Translations under genes and position numbers: made by a program | Notes under the pieces: generated by a model | What the model was told of the DNA's origin: nothing | The model's input: the letters and a program-made list of their open reading frames with translations, nothing else | Database searches by the model: none | DNA from: Chloroflexota bacterium | GTDB taxonomy: Bacteria > Chloroflexota > Anaerolineae > Anaerolineales > Villigracilaceae | Assembly (NCBI GenBank): GCA_016235445.1 | Contig: JACRLB010000038.1 | Location: 1 to 52,062 of the forward strand | DNA: 52,062 nt | Reading direction: 5' to 3' | Part shown: positions 1 through 52,062 of the stretch, piece by piece | Layout: each line of letters begins with the position of its first letter | Position numbering within the stretch: the stretch's first letter is position 1

Positions 1-852
1 CAATCCAAAATCCGTCTCGTGCGAATATTGACCCGTAAACTGATACTTCGTGCTTGCCGTTGCGTTCAGGGTTGTGTAGCGAGTTTCTCCCCAGGGCTTG
101 TACCTTTGCTCAAAAATAGAATTGCCATTCGCGTCTGTCGTTATGCTCGTTGACCCAAGATGATCGGACAGCAGGTAGGTTAAATTGCCATCCTTCCGCA
201 TGGCGATACGGGATGCGCCCGCAAAATAATATTTGGTGACACTGCCGCCCGTCACTTCGTAGTGACTGCCCACAAAGGTTGTCGTCGTCCCGTTGATCGT
301 GGACTCGACTCTCCTCCCATCCCCGTCATAGACGAAGGTCGCCATCACTGTGTTATTCTTCTTGACTTCGACCATGCGATTCTCCGCATCATATGCCAGG
401 TCATACGTGTCTGCGCCGACGATGCGTTTTGTCTGGTTGCCATTGGCATCGTGCCAGTATTTTTGTACTCCGCCAATATGTGTCACGGCATGTTCATGGG
501 TTGCATCGTTGTAATTCAAGTCCATGCCCGCTTTGATATCCAGGTTGCCATCCGCATCATAGGTATAGTTCTCGGTTGTACCGTTCAAATTCCAACTCGT
601 CAATCTATCCAAAGGATCATAGCCGTAGGTGTTCGTCTCGCTGGCAAGGGGATTTGTGATTTGTTTGACGTTCCCAGCCGCATCGTAGACGTAGCTCAGG
701 TTTTGCAAGCTGACAATACCACCCAGCCCGTCAGGTTTTGCGGTTGTCAGGCTTTGCAATCTTCCGCCTTGCGTACCCCAGGGGTTATAGGTGAAATTTT
801 GGGTGAGGCCGTTGTCGAGGAGGCGCGAAATCAATGCGTCTCGTGGAATCAT
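1..852 (-). CDS. RHS repeat core fragment (partial, runs off left edge)
   Basis: Minus-strand frame open across the left edge. Its translation carries YD-type repeats and the hallmark RHS core run with the motifs YLLSDHLGST, RYKPWGE and TGQYSH, so it belongs to the RHS/YD-repeat shell proteins that encapsulate polymorphic toxins. ATG 852 is only the first in-frame ATG; there is no convincing ribosome binding site, and the same frame stays open upstream to the stop of the preceding lipoprotein gene. Just upstream of 845 a different frame reads like RHS sequence (STAYDSTRR), so a frameshift near 840-850 is possible. The fragment lies directly after a possible immunity gene, the usual place of a displaced orphan RHS module. 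The identity of the fold is firm; whether it is expressed is doubtful. Confidence 0.75.
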   Translation of the reverse strand, partial: MIPRDALISRLLDNGLTQNFTYNPWGTQGGRLQSLTTAKPDGLGGIVSLQNLSYVYDAAGNVKQITNPLASETNTYGYDPLDRLTSWNLNGTTENYTYDADGNLDIKAGMDLNYNDATHEHAVTHIGGVQKYWHDANGNQTKRIVGADTYDLAYDAENRMVEVKKNNTVMATFVYDGDGRRVESTINGTTTTFVGSHYEVTGGSVTKYYFAGASRIAMRKDGNLTYLLSDHLGSTSITTDANGNSIFEQRYKPWGETRYTTLNATASTKYQFTGQYSHETDFGL

Positions 853-890
853 AGGCGGTGGACTGTAAATTTCTGAGTTGAGTACTAAAA

Positions 891-1925
891 TCACTTTGCT
901 AAATCTATAATAACCACATCTTCCCACCAGTTACCTGAATTATTGGTTAGGACAACTATTTTTGAACCATCTGCTGACCAGTCAAAATAGGTATTCTCAT
1001 CCCATAATCTTTTAATTTTTCCATCTGCAGTATCCAATAGCCAAATTCCCTCCATATCATCAAACGCAGTGCCTCCAAACAAAAGCGAATTACCGTTTAT
1101 TGGAGACCACTTGAGGCCGTAAATGTTCCCTACTAACGGTAAAAGAACCCTTACGTTGCTTCCATCAGCATCCATAAGGTAAATATCCCAAGGATAATAA
1201 AGTAACGATCCTATATCATTCCAGGTGTTCAGAGTAGTATTTTCTGAATTTGCTTTGGTGCCAGCAAAGGCAATTGTCTTTCCGTCAGGCGACCATGCTG
1301 GAGATCGTGCTCTTTTAAAATCTGGTAAGAGTTTTGTAATTATCTTTTCTGAATTAACTAAATAGAGTTCATTGCTTGTTCCACCGATTCCGTTTTCCTG
1401 AATAAATTGTGTCATATCTGGGTCAAAACTGAAAGATGTTGCAAGGAATTTTGGGTAATTTTCCCATGCAATAAAGTCGTTTTTGTTTTTATCCAATAAA
1501 TACAATGTGCTTGATATTCCATTATCTGAGTGACAACGAAACACAAGCCCCAAGGAGCCATTAGGAAGTTTAGTGAGCTCATGAATACCACTTGGTCGTG
1601 GAAAACAGCCTGACGGCAGGGGTATTTGGGGTAAAGTCTCAATGTTCCCGCTAGTAACTTCTAGTATATCCAGGCGAAAATCATTATCAAGGCCGTTTAC
1701 TCTAAGCTCATCGGGGCGGTAAATAAAAGCGATGAGATCATCTTTAAGCCAGGAAACAGATTTGTAATCACCTTGTTGAACAGCTAGTGCCTGCGTGGAA
1801 ACCGTGTCGCTAATATCTTGGTACAAACTTGTTTTACAACTTGTCATTAAAGTTGCAAGAATGACAAAAACAACTCCTAATTCATTGAACTGTATACGCG
1901 CTTGTCTGTTAAATATTTGGTTCAT
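891..1925 (-). CDS. PD40/TolB-like beta-propeller lipoprotein, possible RHS immunity protein
   Basis: 344 aa. ATG 1925 is preceded by AAAGGA at good spacing; a longer upstream frame overlaps the RHS end and is not needed. The N-terminus has a hydrophobic segment ending in a lipobox-like LMTSC, suggesting an exported lipoprotein. The body carries several PD40/WD40-like blades (PAWSPDGKTIAFAG, GLKWSPINGN, FDWSADGSKIVV), typical of TolB-type beta propellers. The gene starts 10 bp after the stop of the RHS-tip gene, so the two are probably co-transcribed, and an orphan RHS core follows. That is where polymorphic toxin loci carry immunity genes, but the immunity role is inferred from position only. 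Base composition is more A/T-rich than the glycan cluster, consistent with transfer. Confidence 0.7.
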   Translation of the reverse strand: MNQIFNRQARIQFNELGVVFVILATLMTSCKTSLYQDISDTVSTQALAVQQGDYKSVSWLKDDLIAFIYRPDELRVNGLDNDFRLDILEVTSGNIETLPQIPLPSGCFPRPSGIHELTKLPNGSLGLVFRCHSDNGISSTLYLLDKNKNDFIAWENYPKFLATSFSFDPDMTQFIQENGIGGTSNELYLVNSEKIITKLLPDFKRARSPAWSPDGKTIAFAGTKANSENTTLNTWNDIGSLLYYPWDIYLMDADGSNVRVLLPLVGNIYGLKWSPINGNSLLFGGTAFDDMEGIWLLDTADGKIKRLWDENTYFDWSADGSKIVVLTNNSGNWWEDVVIIDLAK

Positions 1926-1935
1926 GGCAATCCTT

Positions 1936-3108
1936 TTAACGTCCCTGATAACCGTACGGATGTATTTGAGTACCCCATATACCCCAGGAAACAAAATCTG
2001 GGGCTTGTCCTAAATATTGAAAAAAAGCTGTTTCAACTGCAGTTCTTGGATCTGCGTATACAGAAAATATATTGTTGCTGCAAGTTCCGTTATTACGACA
2101 CCATATTCCCGTAGAGCGATATCCATTTGCTCCAGCAAGGAATAATCCAATTTTTAATTGAACTCTAGGGTTAGAATTATTAAATCGGGCTGTTGTTTCG
2201 GACAATGAGACGCCATAATTCACTCCCCCTTGCTCTCCCGCAAGACGAAGGGCGATTAAGCCATCAAGGTTCGAATCTTGCCAGCCGTCATAATAGGCGG
2301 CAAAGAATGCGGCCCATGCCCCTCCTCCTCCTCCTACGGGAGATTGATTTTTATTTATCCTCATTCCATTGTTTATAGCTTGTAGAACAGCGGCGTCCAT
2401 ATATGCCGCCCACCCAGACATATCTTGATAATCTGGGTCGCTACTGAGAATATCAATTGCGCCTTTTATATCATCAAACCAATCTTCAAGGTTGTTGTTT
2501 GCAACAAAATCATCTAACCATTCTTTCCTTTCATCCCATGACATATTTTGAAAATCATCTAAAGTGATAGGCTTATCTCCGCCATTTATACACTTTCCAT
2601 TTAAATCTTCATCGCACCCAATGTGACCAGTCGGGTCCGTATATCGAACTGGCGAGTTATTCACATACGCATACCGATCATACCCCTGCACCCCGCCAGG
2701 GACAATGGTATCGGCGGAGGTGAATCTGCCTAATGCAGGGTCGTACATTCTTGCGCCGTAATGCATTAAGCCGAATCCCTCACTCGCGGGTGTGGACGGG
2801 TCGTCCATATGGGAGTATTGTCCCGTGAAGGTGTATTTGGTCAACGCGTAGGCGGGATTCGCGTTCAGGGTGTCATTTGTCCACGAGTAGCGGACTTCGC
2901 CCCAGGGCTTATATCTCATTTCAGAGACTTTTGCTCCCGTGCTGTCGGTGGTCATGCTGGTGGAGCCGAGGTGGTCGGAGAGGAAGTAGGTGAGGACGCC
3001 GACTTGTGGAACGGTGTATTTTCTGGCGGCGATGCGGGACGTCCCTGCGAAGTAGTATTTCGTGACTGTGCCATTTGTCAGTTCGTAATGAGCGCCCGCT
3101 GTATATTT
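1936..3108 (-). CDS. RHS repeat-associated core protein with C-terminal tip, 5'-truncated
   Basis: About 390 codons of an RHS protein without its N-terminal shell. The first recognisable RHS residues are AGAHYELTNG near 3105-3080, followed by SDHLGST, RYKPWGE, TGQYSH, the core closing motif YDPALGRFTSADT and YAYVNNSPVRYTDPTGH. After the TDPTGH boundary comes a tip of about 230 residues with an acidic, Trp-rich start, a Gly5 run and an aromatic-rich end; I do not recognise the tip family. RHS homology stops at about 3105, exactly where the TetR promoter begins. The open frame continues antisense through the TetR gene, but that part has no RHS character. This looks like a rearrangement breakpoint or a displaced C-terminal module. 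No plausible start codon with a ribosome binding site was found. Confidence 0.75.
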   Translation of the reverse strand, partial: KYTAGAHYELTNGTVTKYYFAGTSRIAARKYTVPQVGVLTYFLSDHLGSTSMTTDSTGAKVSEMRYKPWGEVRYSWTNDTLNANPAYALTKYTFTGQYSHMDDPSTPASEGFGLMHYGARMYDPALGRFTSADTIVPGGVQGYDRYAYVNNSPVRYTDPTGHIGCDEDLNGKCINGGDKPITLDDFQNMSWDERKEWLDDFVANNNLEDWFDDIKGAIDILSSDPDYQDMSGWAAYMDAAVLQAINNGMRINKNQSPVGGGGGAWAAFFAAYYDGWQDSNLDGLIALRLAGEQGGVNYGVSLSETTARFNNSNPRVQLKIGLFLAGANGYRSTGIWCRNNGTCSNNIFSVYADPRTAVETAFFQYLGQAPDFVSWGIWGTQIHPYGYQGR

Positions 3109-3120
3109 ACACTGTATAAT
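3101..3120 (+). promoter_or_regulatory. TetR gene promoter with candidate autoregulatory operator
   Basis: A perfect -10 hexamer TATAAT lies at 3115-3120, 15 bp before the TetR start codon. TTTACA (3106-3111), a C and TGTATA (3113-3118) form an imperfect dyad overlapping it, the arrangement expected for a TetR-family repressor controlling its own gene. The operator role is inferred. Confidence 0.5.
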
Positions 3121-3135
3121 AAACAAGGAGAGAAA

Positions 3136-3828
3136 ATGGTCCGCCCCAGCAAAAAGCAACAGATCCCCAACCTTTCGGAAGCCATCAAGGAAACCGCCTG
3201 GAAACAGATTGCCGAATTCGGCGCGCCAGCCCTGTCTCTGCGCGCCATCGCCCGCGAGTTGAAGATCACCGCCCCCGCCATCTACAACTACTTTCCCAAC
3301 CGCGATCAACTCGTCACCGCTCTCATCGTGGATGCGTACACCTCGCTGGGGGATTCGCAAAAAACAGCATTGGACAACGCCTCGAAAAAAAACGGCGCGG
3401 CTCGCTTTTCCGCGCTTGGAATTGCCTATCGTGATTGGGCAATTGCCTACCCTCAACGCTACCAGCTCATCTTCGGCACACCCATCCCCAATTATGACGC
3501 CCCCGAAGACACCACATTGCCAGCTTCTGCCTGGGCGCTCCTGCCGTTGATTCAGACCGTTCAGGTTCTTTATAACGAAGGCAGATTGCGGCTTGAAGGA
3601 TTCGCCAAACTGTCGCCAAAACTAAAATCCATGCTTGAAGCGTGGAAGCAATCTACCGAAGGCGTCACCGAAACCGAAGCGCTATACCTGGCATACATCG
3701 TCTGGTGCCGCGTGCATGGGCTGGTGATGCTCGAACTGGGCGGCCAGCTTCCCTCCTTCTTTACCGACCCCGGCGAAGTCTTCCGCTGTGAAATTGCCAC
3801 CATGGTCAATCAATATATTGGTGAATAA
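3136..3828 (+). CDS. TetR/AcrR family transcriptional regulator
   Basis: 230 aa. ATG 3136 follows AAGGAG with 5-nt spacing; a longer in-frame extension reads antisense to RHS and is rejected. Residues about 15-60 form the TetR helix-turn-helix (LSLRAIARELKITAPAIYNYF followed by the NRDQLVTAL helix). The C-terminal two thirds match the WHG-type (TetR_C_33-like) ligand domain with W-A-I-AYPQRYQLIFGTP. Likely a homodimeric repressor responding to a small molecule. The nearest candidate target is the oxidoreductase gene downstream, separated by a 367-bp repeat-filled gap, so co-transcription is uncertain. Confidence 0.9.
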   Translation: MVRPSKKQQIPNLSEAIKETAWKQIAEFGAPALSLRAIARELKITAPAIYNYFPNRDQLVTALIVDAYTSLGDSQKTALDNASKKNGAARFSALGIAYRDWAIAYPQRYQLIFGTPIPNYDAPEDTTLPASAWALLPLIQTVQVLYNEGRLRLEGFAKLSPKLKSMLEAWKQSTEGVTETEALYLAYIVWCRVHGLVMLELGGQLPSFFTDPGEVFRCEIATMVNQYIGE

Positions 3829-3838
3829 CTCATCTTAC

Positions 3839-4054
3839 TTTGACAATGTTACATTAAAGCTGAAATCAAAGTTCTTAACCACAAAGGTCACCAAGTAACA
3901 CGAAGGAAACCTTTGGGTTTAGCATTTTACTCTCCTCACCTGCACTGCAACACACCTGCCCTGGCGGGCGGTGCCAGGGAACGCAGTGCGGCGCAAGTGT
4001 TGTGACCCTTTGTGGACTTTGTGGTAAAAGGTTTTGAAATGTGACATTGTCAAA
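3839..4054. repeat. MITE-like element with 18-bp terminal inverted repeats
   Basis: TTTGACAATGTTACATTA at 3839-3856 and the reverse complement of 4037-4054 agree at 16 of 18 positions. Inside is a second nested inverted pair: ACCACAAAGGTCACCAAG near 3878-3895 against CTTTGTGGACTTTGTGGT at 4008-4025. No reading frame is present. The 216-bp size, terminal inverted repeats and lack of coding capacity fit a non-autonomous mobile element or a mobile hairpin. It occupies most of the gene-free stretch between the TetR and epimerase genes. Confidence 0.55.
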
Positions 4055-4070
4055 TTACGCAGGCAAAAAG

Positions 4071-4138
4071 CATCGCCACAGAGTACATAAAGAAAACCAT
4101 GAGAAAAAACTCAAAGAACTCTGTGTGCTCTGTGGCGA
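4071..4138. repeat. Intergenic inverted repeat of the CACAGAG/CTCTGTG type
   Basis: CGCCACAGAGTACATAAAG near 4072 is mirrored by CTGTGTGCTCTGTGGCG ending near 4137, giving an imperfect hairpin just upstream of the epimerase gene. The wording resembles the nested repeat of the adjacent MITE-like element, so both may belong to one dispersed family. It may also act on the mRNA leader. Confidence 0.45.
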
Positions 4139-4195
4139 AGGAACTTCACTTAATCCCAAAGAACCAAAATGATCAAACGAAAAGGAGAAAAAATC

Positions 4196-5128
4196 ATGTC
4201 ACAAAATGAACTGCACGTAATCTTCGGCACCGGCGCGCTCGCCAAATGGACCGCCCGCGAACTAGTCAGGCTGGGCAAGCCAGTCCGCATGGTCAGCCAT
4301 TCAGGAAAGGCCGACCCCCGCATCCCCGCAGAAGTTGAAGTTGTCCGCGGCGACGCCTACAATGTCAACCGCAACATCGAAGTCACCAAAGGCGCGGCGG
4401 CGGTCTATCAATGCGCCCAGCCGCTTTACCACCAATGGACTGAAAAATTCCCGCCCATGCAAAAAGCCATTCTCGATGCCGTCTCTGCCAACGGCGCAAA
4501 ATTCATCGTCGGCGACAACCTCTACATGTACGGCGACACAAACGGCCAGCCCATCCGCGAAGACATGCCGTATCAGCCGCACACCAAAAAAGGCAAAGTC
4601 CGCGCACAGATGTCAACCGCCGTCATGGACGCGCATCGCGCAGGCAGAGTCCGCGCCGCAATTGGCCGCGCCTCCAACTTCTTCGGCCCAGACGACAACG
4701 CCGTAACCTCCTTCGCCATTCGCCCGGCCCTTGCAGGGAAACCCGTCAACTTATTTGGAAGCATGGATCAGCCGCACACCTTCTCCTACGTGGCCGATTT
4801 TGGAAAACTGCTCGCAACCCTCGGCACACGCGAAGAAGCCCTCGGCCAGGTCTGGTTCACGCCTTCCCCCGCGCCTGTCACACAGGCCGAACTGGTCAAG
4901 ATCATGGAAGATGTTCTCGGGCAAAAAGTCAAATTCATGCTTGCCAGCCGCATGATGATGAACGTCCTCGGCCTCTTCATTCCCGCCCTGCGCGAGTCGG
5001 TCGAAATGCTCTACGAATGGAATCAACCCTTCATCATGGATTCCAGCAAAGCCCAAAAAACCTTCGGCTTAAAGCCCACTCCCTTAAACGACGCCATGCG
5101 CGCCACCATCGAATGGTGTATTAAGTAG
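4196..5128 (+). CDS. NAD-dependent epimerase/dehydratase family protein
   Basis: 310 aa. ATG 4196 follows AAAGGAG. An N-terminal Rossmann motif is present in a relaxed form (VIFGTGALAKWTARELVRLG), as in extended/atypical SDRs. The usual YxxxK triad is not obvious: the region GDNLYMYGDTNG followed by KGKVRAQM suggests a Tyr at about residue 109 but no clear YxxxK. FGPDDN and the C-terminal MLYEWNQPFIMDSSKAQKTFGLKPTPL are typical of sugar-nucleotide epimerase-like proteins, the latter matching the substrate-binding lobe. Substrate unknown. The gene is convergent with the GT4 gene and their stop codons lie 2 bp apart. Confidence 0.8.
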   Translation: MSQNELHVIFGTGALAKWTARELVRLGKPVRMVSHSGKADPRIPAEVEVVRGDAYNVNRNIEVTKGAAAVYQCAQPLYHQWTEKFPPMQKAILDAVSANGAKFIVGDNLYMYGDTNGQPIREDMPYQPHTKKGKVRAQMSTAVMDAHRAGRVRAAIGRASNFFGPDDNAVTSFAIRPALAGKPVNLFGSMDQPHTFSYVADFGKLLATLGTREEALGQVWFTPSPAPVTQAELVKIMEDVLGQKVKFMLASRMMMNVLGLFIPALRESVEMLYEWNQPFIMDSSKAQKTFGLKPTPLNDAMRATIEWCIK

Positions 5129-5149
5129 GTCAAATTGCCAATTTGACCT
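5127..5149. terminator. Bidirectional hairpin between convergent genes
   Basis: AGGTCAAATTG at 5127-5137 and CAATTTGACCT at 5139-5149 form a perfect 11-bp inverted repeat with a 1-nt centre that overlaps both stop codons. There is no T tract, so termination is inferred. A related palindrome (GGTCAAGCT, TTC, AGCTTGACC) sits inside the neighbouring glycosyltransferase at 6566-6586. Confidence 0.5.
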
Positions 5150-6230
5150 GCAATTTCATAAACCCCAAAAATTCCTCCCTGAATCTTTTGGATGAAAAGC
5201 GGGCCGCGTTCTCTTGCGCGGCCTCGCTGTTTAATTTCATTTTTTCGGATTGAAGAACCGCCCCGCTCAAACTACGGGACGATTGCTCCTGAAACAACAA
5301 GCCTGTTTCTCCATCTTTGACAATTTCAATTGCGCCGCCCTTGCCATACGCGATCACAGGGCATCCCGCCGCCTGCGCCTCCACCATCGCAATCCCAAAA
5401 TCCTCCACCGCCATGTACACGAAAGCCCTGGCGCGGCTGAGCAAATCGGCAATCACCTCATCAGGTTGATGCCCCAGCAGTTTGACATTTTCCTTTGCCA
5501 GCTTTTGCAGGCGCGGCATTTCAGGTCCATCACCGACGATGACGAGCGGAAGATTTAATTCATTGAAAGCGCAGATGATTTCAGCCGTCATTTTATAAGG
5601 CACCAGCCTCGATACGTGGATGTAAAAATCCCCGCGTTCACTGGCGGGTGAGAATCGTTCCACATTCACGGGCGGGTAAATGACATGCGAATCCCTGCCC
5701 CAAGCCTGTTTGATTTTTTGCGCTGTCCACTGCGAGATGGCGAGCAGGTGGTCTGCCCGGGCGGCGGAAACTCTGTCCCAATGACGGAGCAGGCCCAGGG
5801 TTAGGCGGGCGGCGGCCCCGATCAGGGGCTTGTCCAAATGATGCAGGTGCAAATAATCATCCTGCAAATGCCAGGCGTAGCGCATCGGCGTGCAGATGTA
5901 TGAAATGTGGATTTGATTTTTGTGAGTTTTTATGCCATGCGCCACCGCATGTGAAATGGACAGCACAACATCGTACTCTTGCACATCCATGCTTTCGATG
6001 GCGAGCGGCATGATCGGCAACAGCCCGCGATACAAATGCTCGACGCGCGGAATTTTTTGCAGGAAGGATGTTTTGACATCGCGGCCTTCCAGCGGGGTGC
6101 CAACCAGATTTTGCCTGTTGTGAATGAGCGCGTGCAGTTGCGCCTGCGGATGCAGTTTCAACACCTCCACCAGCAGTCTCTCAGACCCGCCATAGATATT
6201 CAACCATTCATGGACGATGGCAAGTTTCAT
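5130..6230 (-). CDS. GT4 family glycosyltransferase
   Basis: 366 aa. ATG 6230 overlaps the stop of the upstream GT gene in ATGA, indicating translational coupling. The protein has the two-lobed GT-B fold: an N-terminal acceptor lobe starting KLAIVHEWLNIYGGSERL and a C-terminal donor lobe with the VSRLVPYK nucleotide-sugar loop, VIVGDGPE and the E-x7-E type motif EDFGIAMVEAQAAGCPVIA. This is the pattern of retaining GDP-mannose or related GT4 enzymes (WbaZ-like). Probably cytoplasmic, adding a sugar to a lipid-linked surface glycan. Donor and acceptor cannot be read from the sequence. Confidence 0.9.
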   Translation of the reverse strand: MKLAIVHEWLNIYGGSERLLVEVLKLHPQAQLHALIHNRQNLVGTPLEGRDVKTSFLQKIPRVEHLYRGLLPIMPLAIESMDVQEYDVVLSISHAVAHGIKTHKNQIHISYICTPMRYAWHLQDDYLHLHHLDKPLIGAAARLTLGLLRHWDRVSAARADHLLAISQWTAQKIKQAWGRDSHVIYPPVNVERFSPASERGDFYIHVSRLVPYKMTAEIICAFNELNLPLVIVGDGPEMPRLQKLAKENVKLLGHQPDEVIADLLSRARAFVYMAVEDFGIAMVEAQAAGCPVIAYGKGGAIEIVKDGETGLLFQEQSSRSLSGAVLQSEKMKLNSEAAQENAARFSSKRFREEFLGFMKLQVKLAI

Positions 6231-7231
6231 GAAATGCCTTTGAAGACGGCTTCTGTTTTCACTGCGGATTTCTCCCATGAAAGTTCCCTGGCTTTTTTCA
6301 ACCCCCGCTCGCGCAAGGTGTTGGCGAGTAAATCATTTTCGATAATCTCCTGCATGGCGCGGGTAATATCCTCTGGCTTGGCGGGGTCTATCAGCAAAGC
6401 CGCGTCGCCGAATATTTCTGGAAATGCCGTTGTGTTGGACGTGATCGCAGGAGCGCCGCAGGCCATCGCTTCCAACACTGGCAGGCCGAAACCTTCATAC
6501 AAAGATGGAAAGACAAACGCGGTTGTGCCTGAATACAAAGCAGGCAAGTCTTCATCCAGGATGTGGGTCAAGCTTTCAGCTTGACCTGCCAATGAAAACA
6601 CTTTTCCTTCCGCGCCAGCTAAAAACAACTCGTGTGTTTTCAAATTCAATTGCTCCCATGCCTGCAATAAAACGCGCAGGTTCTTTCTTGGTTCCATCGT
6701 CCCAACAAAAAGGAAGTATGGTTTCCTGATGCCGTATTTTTCTTTTACCGCCTTAACCCGCCCAGCAGACTGCGGCTCGAACGGCTCGCCGACCCCGTTG
6801 TGAATGACGTGGATCTTTTCATCAGGCAGGCTCAGATGATGCTTCAGTCGTTGCCTTGAAAATTCCGACACGGTGATGATTGCCCTGGCCCGCCTTGCAA
6901 GGATTTTCCACGAAAGCCGCGTCCATGCCGCGAAGGTGGGGGTGAACCATTCGGGGTGGTCAAATACGCTCGCGTCGTGGATGGTGACGGCTTGATTTCG
7001 CACCAGCCACGGCCCTGCATTTGCAGGCGACCAGAGCACATCTCCATTTTGGATTTTTGCAGGCAAAATGAATTGCTCCCAAAGGTGGCCGCCTACCTGT
7101 CCAGGCGGGCGCTTGGGTGCGATGAAGTATTTTGCCGAAGTCAGCCGTTTGGATATTTCATGCGCATACCGTTCCACACCCGTAATGCGCCTGTGCTGAA
7201 AACGTGCGTTGATTGCAAGTTTCAAAGTCAT
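6227..7231 (-). CDS. GT4 family glycosyltransferase (mannosyltransferase-like)
   Basis: 334 aa, first gene of a two-gene minus-strand unit. N-terminal GT-B lobe LAINARFQHRRITGVERYA is typical of GT4 mannosyltransferases; the donor lobe shows YFLFVGTMEPRKNL, then PSLYEGFGLPVLEAMACGAPAITSN with the conserved E-x7-E. Residues about 216-224 (GQAESLTHI) are encoded by a palindrome of the GGTCAAGCT type, so a repeat may have inserted in frame. It starts divergently from the ligase/GT2 genes across a 272-bp repeat region. Likely role: sugar transfer in surface-glycan assembly. Confidence 0.9.
   Translation of the reverse strand: MTLKLAINARFQHRRITGVERYAHEISKRLTSAKYFIAPKRPPGQVGGHLWEQFILPAKIQNGDVLWSPANAGPWLVRNQAVTIHDASVFDHPEWFTPTFAAWTRLSWKILARRARAIITVSEFSRQRLKHHLSLPDEKIHVIHNGVGEPFEPQSAGRVKAVKEKYGIRKPYFLFVGTMEPRKNLRVLLQAWEQLNLKTHELFLAGAEGKVFSLAGQAESLTHILDEDLPALYSGTTAFVFPSLYEGFGLPVLEAMACGAPAITSNTTAFPEIFGDAALLIDPAKPEDITRAMQEIIENDLLANTLRERGLKKARELSWEKSAVKTEAVFKGIS
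6566..6586. repeat. Palindromic repeat inside a glycosyltransferase gene
   Basis: GGTCAAGCT, TTC, AGCTTGACC: a perfect 9-bp inverted repeat inside the GT4 reading frame, followed by TGCC. The same GGTCAA...TTGACCTG arms occur in the hairpin at 5127-5149, suggesting a small dispersed family that tolerates insertion into coding sequence. Confidence 0.4.
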
Positions 7232-7246
7232 TCAGAGATTATATTG

Positions 7247-7363
7247 GGACTTACGCAAGACTACAAGAACTGCCGCGAATTTCGCGAATTCGCACGAATT
7301 TTTTAAGAAATTCGCGAAAATTCGTGTAATTCGCGGCTAAAGGGTTTTGAACTGCGTAAGTTC
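7247..7363. repeat. Palindromic element with GGACTTACGCA ends
   Basis: GGACTTACGCA (7247-7257) is mirrored by TGCGTAAGTTC (7353-7363). The interior is a second long imperfect palindrome of CGCGAATT-type words (CCGCGAATTTCGCGAATTC against AATTCGTGTAATTCGCGG). A related element with nearly the same ends lies at 12755-12872. No coding potential. It fills most of the divergent gap between the two glycan operons; the remainder (7364-7503) holds a TATAAT at 7467-7472 that may serve the ligase gene. Confidence 0.5.
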
Positions 7364-7503
7364 TATTTTTTAAGAGGTTTTCCTCAAAGCTCTCTGCGTT
7401 CTTATTACCCTGTGGGCTGTGGCAAAAATTGGATAAGGCAAAACCTCAGTTTGTGACCGCACTGGGTATAATTGCAAATAAGATTATTATGGTCTGATTA
7501 TTA

Positions 7504-8835
7504 ATGGTATCGTCTTTTCAAAATCGCTTGTCCCGTGCTTTCATTGTCGGTGCGCGTTTGTTTTTTGCGCTGACAATTTTTGCCATCCCATTCCGCTGGC
7601 GTTTGGTGATCTGGCCGCGTCCATTTTTCCCGCTCTATTCCGATTACACAGATTACCTGCTCTTCGCAAGCGACTTGTCCATGCTTTACATGCTTTTGTT
7701 TTGGGCCTGTGCTTTGCTTCTCGCGCCGCGCAAATTGAGGGTTGGCCCCTCGTTGATGTGGGTCAGCCTCCTCGGCCTGACCGTTGCTGGCTGGGTTTCT
7801 GTCTTCGGCAGTGTGGATGGGATTCTCTCGCGGTATCATGCCGTGCGCTTTGTCCCACTGCTTTTGTTTTATCTGTTCATCGTCAACGAAATTAAATCTG
7901 CAAGCTGGGTTATCGTGCCTGTGGGCGCGCAAGTTTTATTTCAAGCGGCGATTGCCATTTTGCAGGTGGCGGCTCAACGCTCTTTGGGATTGCAGAGCCT
8001 CGGCGAGTTGTCGCTTCACCCAGCCGACTCAGGAACAAGCGTCATCTTTGGGGACGGGTTCCGCTTCCTGCGCGGCTATGGCCTGAGCGACCACCCAAAC
8101 ATTCTCGGCGGCTGTATCGCCTTCGGACTTGTCCTTTTGCTGGCGGTCATCCTTCATGGAAATACACGCGCGCGCATTATTTCATCTATTGTGTTTTTAC
8201 TGTGCTTCCCCGCTTTGGTGATGACCTTTTCCCGGTCAGCTTGGTTAAGCTTTTTCGTGGCTGGCAGTTTCATGGTCGGGGGGGAGGCGTTTGCCCGTAA
8301 ATGGGATTCTGTCCAACGCGCGATTCTGCTTGGGATGTTGAGTCTGCTCGTCGTTGCGCCATTCATCCAAAAAAATAATCTGCTCTTTCAATCGCGTGTG
8401 AATTCTGGCAACATGGCGCAGGATGACCCGATGAAGGAGCGCGCGTTTTTGCTGGAGGCTGGCAATATGCTCTTCGTGGAACACTCGGCGATTGGGATCG
8501 GCCTGGGCGCGGCGCCGCTTGCGATGAGGGAACGCTTTGTTGAATTCCCGCTGAATTTTCAGCCGCCGCATTATGCGATTTTGACGGTGGCAATGGAAAC
8601 AGGCGTGCTCGGCGGAATGTTTTACCTGCTCTTGCTTGCCATTCCTTGTGTGACGGTTGTTTTGCGTTGGGAATTATTTTTGCGACGGCCCGCATTGATG
8701 GGCGCTTTTGCGCTTCTGCTCGCGATGACGGTGGTTGGCTTCTTCGATTATTACACCTGGTCTTATTCGTATGGGCGCGTCTGGCAATGGCTTGGGTGGG
8801 GGCTGTATTCTGCCGCGTTGGAAACGGCGGCGTGA
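7504..8835 (+). CDS. O-antigen ligase / polymerase family membrane protein
   Basis: 443 aa with about ten to twelve hydrophobic segments, acting in the cytoplasmic membrane. The signature around residues 195-215, YGLSDHPNILGGCIAFGLVLLL, and the later periplasmic-loop region GLGAAPLAMRERF match the Wzy_C (WaaL/Wzy) superfamily, whose members polymerise or transfer lipid-linked glycans. The start ATG lacks a clear Shine-Dalgarno sequence. Its stop overlaps the next start by one base (TGATG), so the downstream GT2 is translationally coupled. Whether it is a ligase or a polymerase cannot be decided from sequence. Confidence 0.85.
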   Translation: MVSSFQNRLSRAFIVGARLFFALTIFAIPFRWRLVIWPRPFFPLYSDYTDYLLFASDLSMLYMLLFWACALLLAPRKLRVGPSLMWVSLLGLTVAGWVSVFGSVDGILSRYHAVRFVPLLLFYLFIVNEIKSASWVIVPVGAQVLFQAAIAILQVAAQRSLGLQSLGELSLHPADSGTSVIFGDGFRFLRGYGLSDHPNILGGCIAFGLVLLLAVILHGNTRARIISSIVFLLCFPALVMTFSRSAWLSFFVAGSFMVGGEAFARKWDSVQRAILLGMLSLLVVAPFIQKNNLLFQSRVNSGNMAQDDPMKERAFLLEAGNMLFVEHSAIGIGLGAAPLAMRERFVEFPLNFQPPHYAILTVAMETGVLGGMFYLLLLAIPCVTVVLRWELFLRRPALMGAFALLLAMTVVGFFDYYTWSYSYGRVWQWLGWGLYSAALETAA

Positions 8836-10337
8836 TGGATATTCTTCAAATCATCCTCGCGCCTGTTTTGATCGTTTATTCGCTTGCCATGGCGGCGCTG
8901 TTGGTTTACATCTCCAACATGGTGTATCTCGCGTTGACGGGTTTGAAAGAACGGAAAAAATTATCGCGCCCCATGCCCGCAGTGTTGGATGAATGGCCGC
9001 GCGTGACCGTGCAATTGCCGATCTACAACGAGTGGTATGTTGCCGGGCGGCTGATCGAATCCGCCGCCGCGCTGGAATACCCGCGTGACCTGCTGGAAAT
9101 TCAAGTCCTCGACGATTCAACAGATGAGACGGTTGCGCTTGTGGCTGAAAAAGTTAAACAATTGCGGGCGCAGGGCGTGGATGTGGTTCACGTCCACCGC
9201 GAGAACCGCGAGGGATTCAAAGCGGGCGCGCTTGCCAATGGGCTTGAAAAATCGAAGGGCGATTTTCTTGCCATCTTCGATGCAGATTTCCTGCCCAACC
9301 CCGATTTTCTCCGCCGCGTTTTACCACGCTTCGACCATGCGCGCATCGCCTTTGTGCAGGCCCGCTGGGGACATTTGAACCGCGATTATTCATTGCTTAC
9401 CCTGCTTCAATCATTCTCGCTCGACGCGCATTTTGCCATCGATCAGCTTGCGCGCGCCAACACGGATTATATTTTCAATTTCAATGGCACCGCGGGCGTG
9501 TGGCGCAAATCTGCCATTGTGGATGCAGGCGGCTGGAAGGCCGACACGCTGACGGAGGATATGGATTTGTCGTATCGCGCTTTCTTGCGCGGCTGGTCTG
9601 CGCGCTACGCCGGGGATGTGGAAGCGCCCGCCGAATTGCCCGTCAGTTTTACGGCGTATCGCCGCCAGCAATATCGTTGGGCGCGCGGCAGTCTGGAATG
9701 CGCCATTCGCTATATTCCCATCATTTGGAATTCCGATTTTTCATTCGCGCGTAAATTTCAGGCAACCCTTCATCTGACGGGGTACGCCCTGCATCTGCTC
9801 ACTTTCGTTTTGATAATTCTTTACCCCTTCCTGCTTTTGTTTGCCACGAAATATCCCACCCTGCTTGCGCCTGTCGGCATTGGCTTGGTGATGAACTTCC
9901 TGGTTTTTGCCCCCGCCATGTATTTTGTGGTTGCCCAACAGCTTCTTCGCAGGCGTTGGTTTTTCTCACTGCCGCTGATCTTTCTCATGTCCATTTTTTC
10001 TTCGGGGCTGGTCTTGAACACCCTGCGCGCCGCGTTGCAGATCATGCAAAAACACGCCGTCCCATTCGAGCGCACTCCCAAATACGGCATCACCCGCCGC
10101 GCGCAGTCATGGCGTTCCAATCGCTATCAGGTTAAAGTTGACATCCTCATTTTTTACGAGTTCCTGCTGGCCTTCTTCAATATTTGGGTCTCGTGGTTTG
10201 CATGGAGCACGAATCATTTTTTGATTATGATCTATGCATTTCTCTTCTCTGCCGGATTGTTCTTCGCCTCAGGCCTGACCCTCCTGCAAACCCTCTCTGC
10301 CCGCTTCGCACTCCGCCCTAAACCTGCTTCTGATTAA
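8835..10337 (+). CDS. Membrane GT2 glycosyltransferase (cellulose/mannan synthase-like)
   Basis: 500 aa. ATG 8835 overlaps the ligase stop. One N-terminal membrane helix is followed by a GT2 catalytic domain with the full processive signature: LDDSTD, FDAD, TEDMDLSYR and QQYRWARG (the Q-x-x-R-W motif), plus FNFNGTAGVWR. Several C-terminal membrane helices follow. Residue pattern (REGFKAGAL, VQARWGHLNRDYS) resembles glucomannan synthase (CslA-like) and related bacterial beta-glycan synthases. It probably makes or extends a polymer on the inner face of the membrane; the product is not defined. Confidence 0.9.
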   Translation: MDILQIILAPVLIVYSLAMAALLVYISNMVYLALTGLKERKKLSRPMPAVLDEWPRVTVQLPIYNEWYVAGRLIESAAALEYPRDLLEIQVLDDSTDETVALVAEKVKQLRAQGVDVVHVHRENREGFKAGALANGLEKSKGDFLAIFDADFLPNPDFLRRVLPRFDHARIAFVQARWGHLNRDYSLLTLLQSFSLDAHFAIDQLARANTDYIFNFNGTAGVWRKSAIVDAGGWKADTLTEDMDLSYRAFLRGWSARYAGDVEAPAELPVSFTAYRRQQYRWARGSLECAIRYIPIIWNSDFSFARKFQATLHLTGYALHLLTFVLIILYPFLLLFATKYPTLLAPVGIGLVMNFLVFAPAMYFVVAQQLLRRRWFFSLPLIFLMSIFSSGLVLNTLRAALQIMQKHAVPFERTPKYGITRRAQSWRSNRYQVKVDILIFYEFLLAFFNIWVSWFAWSTNHFLIMIYAFLFSAGLFFASGLTLLQTLSARFALRPKPASD

Positions 10338-10348
10338 AGGACATTCCC

Positions 10349-11329
10349 TTGGCCCTGGCATTAGACACCCAACCCGCACCCGTGAATATTTCCAGCCTCG
10401 AATACGCCATTCTTGAAACCCTGGCCTATTCGGACATTTTTGAGCACCCGTTGACAATTGACGAATTGCATCGCTTCCTCACGATGTCCGCAACAAAGGA
10501 GGAAGTCCGCGAGTGTGTTGAAAAAATGGATGGCGTTGTTTCAAGCCATGAATATTATTTTCTCGCAGACCGCGCCGATATGATCAACATTGTCGCCATT
10601 CGCAATCAGCGCAGGGAAAATTCCCGCAAGGCATATCACCGCGCCCTGTTCTACGGACGCATCCTCGGCAGACTGCCATTCATCCGCATGGCCGCGTTGA
10701 CGGGTTCCCTCGCCATGCTCAATCTCTCCAAAAATATGGACATGGACTACATGCTGGTCGCCAAACCCGGCCGCGTATGGACGGCGCGGGCATTTGCCTT
10801 GCTCTTCGGCAGGCTGGCGCGTCTGTTTGGCGATGTCATCTGCCCGAATGTCATCGTCTCGGAGAATGCGCTGGAATGGAATGTGAGAAATATGTACGCC
10901 GCGCGGGAATTTGCCCAGATGATCCCCGTTTGCGGATTCGATGTCTTTGGCCGAATGCTCTCAGACAATTTGTGGGTCAATGATTTCTTGCCCAACCTCC
11001 CTCTGGACTCCGACAGCTTGCTGTCGAAGGAAAAAGGGGGCAACTTTATTTTTCAATCCATCCTTGAATACCTGCTCAACGGCAAACTTGGCAACCTGTT
11101 TGAACCATGGGAAATGTCCCGCAAGATCGCCCGCTTCAAAAAGCAAAAAGGCTACGGCGCAGAGACAAATTTCTCTGCTGATCTCTGCCAGGGTAACTTC
11201 GACCACCACGGCTCATGGGCGTTGAAGGCGTATGAAGAACGATTAAAAGCCCTCTTCCCCAGCCCTTCCCCCGAAGGGGAAGGGAGTCCCTTCTCCCTTC
11301 GGGAGAGGGTTAGGGTGAGGGCTTCATGA
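10349..11329 (+). CDS. Predicted nucleotidyltransferase-fold protein, glycan cluster
   Basis: 326 aa. Start chosen at TTG 10349 with AAAGGA upstream, 11 bp after the GT2 stop. Residues about 15-60 look like a winged-helix domain (EYAILETLAYSDIFEHPLTIDEL). At about residue 120 TGSLAMLNLSKNMDMDYMLV fits the polymerase-beta superfamily pattern G-S, ten residues, D-x-D. I know no characterised member; the reaction is unknown. The last 25 codons (PSPSPEGEG...) are written by an intergenic-type palindromic repeat, and the stop overlaps the radical SAM start by 4 bp (ATGA). Tight coupling to that gene suggests a joint role. Confidence 0.6.
   Translation: MALALDTQPAPVNISSLEYAILETLAYSDIFEHPLTIDELHRFLTMSATKEEVRECVEKMDGVVSSHEYYFLADRADMINIVAIRNQRRENSRKAYHRALFYGRILGRLPFIRMAALTGSLAMLNLSKNMDMDYMLVAKPGRVWTARAFALLFGRLARLFGDVICPNVIVSENALEWNVRNMYAAREFAQMIPVCGFDVFGRMLSDNLWVNDFLPNLPLDSDSLLSKEKGGNFIFQSILEYLLNGKLGNLFEPWEMSRKIARFKKQKGYGAETNFSADLCQGNFDHHGSWALKAYEERLKALFPSPSPEGEGSPFSLRERVRVRAS
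11258..11324. repeat. Palindromic CCCTCTCC/GGAGAGGG repeat forming a protein C-terminus
   Basis: Two adjacent hairpins, CCTTCCCC-CGAA-GGGGAAGG and CTTCTCCC-TTC-GGGAGAGG, then GTTAGGGTGAGGGC. The same family occurs between genes at 23925-23990. Here it is translated and also carries the junction to the next, overlapping gene. Confidence 0.55.
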
Positions 11330-12774
11330 CTCAAATCCTCTTCGGCCAATCCTACTATCTGCGCTTCGACCCCAAACTCTGGGATGCGATGATGCCCTAT
11401 CCGCCATTGGGGACGTTGTACGCCGCAAGTTACATCCGCGAAAAAGGCTATGAGGTGGCGCTCTTCGATGCCATGCTGGCAGAGTCCGAGGAAGAGTGGG
11501 CGGTCTCGCTCGATGAACACAAACCTCGATACGCCGTCATCTTTGAAGACAACTTCAACTACCTCTCCAAAATGTGCCTCCTGCGGATGCGCGAAGCCGC
11601 CTTCACCATGATCCACATGGCAAAGGAACGCGGATGCGTCGTCGTCCTCTGCGGTGCGGATGCAACCGACCATTACCCCGAATATCTCGCACAGGGCGCG
11701 GACTACTGTCTGCTTGGCGAAGGGGAGGAAACTCTCGCAGAATTACTGGATCAGTTGTCGGGTAAAAATGAAGCGAAAGCTGGGCTTGAGTCAATACTGG
11801 GATTGGTGTACAAATCGAAAATCGAAAATCGTAAATCTGAAATCGTTCGCCGCCCCGATATCACAACCCTCGACTCTCTCCCATTTCCCGCCTGGGATTT
11901 GGTGGACATCCAAAAATATAAAATGCTCTGGCTCGAGCGGCATGGATATTATTCGATGAACATGGTCACCACGCGCGGATGCCCGTATCACTGCAACTGG
12001 TGCGCCAAGCCGATCTGGGGACAGCGTTACAATTCGCGTTCGCCTGAAAATGTGGCCGCGGAAATGAAATGGCTCAAGCAAAATTTTGCGCCAGACCACA
12101 TCTGGTTTGCGGATGATATTTTTGGGTTGAAGCCGAATTGGGTCGAGCAATTTGCAGAGTTGCTGCGCGAGAACGATGCCGTGATTCCGTTCAAGTGTTT
12201 GAAACGCGCCGACCTGGTGACGGAAAAAACAGCGCGCGCGCTTGCGAATGCAGGTTGTAAAACCGTCTGGCTCGGCGCGGAATCAGGCTCACAAAAAATT
12301 TTGGATGCGATGGACAAAGGCGATAAAGTGGAAGATATTTATCGCGCCGCTGAATTGCTTCGTGAGAATCAAATCGAAGTTGGTTTCTTTTTGCAATTCG
12401 GCTACCCTGGCGAAACATGGGACGATGTGCAATTGACTTTGAAAATGGTGCGCGAATGCCTGCCCGATGATATTGGCATTTCGGTTTCCTATCCCCTGCC
12501 TGGCACGAAATTTTTCGAGCGCGTAAAAACGGAACTCGGCGAAAAACAAAACTGGGTTGATTCAGACGACCTTGCCATGTTGTATCACGGGCCGTTTCCG
12601 CAGGAGTTTTACCGCATTTTACATGGACGAGTCCATCACGAATTCCGTCTGCGCCGCGCATGGAAGAAACACGACGCGCGCGGCCTGGTCCGCACGCCGT
12701 ATTATTTGCTTGGCATGGCGCGGAGTGAATTGAAGTTAAGAAGCTTTTTAAACAGGACTTTCGCAAGGCCTTGA
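11326..12774 (+). CDS. B12-binding-domain radical SAM protein
   Basis: 482 aa, overlapping the previous gene in ATGA. N-terminal cobalamin-binding-like domain (PPLGTLYAASYIREKGYEV; GADATDHYPEYLAQGADYCLLGEGEETL) followed by the radical SAM domain with the 4Fe-4S motif TTRGCPYHCNWCAKP near residue 220 and a TIM-barrel core (WFADDIFGL, GAESGSQKILDAMDKG, GFFLQFGYPGE). This is the architecture of B12-type radical SAM methylases and other enzymes; substrate unknown, but a sugar or lipid of the surrounding glycan cluster is plausible. A 7-nt tandem repeat at 11812-11845 encodes a short insert between the two domains. The C-terminal residues are written by the palindromic element starting at 12755. 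Confidence 0.88.
   Translation: MTQILFGQSYYLRFDPKLWDAMMPYPPLGTLYAASYIREKGYEVALFDAMLAESEEEWAVSLDEHKPRYAVIFEDNFNYLSKMCLLRMREAAFTMIHMAKERGCVVVLCGADATDHYPEYLAQGADYCLLGEGEETLAELLDQLSGKNEAKAGLESILGLVYKSKIENRKSEIVRRPDITTLDSLPFPAWDLVDIQKYKMLWLERHGYYSMNMVTTRGCPYHCNWCAKPIWGQRYNSRSPENVAAEMKWLKQNFAPDHIWFADDIFGLKPNWVEQFAELLRENDAVIPFKCLKRADLVTEKTARALANAGCKTVWLGAESGSQKILDAMDKGDKVEDIYRAAELLRENQIEVGFFLQFGYPGETWDDVQLTLKMVRECLPDDIGISVSYPLPGTKFFERVKTELGEKQNWVDSDDLAMLYHGPFPQEFYRILHGRVHHEFRLRRAWKKHDARGLVRTPYYLLGMARSELKLRSFLNRTFARP
11812..11845. repeat. In-frame heptameric tandem repeat in the radical SAM gene
   Basis: Degenerate copies of the 7-mer AAAATCG (AAATCG, AAAATCG, AAAATCG, TAAATCT, GAAATCG) encode KSKIENRKSEIV at the linker between the B12-like and radical SAM domains. 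The same words occur between genes at 36358-36408. Confidence 0.6.
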
Positions 12775-12872
12775 AAGCGTCCACTAATCTCCACGAATTT
12801 ACGCTAATCTTTTTAAAAATTCGCGTGGATTGGCGTAGATTAGCGGACAAAAAAAGCGCCCTGCGTAAATCC
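12755..12872. repeat. Palindromic element with GGACTTTCGCA / TGCGTAAATCC ends
   Basis: GGACTTTCGCA (12755-12765) faces TGCGTAAATCC (12862-12872). The interior is a long palindrome of TCCACTAATCT...ACGAATT against AATTCGCGTGGATTGG...AGATTAGCGGA. It is the second copy of the family at 7247-7363. It begins inside the radical SAM gene, whose last codons and stop come from the element. Confidence 0.5.
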
Positions 12873-12953
12873 TATTAAATAAAACCGTTTGATCGTGGAC
12901 GACAGACCATGCTGTGTGGTCCACGGTCTATCGTCATTCCCACTGGAGACCCT

Positions 12954-13760
12954 ATGTCAATACGAAACTCCGCATTTCAAACCGTCGCTGAAGCCTACGA
13001 CCGCAATGCCGACAAATACGATGAATTCATCGAAAACAACCCCAACCTGATGCGAATGCGCCAGCGGGTTTATCAATTCATCACCGCGCGCCTGCCCAAA
13101 GACTCCCGCATCCTCGACCTTGCCTGCGGCACAGGCACAGACGCAATCTGGTTCGCGCAAAACGGCTACTCCGTTTTCGGCGTGGATATTTCAGGGGAGA
13201 TGCTCGAACGAGCAAAGGAAAAAGCGAGGGGGTTGAATCTGCCAAACCGTTTATCCTTCGAGCAATTGTCCTACACCGATTTGAAAGACGCGAACATCGG
13301 CCAGTTCGATCTCACCTTCTCGAACTTCGGCGGCCTGAACTGCGTTGCGGATATGAAGCTGGTCGCCGAGAGCGCGCGTCCACTGCTCAAACCCAATGCC
13401 CGTGTGATCTGGGCGCTCATGCCGCCGTTCTGCCTGTGGGAGTCTGCCATGCTTTTGCGCGGAAAATTCAAACTTGCCACGCGCCGCTTTGCTGGAAAAT
13501 CCACCGTGTTCAAAGAAGGCTTGAATTACCCCGTCTACTATTACACGCCGAAGCAGGTTGCCGAAGCTTGGGGCAGTGGCTTTCAACTTGAATCAATCGA
13601 AGCGCTTTCGGTCATCACCCCGCCCGCCACGAACAAAGACTTTGCCGTAAAACGTCCGCGCCTGTTCGAGACCCTCAGTAAACTCGATGATGTTTTTGCC
13701 CCGCGCTGGCCCTTCAAATATTGGGGCGACTTCACCATCGTTTCGCTGGTCCGGAAATAA
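12954..13760 (+). CDS. SAM-dependent class I methyltransferase
   Basis: 268 aa. ATG 12954 is preceded by TGGAG; the frame upstream has no methyltransferase character. Motif I ILDLACGTGTDAIWFA (residues about 50-65) and the acidic motif II VFGVDIS define a class I (Methyltransf_11/25-like) Rossmann methyltransferase; LTFSNFGGLNCV is the post-II region. The C-terminal half (KSTVFKEGLNYPVYYYTPKQVAEAW) resembles methyltransferases of polysaccharide and polyketide clusters. Acceptor unknown; location between the radical SAM protein and the flippase suggests glycan modification. Confidence 0.88.
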   Translation: MSIRNSAFQTVAEAYDRNADKYDEFIENNPNLMRMRQRVYQFITARLPKDSRILDLACGTGTDAIWFAQNGYSVFGVDISGEMLERAKEKARGLNLPNRLSFEQLSYTDLKDANIGQFDLTFSNFGGLNCVADMKLVAESARPLLKPNARVIWALMPPFCLWESAMLLRGKFKLATRRFAGKSTVFKEGLNYPVYYYTPKQVAEAWGSGFQLESIEALSVITPPATNKDFAVKRPRLFETLSKLDDVFAPRWPFKYWGDFTIVSLVRK

Positions 13761-13765
13761 TCAAC

Positions 13766-14959
13766 TTGCCCGCCAGCCTGCAAAGAAATTCATTCTGGCT
13801 TTTGTTTGCCCGTCTCACCGCGCAGGCTCTCGCCATTCTTTTTACCGCCCTCATTGCCCGCAAACTTGGCGTGGATGATTTCGGCCAGTTCTCGTTCATC
13901 GCATCCCTGCTTTTGGTTGGCAACACCTTTACCAATTTTGGCACAGATACTTTTCTCATCCGCGAGACCGCGCGCGCCAGCCAGGTGACAACCATTGCCG
14001 CGCAATCGCTTGCGTTGCAATTGCTCCTGTCCATTCTTTTTTGCGCGGCCATGCTTGCTTTTCGCAACACGCCTTTATTTCTCTATTCCCTCGCGCTTTT
14101 TCCGCTTGCCATTTTTTCGGTCAACAACGCTCTCCTGCGCGCGCTCAACCGCATGGATTTGTTCTGGCTTTTGAGTCTGCTGAACGGGGCCATTCAAATC
14201 CTTGCCGCCATTTTTTCTGTGGATGTCTTGACCCTCTGCCTTTCCCTCCTCCTCGGCCAATTCCTCCTTTCGACATTTTCCTACTTAATCTGCCGCGCCT
14301 CTCTCCCCGCCTTTCGCCTGTTCCCGCTTAATGATATTCGCCCCATCCTCAAGTTGATCCTCCCCTTCGCCGCGCTGACGATTCTCCTCGTCCTCATTCA
14401 ACGTCTCGGCATCCTGTCCGTCTCCGCGCTGCTCGGCGACTCTGCAACTGGTATATTTTCCTCCATCACCCGCGTTGTGGACGGACTCAAGCTGGGGCAT
14501 TACGCCATCCTCGGCGCATTGCTCCCCGCCCTCTCACGCGGCTCCTCCGAATCGTGGAAGAGTTTCCGCAAGGCCTTTGTTTTGCTGATGTCCGTCAGCC
14601 TGATTTTTGCCGTTGCTCTTCCTGTGTTCGCCCATCCCATTATTTTGATTTTATACGGCAGTGAATTTACGCAGGCAACGGCTTCGCTTGCTTTGCTGGG
14701 CTGGAGTCTCCTGCCGTACACGGTTTCCTCTTTCATCTCCTACAACCTCATCGCCCGCCGATTGGAAAATGTGGTTGTAAAATCTGCCCTGCTCTCGCTT
14801 GTAATCTATCTCGTTTTGTATCTCTGGCTTATCCCCTCTAAAGGATTGACAGGCGCAGTCTGGGCCGCGTTGGCTGGTGAATGTTTACAGGCCGTTGTAT
14901 TTGTTGTGTTTTACTTCACTCACCTTACGCAGTTCAATAATCCCGAAGGGATGATATGA
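13766..14959 (+). CDS. Oligosaccharide flippase (Wzx-like polysaccharide biosynthesis protein)
   Basis: About 397 aa from TTG 13766, chosen because an upstream extension to 13721 overlaps the methyltransferase and would start with charged non-membrane residues; the start is uncertain. About twelve hydrophobic segments and the N-terminal pattern SFWLLFARLTAQALAILFTALIARKLGVDDFGQFSFI are diagnostic of the PST/Wzx flippase branch of the MOP superfamily. It would translocate lipid-linked glycan repeats across the membrane before polymerisation or ligation. The last residues (THLTQFNNPEGMI) lie in a palindromic element that begins at 14918, so the C-terminus may have been altered by insertion. Confidence 0.85.
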   Translation: MPASLQRNSFWLLFARLTAQALAILFTALIARKLGVDDFGQFSFIASLLLVGNTFTNFGTDTFLIRETARASQVTTIAAQSLALQLLLSILFCAAMLAFRNTPLFLYSLALFPLAIFSVNNALLRALNRMDLFWLLSLLNGAIQILAAIFSVDVLTLCLSLLLGQFLLSTFSYLICRASLPAFRLFPLNDIRPILKLILPFAALTILLVLIQRLGILSVSALLGDSATGIFSSITRVVDGLKLGHYAILGALLPALSRGSSESWKSFRKAFVLLMSVSLIFAVALPVFAHPIILILYGSEFTQATASLALLGWSLLPYTVSSFISYNLIARRLENVVVKSALLSLVIYLVLYLWLIPSKGLTGAVWAALAGECLQAVVFVVFYFTHLTQFNNPEGMI

Positions 14960-15063
14960 ATTTTACAAGCCCTGACACCCCTTCGGGGTTGAAATGAACC
15001 CTTGCAAAAACCTATAATCATTTGACCCCTACGGGGTCTTCGAGCAAATCATGTAAGGTGAGT
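14918..15063. repeat. Repeat element bounded by an 11-bp perfect inverted repeat
   Basis: ACTCACCTTAC (14918-14928) and GTAAGGTGAGT (15053-15063) are exact reverse complements. Between them are small GC hairpins (CCCCTTCGGGG, GACCCCTACGGGGTC). The left end lies inside the flippase gene. The rest of this gene-free gap (15064-15258) carries a CGCAAGATAAATCTTGCG palindrome near 15150, related to the palindrome at 49990-50015. Confidence 0.5.
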
Positions 15064-15258
15064 TACTTCATGACGTACTGCGACACAGCGTCCCTGTAGG
15101 GGGTTCATGTCGCCCGTCTTGCGAATGGCGGTGATACCTCAAAAATACGCGCAAGATAAATCTTGCGGTACAAAATCCCGCATCGGGTATTGTCAGGTTA
15201 AATTGTTAATCTGTAAAATCTTGCGGCACAGGTTTTCATTGAGAGAAGGCAACCATCC

Positions 15259-16005
15259 ATGAAAGACAACGACCCCATCCTCACCCCCCAGGAATTACTG
15301 GCCTATCGCCGCGCGACAGGTTCATTGCAGGATTTCCCCCCGCCAGAGACGGTCATCTTTGCGCCGCAGAAAAGCCTTGCCAGTTATGTGCTTCGCAGAT
15401 ACTCCGCGAAACAAATCAAGGGATTTTTAGGCGAGTTCTATTTGCTGAAAAAATTCAACGGCAAAGTTGCCCTCTCCACAGGTTTTGGTATTGGCGCGCC
15501 TGTTATCGCGGGGTTGACGGATGAATTCGTCGCGTTGGGTGTGAAGCAATTTGTGCTGGTCGGCATGGCGGGCGGGTTGCAGGAGAATTTGTCAGCGGGA
15601 AGCATGGTTCTTTCAACGGGAGCAATTCGCGGCGAGGGGGTGACGCGTCACTATCTTCCTCCAGATGAGATCGTCGAATCGTCAAATCAAATGGTGGATC
15701 GAGTTGGCGATGCCTTGTCAAAAAAGAATATCGAGTTTTCAAAAGGCATCACCTGGACGACGGATGCGCCCTTCCGCGAACTTCGCAGGGATGTGCTGGA
15801 ATATCAGCGTCGCGGCGTTCTCGCGGTGGACATGGAAGCGGCGGGGATGCTTGGGGTGGCAACATCCTACGGGCTTTCAGCCTGCGCCGCTTTCTCGATT
15901 GTCGATATGCTTGCAGGCGGAGTCTGGCACATGTCCACTGATTTGCGGCGTTCGCAATCCAGTTTGGGAATCCTTTTCGATGCAGTCTGCGAAGCCTTGA
16001 GCTAA
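15259..16005 (+). CDS. Nucleoside phosphorylase (uridine phosphorylase-like)
   Basis: 248 aa, within the usual size of the PNP_UDP_1 family. Visible family blocks: VALSTGFGIGAPVIAG (phosphate-binding side), LVGMAGGLQENLSAGSMVLSTGAIRGEG, the ribose-binding AVDMEAAGMLGVA (Glu of the M-E motif) and a final AFSIVDML. Such enzymes reversibly phosphorolyse nucleosides to base and ribose-1-phosphate for salvage, in the cytoplasm. Base preference cannot be assigned. Single gene preceded by a repeat-rich gap; GAGAGAAGG upstream is a possible ribosome binding site. Confidence 0.85.
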   Translation: MKDNDPILTPQELLAYRRATGSLQDFPPPETVIFAPQKSLASYVLRRYSAKQIKGFLGEFYLLKKFNGKVALSTGFGIGAPVIAGLTDEFVALGVKQFVLVGMAGGLQENLSAGSMVLSTGAIRGEGVTRHYLPPDEIVESSNQMVDRVGDALSKKNIEFSKGITWTTDAPFRELRRDVLEYQRRGVLAVDMEAAGMLGVATSYGLSACAAFSIVDMLAGGVWHMSTDLRRSQSSLGILFDAVCEALS

Positions 16006-16117
16006 AACCTGTCTGCCTGCAACTCGATTTCCGCGGCGTGCGTATATCAACTGGGCTTTCAATTTCAACTGAATCGTTATAAACTGATAATAATTCCAAA
16101 ACACAGGAGAATGAAAT

Positions 16118-16648
16118 ATGAACAAACAAGGTCGTTCCCAACTTGCGCTTGGCGTCATTCTTATTTTGCTTGGCGCGTGGTTCCTCTTGGACAAAACCCT
16201 CCCCGCTTTTCACAATTTCTTCGATAAATACACCGCATGGCCCACCAACATGCTTTTGATCGGCGGCGGGATTTTCATCATTGGGCTTGTGCTTGGCTCG
16301 CCTGGGCTTTCTGTGCCTGCCGCAATTGTGGCGGGGTTGGGCGGCATCTTCTACTATCAGGAGACCAGCGGTAATTTTGAATCCTGGTCGTATATGTGGG
16401 CGCTCATCCCTGGCTTTGTTGGCGTTGGGGTTGTGCTGCAGGGACTGCTTGGCGAGAACACAGGATATAACCTCAAGCGCGGACTTAACCTCATGGTGAT
16501 CAGCGCGGTGCTGTTCCTCGTCTTCTCCTCCTTCCTCGGCGGATGGGAAATCCTCGGCAACTTTGGCCCTGCCGTCCTTCTCATTTTGCTTGGTGTATGG
16601 GTTCTCGGCAGTGGGTTGTATCGCACCTTCCGCCGCAAAGAAGAATAA
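16118..16648 (+). CDS. Small polytopic membrane protein (LiaF/DUF5668-like)
   Basis: 176 aa with about six hydrophobic segments. The opening QLALGVILILLGAWFLLDKTLP and closing GPAVLLILLGVWVLGSGL resemble the repeated helical hairpins of LiaF N-terminal/DUF5668-type membrane proteins. ATG 16118 follows ACAGGAGAATGAAAT. It sits one base before the next membrane gene, so the two are co-translated and may interact. No catalytic motif; function unknown. Confidence 0.75.
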   Translation: MNKQGRSQLALGVILILLGAWFLLDKTLPAFHNFFDKYTAWPTNMLLIGGGIFIIGLVLGSPGLSVPAAIVAGLGGIFYYQETSGNFESWSYMWALIPGFVGVGVVLQGLLGENTGYNLKRGLNLMVISAVLFLVFSSFLGGWEILGNFGPAVLLILLGVWVLGSGLYRTFRRKEE

Positions 16649-16649
16649 C

Positions 16650-17432
16650 ATGCGCCGCGGTGTTGATATGAAGCGATTTGATCCCCGAATAGTTTTAGGT
16701 TCCCTGCTCATTATCGGCGGCGGTCTGGCGCTTGCCGAGACGATGGGCTATTTACAAAATGCCACCGATATTTTTTGGGGCGGCGTGTTCCTTGTTGCCG
16801 GGCTGGCTTTTCTATCCCTGCTTTTTGGCAGGCATTGGTGGAGCGCCTTTCCCGGTTTCACCCTCGCTGCTCTCGGCGCTCTCATCATCCTTCCCGATTC
16901 GCTGGAGGATTTTGGCGGCGCAATTTTTCTTGGCGGCATCGCGCTTTCGTTCTGGTATGTCTATTTCACCAGCCGCAATGACAGATGGTGGGCGCTGATT
17001 CCTGCCGGGGTGATGACGGCGCTCGCGCTGGTGTCGATTGCGTCCCTGCGTTTTGAAGAATACTCTGCCGCGGTGTTCCTTGGCGGCATAGGGCTGGCGT
17101 TTTTCATGGTGTCATTTACCAACATGGCCGAGCGTTGGTGGGCTTTGATTCCTGCGGGCGTATTGTCCACGCTGGCGGGAGTCACCATTGCCGCCGAAAA
17201 ATTTGGCGAATTTCAAACTGCTGGCTTTTTCTTCTTCGGCCTGGCTGTTACATTTTTGCTGGTCGCGGTGTTGGCGAAGATGAGCTGGGCATATTGGCCC
17301 GCGTTGGTTTTGGGAATTATGGGCTTTCTGGGAATCGCCTCGCTTCTGGATTTTTCAAATTACGTCTGGGCCATTGCGCTGATCGCCGCGGGCGGTTTTG
17401 TGCTGGTGCGGTATTTTACGGCAGGTAGATAA
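16650..17432 (+). CDS. Polytopic membrane protein with internal repeats
   Basis: 260 aa from ATG 16650 (alternative ATG 16668). About eight to ten hydrophobic segments, arranged as near-repeats around the motif ERWWALIPAGV: RNDRWWALIPAGVMTALAL and AERWWALIPAGVLSTLAGV occur about 50 residues apart, each followed by FGGAIFLGGIALSF/EYSAAVFLGGIGLAF-type stretches. The N-terminus (IVLGSLLIIGGGLALAE) resembles the upstream gene. Probably a small-membrane-protein duplication; function unknown. Confidence 0.75.
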   Translation: MRRGVDMKRFDPRIVLGSLLIIGGGLALAETMGYLQNATDIFWGGVFLVAGLAFLSLLFGRHWWSAFPGFTLAALGALIILPDSLEDFGGAIFLGGIALSFWYVYFTSRNDRWWALIPAGVMTALALVSIASLRFEEYSAAVFLGGIGLAFFMVSFTNMAERWWALIPAGVLSTLAGVTIAAEKFGEFQTAGFFFFGLAVTFLLVAVLAKMSWAYWPALVLGIMGFLGIASLLDFSNYVWAIALIAAGGFVLVRYFTAGR

Positions 17433-17443
17433 CAACGAACAAA

Positions 17444-17481
17444 GAATCAACATCCCCGCTGTAAAGCGGGGATGTTGATTC
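17444..17481. terminator. Bidirectional terminator-like hairpin
   Basis: GAATCAACATCCCCGC (17444-17459) and its exact complement at 17466-17481 form a 16-bp perfect stem with a 6-nt loop, between two convergent genes. No T run follows, so it may equally be a dispersed palindrome. Confidence 0.6.
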
Positions 17482-17505
17482 TACCTATCCGTCCTCGGTG
17501 TTTTT

Positions 17506-17751
17506 CTATTTTGCTTCAACCACGTTCACACCCGGAAAAAATTGATGCACAGTCCCTGCCACCCAGCCATGCAGGGTGGACGGTAAAAGCGGGCAGTTCA
17601 GACATGCGCCCCCCAATTTGACTTCGAGTGTATCGTTTTGAAACGAGATAAACTCAACTGTGCCGCCATGATACTGCTCGATGTACGCGTTCAAGTTTTC
17701 GATAAGATGCCTAATCTGGGTTTCCTGGACGGTCATTTCCATTGCGGTCAT
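17506..17751 (-). CDS. NifU C-terminal-like Fe-S scaffold protein
   Basis: 81 aa. ATG 17751 follows AAGGAGAT. The small alpha/beta fold of the NifU C-terminal domain is recognisable from GGTVEFISFQNDTLEVKLGGACLNCPLLPSTL, with the C-x-x-C pair (CLNC) that binds a transient Fe-S cluster. Stand-alone proteins of this type (NfuA/NifU-like) deliver clusters to apoproteins, here possibly the many Fe-S enzymes nearby. Most family members carry C-x-x-C-P, as here. Confidence 0.85.
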   Translation of the reverse strand: MTAMEMTVQETQIRHLIENLNAYIEQYHGGTVEFISFQNDTLEVKLGGACLNCPLLPSTLHGWVAGTVHQFFPGVNVVEAK

Positions 17752-17879
17752 GGGATCTCCTTTTTATTTACACGCCTTAAGCAGTAGGGGCGACCCTTCA
17801 AGATTTGTCGAGATACTTTGCTTCAGATGGGCGGGTTGCCCCTGCGATTGCGGAGGAAGTTTCGCGTAAGATGAGTTAT

Positions 17880-18335
17880 TTACACGCGGTTGGAATTCAT
17901 AAGAGACTGAATCTGCGCATGGGCATTTTCCCAGCGGGGAGAGACAATAAGCGCAAGCCGGTTGATAAGCGTCCTGCCGATTTCGGGGTGTTCCCTTGCA
18001 AGCACCCAGAGATGATCTCCTTGAATGCGAATCGCTTCTACCTTCGTTTCACTTACGATGCTGGAAGTGTATTTGGGGCTTCCGATCACCGCCGACCAGC
18101 CGAAAACCTCCCCAGCGTGCAGGCGGGTGAGGATAATGGGCAGGCCGTCGTACGGTTTATAGCGAATTGCCACATCTCCATGCAGGATCAGGTATAAAAA
18201 TTTTGCAGGGTCTCCCTGCTCGAAGATTACTGTTTCCGCAGGGCAGAAGAATTCCTCGAAAAGAGGTTTTATGAACGCTATTTGCTCGGCCTCGAATCCC
18301 TGAAAAAGTGGGATGATGGGAAGTGTGTCCAGCAT
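17880..18335 (-). CDS. Cyclic nucleotide-binding-domain protein without DNA-binding domain
   Basis: 151 aa, essentially a single cNMP-binding beta barrel (FEQGDPAKFLYLILHGDVAIRYK; LHAGEVFGWSAVIGSPKYTSSIV). The phosphate-binding cassette region is FGWSAVIGSPKYTSS, lacking the canonical R-S/T-A triad, so true cAMP binding is doubtful. It stops after the C-helix region and has no HTH, unlike Crp/Fnr proteins of about 220 aa. Function: possibly a sensor acting through protein contact. Adjacent genes are NifU-like (same strand, 128 bp downstream) and a divergent thioredoxin. Confidence 0.8.
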   Translation of the reverse strand: MLDTLPIIPLFQGFEAEQIAFIKPLFEEFFCPAETVIFEQGDPAKFLYLILHGDVAIRYKPYDGLPIILTRLHAGEVFGWSAVIGSPKYTSSIVSETKVEAIRIQGDHLWVLAREHPEIGRTLINRLALIVSPRWENAHAQIQSLMNSNRV

Positions 18336-18488
18336 TTGATTGCATACTAATCAACGTCTGGACAAGTTACCAGTATCATATATCCTAAAGTGAATGACAT
18401 TTGTCCTTTAATTATAGGGCGATGTTTTTCGTCGGGTATACTTTGTGAAATCATCATTATCCCGTGCGGATAAAAACGGAAATTATTA

Positions 18489-19052
18489 ATGACAACAAGT
18501 GTTCCACCCTCCCGCGCTCGAGTTTTTGCGTTGATGTCGATTGGCCTCGGATTTCTCACCGTGGGCGTCATGTTTTTCATTTTATTGGATCAACAAAACG
18601 CCTCCACCCAGGACTTTTCAGCTGTTCCTGCAAAAGTAAATTTCCCTGCCCCTGAGTTGATTCTGCAAGACCTATCTGGCAGGCAGGTCTCTCTCGAAGA
18701 TTATCGCGGCACGGTTGTGCTGGTCAACCTTTGGGCTACGTGGTGTCCGCCATGCCGGGAGGAAATGCCAACCTTGCAGGCCTTCTACGAAAAACATAAA
18801 GACGAAGGCTTTGAATTGATTGCCATAAACCAGGAAGAATCCCTCGAAGTTGTACAGCCTTTTGTTGATGAATTCGGCCTGACTTTCCCCGTCTGGCTGG
18901 ATGAAGATTACGAGGCCCAGCAGAAATTCGACACCATGAACCTGCCCAGCTCCTACGTAATCGACCGCAATGGAACCGTGCGCCTGATGTGGATCGGCGG
19001 CATCTCAAAAAAGAATCTCGAAAAATTTGTCCCAGATATCATTTCAGAGTGA
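18489..19052 (+). CDS. TlpA/ResA-like membrane-anchored thioredoxin
   Basis: 187 aa. Residues 12-33 are a single membrane anchor; the thioredoxin domain follows with the redox motif W-C-P-P-C (Cys86, Cys89), preceded by VVLVNLWATW and followed by cis-Pro in MNLPSSYVID. CPPC is typical of ResA/TlpA-type extracytoplasmic reductants that serve cytochrome c or other thiol oxidation-reduction. Located divergently from the cNMP protein and convergent with the LysM-M23 cluster. Partners are not visible here. Confidence 0.9.
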   Translation: MTTSVPPSRARVFALMSIGLGFLTVGVMFFILLDQQNASTQDFSAVPAKVNFPAPELILQDLSGRQVSLEDYRGTVVLVNLWATWCPPCREEMPTLQAFYEKHKDEGFELIAINQEESLEVVQPFVDEFGLTFPVWLDEDYEAQQKFDTMNLPSSYVIDRNGTVRLMWIGGISKKNLEKFVPDIISE

Positions 19053-19088
19053 GCAAGCCATTCCCGATTCGATTGCCCCGTCTGTTTT

Positions 19089-20591
19089 TTATGGGTAGCT
19101 TCCGCGAATGGCTGTAAAGGCAGAGCCGCAATCACAGGCTGTGACAACCTCACTGCCTTTTGTGAGCGTCCCCAGGTATTCGCGGTTTCCGTTGTGCGCC
19201 ATCCAGCCGTTCATGGCGAAGGGGGTTACACTGTCTGCCAGCATCCATTCGCCGTTGTATTTTCGCGCAATGTGAACATGCGTCCCCGTGGCGTGCCCGC
19301 CTGCGCAGGATGGGTAGCCGATTTTTTCGCCTGCCTTTAATGTTGTCCCAAGCGGCGCGCGCTCCTCTGTGGCGAGGTGCAGGTAAAAAATGACCCAACC
19401 CGTGCGCTCATTTCCATCCTGATCCAGGTCGAGCGCGACGCCGTCTGCGCCGGAGCGCACAACCAGCCCGTCTGCCATGGCAGTGACATAATTTTCAGGC
19501 TTTGCCTTGACGCACCCTGATTTTTCGCTGGGCGGGGCAAAATCTACTGCGGCGAGCGGCTCTCCCGTCCCCCAGCCTGTATGCGGCCCCCCGGTATATG
19601 ACCACACCTGATCATATTGAAAGGGCAGTCTAAAATCAGGTTGTTGCAAACTGCCGGGGATGTGAGTGTAGGAGTCAGCCCACGGGTTGCCAAATAAATC
19701 TGTGTAAGTCCGAATCAGGCCCACAGGTCCGGTAGCGAGCGTGTATTCATCCCCTGAAAAAATAGTTGCGTAGTAATACTGCATCGCCACAGAGCCTGCA
19801 TTTTGCCAGGGGTCAGGCCGAATGAGAATGTTGCCGGCGTCTTCGAATTCAAGCAGACTGCCACTGCGCCACCCGTAGTAACCGTTGTTTAAGATATTGG
19901 CGGCAAGGACAAGTTGAAGGTAGGGGGCTTCCCAGAATTTGCGAGTGATTCCGAGGATTTGGTTTGTTTCAGGCAGGTTGGGCTGGGTTAGCGCGCCAGT
20001 TTGATACTCGAGTATGGCCAGCAACAAGCGGGGATTGATGCTGTAATTGATGGCTACGTAATCTATCATTTCCGCGCCTGAGCGTGTTTTTCCACCCACG
20101 TAGGCGCGGTACTTCTTTAGCCAGCCAGGCTGAGACTGGACGAAGGCGGATGTATTAAAACCAGATGCTGTCGGCCCGTCCACAAAGGCGTGGTCGGGGA
20201 TGATCTGAAACGGGCTTGCCCACAATGCAAGATAATATATGGGGATTTTCATGGGCATACCGGGCGGCATGGTGGTGGCATCGCGCGGGATTTGGGGATT
20301 GGCGAGCAGGATTTCATCCACACTTGTGTTGAAGCGCAGTGCCAATGCCGGCAGAGAATCCCCTGTTTGTGCCGTGTAAGCGACCAGTTCGCCCGGCGTG
20401 AAGGTTGTGCGGGTGGGTAGGGGGGTTGGGTTGAGCGCAGAGCTTGATGTATCCTGCAATAGGCTTGATACCGGGGTGAGGCTTGTGTTTAAGTCAGAAG
20501 CAGGCGCGGTGCAGGATACGATCAGGAGTGCAGTGACTGGCAGTACTGTGAATATTTTCCGAAGGTTTATTTTTCTTTTATTCATTTTCAT
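19089..20591 (-). CDS. LysM-M23 peptidoglycan hydrolase lipoprotein, paralog 1
   Basis: 500 aa. ATG 20591 overlaps the end of the upstream paralog. Lipoprotein signal with lipobox LIVSC, a Thr/Pro/Ser-rich linker, a LysM module (YTAQTGDSLPALALRFNTSVDEILLANP), a middle domain with NPRLLLAILEYQTG and a C-terminal M23 domain whose ligands appear as the His of TGGPHTGW, the Asp of AAVDFAPP and the H-x-H of THVHIAR. Such M23 enzymes cut peptide cross-links of murein on the outer side of the membrane. The middle block resembles a lytic-transglycosylase-type helix but here has Gln where paralog 2 has Glu, so that activity is doubtful. Confidence 0.88.
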   Translation of the reverse strand: MKMNKRKINLRKIFTVLPVTALLIVSCTAPASDLNTSLTPVSSLLQDTSSSALNPTPLPTRTTFTPGELVAYTAQTGDSLPALALRFNTSVDEILLANPQIPRDATTMPPGMPMKIPIYYLALWASPFQIIPDHAFVDGPTASGFNTSAFVQSQPGWLKKYRAYVGGKTRSGAEMIDYVAINYSINPRLLLAILEYQTGALTQPNLPETNQILGITRKFWEAPYLQLVLAANILNNGYYGWRSGSLLEFEDAGNILIRPDPWQNAGSVAMQYYYATIFSGDEYTLATGPVGLIRTYTDLFGNPWADSYTHIPGSLQQPDFRLPFQYDQVWSYTGGPHTGWGTGEPLAAVDFAPPSEKSGCVKAKPENYVTAMADGLVVRSGADGVALDLDQDGNERTGWVIFYLHLATEERAPLGTTLKAGEKIGYPSCAGGHATGTHVHIARKYNGEWMLADSVTPFAMNGWMAHNGNREYLGTLTKGSEVVTACDCGSAFTAIRGSYP

Positions 20592-22191
20592 CGCGGATGA
20601 TACTTGACCAGCTTTGTCCGAGCAGGTCTGCGATAACTTCCTCATCGCCGCGGACGAGTTTGCCCTTGTATGGAGCGTCACCGGCTACAACGCGCCAGCC
20701 GTCCATGATGAATGGGATGGGGCCGTCTGCGGTGACCCACTCGCCGTTATATTTTCTTGCAAAATGCAGGTGCGTGCCAGTGGAGACGCCGCCTTCACAG
20801 GAGGCGTGACCAATGCGGTCATTCAACTCCAGCCAGGTTCCAACGGGGACGCGGCCTTTTGCGGCCATGTGCATGTAAAGAAGGTTCCAGCCGGTTTGTT
20901 CGTAGCCGTCGCCATCCAGGTCGACCATGACTGCGCCATTCTCAGAGCGTACCACAAGGCCAGGGGCGGCGGCCACCACCCAGGTATCGGTATTGTCGCA
21001 GCCGCCTTTTTTTGTCGGGGGGGCAAAGTCAATTGCTGAATAAACGCTGTGAGATTGCCCGTAAATACTTGGGTTGATCTGCCCCCAGCCATTGTGCGGG
21101 CCGCCGGTGAGATTCCATTGGACGTTGGGTTCGAATGGAAGCGTAAGCGCAGGCTGGGTTAGCGCGGGAGGGAATAATGGATTCACTTCATCGGCGCGCG
21201 CCCAGGGGTCGCCAAACATTTCTGTGTACATGGCAGGGAAGCCAGAATCGGGGTTGATGATCTGTGCCCATTGTGCCTGACTATAAAGACGCGAGAACAG
21301 GTATTGAATGGCAACGGTGCCGGCGTTGAGGCGGGGGTCTAGGCGGAGTTTTGACCCGTCTGGGAATTCAAGGTGGGTGATGGTGCCTGCGCGCCAGCCA
21401 TAATATGCAATGGACATGGTGTTGATGGCCCACACCATTTGCACAGACATGCCTTTGTAGTGATAGTCATTGAAGCCCATGGGGAAATCGGTATGCAACA
21501 GGTCTATGGGCTGTCCGCTGACCCAGCGGCTTTCGTATTCGAGCAGGCCGAGGATCATGCGCGGGTTGATGGAGTTTTCGATTGCAAGGCGTTTGATGGC
21601 GGCGTGGCCTTCTATCCAGCCGGTGGAGCCGAGGTAATCCCGGAAGCTGGCGAGATAGCCGCCCTGCTCCTTGACGAAGGCTTCGACATCAAAGTCTGCG
21701 GCGGTGACGGAGAACACGATCTCTGCATCTGGCATGATCTGGATGTTTGGCGTGGCGGGTTCGTTGATCCTGTTTGGAATGACGAGCAGGGCGCCGGGGT
21801 CTATCAGTGTGGTTTTGGTGAGGTCTGCGTCTGAGGTGATTTCGGATTCTTCCACGCCAAAGCGTTTGGCGATGGCGGGGAGCATGTCACCGCTTTGGGC
21901 GTAGTAAAGGAATGGGGCGGCATCGAGCGACGGGGTGTAGGTTGCTTCAATGACTGGGGATGCGCCGTCTGGGGTGGGGGCAGGCGTGACGGTTTCTTCT
22001 GCTTCCGCGGGAGGTGTCGAGGTGGGGAAACTGACCGGGTCGTCTTGAACAGCAAACGGGTCGATAAGAGGCGATGTCGAACTGGAAAGAGCAGGCGTGG
22101 GAGTTTGGGCAATTCCCCAGATCGAAGGAGATGATCCACAGGCGGATAAAATCCACGAAAAAATGATGAGAAGAACGGAAATGCGATGCAT
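20578..22191 (-). CDS. LysM-M23 peptidoglycan hydrolase lipoprotein, paralog 2
   Basis: 537 aa, middle gene of three tandem paralogs. Signal peptide with lipobox ILSAC, long Thr/Pro/Ser linker, LysM module (YYAQSGDMLPAIAKRFGVEESEI), central domain with NPRMILGLLEYESRW, and M23 metallopeptidase with TGGPHNGW, AIDFAPP and THLHFAR supplying the zinc ligands. Unlike its neighbours, it has Glu-Ser in the ES-W position of lysozyme-like transglycosylases, so it is the best candidate for a two-activity murein hydrolase. Its stop overlaps the start of paralog 1 by 14 bp. Overall sequence is clearly divergent from paralogs 1 and 3, indicating old duplication. Confidence 0.88.
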   Translation of the reverse strand: MHRISVLLIIFSWILSACGSSPSIWGIAQTPTPALSSSTSPLIDPFAVQDDPVSFPTSTPPAEAEETVTPAPTPDGASPVIEATYTPSLDAAPFLYYAQSGDMLPAIAKRFGVEESEITSDADLTKTTLIDPGALLVIPNRINEPATPNIQIMPDAEIVFSVTAADFDVEAFVKEQGGYLASFRDYLGSTGWIEGHAAIKRLAIENSINPRMILGLLEYESRWVSGQPIDLLHTDFPMGFNDYHYKGMSVQMVWAINTMSIAYYGWRAGTITHLEFPDGSKLRLDPRLNAGTVAIQYLFSRLYSQAQWAQIINPDSGFPAMYTEMFGDPWARADEVNPLFPPALTQPALTLPFEPNVQWNLTGGPHNGWGQINPSIYGQSHSVYSAIDFAPPTKKGGCDNTDTWVVAAAPGLVVRSENGAVMVDLDGDGYEQTGWNLLYMHMAAKGRVPVGTWLELNDRIGHASCEGGVSTGTHLHFARKYNGEWVTADGPIPFIMDGWRVVAGDAPYKGKLVRGDEEVIADLLGQSWSSIIRDENE

Positions 22192-22233
22192 AAGTTTGAC
22201 CGATTATATCTGCTTAGATTAAGCGCGGGTGAA

Positions 22234-23820
22234 TTAGCGTGAGATCAAATTGAATTCGTTGGCGCTGTCCCAGGCTTCGATGGTTTGCGAGCCGCGTGTG
22301 AGAAAGCCGTTGTATTCGTTGCCGTCTCCGCTGGAGACCCAGCCGTTCATGTTGAATGGAATGGAGCCGTCTGCCGCGATCCATTCGCCGTTGAACCTGC
22401 GCGCAATGTGTACGTGGGTTGCATTCGAGACGCCGCCTTCGCAGGAGGGATGGCCGAGAAGCTCGCCTGCGAAGAGATATTGGCCCGCTGTAATGCGCTC
22501 TTCGGCGGCTATGTGCATGTACAAGATGACCCAGCCTGTTTGTTCGTAGCCGTCGTTATCCAAATCCTGAATCACTGCGCCGTTCGATGCGCGTGTGATC
22601 AAACCATCCGCCATGGCAGTGACCCATGACGGGCTTGTGTTACAACTTCCGCTTTCGCCGGGCGGAGCAAAGTCTATGGCGGCCCATGCCGAACCTGAGT
22701 CCCAGCCGCCGTGCGGGCCGCCCGTAAAGTACCAAGCTTCCAGCGGGCCGAAAGGCAGGTTCATTGCAGGCTGGGAAACCGTGGAAGGGACAAGCGGCTC
22801 GATGGCGTAATTAAAGGGATTACCAAAAAATACAAAATAGGTCACGATCACGCCAGTTTCGTGAACGTTCTTTTCCCAGGTGGGGCGGTCGTCGAATTTT
22901 GAAAAGAACAATTGGATGGCGGCTGTGCCCGCGTTGATGGTGGGGTCGATGGGAATGACAGTTCCATCGTTCAATACCCAGGTGGAGAGCGCGTTCGCTT
23001 TCCAAAGATAATAGCCGCGATTCAACGTGTCTGCGGCCCATGCAAGTTGACGGTACAGGCCGTAGCGGTTGTCGTCTGCCAAACCCATCGGGAAGGATAC
23101 GTTGATGGGGGCGGGGTTGGTGACCCAGCCGCTTTGATATTCAAGCAACGCGAGGAGCAGGCGCGGGTTGACGGAATAGTTTTGCGCCACCAGTTGAATA
23201 ATTTCCGCGCCGGATATAAACGCGCCGTTGACTTCCTCTGTATAGCTGGTGAGGTAGCCGTTCTGGCTTTGGATGAAATCTTCGATCTCGAAATAGACGC
23301 TTGCAGGACCGTAGACCAGTTCCGAATCTGGGATCATTTTGAGGGCGGCTCCTGCTTCGCCCGGAACTGGTGCGGGTATACTGAGAATTGTCCCAACCTC
23401 CAGCAGATTCGGGTCGCTGATGTTATTGGCGTTCATCAAACCTTGAAGGCTGATGCCGTAGCGCTGGGCAATGTCTCCGAGAGTGTCACCGGGTTGGACG
23501 GCGTATTGTTCTGATTCCTGCCGCGGAGTTGGCAGAATGCGCGCTTTATCCGGCGTGGGCGTGCTCAAAATTTGGCTGGAGATACCCAACACCGATGGCG
23601 AAATGGTTAGCGGCACACGCGTCGGCGTTGGCGGTCGTGTGGCAGTGGGGGCAATGGGTGAGCTTGTAACCGATGATGTAGCCTGCCCAGGCGTCTCGTT
23701 TTGAATCGGTAAAAAGGGATCGTACGTTGGGAACACCACTTGCGTGGGTTCAGCAGGCGCGCAGGAGGAAAGCAGAACTGCAAAGAAGAAAACAGTCAGG
23801 AAGGTTTTGTTCAAGGACAT
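22234..23820 (-). CDS. LysM-M23 peptidoglycan hydrolase lipoprotein, paralog 3
   Basis: 528 aa, promoter-proximal gene of the three. Lipobox LLSSC, Thr/Pro-rich linker, canonical LysM (YAVQPGDTLGDIAQRYGISLQGLMNANNI), central domain with NPRLLLALLEYQSGW, and M23 with TGGPHGGW, AIDFAPP and THVHIAR. The block DLDNDGYEQTGWVILYMHIA is shared by all three and has the look of a calcium-binding D-x-D-x-D-G loop inserted in the M23 fold. 42 bp separate it from paralog 2. Likely role: cell-wall remodelling in an organism with a cell envelope reachable by lipoproteins. Confidence 0.88.
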   Translation of the reverse strand: MSLNKTFLTVFFFAVLLSSCAPAEPTQVVFPTYDPFLPIQNETPGQATSSVTSSPIAPTATRPPTPTRVPLTISPSVLGISSQILSTPTPDKARILPTPRQESEQYAVQPGDTLGDIAQRYGISLQGLMNANNISDPNLLEVGTILSIPAPVPGEAGAALKMIPDSELVYGPASVYFEIEDFIQSQNGYLTSYTEEVNGAFISGAEIIQLVAQNYSVNPRLLLALLEYQSGWVTNPAPINVSFPMGLADDNRYGLYRQLAWAADTLNRGYYLWKANALSTWVLNDGTVIPIDPTINAGTAAIQLFFSKFDDRPTWEKNVHETGVIVTYFVFFGNPFNYAIEPLVPSTVSQPAMNLPFGPLEAWYFTGGPHGGWDSGSAWAAIDFAPPGESGSCNTSPSWVTAMADGLITRASNGAVIQDLDNDGYEQTGWVILYMHIAAEERITAGQYLFAGELLGHPSCEGGVSNATHVHIARRFNGEWIAADGSIPFNMNGWVSSGDGNEYNGFLTRGSQTIEAWDSANEFNLISR

Positions 23821-23920
23821 GTGTGCGATTTTACCAGCAGATGGGAATATGCTTTTGCTTTGTGACAGGGATGTGGATGCAAAGGTTGTGAGGGGAGGCA
23901 GATTGAATACTACGCGGTGA

Positions 23921-24000
23921 ACCCCTCACCCTGCCCTCTCCCATCGGGAGAGGGGGGAGTCGACACGGCGAAAAGTCTTCATACTTGGGTGAGGGGGCAG
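23921..24000. repeat. Intergenic CCCTCACCC / GGGTGAGGG palindromic repeat
   Basis: CCCCTCACCCTGCCCTCTCCC, ATC, GGGAGAGG, a spacer and GGGTGAGGGGGCAGGG form nested inverted repeats. The same family makes the C-terminus of the nucleotidyltransferase-like protein at 11258-11324. The remainder of the 23821-24096 gap holds only the terminator below. Confidence 0.55.
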
Positions 24001-24044
24001 GGCAATTCTGACAACCTTATGCACACTGACAGGGATGTAATAAA

Positions 24045-24078
24045 AAAGGACACGCGCCAATGAAGGCGGTGTCCTTTT
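24045..24078 (-). terminator. Rho-independent terminator of the fdh-CBS unit
   Basis: On the minus strand AAAAGGACAC pairs with GTGTCCTTTT with an inner GCC/GGC stem and is followed by TTTTTTATT, about 20 bp after the stop of the CBS gene. A good intrinsic terminator. Confidence 0.75.
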
Positions 24079-24096
24079 CTTATATCACAACGCAAT

Positions 24097-24543
24097 TTAC
24101 GACTGAAACCCCGACCCCATGATGTAGTTTTCCAACCCGCGAATTTCGCTGTCCTTGTTTTCGATGGCGGCCAGCATCACATCGCGCATCGAAACCAGGC
24201 CGATGAGCTGGTCATTTTCAACAACGGGCAGGTGGCGGATGCGGTATTGTTTCATCAGCGCCATGCACTGATCCACCGTTGTGTTGTTGGTAACTGTGAT
24301 CATCTGTGTCACCATCACATCCTTGATCTGGGTGGTTTTTGCGGCGCGCCCTTCGAGTTCTCCCTTGAAGAGATAATCGCGCTCGGTATAGATGCCGATG
24401 ATCTTTCCGTTCTCCGTGACCAGGATGGCCCCGATATGCGCTTCTGCCATCACCTTGAGCGCTTCCAAAACAGATTGGGTCGCTTCCACTGAAAAATTTG
24501 TCGCGCTCTCTTTCGCTTCGAGCAGTTTTCGTACCGTTGTCAT
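24097..24543 (-). CDS. CBS-domain pair protein
   Basis: 148 aa from ATG 24543, preceded by AAAGGAG. Two CBS motifs: residues about 10-65 (SVLEALKVMAEAHIGAILVTENGKIIGIYTERDYL) and about 75-130 (VDQCMALMKQYRIRHLPVVENDQLIGLVSMRDVML). Such two-CBS proteins bind adenine nucleotides or NAD and regulate partner enzymes. It starts 59 bp after the FdhA stop, so it probably belongs to the formate dehydrogenase transcription unit and could sense energy state; this is inference. Confidence 0.88.
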   Translation of the reverse strand: MTTVRKLLEAKESATNFSVEATQSVLEALKVMAEAHIGAILVTENGKIIGIYTERDYLFKGELEGRAAKTTQIKDVMVTQMITVTNNTTVDQCMALMKQYRIRHLPVVENDQLIGLVSMRDVMLAAIENKDSEIRGLENYIMGSGFQS

Positions 24544-24602
24544 GGTTTGTATCTCCTTTGGATAATTATTTGGTTTCAAACGCTCAAGATATCTTGAGTA
24601 TA

Positions 24603-27446
24603 TTATACGAGTTCAACCTTCACGGCAGTGATTTTGTATTCGGGAATTTTCGCCACAGGGTCGAGCGAGGCGTGGGTCAATTCATTGGCCGAGGATTCAG
24701 GGAAGTGGAAATTGGCGTACACCATGCCGGGCGGCACGCGGTCTGTCACCCAGGCCTGGGCTTCGATGCTTCCGCGGCGTGAGGTAATGCGGACCTTGCT
24801 CTTCCCGTTTAATCCAAGTTTTACTGCATCGTCGGGGTTGACTTCCACCAGCGATTCACCATAGACCTGCATCAAGCCTTGTGCGCGGCGGGTCATTTGT
24901 CCGCCATGCCAGTGGTACAACACACGGCCTGTGCTCATCACCATCGGGAAATCATCGTCAGGTTTTTCGGCGGGCGGCACATGGTCAATCGGCATGAACT
25001 TCCCTTTGCCGCGTGTGAATTGCTTCGTGTGCAAAATTGGCGTGCCGGGGTGATCTGTCGTTGGGCAGGGCCATTGCAGACGTTCGCCCGCTTCGAGCCT
25101 TGCGTGCGTGATTCCGCCGTAGGATGGGGTCAAGGCGTTGATCTCATCCATGATTGCAGAAGTATCTTTGTAATCCCATTTTGCCCAGGGTGCAGATTCG
25201 TCAATCTTTCTTCTTTCCTCTTTCTTTTCATTCTCCTCGAAAGAAGAAAGATGAAAGAGGACTCTCTTCGCAATCTCCGCTGTAATCCACCAATCGTCCC
25301 GCGCATCTCCCTGTCTGGGAATCGCCTTGCGTACCATTTGCACGCGCCGCTCGGTGTTCGTGAATGTGCCCGTCTTTTCAGCGAAGGAAATGCCGGGTAG
25401 TAAAACATCCGCGTATGCCGCAGTTTCGGAGGGAAAGATTTCCTGCAAGAGTAGAAAGTCAATCGACTCAAGACAGTGACGAATATGCTTCGTATCTGGG
25501 TCAGACATGACAGGGTCTTCGCCGAGGATGTACAGCGATTTGATCTTTCCTTCCAGAATCCCTGGCATCATTTCAGTGACGGTCAGACCGATTTTGTCGG
25601 AAAGGATGAAGGATGAAGGATGAAGGATGAATTCATCCTTTGTTCTCAATCCCCACGCCTTCGCAAACTTCTCGATCACGTCAGGTGATGTCACGGGCTG
25701 GTAGGCAGGGAATACGTTCGGAAGGCCGCCCATGTCACATGCGCCTTGCACGTTATTCTGCCCGCGCAATGGATTGACTCCGCCGCCCGCCTTGCCCATG
25801 TTGCCCAACAGCATTTGCAGGTTGGCAAGGTCCATCACGTTGCGGACTCCGACGATGTGTTGGGTAATGCCCATCGCCCACAGAACAGCCGTCGGGTTGT
25901 TTGAGGCGATGATTTCCGCCGCTTCGTAAAGCTGATCAACGGGGACGTTTGTAATTTGCGAAACCTTTTCAGGCGGATAGTCCATCACGGTGGCTTTGAA
26001 CTCGTCAAAATTTTCCGTGCGTTCGTCGATGAAAGATTTATTTTCCCAACCTTTTTCGAGGATGATATACATCAAGCCGTTGAGCAGGGCAATATCCGTG
26101 CCGGGCCGTTGACGCAGGTGCAGGGTCGCGATTTCAGTGATGTCAATTTTGCGCGGGTCAGCCACCACTAATTTTGCGCCGCGATATTTCACCGCGCGGC
26201 GAATCGTCGTCCCAAAAACAGGATGCTGTTCGGTGGTGTTCGAGCCGATGATGAAAAATGCTTTTGCTTCTTTTGCCACATCGTCCATGCTGTTGGACAT
26301 GGCTCCAGAACCGAAGGAGGCGGCCAGACCGGCCACCGTGCTGGAGTGTCAGAGACGGGCGCAGTGGTCGATGTTGTTCGTCCCGATGACCTGCCGCGCC
26401 AGTTTGTTCATCAAATAATTTTCTTCGTTCAAGCATTTTGCCGAAGTGAGCAAGCCAATGCTGTCTGCGCCAAAGTTGCCGCGGATTTCCATAAATTTCT
26501 TTGCGACAATATTTAATGCAACATCCCATTCCACGTCAATCCAATCCCAGCCTCCATCTTCTTTCGTCTTTCCTCTTTCTTCAAGCAAATATCTTCTCAC
26601 TCTCGGCTTCACCACCCGGTCAGGATGATGAATGTAATCGTATCCATATCTTCCCTTCACGCACAACGCCATCCCGTTGACAGGCGCATTCGGGTTTGAC
26701 GCGACGCCAATCACTTTATTGTTTTTCACCAGCAAATCAAACTGACATCCCACGCCGCAGTAAGAACAAGTAGTGGTGACTTTAGTCACCTGATGTGCCC
26801 GCCCCATCCCATAATTCATCTTGTTGGATAACGCCCCCGTTGGACAATACGCCACGCACTGCCCACACGATTCACACCTCGCCTCCAACATCGGGACGCC
26901 TGCTCCTGCCACGATGACTTCTTCAAACCCCCGCTTCGCCACGCCCCACACATTGCGCCCTTGAATTTCCGCACAGGCTGATTCGCACCTGCGGCACAGA
27001 ATACATTTATTCATATCCACGCGGATGAAGGGATTGGGATCACTGTCCACTTTGTAGCGAGTCCCTTTTGCGCCCCAGGCTGGGACTTTCGCCTGATACT
27101 CATAAGCCAGGTCTTGCAATTCACATTCACCCGCCACATCGCAAGTCATGCAGTCAACGGGGTGATTGGCCAGCATGAGTTCCAGAGTCAACTTGCGGTC
27201 TTTCATCACCTTTTCGCTGGAGGTTTCGATTTCCATGCCCTCCCAAATGGGAGTGACACAAGCCGCTTGCAAAAACCGTCCACCCTTCACTTCCACAATG
27301 CACATGCGGCAATTGCCTGTGGGATTCAAATCCTTGTGATAGCACAGGGTTGGGATGTGAACATCGTGCTCTTTTGCAACCTGCAAAACAGTTTTGCCAG
27401 CCTCGGCTTGAATGGGTTGTCCGTTGATCTTTATGTTTACAGCCAT
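24603..27446 (-). CDS. fdhA: Selenocysteine-containing formate dehydrogenase alpha subunit (UGA read-through)
   Basis: 947 residues when UGA 26349-26351 is read as Sec366. ATG 27446 follows GAGGA. Domains in order: NuoG-like 2Fe-2S ferredoxin (CYHKDLNPTGNCRMC), His/Cys 4Fe-4S segment (HPVDCMTCDVAGEC), two 4Fe-4S ferredoxin motifs (CILCRRCESAC; CESCGQCVAYCP), the 4Fe-4S motif of the molybdopterin domain (CSYCGVGC), the bis-MGD catalytic domain and the C-terminal molydopterin dinucleotide-binding domain. The Sec lies in IDHCARL-U-HSSTVAGLA, the position of Sec/Cys in all Fdh catalytic subunits. Oxidises formate or reduces CO2 with Mo or W; with the NuoEF-like partner upstream it should be NAD-linked. 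A 7-nt repeat array at 25602-25640 encodes the insert HPSSFIL. Confidence 0.93.
25602..25640. repeat. In-frame heptameric tandem repeat in fdhA
   Basis: Four copies of GGATGAA followed by a short inverted copy (ATTCATCCTT). Read on the minus strand it encodes DEFILHPSSFILS, a loop absent from the family core. The same 7-mer, as CATCCTT, occurs in the CCA-adding enzyme at 47395-47424. Confidence 0.65.
26319..26348 (-). promoter_or_regulatory. Bacterial SECIS hairpin downstream of the fdhA UGA
   Basis: On the minus strand UGA is followed after 11 nt by GGUGGCC, the loop GGUCU and GGCCGCC: a 7-bp stem with one G-U wobble. The GGUCU loop begins exactly 18 nt after UGA, the same distance and loop word as the known Escherichia coli fdhF SECIS, which binds SelB. 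This decides between a stop codon and Sec insertion. Confidence 0.88.
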
Positions 27447-27473
27447 ATATCCTCGCAATGGGAGATTGGTAAA

Positions 27474-27524
27474 TGGTAATTACCAATTACCAATTACCAA
27501 GCACCAAGCACCAATCACTAATTA
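27474..27524. repeat. Heptameric ATTACCA repeat between fdhA and the NuoEF-like gene
   Basis: Copies of ATTACCA, then AGCACCA variants, between the two genes. On the minus strand the array provides the final GGT-AAT-TAG (Gly, Asn, stop) of the upstream NuoEF-like gene and lies just before the fdhA ribosome binding site. Confidence 0.65.
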
Positions 27525-29263
27525 CCTTCCGCTTTCCCAAACTCCGCATCAAAATGCGTCAACACAGACTTCATTGGAATCGCCACGCTCTGACCCAGCC
27601 CGCAGAAGGACGAGTCCTGCATCAGATTGGCTAGGGTTTTCAACTCATCCACATCCCCCTTTTGACCGTTGCCCTCCGCCATGCGATTCAAAATCTCAAG
27701 CGAGCGCCATGTTCCAACTCGGCAGGGCGTGCATTTGCCGCAGGATTCAGCCGCGAAGAAATGCAGTAACTCGCGTAAGAAAGCAACAGGCGAAACGCTT
27801 TGGTCGCAAATCAAAAATGAACCTGCGCCCAGTGAAATCCCTTTTTGCGAAGATGAGAAATCAATCGGGGTGTCCAGCAGGCTTTCATTCACAATCGTTC
27901 CCGCCGCGCCCCCGCACAAAGCAAAGTTGAACTGCGAGCCAGGCGGCATCCCGCCGCCGAACTCTTCGATGATCTCGCGCAACGTCAGCCCAAACGGAGC
28001 TTCGAATAAGCCGGGCTTTTTCACATGCCCAAGCGCCATGTAAACTTTCGTACCCGGTGTGGATGAGCCTGTCAAATTGCGCCACCACTCTGCTCCATGT
28101 TTGACGATGTGTGGAACCGCACAAAACGACTCAACATTATTTACAGCCGTTGGTTGCCCGCGAAAACCATAAGTGGGTGGGTAGGGCGGACGCAGTCTCG
28201 GCTCGCCGCGCTTCCCTTCGAGAGACTCGATCAACGCCGTCTCCTCGCCGCAGATATATGCCCCCGCACCGCGATGGACATGAATATCGAAAGAGAAACC
28301 CGTTCCAAAAATATTTTCTCCCAAAAGATTTTTGGATTTCGCCTGCTCGATGGCATGTTCCAACCGCCGAGCCTGATACTCATATTCCCCTCGGATGTAA
28401 ATCCACGCTTCAGACGCGCCGCAAGCGTATCCTGCTATCGTCATGCCTTCCACTAGCTGATGCGGATTCGTGTCCATCAACACGCGGTCTTTGAAAATCA
28501 GCGGCTCGGATTCATCCGCGTTGCAAATGATGTAGCGCGGAGTCCGCTTTTCGGAAGCCACGAAACGCCACTTGCGCCCCACGGGAAAACCCGCCCCGCC
28601 GCGCCCTTGCAAGCCAGAGGATTCTACTTCCGCGAGTACTGCTTCAGGGTCTCCAAGCAAAGCGGACTTCAGTCCGTCATACACGCCATTTGCAAGTGCA
28701 TCATCAATCGAGTCTGGGTCAATCTTCCCGATCAGCGCCGTCATCACCCGCACTTCTCCTTTGCGGACTTCGCTGTAATCCGTTGGAACTCCGCGCCAGC
28801 CTTCGCAAATTTTTTCCGCTTCGTTTGCTTCAACAGGCCCCGCCTGTTCATCCTCCACTAACACTGCTGGTGCGCGGTCACACAACCCCAAACAGGATGT
28901 CCGCTCCACGCTGAACTCACAGTCAACTTTATCCTTCCACTCATTGACCAACTGACCACTGTTTACTGATGACTGCCCACTAGCTCTTTTCAACCAGCAC
29001 ACTGGCCCATCGCACACGCGCAAAATCTTTTTGCGTTCCTCCAGCGAAAGCATGGAATAGAAAGTTGCCATGCCATACAGTTGGTGGGGCGGAAGTTTCA
29101 GCGCGCGAGCCGCATCGGTAACAGAGGCAGTTGTCAGCGCGGAGTGATGCGACTGAATTTCCTTCAACAACTCCAGCGCAGATTCAGAATCATTCCCATG
29201 TTCGCGGGCAAGTTCTTCGATCTCCCTTGAAATGGGGCGGTACACGATTTTTTTGTTGGTCAT
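27518..29263 (-). CDS. Fused NuoE-NuoF-like NADH-binding subunit of formate dehydrogenase
   Basis: 581 aa from ATG 29263 (GGAG upstream). Residues 1-165 are a NuoE-like thioredoxin-fold 2Fe-2S domain with the four cysteines C-x4-C (CDGPVC) and C-x3-C (CLGLC). Residues about 180-581 are NuoF-like: GRGGAGFPVGRKW (NADH/FMN site), GAGAYICGEETALIESLEGKRGEPRLRPPYPP (FMN), and the C-terminal 4Fe-4S ligands SCGKCTPCR with a distal Cys (SSFCGLG). It would pass electrons from FdhA to NAD. Separate genes are usual in complex I; this fusion recurs in soluble hydrogenases and dehydrogenases. A 7-nt repeat at 28941-28982 encodes the insert SGQSSVNSGQLVNEW between the 2Fe-2S cysteine pairs. Confidence 0.92.
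   Translation of the reverse strand: MTNKKIVYRPISREIEELAREHGNDSESALELLKEIQSHHSALTTASVTDAARALKLPPHQLYGMATFYSMLSLEERKKILRVCDGPVCWLKRASGQSSVNSGQLVNEWKDKVDCEFSVERTSCLGLCDRAPAVLVEDEQAGPVEANEAEKICEGWRGVPTDYSEVRKGEVRVMTALIGKIDPDSIDDALANGVYDGLKSALLGDPEAVLAEVESSGLQGRGGAGFPVGRKWRFVASEKRTPRYIICNADESEPLIFKDRVLMDTNPHQLVEGMTIAGYACGASEAWIYIRGEYEYQARRLEHAIEQAKSKNLLGENIFGTGFSFDIHVHRGAGAYICGEETALIESLEGKRGEPRLRPPYPPTYGFRGQPTAVNNVESFCAVPHIVKHGAEWWRNLTGSSTPGTKVYMALGHVKKPGLFEAPFGLTLREIIEEFGGGMPPGSQFNFALCGGAAGTIVNESLLDTPIDFSSSQKGISLGAGSFLICDQSVSPVAFLRELLHFFAAESCGKCTPCRVGTWRSLEILNRMAEGNGQKGDVDELKTLANLMQDSSFCGLGQSVAIPMKSVLTHFDAEFGKAEGN
28941..28982. repeat. In-frame heptameric repeat in the NuoEF-like gene
   Basis: Units ACTGACC, ACTGTTT, ACTGATG, ACTGCCC, ACTAGCT with a strict 7-nt step. 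Read on the minus strand they encode an extra loop between the two cysteine pairs of the 2Fe-2S domain. Confidence 0.6.
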
Positions 29264-29352
29264 ACTCTTGCTCCATTGCAATTATTCCTTATCGTGTGAA
29301 ATTCGGTAAGTTTCATTGCTCATGCTTTGCTGGGATGATTGTCCCTCTATTT

Positions 29353-29368
29353 AGTGACAAATTTCACA
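29353..29368 (-). promoter_or_regulatory. Dyad operator in the fdh promoter (CRP/FNR- or Rex-like)
   Basis: Minus strand TGTGA-AATTTG-TCACT matches the CRP/FNR-type TGTGA-N6-TCACA at 9 of 10 conserved positions, and, one base out, the Rex pattern TTGTGAA-N4-TTCACAA at 12 of 14. It lies about 90 bp before the NuoEF-like start. Either factor would make sense for formate dehydrogenase; the sequence cannot decide. Confidence 0.45.
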
Positions 29369-29387
29369 ATCAAGTATAACAAAAAAA

Positions 29388-29439
29388 CGTCCTGAAGGTT
29401 TTATCGATCAAAGTGGCTGACAGAAAACCTTCGGGACGT
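29388..29439 (-). terminator. Terminator after fdhD
   Basis: ACGTCCTGAAGGTTTT (29388-29403) pairs with AAAACCTTCGGGACGT (29424-29439), with one mismatch. On the minus strand the hairpin is followed by TTTTTTT. It separates fdhD from the NuoEF-fdhA unit, so the latter needs its own promoter. A near-identical stem lies at 34346-34399. Confidence 0.75.
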
Positions 29440-29444
29440 TTTCG

Positions 29445-30218
29445 TTACAATGCAATTCTATATGCGTTTGAATACACGTTGAAGCGGTGCTTCCTTGCGT
29501 AGCCGATCAGCGTAATTCCATAGCGCTCCGCCATCTCAATCGAAAGCGACGACGGGGAGGTGCGCGAGATCAACATGGGTGCGTTCAACGCGGCGGCCTT
29601 TTGCAGCATCTCGGAACTGATGCGCCCCGTGGTGATGAGAATTCTTTTTTCAGGCCAGATGTTTTTCATCAAACACAAGCCTGCAATTTTATCCAGCGTG
29701 TTGTGCCTGCCGATATCATCCGCCGCGACCAAAACTTTTTCGCCGTCACTTAATGCGGATGTGTGTACGCCGCCCGTATCGCGATAAAGCTCCTGCGATT
29801 CAAATAACTGCTCGACCAAATCCATAATCGCCTCAGGCCTGACCTTGAGCCTGTTCATTCCAAAATCGACATTCGGTTTCGCTAGAAGATCGACCGCCGT
29901 CACGCCGCCTGTACAGCCCGATGTTCTGCGCCAGTTTGTCGGCTGTTCCGCATCGTGGTTTAGCCACACGTCCACATTGTCGCCATGCTCGCAGACACGC
30001 GCGTCTTCGACCTCGTCCATGCTTTGGATGATACCTTCGTTGTAAAGGAAACCCACCGAGAGCGCCTCCAGGTTAAGGGGCGTACACATAAAAGTGATCC
30101 ACACCTCTCCATTTACAGTCAGAGACACAGGAGTCTCAACAATGGTTTCGGCGTCGTGATGTTCCCATTTTTTAAATTCATATTTATCGTAATGAATTGC
30201 CTTGCTTGGAAGAATCAT
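29445..30218 (-). CDS. fdhD: FdhD sulfurtransferase for formate dehydrogenase
   Basis: 257 aa, normal family length. Recognisable blocks: ETPVSLTVNGEVWITFMCTPLNLEALSVGFLYNEGII at the N-terminus, ADDIGRHNTLDKIAG and TTGRISSEMLQKAA in the body. FdhD carries sulfur from IscS to the Mo/W-bisMGD cofactor before insertion in FdhA. The flexible loop that usually holds a Cys pair reads TSGCTGG with one Cys, so sulfur relay through a single cysteine, or through Cys65 and others, would be needed. Separated from the fdh structural genes by a strong terminator. Confidence 0.92.
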   Translation of the reverse strand: MILPSKAIHYDKYEFKKWEHHDAETIVETPVSLTVNGEVWITFMCTPLNLEALSVGFLYNEGIIQSMDEVEDARVCEHGDNVDVWLNHDAEQPTNWRRTSGCTGGVTAVDLLAKPNVDFGMNRLKVRPEAIMDLVEQLFESQELYRDTGGVHTSALSDGEKVLVAADDIGRHNTLDKIAGLCLMKNIWPEKRILITTGRISSEMLQKAAALNAPMLISRTSPSSLSIEMAERYGITLIGYARKHRFNVYSNAYRIAL

Positions 30219-30244
30219 TTTCTACCTCTAATATTTGCGCCTCT

Positions 30245-30272
30245 GCAGGACAAATCTATAGATTTGTCCTGC
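30245..30272. terminator. 28-bp perfect palindrome between fdhD and the small YHS-like gene
   Basis: GCAGGACAAATCTA joined directly to its complement TAGATTTGTCCTGC, beginning at the stop codon of the 73-aa gene. It could form a hairpin terminator in RNA or be a dispersed palindrome. Confidence 0.55.
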
Positions 30273-30493
30273 TACTCCACATGCGTTTTATTTTTCTCCG
30301 AATTTTTATGGACTTTGCAGAAGATGTCAGGATCGGCTAAAAATGCTCCCAGGCAGGCTTCTGTGCAAAGGATGATCCTTCGTCCGCGATGCTCGGCGGA
30401 AGGGAAATATTGCGGGTCGGCGTCGCGGAAGATGCGTCCGCACAAGGTTGCGAATATTTTTAATCTTGCTTTTACCTCAGAATACTCACTCAC
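30272..30493 (-). CDS. Small YHS/TRASH-like cysteine protein
   Basis: About 73 aa from GTG 30493, overlapping the end of the glucosidase gene by 8 bp. The run ATLCGRIFRDADPQYFPSAE followed by GRRIILCTEACLGAFLADPDIF matches the YHS pattern (C-G at the start, Tyr, then F/L-C-x3-C, F, D-P), which binds metal ions. Upstream starts in this frame exist but would overlap the glucosidase more. Function unknown; the position suggests co-transcription with the glucosidase and lies upstream of fdhD. Confidence 0.55.
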   Translation of the reverse strand: MSEYSEVKARLKIFATLCGRIFRDADPQYFPSAEHRGRRIILCTEACLGAFLADPDIFCKVHKNSEKNKTHVE

Positions 30494-32201
30494 GAACAAC
30501 TTCCGCGATGAACACTTCAAACGGACTGACTTTGAACTTCGGCATAACCTCACCCGTCCGCCTCTCTGCGCTGGAGAAGATGGATTTCATTTTTGCGTTC
30601 CTGACCTCCTGGGTGAAATCCAAGTTTAGCGTTTGCTCAGAGAAATTCAGCACCACCAAAACGGTCTGTTCAGCCGATTGGCGCAGGAACACAACGTAAT
30701 CTTTCGCGCTGTCGTGCAAGGAGATTTGCTCTCCCTCGATCAACGCATGAGACTCGCGGCGGACTCGCAGAAGGTGCTTGTAATAATTCAGGAGCGAACT
30801 TGGGTTTTTTTCCTGATCCATTACATTGATGCCGTCCTTGTAGTTCGGGTTGACAGGCAGCCAGGTGTTCGCCTCTGCGGGTGAAAATCCGCCGTTCGGG
30901 TTGCTGGACCATTGCATGGGTGTGCGGTTTTTGTCGCGGGTCATTTCGGCGGTGCGGAGCATGGCTTCATCAGGGTGTACGCCCATGTCTGTGACGATGG
31001 CGTGGTAATACCAGGAGCCCATCGTGTCCTTCACTTGTGAAATATCAGTGAGCATGTAGTCGGTCATGCCGATCTCTTCGCCGTTGTAGAGGAAGGCCGT
31101 GCCTTTCAAGGTCAACACCAGCGCGGCGTGCAGGCGCGCCAGTTCGGGGCCGTGCAGTTTACTGCCAAAGCGGGTGTAGATGCGGGAGCAATCGTGATTG
31201 CCGAGGGTGTTGCAGGGCCAGCCTGAAACTTCGGAAAGAGCCGCCAGTTGTTTCAATCTTTCCTCTTGATTCTTGCGGATATGTTCGGGTGTGATCCGTT
31301 CTGCCCGCATCAAGGGAAAGTTGAAGACGAGGTGAAGTTCATCGTCTCCATTGCCCATGTAGTCAATATTGTCATCTTCGCCGACGAGCATACGATCCCC
31401 GTCATATTCATCGAGGATGGAGCGCAAGTCTTTCATCAACTCGTGAACGCCTGCCTGCCCCCATTGATATTTGAACATGTCAGACCAGTGTTTTTCCTTG
31501 AGTTCTTTCTCTTCGGGCGTTTGAGCAAGCTCGGAGAGGCGGCGCAGTTCAGCCAGATTTATGGGGGCAGTGTGCGGCGTTAGATTCGGGTCTTCAAAGA
31601 TCGTGCCGATGGCATCCAGGCGAAAGCCATCTACGCCCATATCCAGCCAGAAGCGGACAGCGTCCCACATGGCTTGTTTGACGGCGGGATTGTGCCAGTT
31701 CAAGTCAGGCTGTTGCTTCATAAAGAAGTGGTAGTAGTACTGGTTTCGTTCGGGGGAATACGTCCAGGCGTCGCCATCGAAGCAGGATTGCCAGTTGTTG
31801 GGGGGTGTGTCGGCCCAGACGTACCAATCTGCCTTGGGGTTGTCACGGCTGGATTTTGACTCAACGAACCACGGATGCTCATCGGAGGTGTGATTCAGCA
31901 CCAGGTCCAGAATGACGCGGAGGTTGCGTTTGTGTGCTTCATCCAGGAAGGTTTTGAAATCCTGCAAGGAGCCATACTCAGGCGCGACGTTGCAATAATC
32001 CGAAATATCGTAGCCGCAATCCCAGTTGGGGGAGGGGAAATGCGGCGAGAGCCAGACCGCGTCCACGCCGAGGGCGGCGAGATAATCCAGCTTTTCGGTT
32101 GCGCCTTTGAAATCACCGATGCCATCGTTGTTGCCGTCTGCAAAGGAGCGCGGGTAGATTTGATAGAACACTGCGGTCTGCCACCACTTGAGAGAAGACA
32201 T
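30486..32201 (-). CDS. GH13 alpha-glucosidase (oligo-1,6-glucosidase/trehalose synthase-like clan)
   Basis: 571 aa, normal length for the family. GH13 conserved regions: DLVLNHTSDEHPWF (region I), GFRLDAIGT with the nucleophile Asp (II), MLVGEDD with the general acid Glu (III) and NTLGNHDCSR with the transition-state Asp (IV), plus the N-terminal WWQTAVFYQIYPRSFADGNNDGIGD signature of subfamilies acting on short alpha-glucosides. Hydrolyses terminal alpha-glucose links; exact linkage is uncertain. No signal peptide, so cytoplasmic. It precedes the small YHS-like gene. Confidence 0.92.
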   Translation of the reverse strand: MSSLKWWQTAVFYQIYPRSFADGNNDGIGDFKGATEKLDYLAALGVDAVWLSPHFPSPNWDCGYDISDYCNVAPEYGSLQDFKTFLDEAHKRNLRVILDLVLNHTSDEHPWFVESKSSRDNPKADWYVWADTPPNNWQSCFDGDAWTYSPERNQYYYHFFMKQQPDLNWHNPAVKQAMWDAVRFWLDMGVDGFRLDAIGTIFEDPNLTPHTAPINLAELRRLSELAQTPEEKELKEKHWSDMFKYQWGQAGVHELMKDLRSILDEYDGDRMLVGEDDNIDYMGNGDDELHLVFNFPLMRAERITPEHIRKNQEERLKQLAALSEVSGWPCNTLGNHDCSRIYTRFGSKLHGPELARLHAALVLTLKGTAFLYNGEEIGMTDYMLTDISQVKDTMGSWYYHAIVTDMGVHPDEAMLRTAEMTRDKNRTPMQWSSNPNGGFSPAEANTWLPVNPNYKDGINVMDQEKNPSSLLNYYKHLLRVRRESHALIEGEQISLHDSAKDYVVFLRQSAEQTVLVVLNFSEQTLNLDFTQEVRNAKMKSIFSSAERRTGEVMPKFKVSPFEVFIAEVVRE

Positions 32202-32237
32202 GGTTGTTGATTTTCCTTTAGCATGAAAAAAGTTTGT

Positions 32238-32486
32238 TTAACTTTCGAGCCTGCCAACGATTTTAACGCAATCGTGGTTGAACACTTCTTCTTTGTGAGG
32301 CGCATCGGGTAGTTCGCTGGTGAGGTCTTGCCCGGGGAAGTGCAGCCACTCGTGCATCTCGAGCCGCCATTTTGGGCAGTCGGTTACATCATATACGATG
32401 CCGTTGAAAGCGATAAATTTACGCGCGCCGCGCTCGCCTGTGCCACGTTTGAGTTCGATGAATGAAATGATGCGGTCGGGAATCAT
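32238..32486 (-). CDS. Cytochrome b5-like heme/steroid-binding domain protein
   Basis: 82 aa, a single cytochrome b5-like domain: KFIAFNGIVYDVTDCPKWRLEMHEWLHFPGQDLTSEL followed by APHKEEVF. His of MHEWLHF and His of APHKE are in the positions of the axial heme ligands. The start overlaps the stop of the upstream membrane gene in ATGA. Bacterial proteins of this small class are often soluble partners of membrane oxidoreductases; the physiological partner here is unknown, with the upstream membrane protein the best guess. Confidence 0.8.
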   Translation of the reverse strand: MIPDRIISFIELKRGTGERGARKFIAFNGIVYDVTDCPKWRLEMHEWLHFPGQDLTSELPDAPHKEEVFNHDCVKIVGRLES

Positions 32487-33214
32487 GAGGTTTTGAATGT
32501 GATTCCTTCGGGGAGATAATGATCGATGTATTTCAGGAGCGAATAGATGATGAGAGAACAGCCGATGTATTCGATGGATTCTTCCAGGCTGGCAACCACG
32601 GCGTAGATGAAATTCTTCTGCCCAAGCATGGAAGCGTAGTAGCCGCTGATCATCTCGCCGCCGATTACGCCGCTGATATAAATGCCGAGTGAAAGCAGGA
32701 AGAGTAGTTTGAATTTATTTTCGAGATGCAGAAAGAACATCAGGTAGACCAGCCCAAAGGCGGCGACAATGACCATGCCGGGGATGACCCACGCAAAATA
32801 GAAAAACCCTTCCGCGCCAACAATGGCGCGCATGGGTTTGATCATGTTCTCGTGAATGACGGCGGCCTCGTCGATGGAGAGAAAAAGGAAGATCAACGCC
32901 AGGCCGATCCAATGAAATCTGAATTTATCTTTGACGGCAACCTTCCACGCGCCAATGGCGGTGAGCAAAAGCGAAGGGATGAATAACAGCAGGGCATTGA
33001 TAAAGGTGGTGATGTTCCCTTCGGCGTCCAGATAAAAATTTTGCATGAGCTGGTCTATCAAAAATTCATGCCACGGCCCGCGGATGTCGGCCACGCCGAA
33101 GAACCGAATTTTTTGCCCATAAATGCTTAAGGCTACGATGGCCGCCACCATGGCGAGCAGGCCAATGAGGATTCGCTTTGGGTTGATTTTGATGGTTGTT
33201 GTTTGACTTGTCAT
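32483..33214 (-). CDS. Polytopic membrane protein with conserved SxDE...HE motif
   Basis: 243 aa, six to seven membrane helices. A conserved-looking polar patch inside helices reads LFLSIDEAAVIHENM, then EESIEYIG near the C-terminus; acidic and His residues in the membrane hint at metal or proton binding, as in ceramidase-like and similar hypothetical families. It is translationally coupled to the cytochrome b5-like protein, so a membrane redox pair is possible. I do not recognise a characterised relative. Confidence 0.7.
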   Translation of the reverse strand: MTSQTTTIKINPKRILIGLLAMVAAIVALSIYGQKIRFFGVADIRGPWHEFLIDQLMQNFYLDAEGNITTFINALLLFIPSLLLTAIGAWKVAVKDKFRFHWIGLALIFLFLSIDEAAVIHENMIKPMRAIVGAEGFFYFAWVIPGMVIVAAFGLVYLMFFLHLENKFKLLFLLSLGIYISGVIGGEMISGYYASMLGQKNFIYAVVASLEESIEYIGCSLIIYSLLKYIDHYLPEGITFKTS

Positions 33215-33257
33215 AGGAGAAACCTTTTCGGGGGGAGATTATATCGTCGAAACGGAA

Positions 33258-34307
33258 TCAGGCGTCGGCTTGGGGTGAGGCGGGGACGATGACGGTGCGG
33301 ACGTCGCCGCTGAATTTTTCCAGATCATCCAAAACCTGGTTGACCATGCCCGCATCCAGTGGAACAGTTTTTGTGACGATGTGTGACGTATCCAAAATTT
33401 TTTTGCGCGCCATTTCAACCAGCAGGGGAAGCTCCTGCAAATGATGGTCGTTCGAGCCGATGAGTTCCACTTCATTGCCGAGCAGTTCGTTGTAGGTGTC
33501 GATCTCGAGCGGCTTGTTGGAAAGCCCAACGATGACCACGCGCGCCATCACGCCCGCAGTTTGAATGGCCTGCTTCATGGTTTGTGGCAGTCCGATCATT
33601 TCGATGGCAACATCCACGCCTTTGCCGTTCGTGAGTTTTTTGATTTCATCCACGGCGTTCACCAAATTGGCGTTGACAGGAATCGCGCCGTATCGTTTTG
33701 CGAGATTTAATTTATCTTCGTTGATGTCCACTGCGTAGACTTCGATTGCGCCGAAGGCTTTTGCCAGTTGAACAGCAGATTGTCCCAGCCCGCCCGCGCC
33801 GAAGATGACAACACGCTCGCCGCCTTTCAATCTGCTTTTTCGCAGTGCATGAAAGGCAGTGGCGCTGGCACACATCAAGGTTGCGCCCTGCTCGAATGGA
33901 ATTTCATCAGGCAGATGGATGGCGTTGCGCGCGGGCACGGAAATATATTCCGCGTATCCGCCGTCCGTGTAATGACCGAGCATCAACACCTTTTCACAAA
34001 ACTGGTCATTGCCCGTGGAGCAGTGATAACAATCGCCGCAGGAGATGTTGTAATGCAGGCAAACCCTGTCGCCAACTTTTACATTCGTTACCTGCGCGCC
34101 AATTTCTTCAACCACCCCCGCAACTTCGTGACCCAGCGTGAGCGGCACGGGCCGCACGGGGGATATGCCTGTGCGGTAATGCGCGTCGGAATGGCAGATG
34201 CCTGCGGCTTTGACCTTTACCAAAATATCCCGTCCGCCGATTTCAGGGATTGGAATTTCCTGCATTTCCAAAGGTTGTTTCACGCCGATAAAACGAATGG
34301 CTTTCAT
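33258..34307 (-). CDS. Zinc-dependent alcohol dehydrogenase (MDR family)
   Basis: 349 aa. ATG 34307 follows AGGAG. Catalytic zinc ligands Cys of GICHSD, His-Glu of GHEVAG and a later Cys; structural zinc cysteines C-x2-C-x2-C-x7-C in ISCGDCYHCSTGNDQFCE. Rossmann motif VVIFGAGGLGQSAVQLAKAFG and the acidic VDIN indicate NAD preference. A medium-chain alcohol/polyol dehydrogenase; substrate not defined. Monocistronic, flanked by a hairpin upstream. Confidence 0.92.
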   Translation of the reverse strand: MKAIRFIGVKQPLEMQEIPIPEIGGRDILVKVKAAGICHSDAHYRTGISPVRPVPLTLGHEVAGVVEEIGAQVTNVKVGDRVCLHYNISCGDCYHCSTGNDQFCEKVLMLGHYTDGGYAEYISVPARNAIHLPDEIPFEQGATLMCASATAFHALRKSRLKGGERVVIFGAGGLGQSAVQLAKAFGAIEVYAVDINEDKLNLAKRYGAIPVNANLVNAVDEIKKLTNGKGVDVAIEMIGLPQTMKQAIQTAGVMARVVIVGLSNKPLEIDTYNELLGNEVELIGSNDHHLQELPLLVEMARKKILDTSHIVTKTVPLDAGMVNQVLDDLEKFSGDVRTVIVPASPQADA

Positions 34308-34345
34308 AAATTCTCCTGTTTTATTTACCAACCGATGTTATTCAC

Positions 34346-34399
34346 CGTCCCGAAGGCTTTTGTAAAACAGGTTTGCTTTTCACCAAAACCTTCGGGACG
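34346..34399. terminator. Hairpin of the CGTCCCGAAGG family
   Basis: CGTCCCGAAGGCTTTTG (34346-34362) against CAAAACCTTCGGGACG (34384-34399). It follows the TrmO-like gene on the minus strand but has no T run. The arms nearly equal those of the terminator at 29388-29439, so a dispersed terminator repeat is likely. Confidence 0.55.
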
Positions 34400-34415
34400 T
34401 TTCAGGAAAGGCAGG

Positions 34416-34877
34416 TTACCAATAATTTTTCATCAACTCACTTGCCCATTCAGGCTGGGTCACTTCTTCGCGGGGCAGAAATTCCTTCATCACAGGTTTG
34501 ATGTCCAACACAGGCGTACCGTCAATTGCATCGAGTCCCTGCACAAAAAGCTGGCGTCCCTCGCGTTTGATAACCTTGCAAATCGTTGCTCCCAAACGGT
34601 TGGGCCTGTTTTTTCCGCGTTGGGCAAAAATGCCCGCCTTCGGCCATGCCGTGTTGTTGCGCGGATGCCTTGCGCCCGTCTCGATTTTTTCATTTGTCAC
34701 CAGATGAAAGGCGAAGAAAATTTCCACATGCGAGAAACTTTCAATTTGAAACAGGGCTTCTTCGCCAAACGCCGCATCCAGCTCGATGACCGAAACTACG
34801 CCTCCCCAGTTATCATCCTCCACCGCGCGGCGAATATTCTTCACAACCCCGATGGTAGACATGGCAAAGTTAGTCAT
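34416..34877 (-). CDS. TrmO/TsaA-like tRNA methyltransferase family protein
   Basis: 153 aa, the length of the TsaA/YaeB (TrmO) core. Typical blocks: STIGVVKN at the start, FSHVEIFFAFH, ARHPRNN, GIFAQRGKNRPNRLGATICKV, and VQGLDAIDGTPVLDIKP. Known members N6-methylate t6A37 in tRNA-Thr using SAM; others have unknown roles. ATG 34877 overlaps the upstream gene by 8 bp; ATG 34862 is a possible alternative start. Confidence 0.85.
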   Translation of the reverse strand: MTNFAMSTIGVVKNIRRAVEDDNWGGVVSVIELDAAFGEEALFQIESFSHVEIFFAFHLVTNEKIETGARHPRNNTAWPKAGIFAQRGKNRPNRLGATICKVIKREGRQLFVQGLDAIDGTPVLDIKPVMKEFLPREEVTQPEWASELMKNYW

Positions 34878-35403
34878 TTTGAAATTTCTCCACGATCTTT
34901 CGCAGGGTGGTGATATTGCGGGTCGTAGCTTCCACTTTCAAAACCTTCTCGATGAAATGATTGCTGAAGATGGATGTATCCCTGTTGCGGCGAAGATTGT
35001 AAACCTCGCCGCCTTTGATGACGAATTCATCCGCCTCACTCTTAAGCGACAGCAGATTCTGCTCCGATTTTTTATCCACACCCTGACGGTTTCGCAAAAA
35101 GACAACATGCAGGGTTTCCCCGCCTTGTGGTTCAAAAGCGGGCTTGCTGACGATCCCCGCAACTTCGTCCATCGTCCGCAGGAAGGTTTCCACTTTGTAG
35201 CCCAATGCCTTCTCAAGCTGTTTTTCGATCTTCGCCTCCAGCCCAGCAGACTCTTTCGCCTCGAAGATCACATTCCCGCTCTGGATGTAGGTCTGCACGT
35301 TGGCACAGCCAAAGGACTCGAACATCCTTCGCAGGTTTTTCATTTTGATAACCTTTGTCCCACCCACATTGATGGCGCGCAGAAAAGCGATATATTTTTT
35401 CAT
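34870..35403 (-). CDS. DUF1697 family protein
   Basis: 177 aa, the full DUF1697 length. Diagnostic start KKYIAFLRAINVGGTKVIKMKNLRRMFESFGCANVQTYIQSGNVIFEA, and the C-terminal NRDTSIFSNHFIEKVLKVEATTRNITTLRKI. Members are widespread small cytoplasmic proteins with ferredoxin-like folds and no settled function. It overlaps the TrmO-like gene, suggesting a two-gene unit. Confidence 0.88.
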   Translation of the reverse strand: MKKYIAFLRAINVGGTKVIKMKNLRRMFESFGCANVQTYIQSGNVIFEAKESAGLEAKIEKQLEKALGYKVETFLRTMDEVAGIVSKPAFEPQGGETLHVVFLRNRQGVDKKSEQNLLSLKSEADEFVIKGGEVYNLRRNRDTSIFSNHFIEKVLKVEATTRNITTLRKIVEKFQND

Positions 35404-35430
35404 AAGCGGGGATTATACATGAAACCCAAA

Positions 35431-35465
35431 AGCAAAATCTCCCGCCAGTGACGGGAGATTTTGCT
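35431..35465 (-). terminator. Terminator after the HEPN gene
   Basis: AGCAAAATCTCCCG and its exact complement with a 7-nt loop; on the minus strand the stem ends in TTTTGCTTTT. It isolates the MNT/HEPN pair from the DUF1697 unit. Confidence 0.7.
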
Positions 35466-35467
35466 GT

Positions 35468-35851
35468 TTAAGGGAGGTTCTTCAAATAATCTTCGGCCGC
35501 CTGAATAAATTCCTTTACCCATCCCAACATTTCTTTAGTCTGTTCTTCTGTAACCGTGAAAACAATCTCGTAATCCCCAATATTTCGCCTGTCTTGCGCT
35601 TCGATCAAATAGTTATGGTACTTGGGGTTGAGTGCGCCTGTTTTGGCAAATTCTTTCCCGAAATTAGCGATCACCCCGGAATGACTTGAAAACGAAAGCC
35701 CGCGTGAGAGCAGGAGCGCGGAAGCGACGTAGAAAAGTGAATAATAAGCGCGTGATGCGGCAAAATCAATATCGCCGTCTTTGAACAAGTTTGAAGCAGC
35801 TTTCTGGCCGCGTTTCGCTTTTTCAATTAGGGCCTTTATTTGAGAATTCAT
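35468..35851 (-). CDS. HEPN-domain protein (partner of MNT nucleotidyltransferase)
   Basis: 127 aa, one all-alpha HEPN domain: KAKRGQKAASNLFKDGDIDFAASRAYYSLFYVASALLLSRG, then LIEAQDRRNIGDYEI. The catalytic R-x4-6-H of RNase HEPN toxins is not evident; the RRNIGDY element is of the type seen in COG1895-like HEPN proteins. The start overlaps the MNT stop in ATGA. As in type VII systems the MNT protein could AMPylate or otherwise neutralise HEPN. Toxin activity is therefore uncertain. Confidence 0.82.
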   Translation of the reverse strand: MNSQIKALIEKAKRGQKAASNLFKDGDIDFAASRAYYSLFYVASALLLSRGLSFSSHSGVIANFGKEFAKTGALNPKYHNYLIEAQDRRNIGDYEIVFTVTEEQTKEMLGWVKEFIQAAEDYLKNLP

Positions 35852-36168
35852 ACAGGCACTCCCTCGCGGCGGACATTCATCAGGAATGGGATTTGTAATT
35901 TGTCGTACTGAGCTTTGGTGACAAACGCCCGTGAAATGACCACGTCATTTTCCAGCGAAAGAAACGAGACAAGTTGCGAACTAAGACGAAGCATTTCGCT
36001 ATAATTGAAATCCTTATTCAGCACAACCAGAATATCAATATCCGAATCGTCCCGCGCATCGCCGCGGGCGCGAGAGCCGTAAAGGATAATACTGTCCACA
36101 CTTTCCCCGTAAATGTGTAGCAGTTCCTTCTTTAATTTTTTTAGAACTTTGCGAATATTAGACGGCAT
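35848..36168 (-). CDS. MNT-type minimal nucleotidyltransferase (putative antitoxin)
   Basis: 106 aa. ATG 36168 follows AGGAG; a longer upstream frame lacks family features. The Pol-beta motif GSRARGDARDDSDIDILVV (G-S-x10-D-x-D) is fully present at residues about 30-50. Short proteins of this kind pair with HEPN toxins and AMPylate them. The stop overlaps the HEPN start, giving a coupled antitoxin-first operon. Confidence 0.86.
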   Translation of the reverse strand: MPSNIRKVLKKLKKELLHIYGESVDSIILYGSRARGDARDDSDIDILVVLNKDFNYSEMLRLSSQLVSFLSLENDVVISRAFVTKAQYDKLQIPFLMNVRREGVPV

Positions 36169-36357
36169 TGGATTGCTCCTGCCGTAATCATACACGATTT
36201 TCAGCAGAGAGGGCTTGGCATGTTTCCACGAAACCATGATTAACCACGACCTGTGTCTACTCACGGATTCGGAAAGGCCATGAAGCGGGTGAGACACGTC
36301 AGGCCTTATTCGACCACAAACAAAACTTCACGTCATTTGGATTATACTTTGTGCTAT

Positions 36358-36408
36358 CAATCCAAAATCCAAATCCAAAATCGTAAATCCAAAATTGTAA
36401 ATTGGAAA
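36358..36408. repeat. Heptameric AATCCAA-type repeat upstream of ftcD
   Basis: CAATCCAAAATCCAAATCCAA and degenerate ATCGTAA/AATTGTAA units with a 7-8 nt step, ending just before the start of the formiminotransferase gene; its GGAAA may act as the ribosome binding site. Confidence 0.55.
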
Positions 36409-36412
36409 CTCC

Positions 36413-37975
36413 ATGACCCAACTCATCGAATGCATTCCCAACTTCTCCGAAGCGCGCCGACCTGAAATTGTTGACCAGATCGTCGCCGCCATTCAATCGG
36501 TCAGCGAAGTAAAACTGCTCGACCGTTCCTCCGACCTGGACCACAACCGCACCGTCCTCACTTTTGCAGGATCAATTGTCGGGGTGGAAGAGGCGGCTTT
36601 TCGCGCCATCAAAACTGCCGCTGAACTGATCGATCTGAATCAGCACACAGGCGCGCATCCCCGCATCGGCGCAACGGACGTTTGTCCCTTCGTCCCGCTC
36701 AGCGGCGCAACGATGGAGGATTGCATCGCCATTGCCCAAAGGCTGGGTCAGCGCGTCGGAGCAGAACTCAGCCTGCCTGTCTATTTGTACGAGGCGGCGG
36801 CGGCGCGGCCCGAACGGGCAAATCTCGAAAACATCCGCAGGGGGCAATACGAAGGACTCAAACTCGCCCTGAGCGCAGTCGCAGGGTCGCAAGAGTTTGA
36901 GGAACGCAAGCCCGATTTTGGCCCCGCCAAACTTGGAGCGGCGGGCGCAACGGTCATTGGCGCGCGCGCTCCACTGATTGCCTTCAATGTTTATCTCACC
37001 ACCGATGATGTCAGCATCGCAAAAAAGATCGCCAAAGCCATTCGTCATTCATCGGGCGGCTTTCGCTATGTGAAGGGACTTGGCCTGCTTGTGGATGGCC
37101 GCGCGCAAATTTCGATGAACCTCACCAACTTTCGTGAAACGCCCATCGCCCGCGCTGTTGAATTCATCCGCCGCGAAGCCCAGCGCTACGGCGTTGGCAT
37201 CCATCACAGCGAACTCGTCGGATTGATTCCGCAGGAAGCGCTGGTGGATGCGGCGGTCTGGTACACCCAATTGGATCAATTTGATAAAGAGCAGATTTTG
37301 GAATCAAGATTATTTCAATCCTCCAATCTCCAATCTCCCGCCTCTTCCTCCGACCTTCAACCTGCCGCCTCTTTCATCGAGCAGTTAGCCGCCCCGACGC
37401 CAACCCCCGGCGGCGGCTCGGCGGGCGCATACGCAGGCGCAATGGCCGCCGCGCTCGTCGCCATGGTTGCGGGGCTGACCATCGGCAAAAAGAAATACGC
37501 TGAAGTCGAAGCCGAAATGCAAGCCATCCGTGTCGTGGCAGAAAACCTGCGTACTGAACTCACCCAGGCTGTGGACGATGACGCCGCTTCGTTTGAAGTG
37601 CTCATGGCAACCTTCAAACTGCCGAAGGAAACCGATGAGCAAAAGTCTGCGCGAAATGCCGCCATCATCCAGGCCACGCTCAACGCCGCGCATATCCCGC
37701 TCCATGTTGCTGAAGATGCCGTCAAGGTGATGGAACTGGCTTTGAAATGCGCCCAACGTGGCAACCTCAACGCCATCAGCGACTCGATGTCTGGCTTTGC
37801 CATGGCCCGTGCCGCCCTCACCGCCGCAGGCTACAACGTGAGAATCAACATCAACTCACTGGAGGATAAATCCTCTGGCGGGAAGATGTTGTTGGAATTA
37901 GAAGAGTTGGAAAAGAAAGCCGAGGGTCTCGAAACCGATATCCGCAAAGTGATGAAAGAGCGGGGCGGTATTTAA
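36413..37975 (+). CDS. Glutamate formiminotransferase-formiminoTHF cyclodeaminase fusion
   Basis: 520 aa. Residues 1-295 are the formiminotransferase (LIECIPNFSEARRPEIVDQI, HRTVLTF-type site read here as HNRTVLTFAG, NQHTGAHPRIGATDVCPF, KGLGLLVDGRAQISMNLTNF). Residues 325-520 are the cyclodeaminase (TPTPGGGSAGAYAGAMAAALVAMV, MARAALTAAGYNVRINI). The pair moves the formimino group of histidine breakdown to tetrahydrofolate and releases ammonia. Bacterial genomes often keep the two domains separate; here they are joined by about 25 residues (SRLFQSSNLQSPASSSDLQ) written by a 7-nt repeat array at 37317-37350. Confidence 0.92.
   Translation: MTQLIECIPNFSEARRPEIVDQIVAAIQSVSEVKLLDRSSDLDHNRTVLTFAGSIVGVEEAAFRAIKTAAELIDLNQHTGAHPRIGATDVCPFVPLSGATMEDCIAIAQRLGQRVGAELSLPVYLYEAAAARPERANLENIRRGQYEGLKLALSAVAGSQEFEERKPDFGPAKLGAAGATVIGARAPLIAFNVYLTTDDVSIAKKIAKAIRHSSGGFRYVKGLGLLVDGRAQISMNLTNFRETPIARAVEFIRREAQRYGVGIHHSELVGLIPQEALVDAAVWYTQLDQFDKEQILESRLFQSSNLQSPASSSDLQPAASFIEQLAAPTPTPGGGSAGAYAGAMAAALVAMVAGLTIGKKKYAEVEAEMQAIRVVAENLRTELTQAVDDDAASFEVLMATFKLPKETDEQKSARNAAIIQATLNAAHIPLHVAEDAVKVMELALKCAQRGNLNAISDSMSGFAMARAALTAAGYNVRININSLEDKSSGGKMLLELEELEKKAEGLETDIRKVMKERGGI
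37317..37350. repeat. In-frame heptameric repeat at the FTCD domain linker
   Basis: TCCAATC, TCCAATC, TCCCGCC, TCTTCCT units encode the Ser/Gln/Pro-rich linker between the two enzymatic domains. This suggests repeat insertion accompanied or altered the fusion point. Confidence 0.55.
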
Positions 37976-38034
37976 TATGGAGTCGGGAGCTTGCTCCCGT
38001 TTTCCGCCAGCAAGCTGGCTGACTCCATATTAAA
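37971..38034. repeat. REP/BIME element A
   Basis: TTTAATATGGAGTC and GACTCCATATTAAA form the outer arms (14 bp, exact). Inside are two hairpins, GGGAGCTTGCTCCC and GCCAGCAAGCTGGC, each centred on AGCTTGCT/AGCAAGCT. It overlaps the stop codons of the FTCD and transposase genes. The GACTCC tail plus AGCAAGCT hairpin is shared with the elements at 38634 and 43028. Confidence 0.75.
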
Positions 38035-38578
38035 AATCATCGAACACATTTACTTTATTCATCGGCTGATTAACAACCTGCTCTATTAAATCATCATCAC
38101 CTCGCTCGATAAACCACCTGAAACTGCAAAAAAGATAATCCATTGCATTCTCAGCAAGCCCGTGCTTGACGGGATTTTCGTGAACGTAGCGAAGCCTCGC
38201 TAAATAGGATTTTTCATACGTGATACATGTGTCCCAGTAATTTTGCCAAACTTGCCTGCCCCGGACATTATCCCAACGGTTGATCTGAATTGCAGTGATC
38301 GAATGAACCTGCTGAAGTAATTTCGTGAGGGTTGTTGAATCTTGCGGGGCTTGTCCGATGAAGTGATAGTGGTTGTGCAGGACAGCCCAGGCCTCCAAGT
38401 TCCACCCAAACAATTTTGCTTTCTCGAACAGGGTTTTCAAAAAGAATTCTTTTCGCCTATCTTCGCTTAATAGATGATGTTTGTGTAAAATAGCTCCCGT
38501 CACCATATACACAGCATTCGAAACAAAATAATGCGGCGGGTTGTGAGGGTAAGTTTTGTAAATGTCATCCATAAGCAC
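38030..38578 (-). CDS. REP-associated tyrosine transposase (RAYT, Y1/HUH family)
   Basis: 182 aa. The HUH motif is in LHNHYHFIG and the catalytic Tyr region in RYVHENPVKHGL, both diagnostic of Y1/TnpA_REP single-strand transposases. Start ATG 38578 or 38572. The gene is flanked on both sides by REP elements with the same GACTCC tail, the standard arrangement of a REPtron in which the enzyme recognises and spreads the REPs. No second transposase gene or target-site duplication is visible. It is probably intact. Confidence 0.88.
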   Translation of the reverse strand: MLMDDIYKTYPHNPPHYFVSNAVYMVTGAILHKHHLLSEDRRKEFFLKTLFEKAKLFGWNLEAWAVLHNHYHFIGQAPQDSTTLTKLLQQVHSITAIQINRWDNVRGRQVWQNYWDTCITYEKSYLARLRYVHENPVKHGLAENAMDYLFCSFRWFIERGDDDLIEQVVNQPMNKVNVFDDF

Positions 38579-38600
38579 AGTATAACTTGGAAGTTAATCT

Positions 38601-38695
38601 CTGGAATTCGGGATGTCTTACTCCTCCAATAACCCGACCAGCAAGCTGGTCGACTCCAGAATTCAACTCTGGACTCGGGCAGCTTGTTGCCCGAT
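38601..38695. repeat. REP/BIME element B
   Basis: Two inverted REP units: hairpin GACCAGCAAGCTGGTC with tail GACTCCAGA (38634-38660), then tail TCTGGACTC with hairpin GGGCAGCTTGTTGCCC (38668-38694). It lies upstream of the RAYT gene and before the M23 gene, whose promoter region it may shape. Confidence 0.7.
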
Positions 38696-38727
38696 ATATT
38701 TCAATGCAGACAGTTACAATATCATCC

Positions 38728-39654
38728 ATGAAACAATTCTCAGCCATAATCTTTGGGTTATTCCTCCTCCTCTCCTCCTCCTGTAGAACTGCTCAACCTA
38801 CTGAACTCCCCACGCTTCAACCAAGCCAAGCTGCTCTTGAGCCTGTATTTACAACCATCTCGCTGCCAACCGCAACCCTCATTCCCTGCGACCCCACCAC
38901 AACAGACTTCTGCCTCGTGGACTGGAAAACTACTTTCCAAAATCCGCTTGGCCCAGACTCTCCGCTTACGATTGCGCGCAGTTACCCGTACGGCTCCACC
39001 GAAAATGGACAGCGCGACCCTCATCGTGGTGTGGATATTGAAAGCAGGGACGGCGCTCCAGTGTACGCTCCCGCCGCTGGACTGGTCATATTTGCGGGGC
39101 GCGACCATGAACGCATTTACACCCCCTGGGACGATTACTACGGAAACCTGATTGTCCTCCAACATGACGATGAAGTGTTCACTCTTTATGGACATTTATC
39201 GCAAATCAATGTCTCAGAAGGTGACACAGTAAACAGCGGGGATGTGATTGCCGCTGTAGGAAATACGGGCGTTGCCATTGGCAGTCACCTGCATTTTGAA
39301 ATCCGCACAGGCGGCGATGGCTCGAACTTTTTCTCCACTGAAAACCCTGAACTGTGGCTTCCATTGCAAAGCGGCATGGGGACATTGTCCATTACGCTGG
39401 ATGGAAACAACGAAGAAAAGATTCTGCGTAATTTGGTGATAATCCGTTATGCCCCTGGAACAACCACCTCAGAGAAAAAATATTACGTTTCCACCTACCC
39501 AAAAGACTTTGAACACAACGCAGAGGATTTTGCCATAAACAGCCTGCTGCCCGGGCGCTACCGAATTGCCTTCACCGATGCAACAGGCTTGTACGAGCGC
39601 ATTGTCAATGTGGAAGCAGGCAAATGGACACAGGTGGTCATCCAATTGAAATAA
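38728..39654 (+). CDS. M23 family metallopeptidase lipoprotein
   Basis: 308 aa from ATG 38728; a longer upstream frame runs through a REP element and is rejected. Signal peptide and lipobox-like LLSSSC. The M23 domain is canonical: HRGVDIESRDGAPVYAPAAG (H-x3-D ligands), YGHLSQINVSEGDTVNSGDVIAAVGNTG and SHLHFEI (H-x-H). A C-terminal beta domain of about 80 residues follows, without a known name. It cuts peptidoglycan peptides or related substrates outside the cell. It differs in architecture from the LysM-M23 cluster at 19-24 kb and is not a close copy. Confidence 0.9.
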   Translation: MKQFSAIIFGLFLLLSSSCRTAQPTELPTLQPSQAALEPVFTTISLPTATLIPCDPTTTDFCLVDWKTTFQNPLGPDSPLTIARSYPYGSTENGQRDPHRGVDIESRDGAPVYAPAAGLVIFAGRDHERIYTPWDDYYGNLIVLQHDDEVFTLYGHLSQINVSEGDTVNSGDVIAAVGNTGVAIGSHLHFEIRTGGDGSNFFSTENPELWLPLQSGMGTLSITLDGNNEEKILRNLVIIRYAPGTTTSEKKYYVSTYPKDFEHNAEDFAINSLLPGRYRIAFTDATGLYERIVNVEAGKWTQVVIQLK

Positions 39655-39668
39655 CGCCTGCACAAAAA

Positions 39669-39699
39669 GAGTTCCGAGATTTCAAAAACCTCGGAACTC
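39669..39699. terminator. Bidirectional terminator between M23 and acsA
   Basis: GAGTTCCGAG and CTCGGAACTC, 10-bp perfect stem, 11-nt loop, between two convergent genes. The AAAAAG before and the absence of a strong T tract make it modest in strength. Confidence 0.65.
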
Positions 39700-39729
39700 C
39701 ACGAACTTGCCAATCCCCAATCCCCTTCG

Positions 39730-41637
39730 TCACTCTTCCAACGTACTCACATCCCCTTCCGGCAAACCTTGTGCACGGGCTTTCAACACGCGGCGCATAA
39801 TTTTGCCCGAACGGGTCTTGGGTAACTTATCCAGAAACTTCACATCTTCGGGGCGGGCGATGGGTCCCATGTGAGTAGCCACATGCTGGCGCAATTCTTC
39901 GGCTAGTTCAGGAGAAGGCGCGAACCCCGCGCGCAGGATCGCAAAGGTGTAAATAGCCTGGCCTTTCACTTCATGTGCCAGGCCGATTGCCGCCGCCTCT
40001 GCCACAGCCGGGTGACTGACCAAAGCAGATTCAACTTCCGCTGTTCCCAAGCGATGACCCGAGACTTTGATCACATCGTCCACGCGGCCAATGATCCAAT
40101 AATATCCATCCGAGTCGCGCTTGGCAGAATCACCCGTGGTGTATTTCCCTGGGTGCTTGCTCCAGTATTGATTTACGTAGCGTTCGTCATCGCCATAAAT
40201 CGTGCGTAACATGGCAGGCCACGGATTTTTGAGGACAAGATACCCTTCCGTGTCATCGGCCACGGGGTTGCCCTGTTCATCCACGATCTCGGCTTCCTGT
40301 CCAAAAAATGGACGTGTGCCTGAGCCAGGCTTCAGCGGCACGGTGGGAGTCGGCGTAATCATAAAGTTGCCTGTCTCTGTCTGCCACCAGGTATCCATGA
40401 TCGGGCACTTCTCTTTCCCGATCACACGGTAATACCAGCGCCATGCCTCAGGGTTGATCGGCTCACCGACTGTGCCGAGCAGGCGTAGGGAAGAAAGATC
40501 GTGCTTGTTGGGCCACGCTTCCCCAAAGCGCATGAGACCACGAATGGCGGTTGGCGCGGTGTAGAAAATCGTAATCCCATATCTTTCCACAACCTGCCAC
40601 CAGCGATTCGGATAGGGGAAGGTCGGCCCGCCTTCGAACAACATGGAAGTTGCGCCGGCAATCATCGGGCCGTAGACGATGTAGGAATGTCCCGTGATCC
40701 AGCCTGGGTCAGCCGTACACCACCAGCGGTCTTCGTCTTTCACATCGAACACATATTTGAGCGTGGAATACGTGCCGACCATATAGCCGCCGTGCGTGTG
40801 CAAAATGGCTTTCGGTTTTCCTGTTGAACCCGATGTGTACAAAATGAAAAGCGGATCTTCCGCATCGAGAACTTCTGTGGCGCATTTGCCGTTGGCGACT
40901 GGAAGCGAGCACAGATCGTGATACCAGTGATCGCGCCCCGCCTCCATATTGACGGGTTGGCCTGTTCGCTTGACGACGATCATATTCTCCACCGACGGGC
41001 ATTTCTTGACCGCCTCATCCGCTATGTTTTTGAGTTCAACGATCTTGCCGTTTTGATACGAACCGTCGCAGGTGATTACCAGCTTCGACTGGCTGTCGTC
41101 GATGCGGCCTTGCAGTGAATCCACTGAGAAGCCGCCGAACACCACCGAATGGATCGCGCCGATCTTCGCGCAGGCCAGCATGGCAAAGACGATCTCAGGC
41201 ACACGCCCCATATAAATGGTGACGCGCTCGCCCTTTTGAATACCCATGGATTTGATGATATTCGCCATGCGCGAGACTTCGCGATTCATCGAGTAATACG
41301 AGAAGGTGCGCTCATGCCTGCCATCCTCAGATTCCCAGATCAAGGCAAGTTGATTCTTGCGGTGAGTTTTCAGGTGGCGGTCAATCGCATTGTGGACGAT
41401 GTTGGTCTTTGCCCCCACGAACCATTTGAAAAACGGCTTGTTGGAATCATCCAAAACCTTGTCCCACTTTTTATACCATTCCAACTCAGAGGCTTCGTCA
41501 GCCCAGAATCCCTGCAAGTCTTTGCCTGCTTTTTCAGCGAGCGCGTCCCAATCCTTCAAACGCGCCTCCGCCACCACCTGCTCCGACGGATAATAAACTT
41601 CGCCTTCCATTTCTTTCGGCTTGCTGGTTTTTGCCAT
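39730..41637 (-). CDS. acsA: Acetyl-CoA synthetase (AMP-forming)
   Basis: 635 aa. ATG 41637 follows AGAGGAG. Adenylate-forming motifs: ILYTSGSTGKPKAILHTHGGY (A3, P-loop), DTWWQTETGNFMITP (A5), YTTGDSAKRDSDGYYWIIGRVDDVIKVSGHRLGTAEVE (A7/A8), and the C-terminal PKTRSGKIMRRVLKA with the lysine acetylated by Pat-type enzymes in known members. Converts acetate, ATP and CoA to acetyl-CoA, AMP and pyrophosphate in the cytoplasm. Length and motif spacing match Acs rather than propionyl- or acetoacetyl-CoA synthetases. Confidence 0.93.
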   Translation of the reverse strand: MAKTSKPKEMEGEVYYPSEQVVAEARLKDWDALAEKAGKDLQGFWADEASELEWYKKWDKVLDDSNKPFFKWFVGAKTNIVHNAIDRHLKTHRKNQLALIWESEDGRHERTFSYYSMNREVSRMANIIKSMGIQKGERVTIYMGRVPEIVFAMLACAKIGAIHSVVFGGFSVDSLQGRIDDSQSKLVITCDGSYQNGKIVELKNIADEAVKKCPSVENMIVVKRTGQPVNMEAGRDHWYHDLCSLPVANGKCATEVLDAEDPLFILYTSGSTGKPKAILHTHGGYMVGTYSTLKYVFDVKDEDRWWCTADPGWITGHSYIVYGPMIAGATSMLFEGGPTFPYPNRWWQVVERYGITIFYTAPTAIRGLMRFGEAWPNKHDLSSLRLLGTVGEPINPEAWRWYYRVIGKEKCPIMDTWWQTETGNFMITPTPTVPLKPGSGTRPFFGQEAEIVDEQGNPVADDTEGYLVLKNPWPAMLRTIYGDDERYVNQYWSKHPGKYTTGDSAKRDSDGYYWIIGRVDDVIKVSGHRLGTAEVESALVSHPAVAEAAAIGLAHEVKGQAIYTFAILRAGFAPSPELAEELRQHVATHMGPIARPEDVKFLDKLPKTRSGKIMRRVLKARAQGLPEGDVSTLEE

Positions 41638-41694
41638 GGCAGTCTCTCCTCTGTCTGAAAAATGTTTGCGCAATTTTAATCCCGTTTTGCATAA

Positions 41695-41727
41695 AGGTGA
41701 CAGTCACTTTAAAAGTGACTGTCACCT
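41695..41727. repeat. 16-bp perfect palindrome upstream of acsA
   Basis: AGGTGACAGTCACTTT (41695-41710), one A, and its exact complement to 41727. It lies between the oxidoreductase stop and the acsA leader, so it could terminate the former or be an operator of the latter. The word GTGACTGTCACC is palindromic by itself, suggesting a dispersed family. Confidence 0.5.
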
Positions 41728-41733
41728 CTTTGG

Positions 41734-43014
41734 TCACTCCGCCCAATCCAGAATCTTGTACCACATTCCCGCAAACGGCAAAAACCACGGACTGCCGTTA
41801 TACAACCCCAGCGGCGCGGATGGAAAATCAAATATAGCAAACGGATGCTCTTTGATGTTTCCCTTCACCATTGCCTCGGCAACCGTCTTTCCCAAATGCG
41901 TTCCCATCGCCACGCCATGCCCTGCGTACCCAAGCGAATAAAACATCCCGTCCACTTCGCCAACGTGCGTCATCTGGTCGAAGGCAAAATCCAGCGTGCC
42001 GCCCCAGGCATAATCCACCTTCGTATCTTTCAACTGCGGAAACACACTCACCATCTCGCGCCGCAGAATTTCCGCGCTTTGCTCGATTGTTTTTTCATTT
42101 TCAGGGAAGAACGCCGCGCGCCCGCCAAAGATCATGCGGTTATCCCACAGCCGAAAATAATTCAAAAAATGTTTGTAGTCGAAGATCATGCGGTTATGCG
42201 GGCTGAGTTCATTCGCAAGTTCGTCTGACAGTTTTTCTGTTGCAATAATGAACGACCCAATCGGGATGACCTTCCTTTGCAAAATCTTTGTGACATTTCC
42301 CGTATAACCAGATGTCGCCACCAAAATGGATTTTGCGCTTAACGAGCCTCTCTCCGTCTCGATGACAAAACGCCTCTCTCCCCGCTCGATCTTGTTGACA
42401 CGCGCATTCGCGCAGAGCACTGCCCCCGCCTTTTCAGCCGCCGCCGCGAGACCCGCCACAAACTGGGCAGGGTTAAGCCCGCCGCTCATTTCATCCACCA
42501 GCGCCCCGTGGTAGACGTTCGACCCGATCTCGCTTTTCAATTCACTCTTCGATACAAGCCGCACTTTATGATTGAATTCCTTCGCCATGAATTTCACTTC
42601 GTCTTTCAGGGCTTCGTAATGTTTTGGCTTGTTTGCGGCCAGCAAGTGACCCGTCCGCGCAAAACCGCAGTTGATATTTTCTTCGTTGACGATCTGCTCA
42701 ACCGTGTTTACCGAATCAAGTGAATATTGAAATAATTTCTTCGCCAGTTCACGGCCGTATTTTTTGATGACCGTCGCCATCCCCACTTTGAGCCCCGTCA
42801 ACGCCATGCCGCCATTGCGGGAACTTGCGCCCCAGCCAATCGTCTCCGCCTCGAGTACCGCGACATTTATGTTTTGCTTCGCCAATGTCCGTGCGGCGCT
42901 CAACCCAGTGTACCCGCCGCCGATGACCGCCACATCCACATCCGCTGGGATGGGTGAAAGGTTTGAATCATCAGGCATTTGTACGGTGGTGTGCCAATAG
43001 ATTTGCTGTTTCAT
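41734..43014 (-). CDS. FAD-dependent oxidoreductase (DAO/glycine oxidase-like)
   Basis: 426 aa. ATG 43014 follows AAGGAG; 35 upstream codons in frame run through a REP element and are rejected. N-terminal FAD-binding VDVAVIGGGYTGLSAARTLAKQNINVAVLEAE (G-x-G-x-x-G, then Glu), the GWGASSRNGG motif of the D-amino-acid/gamma-glutamylputrescine oxidoreductase group and the C-terminal YSLGYAGHGVAMGTHLGKTVAE. Oxidises an amine or amino acid, probably a polyamine derivative or glycine-like substrate. Partner genes are not evident. Confidence 0.88.
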   Translation of the reverse strand: MKQQIYWHTTVQMPDDSNLSPIPADVDVAVIGGGYTGLSAARTLAKQNINVAVLEAETIGWGASSRNGGMALTGLKVGMATVIKKYGRELAKKLFQYSLDSVNTVEQIVNEENINCGFARTGHLLAANKPKHYEALKDEVKFMAKEFNHKVRLVSKSELKSEIGSNVYHGALVDEMSGGLNPAQFVAGLAAAAEKAGAVLCANARVNKIERGERRFVIETERGSLSAKSILVATSGYTGNVTKILQRKVIPIGSFIIATEKLSDELANELSPHNRMIFDYKHFLNYFRLWDNRMIFGGRAAFFPENEKTIEQSAEILRREMVSVFPQLKDTKVDYAWGGTLDFAFDQMTHVGEVDGMFYSLGYAGHGVAMGTHLGKTVAEAMVKGNIKEHPFAIFDFPSAPLGLYNGSPWFLPFAGMWYKILDWAE

Positions 43015-43027
43015 GGAAGTCTCCTTT

Positions 43028-43097
43028 TGGAGTGCAGCAGCTTGCTGCTGCACATCCGTCAGCACCCACAGGGCAAGTGAGCTGACGGACTCCAGAG
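43028..43097. repeat. REP/BIME element C
   Basis: TGGAGT, hairpin GTGCAGCAG-CTTG-CTGCTGCAC, then CCGTCAGC...GCTGACGG and ACTCCAGAG. Same layout as element A: GGAGT tail, hairpin, hairpin, ACTCC tail. It is about 4.5 kb from the RAYT gene. Confidence 0.65.
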
Positions 43098-44465
43098 TTA
43101 TGCCAGAATCTCTTCCCAATCCAATTCCCCAAACGCCTTGTGCAGACGATGCCCATCGTCCACGACGATGTATTGGAGATTGGTAAATAACTTCTCCGCA
43201 ATCTCGCGGACAGGTTCCAGCGGGACGACGTCGTCCCCTGTCCCGTGGATGATGATGGTTGGAACGGAGACAGCTTCCAGATTAAGATAAGAGGCGAAGG
43301 GGTCGCGCAATAATGCGGGCGCAAGCAGAATCAACTTCCGCACCTGAGTCGGGTGTTTGCAGGTGAATACAGTCCCCATTAAGCCGCCAAAGGAGGAGCC
43401 GATGATGGTCCAGTTTTTTTTGCGCCCCAAAATTGGTTTGAGTTGTTTCATGCGTTCTTCAAACTCGCCTTTGAAATCAGGCGTGACCATGCCGGGGAAT
43501 TTTTCGGCGAATTGGCGCGCCTTGCCGCTTTGGCTGGTGCTTTCGAGACCGTGTAAGTAGATGATGCGTGAGTTGTCCATTTTCTTTGCCTTCAATCGGT
43601 TTTTGGATGGCGTTTCATTTTCCACGAAATCTGCCGGCTCTTTTTCGACAACTCGTTGCGCCGTCAGCGGCTGTGAACGAATTAACTCGCGCAGTTCTCT
43701 TTGCAATGGCGGCGGGAAGGATGTTGAAATACGCCGCATGGTGATGACCGTCATTGGGTTTTGAGAAGTGGAGAGTACGTGCTTCAGCATGAAGGTGGTT
43801 TCATTTGCAGAGGCACGATACAAAGCGACGATCAAGTCTGTAAGATCATCCTGCAAAGTGGACGGCGCTTCTTCGATGATGGGTTCGACGAGGTCGAGAA
43901 CGGGGGGTAAGTTGGCGTAGGAAGTATCCGCGATCATGGGCAGGAGGGCTTGGATGCCGTTGGACCAGGCGCGTGTGCGTTCAGGATGTAAATATTCACG
44001 GACGAGTTCGAGGAATTGATTCGGCGTTTCTTTCCTCATGCGCGTGAGGCTGGTGGACAGCAGCGCCGAGCGGACTTCGGGGTCGCGGATCTGTTGTGTC
44101 CATGCGGTGAGGCGGGGGAGCAGGCGTTCCTCCTGCGGTGGGATTCGTCCGAGCAGGAATGCGGCGAGCAGGCGGGTTTCGAGCGCGCCTTCGTCCCACA
44201 GCACATCGGCGAGTTCGAGCGCAAAGTGTGGGTTTGTCTCTGCGACAGCACGCAGTTCATTTTCGATATGCGTGAGCACGGCAGGCGGCGTGCGATACGT
44301 TTTTAGGTTGGAGCCAGGGGCGACGTTTTCTTTGGTGCGCAGGGTGTAGTTGACGTAAAAATCCAATATCTCGCGCAAGTGTTTCATGAACTCATCTGGC
44401 AGAAAGAAAAAATCTGCCAGGCGGTTGGCTTGTTTGCGGAGGCGGGCGAGGTCTACGGCGGGCAT
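43098..44465 (-). CDS. HEAT-repeat (DNA alkylation repair-like) / alpha-beta hydrolase fusion
   Basis: 455 aa from ATG 44465 (an in-frame TTG lies at 44474). Residues 1-270 are all-helical and resemble AlkD/HEAT scaffolds: ELADVLWDEGALETRLLAAFLLGRIPPQEE, IRDPEVRSALLSTSLTRMRKE, LVEPIIEEAPSTLQDDLTDLIVALYRAS. Residues 300-455 form an alpha/beta hydrolase of the YqiA/DUF-type: YLHGLESTSQSGKARQFAEKF, GSSFGG (Ser nucleophile), IIIHGTGDDVVPLEP and DDGHRLH (His). A basic linker (PSKNRLKAKKMDN) joins them, and an internal ATG at the MDN could start a separate hydrolase. Function unknown. Confidence 0.7.
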   Translation of the reverse strand: MPAVDLARLRKQANRLADFFFLPDEFMKHLREILDFYVNYTLRTKENVAPGSNLKTYRTPPAVLTHIENELRAVAETNPHFALELADVLWDEGALETRLLAAFLLGRIPPQEERLLPRLTAWTQQIRDPEVRSALLSTSLTRMRKETPNQFLELVREYLHPERTRAWSNGIQALLPMIADTSYANLPPVLDLVEPIIEEAPSTLQDDLTDLIVALYRASANETTFMLKHVLSTSQNPMTVITMRRISTSFPPPLQRELRELIRSQPLTAQRVVEKEPADFVENETPSKNRLKAKKMDNSRIIYLHGLESTSQSGKARQFAEKFPGMVTPDFKGEFEERMKQLKPILGRKKNWTIIGSSFGGLMGTVFTCKHPTQVRKLILLAPALLRDPFASYLNLEAVSVPTIIIHGTGDDVVPLEPVREIAEKLFTNLQYIVVDDGHRLHKAFGELDWEEILA

Positions 44466-44523
44466 AATTACCAATTACCAATTACCAATTACCAATTATG
44501 CCAAGTAATTGGTAATTGGTAAA
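44466..44523. repeat. Heptameric ATTACCA array with inverted copy, between genes
   Basis: Four to five ATTACCA copies, a short centre, then TAATTGG copies in inverse order, so the array can fold into a hairpin between the ProS stop and the HEAT-hydrolase start. On the minus strand TTGGTAATT abuts the ATG directly. Confidence 0.7.
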
Positions 44524-44526
44524 TAT

Positions 44527-45966
44527 TTAATACGCTTTTGCGAAATACACTTTTCTCTTGGAAGGCTTGCCGCAGACGATGCAAACGCCTTCGGCTTCAG
44601 GCTGGTTGAAAGGAATGTTGCGTGTGGTGGCTTTGGCTTCTTCCTTGACTTTGGTTTCGCACTCGCGTGATTCGCACCAGTAGGAGAAGGCCCAGCCATC
44701 TTGAACCACTTTCTTCAACTCTTCATAATCTTTGGGGTCGTGGATGTTAGCATCGCGGTATTCGGTGGCACGCTTGAGGAGTGAATCTTGAATCTCGGTC
44801 AGCAACCCGCTTACAGTTAAGTCCAGAGCCGCTTGTGGGACGAAGGTCTTGCCATCCCTGCCAGGCCGGTCGCGGCGGGCGAGGGCAACCGATCCCTTTT
44901 CCACATCTTTGGGGCCGATCTCCACGCGGACGGGGACGCCGCGCATTTCCCAATCGTTGAATTTGAATCCACTGCTGACGTTGTCGCGGTCATCCATTTT
45001 GACGCGAATGCCTGCGGCCTTGAGTTCCATGAAGATGCGGTCGGCAACTTCCATCACTTTGACTTTCTCATCATCCTTTTTGAAGATGGGCACGATGACG
45101 GCTTGAACGGGCGCGAGGCGGGGAGGAAGCACGAGACCCTGGTCGTCGCCATGCACCATGATCATCGCGCCGATGATGCGGGACGAGATGGCCCACGAAG
45201 TGGTTTCGCAGAATTGCAGGGTGTTGTCTTTGTTGAGGAATTGAATCTCGAACGCCTTGGCGAAGTTGGTGCTGAAATAATGGGACGTGCCCGATTGCAA
45301 GGCGCGTTTGTCCCACATCATTGCTTCGATGGATGTGGTGGTGTGCGCGCCCGCGAATCGTTCGGTATCGCTCTTCGTACCTTTAAGAACGGGAATGGCC
45401 GCTTCCTCGAGACAGAATTTTTCATAAATATCGAGGATGCGATACATTTCCTCTTTGGCTTCTTCGGCGGATGCGTGGGCAGTGTGACCTTCATGCCAAT
45501 AGAATTCTGTCGTGCGCAGGAAGAGTTTTGTGCGCATTTCCCAGCGCAGGACGGAACCCCATTGCACAATGAGAATGGGCAGGTCGCGCCACGACTTGAC
45601 CCACTTGGCATACATGTGCCCGATGATGGTTTCGGAGGTGGGGCGGACGGCCAGCTTCTCTTCAAGCTCCACGCCGCCGCCGTGTGTGACGACTGCCAAT
45701 TCAGGCGCGAAGCCTTCCACGTGCTCTTTCTCTTTTTCAAAGAAAGACATGGGAATTAAAGTTGGGAAAGCCGCGTTGACGTGCCCCGTTGCCTTGAATT
45801 CCTTATCCAAATAAGATGTGATGTTTTCCCACAACGCCCAGCCATAAGGTTTCACGACCATGCATCCGCGCACGGGGGCGTAGTCTGCAAGGTCAGATTT
45901 AATGACGAGTTGGTTGTACCATTCTGAAAAATCTTCTGCGCGTGTTGTTAATTTATCTTCAGCCAT
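44527..45966 (-). CDS. proS: Prolyl-tRNA synthetase, archaeal/eukaryotic-type
   Basis: 479 aa, the length of the short ProS type lacking the bacterial INS editing insert. Class II motifs: motif 1 region near AAFPTLIPMS, LAVRPTSETIIGHMYAKWVKSWRDLPILIVQWGSVLRWE (TXE loop and motif 2), FCETTSWAISSRIIGAMIMVHGDDQGLVLPP (motif 3 R at the end region). The C-terminal zinc-binding domain ends WCESRECETKV...GVCIVCGKPSKRKVYFAKAY. Charges tRNA-Pro. ATG 45966 follows GAGGACAAA. Flanked on both sides by heptameric repeats. Confidence 0.94.
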   Translation of the reverse strand: MAEDKLTTRAEDFSEWYNQLVIKSDLADYAPVRGCMVVKPYGWALWENITSYLDKEFKATGHVNAAFPTLIPMSFFEKEKEHVEGFAPELAVVTHGGGVELEEKLAVRPTSETIIGHMYAKWVKSWRDLPILIVQWGSVLRWEMRTKLFLRTTEFYWHEGHTAHASAEEAKEEMYRILDIYEKFCLEEAAIPVLKGTKSDTERFAGAHTTTSIEAMMWDKRALQSGTSHYFSTNFAKAFEIQFLNKDNTLQFCETTSWAISSRIIGAMIMVHGDDQGLVLPPRLAPVQAVIVPIFKKDDEKVKVMEVADRIFMELKAAGIRVKMDDRDNVSSGFKFNDWEMRGVPVRVEIGPKDVEKGSVALARRDRPGRDGKTFVPQAALDLTVSGLLTEIQDSLLKRATEYRDANIHDPKDYEELKKVVQDGWAFSYWCESRECETKVKEEAKATTRNIPFNQPEAEGVCIVCGKPSKRKVYFAKAY

Positions 45967-45977
45967 TTTGTCCTCTT

Positions 45978-46052
45978 ATCAGGTTTAAAGGTTGAAGGTT
46001 ACAGGTTGCAGGTTGAAAACTTTCAACCTGCAACCTTCTAACCTTCCAACGT
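45978..46052. repeat. Heptameric AGGTTGA array with inverted copy, between genes
   Basis: AGGTTGA, AGGTTAC, AGGTTGC, AGGTTGA then TTTCAACC, TGCAACC, TTCTAACC. The two halves are inverted and can fold to AGGTTGCAGGTTGAAA against TTTCAACCTGCAACCT. On the minus strand the outer edge supplies the final Glu-Gly-stop of the LOG gene. Confidence 0.7.
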
Positions 46053-46568
46053 ATTTACAGCAATTTTCACATCCTTCGCAAAGTATAACAACTCTCGCTG
46101 ACGGATGGGCATGTAACTTTCAAACTCATTGAAAAACTGATCAAACGTGGACTGCCAACCGCGCCCGATCAGTGTCAGCGGCCTAGGGGGCAGGGACTCT
46201 ACGATCATCAAATTCCACATCAACGAAATTTCAGCCAATGTGCCTGCGCCGCCTGGGAGGGCAATGGCCGCATCACAGCCTTCGATCAAAGCCTGCAATC
46301 TCTCAATAAGTGACTTCTTTCGTCTTTCCTCTTTCACCCATTGATTTGGCGATGTTCCGCGCCACTCTTCAATATCAATGCAAGTCACGCCGATCACATG
46401 CCCGCCCGCTTCATGCGCCCCGCGTGAGACAGCTTCCATCGTGCCCATGTACCCGCCAGTCAACACGGCATGTCCGCGCTGGGCAAGGAGCGCGCCAAGA
46501 TCACGCGCCTCTTCATAAGCCAATGTTCCTTCTTTAGGTTGTGCGCCGCCAAAAACAGTTATGTTCAT
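46038..46568 (-). CDS. LOG family protein
   Basis: 176 aa. The family signature is present: GGYMGTMEAVSRGAHEAGG and LPGGAGTLAEISLMW (P-G-G-x-G-T-x-x-E). Members are phosphoribohydrolases acting on cytokinin-type nucleoside monophosphates; in bacteria the role is mostly nucleotide handling or unknown. Start ATG 46568 is preceded by AGGTGAACA, which derives from a heptameric repeat. The 3' end overlaps another repeat. Confidence 0.88.
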   Translation of the reverse strand: MNITVFGGAQPKEGTLAYEEARDLGALLAQRGHAVLTGGYMGTMEAVSRGAHEAGGHVIGVTCIDIEEWRGTSPNQWVKEERRKKSLIERLQALIEGCDAAIALPGGAGTLAEISLMWNLMIVESLPPRPLTLIGRGWQSTFDQFFNEFESYMPIRQRELLYFAKDVKIAVNTLEG

Positions 46569-46622
46569 TGTTCACCTATCTACCAGTTTACCTGTCCACT
46601 TGTCTACGTGTTTACCTGACTA
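46555..46622. repeat. Degenerate heptameric repeat between LOG and MazG-like genes
   Basis: Units such as TTTACCT, GTCTACG, ACCTGACTACTT with a 7-8 nt step. The array reaches from the LOG start codon to the stop of the MazG-like gene. Confidence 0.45.
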
Positions 46623-46949
46623 CTTCTTTTCTTCCACATCCCATTCTCTCGTCTTGTTCACTTCAATCTTCTTTAACACAGCCGCTTCCAGATCGATCCC
46701 TGAAATCGAAGCCAACTGCAAAAGATATAAAATTACATCCGCAAGTTCGCTTCCCAATTCATCTTTATCTTTTATCTCATCACCAAATTGGAAATGCTCC
46801 AAAATCTCCGCCGCCTCGATCGAAAGTGACACAGCCAAATTGCGCGGCGTCTGCGGGCGTTTGCTATCCTTCTCGTACCAGCCCTTCGACTTCACCAGCT
46901 TGTGCATTTCTTCGGTTAATTCTTTGATCGTCAATCTTTTATCGTCCAT
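46620..46949 (-). CDS. MazG-like nucleotide pyrophosphohydrolase
   Basis: 109 aa from ATG 46949; a longer in-frame start at 46991 would add 14 residues. The MazG/all-alpha NTP-PPase signature: NLAVSLSIEAAEILEHFQFGDE then ELGSELADVILYLLQLASISGIDLE, with E-x-x-E and E-x-x-D metal ligands on two helices. Hydrolyses (d)NTPs to monophosphates, as in house-cleaning pyrophosphatases of the RS21-C6/iMazG type. The first residues are encoded by a GACGATG heptameric array, so the natural start is uncertain. Confidence 0.85.
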   Translation of the reverse strand: MDDKRLTIKELTEEMHKLVKSKGWYEKDSKRPQTPRNLAVSLSIEAAEILEHFQFGDEIKDKDELGSELADVILYLLQLASISGIDLEAAVLKKIEVNKTREWDVEEKK

Positions 46950-46973
46950 CGTCAACGGTCCATCGTCTAACAA
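46925..46973. repeat. Heptameric GACGATG repeat at the MazG-like start
   Basis: On the minus strand GACGATG, GACCGTT, GACGATG, GACGATA, AAAGATT, GACGATC follow one another with an exact 7-nt step, covering the start codon of the MazG-like gene. Confidence 0.6.
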
Positions 46974-47083
46974 ATAAAAACGGCTCGCCAAGTCTGGGAG
47001 CCGTTTGAGCGCGCAAAAGCGAACCTAGCCAGACCTGGAAGATTTATCCATTCGAGGGGACGGGTTCGGGTTCAATTTCATAG
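46974..47083 (-). ncRNA. Candidate small RNA with its own promoter and terminator
   Basis: Minus-strand promoter: TTGCAT at 47112-47117, a 17-nt spacer and TATAAT at 47089-47094. About 100 nt later the hairpin AAACGGCTC (46978-46986) / GAGCCGTTT (46998-47006) is followed by TTTTTATTT, a good intrinsic terminator. No conserved protein is encoded; an 18-codon frame starting ATGAAATTGAACCC is present. It could also be a short leader for the MazG-like gene, but the terminator lies before that start. No known RNA family was recognised. Confidence 0.45.
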
Positions 47084-47111
47084 CGCCGATTATAAGGGTA
47101 AAATTGAAAAT

Positions 47112-48365
47112 ATGCAAAAGGATGACTTGCTCCGCCTCATGCGTGACCCAAACCTGCTCTCGTCCGAAAAGCAGACTCTCCTCTCAAGTATTGCCGCCCA
47201 AGCCGCCGCAATGGACATGCCCTGCTACATCGTCGGCGGCTTCGTGCGCGACCTTCTGCTCGGCCAACCCGTCAACGACCTCGATATCGTTGTCGAAGGT
47301 GACGCGATCAAATTTGGCAAATCCCTCGTCAAAAAATTCGGCGGCAAACTCACCACTCACGATAAATTCCACACCGCCATCTGGCAACTATCTTCATCCT
47401 TCATCCTTCACCCTTCATCCTTGGATTTGATCACCGCCCGCAAAGAAACCTACTCCCAACCTGGCGCACTCCCAGCCGTCACCTCCTCCACTATCGAAAA
47501 TGATCTTCGCCGCCGTGACTTCACCATCAACGCAATGGCTGTCCGCATAGACGGTGACCACTTCGGCGAACTGCTCGACCCCCTCGATGGACAAGCCGAC
47601 CTCGAAGCAGGACTCATCCGCGCCCTGCATCCACGCTCCTTCATGGACGACCCCACAAGAATCTTCCGCGCCATTCGCTACGAAGCGCGTTATTCCTTCA
47701 ACCTCGAATCTTCAACATTAAACCTCATCAACCCCGAATCACTTTTTGTCATTCAAACCTTAAGCGGCGAACGCATCCGCCACGAATTAGACTTGATCTT
47801 TGAAGAGGAAAATTCCTCCCAAATGATCCTGCGCGCGGGCGAATTTGGCCTGTTCAAAATGATTCACCCCAAACTGCCGCTCTTCAACCCCGATTATTCA
47901 GACTTCCTCGAAATGGATTCAACCCTCGATATTCCCACAAGCCGCGCTACAACCGGCTACATGCTCTGGCTGATGGATTCATCGGAAGATGAAATCCTAT
48001 CCATCGGCAGACGGCTGGACTTTACCTCCGATCTAACCTATTCCATTTGGGCAGTGTCGCAATTAAAGAAAAGCCTGCCATTTCTCGTTGGCTCGAAACC
48101 CAGCGTGTGGACCTTCGCCCTCGAAAAACTGCCCCCGCTCTCCATTTATGTGGTATATCTCGTCTCGCGCGAAGACGCGCTTTTGGATTTTCTATCCATT
48201 TGGCGGCACGTCAAACCGCACACCACAGGCAATAACCTAAAAGCGCGCGGCCTTGAGCCTGGCCCGCGCTTTGGCGAAATTCTTACCCAACTCCGCGCCG
48301 CCTGGCTGGATGGGGATGTAACCAACAAACAACAAGAACAGGATTTGTTAAATCAAATCACTTGA
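47112..48365 (+). CDS. CCA tRNA nucleotidyltransferase / poly(A) polymerase family protein
   Basis: 417 aa. Head-domain motifs: YIVGGFVRDLLLGQPVNDLDIVVEGDA (G-G-x-V-R-D and the catalytic D-x-D), RRRDFTINAMAVR, and LDPLDGQADLEAGLIRALHPRSFMDDPTRIFRAIRYEAR (base recognition region). Adds or repairs the CCA end of tRNAs. No Shine-Dalgarno is visible; TAAAAT at 47099-47104 is 7 nt before ATG, so a leaderless mRNA is possible. Two heptameric repeat arrays lie in frame: 47395-47424 (SSSFILHPSSLD) and a weaker one at 47697-47735. Confidence 0.9.
   Translation: MQKDDLLRLMRDPNLLSSEKQTLLSSIAAQAAAMDMPCYIVGGFVRDLLLGQPVNDLDIVVEGDAIKFGKSLVKKFGGKLTTHDKFHTAIWQLSSSFILHPSSLDLITARKETYSQPGALPAVTSSTIENDLRRRDFTINAMAVRIDGDHFGELLDPLDGQADLEAGLIRALHPRSFMDDPTRIFRAIRYEARYSFNLESSTLNLINPESLFVIQTLSGERIRHELDLIFEEENSSQMILRAGEFGLFKMIHPKLPLFNPDYSDFLEMDSTLDIPTSRATTGYMLWLMDSSEDEILSIGRRLDFTSDLTYSIWAVSQLKKSLPFLVGSKPSVWTFALEKLPPLSIYVVYLVSREDALLDFLSIWRHVKPHTTGNNLKARGLEPGPRFGEILTQLRAAWLDGDVTNKQQEQDLLNQIT
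47395..47424. repeat. In-frame CATCCTT heptameric repeat in the CCA-adding enzyme
   Basis: CATCCTT, CATCCTT, CACCCTT, CATCCTT encode SFILHPSSL, replacing or extending a loop of the head domain. The peptide is the same as the one encoded by the array in fdhA at 25602-25640. Confidence 0.65.
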
Positions 48366-48387
48366 ACATCAGGAGGATGTTAAGAAT

Positions 48388-49155
48388 ATGAACACCCGCA
48401 AATGGATTGTATATCTGCTCGCAAGCTACGCCCTGCTGACCCTCGTCTTGCAATACCAGATGAATGTGGCCCGCTCCCTGCCCTATTTTCTGGTTCCACT
48501 CACCACCATCCTCGGGTTTGTGATTGCCCTGCTCCATTCAAAAGAACGCATGAATTGGAACCGCACGCTTTGGCTCCTGGTATCCGCCTTTGTAGTCAGC
48601 CTTGCATTTGAAAGTGTTGGCGTGCTCACCGGGCTGGTGTATGGCCCATATCATTACACAGAAAAACTTGGCTACCTGTTCCTCGGCCTGGTTCCGCTCA
48701 TCATTCCAGTCGCATGGTTCATGATGATGTATCCCTCCTTCGTAGTCGCAGATTGGATCGTCCCCGCGCGTTCTCCCATTCGTTTTGTAATCGTCGCCGC
48801 GGTTGGAGCATTTATCATGACCGCCTGGGATGTCGTCATGGACCCCGTCATGGTGCAGGGCGGGCATTGGGTCTGGGACGTGCAAGGCGCATATTTTGGA
48901 ATCCCATTGCAAAACTTTTTCGGCTGGTGGCTGACTACCTTTGTAACCTTCCTTTGCTTTGTCTGGCTGGCAAAGCCCGAACTCCCAAACCATACCGACG
49001 GCCAATTTGACCGCCTGGCAATTCTTTTATTCGTCACCACATCGCTGGGGAATATTGTCGGCGCGCTGTTGGGAGGGTTGGGCGGGGCCGCGCTGGCGGG
49101 CTTCTTCGCCATTTTCCCGTGGATGATGATTGGCTGGATTCGGATGGAAAAATAA
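48388..49155 (+). CDS. Carotenoid biosynthesis-type membrane protein (CruF/DUF422-like)
   Basis: 255 aa, about seven to eight membrane helices. Conserved-looking block ESVGVLTGLVYGPYHYTEKLG, then TAWDVVMDPVMV and GIPLQNFFGWWLTTF; these are hallmarks of the DUF422/CruF family, whose characterised members hydrate carotenoid ends (bacterioruberin-type pathway). ATG 48388 follows AGGAGGATG. It is 22 bp after the CCA enzyme gene and probably in the same unit, though no other carotenoid gene is nearby. The precise reaction is unknown. Confidence 0.85.
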   Translation: MNTRKWIVYLLASYALLTLVLQYQMNVARSLPYFLVPLTTILGFVIALLHSKERMNWNRTLWLLVSAFVVSLAFESVGVLTGLVYGPYHYTEKLGYLFLGLVPLIIPVAWFMMMYPSFVVADWIVPARSPIRFVIVAAVGAFIMTAWDVVMDPVMVQGGHWVWDVQGAYFGIPLQNFFGWWLTTFVTFLCFVWLAKPELPNHTDGQFDRLAILLFVTTSLGNIVGALLGGLGGAALAGFFAIFPWMMIGWIRMEK

Positions 49156-49388
49156 GATGAAATACTCTGCGCCTCAGACTCCGCCGGTTGCTGGTGGAAT
49201 GGACGAAGGGCACGAGTCTCCGCTGTGAGCGCCTTGTCAGATGTCTGCGTAGTTCCCTGGGTTATCGCACTCACGGGGAGGGAATTGCCTGCAACGCAGC
49301 GATCAAGCCCAAGGTTATGGAATTGATGCGCGGGTATTAATTCCATTTCATCCTGTACCATGTCAACTTCATCATATATAATACGTTC
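49156..49388. other. Gene-free stretch with an extended hairpin, possible structured RNA
   Basis: CTGCGT (49245-49250) and TTCCCT (49253-49258) pair with AGGGAA (49279-49284) and ACGCAG (49294-49299), leaving a one-sided internal bulge; flanking CTTG/CAAG and TGCGC/GCGCA words may extend the stem. No terminator or promoter is obvious. The right end holds TATAAT at 49377-49382, 6 nt before the DUF2726 start, implying a leaderless transcript. Confidence 0.3.
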
Positions 49389-49982
49389 ATGACAGAGACC
49401 AAGGCGGAAACCACACGCTTGCCTTATCGCTTACGAGAGCCATTCCTGACAACGACGGAATCGGCTCTTTTTCGTTTGTTGACGGAAATCATGGGGGGCA
49501 GGTATGTGATCTGCCCGAAAGTTTCCTTGAATGATGTGTTTTATATCCTGCGCCCGAACGAGAACGTGCATTTCTTTAATAAGTTTTTCCGCAAGCACGT
49601 GGACTTTTTGTTGTGTGACTCGAAGAACTTCGCCCCATCTTTTGGTGTTGAGATCGTAAAGCCGATTGCGAAGGAAACCGCCCGCGAGGGGGATAAATTC
49701 ATGGACGAGCTGTTCACCGACGCGGGCATCCCGTTGATTCATATTCCATCCAGCGAAAGATATGATGCGGGCGATATTATTTCATTGTTTCAGTTGGCGG
49801 TTGCCAAGATCGGCGGCACGAGTTCCCTGCGTATCGACCTGCCGTCAGATACCGTGCCAAACTGCCCGGTCTGCGGGAAGATGATGGTCTTGCGAATGTA
49901 TCGCAACGGCGGGAATTCGGGAAAAAAATATTACGGCTGTATGGACAGTCCGCGTTGTGCGGGCATGGTGCCGATAGATTGA
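49389..49982 (+). CDS. DUF2726 protein with C-terminal topoisomerase-type zinc finger
   Basis: 197 aa. Residues about 10-135 are DUF2726, a restriction-endonuclease-like fold (ALFRLLTEIMGGRYVICPKVSLNDVF; VDFLLCDSKNFAPSFGVEI; KDEFMDELF-type helix here as GDKFMDELFTDAGIPLIHI). Residues about 155-197 are a zinc ribbon: CPVCGKMMVLRMY followed by YYGCMDSPRC, as in topoisomerase I tails. A nucleic-acid-binding, possibly nuclease-like role is inferred. ATG 49389 lacks a Shine-Dalgarno sequence; a -10 box ends 6 nt before it. Confidence 0.8.
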   Translation: MTETKAETTRLPYRLREPFLTTTESALFRLLTEIMGGRYVICPKVSLNDVFYILRPNENVHFFNKFFRKHVDFLLCDSKNFAPSFGVEIVKPIAKETAREGDKFMDELFTDAGIPLIHIPSSERYDAGDIISLFQLAVAKIGGTSSLRIDLPSDTVPNCPVCGKMMVLRMYRNGGNSGKKYYGCMDSPRCAGMVPID

Positions 49983-49989
49983 TTCATCT

Positions 49990-50015
49990 GTACCGCAAGA
50001 TTTATCTTGCGGTAC
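49990..50015. repeat. Palindrome of the CCGCAAGAT family
   Basis: GTACCGCAAGAT, TT, ATCTTGCGGTAC: 12-bp perfect arms between convergent genes. The same words appear near 15147-15175 (GCGCAAGATAAATCTTGCG) and 15220, so this is a dispersed family. It may serve as a terminator for both genes. Confidence 0.55.
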
Positions 50016-50020
50016 TTCGA

Positions 50021-50923
50021 TTAAAAATGTCTTGCCAGTTCAGAAGCGTATTTCATCCCAACCGTACTTTTATTTTCCTTCAACCAATCCTTCAAACTGG
50101 TTTTACAGCGCGGCGCTTCTTTGGAGATAAGCAGGTTTGCCATCAAGCCGTCTACTTCTTCAGGGGTGAGCATCACGTCGTTGACGAAGAGACTCATGAA
50201 TTGCGCGGCCAATAAAGCAAGCCGAGGTGGAAAGGGGATGAGCGCGCGCTTTTTGTTAACTGTTTTCCCGATCAACTCTGTCATTTCTTTGAAGGTGAAT
50301 TCATCCGGGCCGATTGCATCCCAAATGTAATTTTCCTTTTTATAAACGGCTTCCACAGCGAGATCAGCAAGATCATCCACATAAACGGGGGAGAGCTTGT
50401 ACGAACCGTCCCCTGGCAGGCCGAAGATGGGGAGCTTTCTCAACAGCCAGGCGATGTTGTTGATGAGAATATCTTCTTTGCCGAATAAAACGGTTGGGCG
50501 GAGGATGGCGTAATTCATGCCAGAATCAACCACGAATTTTTCGTTGGCGGCTTTGCCCCAAAAGTATGGCAGGTGCGAATCGGCGGACGGGTTGGTGATG
50601 CTGATGTGAACGATGCGTTTCACGCCAGCTTTTGCGGCGGCATCCACCAAAACCCTGGTGTTTTCCACGGCCTTTGGCTGGGTGTTATTTCCTTTGTCGA
50701 AGCGTATCCAATAGGTGTTGACCAGCACATCAATTCCGCGCAGGTTTTTCACCAACTCCTCTGCATTTGAAAAATTCAATGGGAATGCTTTGACCTTCCC
50801 GTTGAAGGGATCGGGGCGGTTGGGATGATTTGTCAGTGTGATGACTTCTTCGCCGCGTTCGAGCAATTTGCTCGTGATGTACTTGCCCGAATAACTGAAT
50901 GCGCCTGTGACTGCGATTTTCAT
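50021..50923 (-). CDS. NAD(P)-binding atypical SDR / NDUFA9-like protein
   Basis: 300 aa. ATG 50923 follows AAAGGAG. N-terminal Rossmann motif VTGAFSYSGKYITSKLLERGEEV with the G-x-x-G-x-x-G variant, then VNTYWIRFDKG, VKRIVHISITNPS and NYAILRPTVLFGKED, all typical of atypical SDRs of the NDUFA9/NmrA-like type. The Tyr-x3-Lys pair is not obvious, so a structural or sensor role is possible. Its start overlaps the membrane gene in ATGA, and a GbsR-type regulator lies upstream, suggesting a three-gene unit. Confidence 0.85.
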   Translation of the reverse strand: MKIAVTGAFSYSGKYITSKLLERGEEVITLTNHPNRPDPFNGKVKAFPLNFSNAEELVKNLRGIDVLVNTYWIRFDKGNNTQPKAVENTRVLVDAAAKAGVKRIVHISITNPSADSHLPYFWGKAANEKFVVDSGMNYAILRPTVLFGKEDILINNIAWLLRKLPIFGLPGDGSYKLSPVYVDDLADLAVEAVYKKENYIWDAIGPDEFTFKEMTELIGKTVNKKRALIPFPPRLALLAAQFMSLFVNDVMLTPEEVDGLMANLLISKEAPRCKTSLKDWLKENKSTVGMKYASELARHF

Positions 50924-51249
50924 TTTGACTCCTTTATAGGTTGCGCCTTCCACATCAGCAAACTTGCCGCTGCAAAAAGAAGATTTAATATTCCTATCCA
51001 CTTGAAAATACCGGGCGTGCCTGCCATATAAAAGCCAATCGGAACGAATAAGGCAAGCGATATTGCAAACATAATATGAGGACTGGCTTTTAGTGTGGCG
51101 ATGACGCCGAGAAATGCCAGAAGCATCATTGCCATGATGGGCAGCGTCATGCCTTCTGCGGCATACGGGTTGAAGAAAACCAGGATAATGTAGAGACCGA
51201 TGATCCCTGATAGCGTGAGCAATCCAGCTATTCTTGAAATTTTGAGCAT
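50920..51249 (-). CDS. Small four-helix membrane protein
   Basis: 109 aa from ATG 51249, preceded by AAGGAG. Four hydrophobic segments: SRIAGLLTLSGIIGLYIILVF, TLPIMAMMLLAFLGVIATL, PHIMFAISLALFVPIGFYMA and WIGILNLLFAAASLLMW. No charged motif or catalytic residue stands out. Translationally coupled to the downstream SDR. Function unknown; perhaps a membrane partner of the SDR. Confidence 0.75.
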   Translation of the reverse strand: MLKISRIAGLLTLSGIIGLYIILVFFNPYAAEGMTLPIMAMMLLAFLGVIATLKASPHIMFAISLALFVPIGFYMAGTPGIFKWIGILNLLFAAASLLMWKAQPIKESK

Positions 51250-51314
51250 ATTTTTTCTCCTTTTTACAGACATAGACTTCAGCTTGCTTTAAGTGGCAGG
51301 CGAAGGCTGGCGCT

Positions 51315-51845
51315 TTACTTCAAAATATTCAAAATGGACTTGACATTGGTAAGCCCGAGTTTTTCCAGTTTAATGACTGCGTTCGAGAGGCTGTCAATTG
51401 CATCGAAGAATTCCTGCAATGCCTTCACGCGCTGATGGACGAACGCCACTTCCGCCTCAACACCGGACACGGAGCCTGATTCCAGTTTCTCGAGCGTTTC
51501 CTTCACCGAGCGGATGGCGCGGTCGAATTCGCTGTTTTGTCTCTCTTTCAAAATCGAGCGGATGGACTTGTAAAAATCCGACTCAGCTTCGTAGTAATCC
51601 TTGCGGTCGCCAAGTTTGGAGGAGCGGTGGACAAGCCCCATGCGAGCCAGAGTCCGCACTTCGGTGCTGACTGCGCCTTTGGTGAGCCCCGTTTGCGAGA
51701 CGATTTCATCCAGCGGAATGGGAGTGGGGGAGAGATACAGCACGGCAAAGATCGCGCCCATGCCTTTGGGGAAACCCCAGAAGCGGCTGATCTGGCTGAG
51801 GCCTTCGGTGAAATCCTGTTTGAGTTGGGAGAGATTGGTTGCCAT
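51315..51845 (-). CDS. GbsR/MarR family transcriptional regulator
   Basis: 176 aa. Winged helix near residues 25-85: GMGAIFAVLYLSPTPIPLDEIVSQTGLTKGAVSTEVRTLARMGLVHRSSKLGDRKDYYEAESDF, the GbsR-type arrangement with the recognition helix in KGAVSTEVRTL. A coiled-coil-like C-terminal helix follows. Such regulators bind palindromes near their own gene and respond to osmolytes or lipids. The palindrome at 51860-51881, within its promoter, is the likely operator. Confidence 0.88.
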   Translation of the reverse strand: MATNLSQLKQDFTEGLSQISRFWGFPKGMGAIFAVLYLSPTPIPLDEIVSQTGLTKGAVSTEVRTLARMGLVHRSSKLGDRKDYYEAESDFYKSIRSILKERQNSEFDRAIRSVKETLEKLESGSVSGVEAEVAFVHQRVKALQEFFDAIDSLSNAVIKLEKLGLTNVKSILNILK

Positions 51846-51859
51846 ACGTCACCTTTAGA

Positions 51860-51910
51860 ACGTTTAGTAACTACTAAACGTAGTATATGATAAATGGATT
51901 GGAATGTCAA
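51860..51910 (-). promoter_or_regulatory. Sigma70-type promoter with perfect operator palindrome
   Basis: Minus strand: TTGACA (51905-51910), 17-nt spacer, TATACT (51882-51887). Just downstream ACGTTTAGTA-AC-TACTAAACGT (51860-51881) is an exact 10-bp inverted repeat at the transcription start. The layout fits autorepression of the GbsR-type gene. Confidence 0.75.
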
Positions 51911-51926
51911 GAACAAAAAGCCGCCT

Positions 51927-52062
51927 GTTAGCCCAAAGTAGAAATGTCACTTTTCGCCAAAGTTAAAATGTCCCCTTCGGAGGACGCGAAATGGAGACGT
52001 TGAATATGAGCACAAAAGAAATCAGTCGGTTGGAAGTGATGCAAAAATTAGCCGAGAAACGC
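51927..52062 (+). mobile_element. Left end of an insertion sequence (ISNCY-like), truncated by window edge
   Basis: Two copies of a 24-nt-spaced motif, CCAAAGTAGAAATGTCAC (51933-51950) and CCAAAGTTAAAATGTCCC (51957-51974), precede a transposase start. This repeated AAATGTC-type end is typical of ISNCY (ISDol1-like) elements, where it would bind the transposase. The right end is outside the window. Confidence 0.6.
51991..52062 (+). CDS. Transposase N-terminus (ISNCY family-like, partial)
   Basis: 24 codons visible. ATG 51991 follows GGAGGACGCGAA; ATG 52006 is the second option. The start METLNMSTKEISRLEVMQKL followed by AEKR resembles the N-terminal HTH lead-in (rLeviqkl-ekr) of ISNCY/IS1202-type transposases. 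The rest lies beyond the edge, so the assignment rests on a short stretch and on the upstream repeats. Confidence 0.6.
   Translation, partial: METLNMSTKEISRLEVMQKLAEKR

Follow-up and report, generated by a model that had tools for sequence, protein, structure and literature searches.

The window, the whole stretch of DNA analysed here, comprises positions 1–52,062 (52,062 nucleotides) of contig JACRLB010000038.1 from a Chloroflexota bacterium (GCA_016235445.1). Its first part carries the following features.

2623–3108, minus strand: short, 5′-truncated RHS core (Rhs_assc_core TIGR03696 match at 2623–2913)
1939–2622, minus strand: tip, a 228-residue all-helical domain and presumed toxin (homologues at 12 loci, and a structural model)
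894–1925, minus strand: PD40 beta-propeller lipoprotein, presumed immunity protein (PF07676; lipobox-like MTSC)
1–876, minus strand: 5′-degraded RHS core, most likely that of the next cassette (PF05593; 130-base identity with the start of contig C37)
3135–3828, plus strand: boundary gene outside the cassette, TetR-like by reading only (list of open reading frames, sequence)

The first core is open in frame on the minus strand from about 3108 down to 2623 and is matched by TIGR03696 at 63.3 bits (cut-off of 32.5; NCBIfam profile search), as well as by Tc/Rhs proteins of solved structure (best E = 4.6e-6). The tip begins after TDPTGH, as originally predicted, although it is 228 residues long (2622–1939) rather than 230; its stop codon occupies 1936–1938. 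Ten bases past this codon, at 1925, lies the ATG of the lipoprotein gene, which ends in a stop codon at 891–893. The second core is matched by PF05593 (RHS_repeat) at 49 bits (cut-off of 22) and runs off the contig start. The original prediction of a degraded RHS locus, with two cores in one orientation around a lipoprotein gene, therefore stands, all parts being on the minus strand and supported by profiles. Its view of the second core as an orphan does not: positions 1–130 of the window are identical to the start of contig C37 of the same genome (130 of 130 bases), where such a core ends and is followed by its own tip (2–946) and a membrane partner (949–1374). Because of this identity, the second core is probably not an orphan and most likely continues on C37 as the core of the next cassette. 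Between positions 800 and 3300 of the window we counted 10 promoter-like sites, against 4.4 expected.

No profile in Pfam or NCBIfam matched the tip, in keeping with its first description as an unrecognised domain; in particular, none for a common non-toxic structural domain did. We found no relative among the sequences of solved structures, and took as chance both the keratin rows (two, at E = 0.67) and the AcrIIC2 rows (E = 0.12–0.31). Nor was a homologue found in plasmids searched with the tip, or in viral contigs searched with core plus tip and with the tip profile. The conserved region spans approximately residues 20–170, with D76, E130, Q131, Y168 and R169 invariant among the homologues, and the structural model is confident across residues 21–160 (block pLDDT 71–94).

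The lipoprotein (344 residues) is matched by the PD40 profile PF07676 at 29.9 bits (cut-off of 20.9) and has a lipobox-like MTSC and one hydrophobic segment at its N terminus, which bears out the PD40 lipoprotein foreseen behind the tip. No named Imm family, including Imm65, matched it; Pfam and NCBIfam returned PD40, TolB, other propeller-type or weak matches. We rejected an identity with TolB of the Tol–Pal system (TIGR02800 reached 31.8 bits, its cut-off being 343.15): the PD40 propeller is common to both, but the partner differs by its lipid anchor and by its place at RHS and WXG100 toxin loci. In the part of PMC5536347 cited here, PD40 appears only as TolB. PD40 proteins are common, with matches in 133 of 400 genomes of the phylum, many of them generic and partial. 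One, in genome G252 (L054), lies by reading among unrelated genes.

Ten genomes have homologues of the tip, at 12 distinct loci in all. Each of these loci has, immediately downstream in the same orientation, a gene for a PD40 protein. Co-occurrence of tip and lipoprotein across genomes had been named beforehand as the check to make, and it holds at all 12 loci; the opposite outcome, a lipoprotein that keeps company with unrelated genes and not with this tip, did not occur. In this count the loci L058, L059 and L060 (contigs G112 C3, G043 C76 and G102 C4) each enter once, and L047 (G070 C108), where the contig starts so that only the C-terminal end of a similar toxin precedes the lipoprotein, stands outside it. 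Seven of the loci are not independent, because a single family (f35: Herpetosiphon and a relative) supplies them all. The linkage spans different trafficking trunks: RHS at five loci (the window trunk scanned by profile, the other four read by eye) and WXG100 at six (all three scanned proteins above the Pfam cut-off, and two of two above that of NCBIfam; three others read by eye), with one trunk unassigned.

The partner gene also occurs in other arrangements. It stands in tandem in genome G043, with three copies behind one toxin on contig C167 and two on C76, and without a tip in two RHS arrays and three Herpetosiphon-type genomes; in G112, G110 and G043 C167, open partner genes lie beside tips that are broken by stops or frame changes. 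Anchoring of the partner varies, because two of the three copies of G043 C167 have an atypical lipobox (LIRC) and a homologue in G150 has no N-terminal cysteine. In H. geysericola the partner reading frame is shorter (295 amino acids).

Linkage by itself would fit a lipoprotein that anchors, chaperones or helps to export the tip instead of conferring immunity, as has been proposed for MafA, which has a lipobox and is encoded next to MafB (PMC3482391). We regard this as improbable. MafA is encoded upstream and is tied to the constant domain (PMC3482391), whereas the partner here lies downstream, tracks the variable tip rather than the constant trunk, and is found both in tandem and without a tip.

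The genome itself holds about ten such cassettes. The window core recurs in 11 further stretches (on contigs C37, C6 and C22) at 80–90% identity, 8 of which exceed 70 residues, a recurrence beyond what chance would give. The ten cassettes that we read combine one kind of core with differing tips; one variant core among them is 66–72% identical to that of the window. Variable tips arrayed behind one type of core agree with the logic of polymorphic toxins that had been proposed for the locus. Remnants at C37 6529–6858 and C22 45128–45250 are not among the ten, and neither is the second small membrane protein that follows tip d of C6. Comparison among these tips was limited to tips b and d of C6, which are homologous. 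Two HExxH tips are 28.5% alike and their partners 29% alike. A pair formed by a hydrolase-like tip and a Reg_prop lipoprotein was found again in a congener. In the congener G414, BLAST matched the partners of HExxH tips to their counterparts in this genome, but not the tips themselves.

The tip of the window occupies a position in which other cassettes have HExxH or hydrolase-like tips. This, together with its presence on both RHS and WXG100 trunks, argues against a tip that is not toxic but serves at the surface, in adhesion or in wall binding, and that would form a surface complex with the lipoprotein. We consider that reading unlikely, although we recognised no catalytic motif in the tip, and some 200 more residues, including a DUF6799-like stretch, come after the domain in Herpetosiphon proteins, both of which it would accommodate.

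Among the partners in the ten cassettes, five are lipoprotein-like, five are transmembrane and none is soluble. A secreted beta-propeller lipoprotein had been thought an unusual immunity partner; lipoprotein partners are common in this genome, half of the cassettes read carrying one. A lipobox expression found four of the five, and the fifth (TGSC, behind tip d of C6) was accepted by reading; it might instead be a transmembrane protein, because it has a second hydrophobic segment. By reading, soluble partners occur in such arrays elsewhere (one in G402 and several in G150). A membrane segment is predicted in three of the five tips with transmembrane partners versus one of the five with lipoprotein partners; a rule that hydrophobic tips go with transmembrane partners and soluble tips with lipoproteins is therefore a trend only.

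At its 5′ end, the first core is cut next to the oppositely oriented gene at 3135–3828, so the window copy lacks a start, a signal and a trunk; the core runs from about 3108 without a start codon, and a full-length trunk and export signal are absent from the locus. We found no full-length RHS gene in the genome, the ten cores of which lie in frames of 152–561 amino acids (one cut by a contig end). From the startless core of the window and these short frames, we infer a displaced cassette rather than a complete system, and the window copy is probably silent. Long RHS frames (2,049–4,103 amino acids) are present in 6 of 20 congeners, and in G402, which belongs to the same genus, such a frame is followed by two short-core cassettes. 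It is conceivable, if somewhat doubtful, that the window copy is debris, a dead array fragment in which at most the lipoprotein is functional; this would be compatible with a toxin–immunity pair elsewhere. The cut at 3108, the missing start and signal, the next core, which also has no start, and an assembly in which no full-length RHS was found would be expected of debris. Against it, the tip and lipoprotein frames are both uninterrupted, and the identity of the core to the other stretches is as expected of silent but usable cassettes.

The preferred reading, which we hold to be likely, is that the cassette in the window belongs to a polymorphic RHS toxin array with many cassettes, in which an exchangeable, envelope-acting toxin tip is paired with a PD40 lipoprotein as immunity protein and moves between trunks. 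The propeller lipoprotein is probably the antidote of its owner to the tip. Carried by a complete trunk, which is RHS or, in Herpetosiphon, WXG100, the tip would be exported and would reach the envelope of a neighbouring cell, acting outside the cytoplasmic membrane; the lipoprotein would sit anchored at the external surface of its owner's membrane, bind the tip with its propeller and block it. The short-core cassettes of this genome, without start or signal, may serve as a reserve from which recombination within the conserved core could transfer tips to an RHS gene of full length.

A conserved RHS core, a variable tip, a downstream partner gene, short-core cassette arrays, and tandem and orphan immunity genes are all shared with the RHS polymorphic toxins described in PMC3482391; the differences here are a tip outside Pfam and NCBIfam and a beta-propeller lipoprotein as partner. 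In the part of that 2012 survey (Zhang et al.) cited here, there are no beta-propellers among the immunity proteins, and Imm65 is the sole lipoprotein. Imm65 resembles the partner in having a signal peptide and lipobox, but it is an alpha+beta protein strictly linked to Tox-JAB-1 (PMC3482391), whereas the present partner is a PD40 propeller linked to an all-helical tip. A further likeness, given the presumed envelope action here, is to VgrG2b, a metallopeptidase toxin of the T6SS that acts in the envelope and is neutralised by periplasmic PA0261, the enterobacterial homologues of which are predicted lipoproteins (PMC6899460). VgrG2b is, however, delivered by the T6SS (PMC6899460), and the HExxH tips of C6 offer a nearer analogy to it than does the window pair.

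The structural model of the tip points in one further direction. Among 81 chains aligned, platypus MLP (4v00 and 6b4m) gave Z scores of 10.5 and 10.1, with the next row at 4.5, although helical models can reach such values by chance; the best alignment, from a single model, covers 167 residues at 3.5 Å with 7% identity. Foldseek gave best E values of 2.8 against the PDB (not MLP) and 1.3 against viral models. The LEG1/DUF781 profile PF05612 matched none of 8 tip homologues at E values up to 10, with filters that drop most weak matches, and nothing in this genome at up to 0.1. One match in 301 genomes (this one and the phylum) was rejected (E = 0.04, under the cut-off; by reading, a small reading frame outside an RHS context). 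MLP chains have 343–344 residues, compared with the 228 of the tip. Platypus MLP has been reported as antibacterial, and the LEG1 family is described as a domain of unknown function (PMC4834066 and PMC7060313); a comparable link between teneurins and RHS-type proteins of bacteria has been argued (PMC13018210). We treat the resemblance as a lead only, without sequence support. It is rather doubtful that the tip is a bacterial toxin of the LEG1/MLP fold—so that a monotreme milk protein, vertebrate LEG1 and an interbacterial envelope toxin would have a fold, and perhaps an origin, in common—with an antidote that represents a new beta-propeller class of lipoprotein immunity proteins.

The cassette adds an unrecognised, presumed toxin domain and a closely linked class of partner, a lipid-anchored beta-propeller, that is absent from the part of the 2012 survey cited here (PMC3482391). 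Because all ten partners read are membrane-associated, the RHS arrays of this genome may mainly attack the cell envelope from outside. If the resemblance to MLP is real, the LEG1 family would gain a testable bacterial model with a putative inhibitor ready at hand.

The window is contig C21 of a 55-contig, 4.13-Mb assembly of 98.3% completeness. The features of the cassette, with those of the cassette that most likely follows it, are:

Features of the cassette and its probable continuation
3108–2623, minus strand: short RHS core, from 3108 downward (TIGR03696, 63.3 bits; cut-off 32.5)
2622–1939, minus strand: tip directly after the short core, 228 residues, then a stop codon
1925–894, minus strand: PD40 lipoprotein, 344 residues (PD40, 29.9 bits; cut-off 20.9)
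876–1, minus strand: second RHS core, running past the contig end (PF05593, 49 bits; cut-off 22)
Contig C37, 2–946 and 949–1374: tip and partner of the next cassette

A gap of 10 bases separates the stop codon of the tip—the variable C-terminal domain and presumed toxin—from the lipoprotein gene. The 5′ end of the first core is truncated and adjoins an oppositely oriented gene (3135–3828). The original prediction of two RHS cores in one orientation with a lipoprotein gene between them was confirmed, with all parts on the minus strand from 3108 down to the contig end. Likewise, the tip, described there as a family not recognized, had no match in a profile search of Pfam and NCBIfam. The second core had been read as an orphan; it instead most likely forms part of the following cassette, as its core, because the first 130 bases of C37, another contig of the same genome, are identical to window bases 1–130.

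The pairing of tip and lipoprotein recurs in other genomes, as the original prediction implied. Matches to the tip were found in 8 of 400 genomes of the phylum, the same count by single sequence and by profile, and a profile search of the genome collection returned 5 loci, 2 of them new. In total, there are 12 distinct tip loci in 10 genomes: the window's own (G000), G112, G311, G043 (2), G102 (2), G078, G070, G110, a contig labelled Woesearchaeota (L056) and a Caldilineaceae contig (L057). At all 12 loci, the gene directly downstream of the tip is on its strand and encodes a PD40 protein; independent events are fewer than 12, because 7 of the loci belong to one family (f35, Herpetosiphon and a relative). 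Searching with the window lipoprotein also recovered the 10 tip loci within the 400 genomes. The partners at L056 and L057 exceed the PD40 cut-off, and a lipobox cysteine is common to six aligned partners from five loci. The RHS array of L056 carries tips and lipoproteins resembling those of Chloroflexota; its label is probably a binning error, or reflects transfer.

Generic PD40 proteins are widespread (133 of 400 genomes). Among the best 8 loci outside the own genome in the window-lipoprotein search, 5 adjoin a tip (one known from its C-terminal end alone), 2 are in RHS arrays and 1 is a Herpetosiphon-type orphan. Such orphans share one place in three Herpetosiphon-type genomes (L049:2642–3661, L053:2497–3558 and L055:2477–3496), flanked by a carboxypeptidase-like lipoprotein and a presumed dnaN gene, both named by reading. 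Partners without this tip also occur in RHS arrays of G104, of the same genus, and G150. One Herpetosiphon toxin is followed by three tandem partners and another by two. In G112, G110 and contig C167 of G043, an open partner gene stands beside a tip interrupted by stops or frame changes, some of which could be explained by sequencing errors; H. geysericola has a shorter partner.

A structural model of the tip from six sequences (mean pLDDT 70.4, pTM 0.71) is helical over residues 21–160 (pLDDT 71–94 in ten-residue blocks), with pLDDT mostly below 50 from residue 182 on. Foldseek gave no match at E < 1. When the best 81 Foldseek chains were re-aligned, both entries for platypus MLP came first (Z 10.5 and 10.1 over 167–168 residues; next row 4.5), although helical models may reach Z scores of this size by chance. 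MLP is reported to have a new fold and antibacterial activity against Staphylococcus aureus and Enterococcus faecalis (PMC4834066), and LEG1, the family to which it belongs, reportedly has members in organisms ranging from bacteria to mammals (PMC7060313). The LEG1 profile had no match among the tip homologues; the possible resemblance of the modelled fold to MLP is taken as a lead.

Using core and tip as query, we found 15 matches in the own genome, on C21, C37, C6 and C22. Ten cassettes with partner genes were read there, and by hydropathy and lipobox five partners are lipoprotein-like (one with lipobox TGSC, taken by reading, and a second hydrophobic segment), five transmembrane and none soluble. 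Two tips contain HExxH and are 28.5% alike over a stretch of 200 residues, and their partners are 29% alike over 259. Another tip shows a weak resemblance to alpha/beta-hydrolases (E 0.01, below cut-off), and its partner is a Reg_prop-type propeller lipoprotein. In the congener G414, one tip is hydrolase-like (28.6% over 112 residues) and is followed by a lipoprotein of propeller type (31% over 370 residues), and two HExxH tips are followed by lipoproteins related to the own-genome ones (E 2.8e-15 and 0.003); these HExxH tips had no BLAST match to the own-genome HExxH tips. A short C37 tip (L012:1487–2182) and the window tip have their first 12 post-core residues in common (IGCDEDLNGKCI; window 2622–2587) and then diverge, as if recombination had left a joint inside the tip.

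The ten own-genome core matches lie in frames of 152–561 amino acids, one of them truncated by the end of its contig, whereas frames of more than 2,000 amino acids contain cores in 6 of the 20 congeners searched (some below the profile cut-off); in G402, two short-core cassettes follow such a frame. This suggests that the own-genome cassettes are displaced and that the assembly contains no expressed full-length gene. Repeats around GTACTGTCGGTT at the ends of C6 (L011:1–140) and C22 (L013:7220–7300), read by eye, look like the termini of a single multi-copy mobile element that interrupted assembly within an RHS array. Transposase-like genes, also read by eye, lie within a congener's cassette array (L074:4394–5575 and 16558–17796), which includes an orphan near-copy (12310–13161) of the lipoprotein at 3225–4076. 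In two congeners, Rce1/CPBP-type membrane proteins (PF02517; L074:14330–15241 and L075:3980–4786) are partners of Ser/Thr/Pro-rich RHS tips; they resemble CPBP bacteriocin self-immunity proteins.

The system is of a known kind, a polymorphic toxin cassette; what is new, as far as searched, is the family of the tip and the kind of partner, a PD40 propeller lipoprotein. According to Zhang et al., immunity proteins had included no beta-propeller domains, and Imm65 is the only lipoprotein in the collection (PMC3482391), in contrast to the partner here. A limited literature search found no report of the pair, which is no proof of absence.

The tip is most likely the toxin and the lipoprotein its immunity protein. 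Both most likely act outside the cytoplasmic membrane, judging from localization, because an anchored propeller could not meet a cytoplasmic toxin; the lipid anchor would keep the propeller at the site of first contact between an exported toxin and the envelope of the owner or a sister cell. VgrG2b and PA0261 offer a worked parallel: PA0261 without its signal peptide gave no protection from VgrG2b, and its enterobacterial homologues are predicted lipoproteins (PMC6899460).

An RHS core precedes the tip at five loci (G000, G112, G311, L056 and L057; the window's by profile scan, the others by reading). Six tip loci have a WXG100 domain; the three scanned proteins exceed the Pfam cut-off, and the remaining three, including one broken by stops, were assigned by eye. 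A WXG100 search of the own genome gave no match. At 1 of the 12 loci the trunk, the export part before the tip, is missing at a contig end. A single tip–partner pair combined with two unrelated export trunks is the pattern of exchangeable toxin modules.
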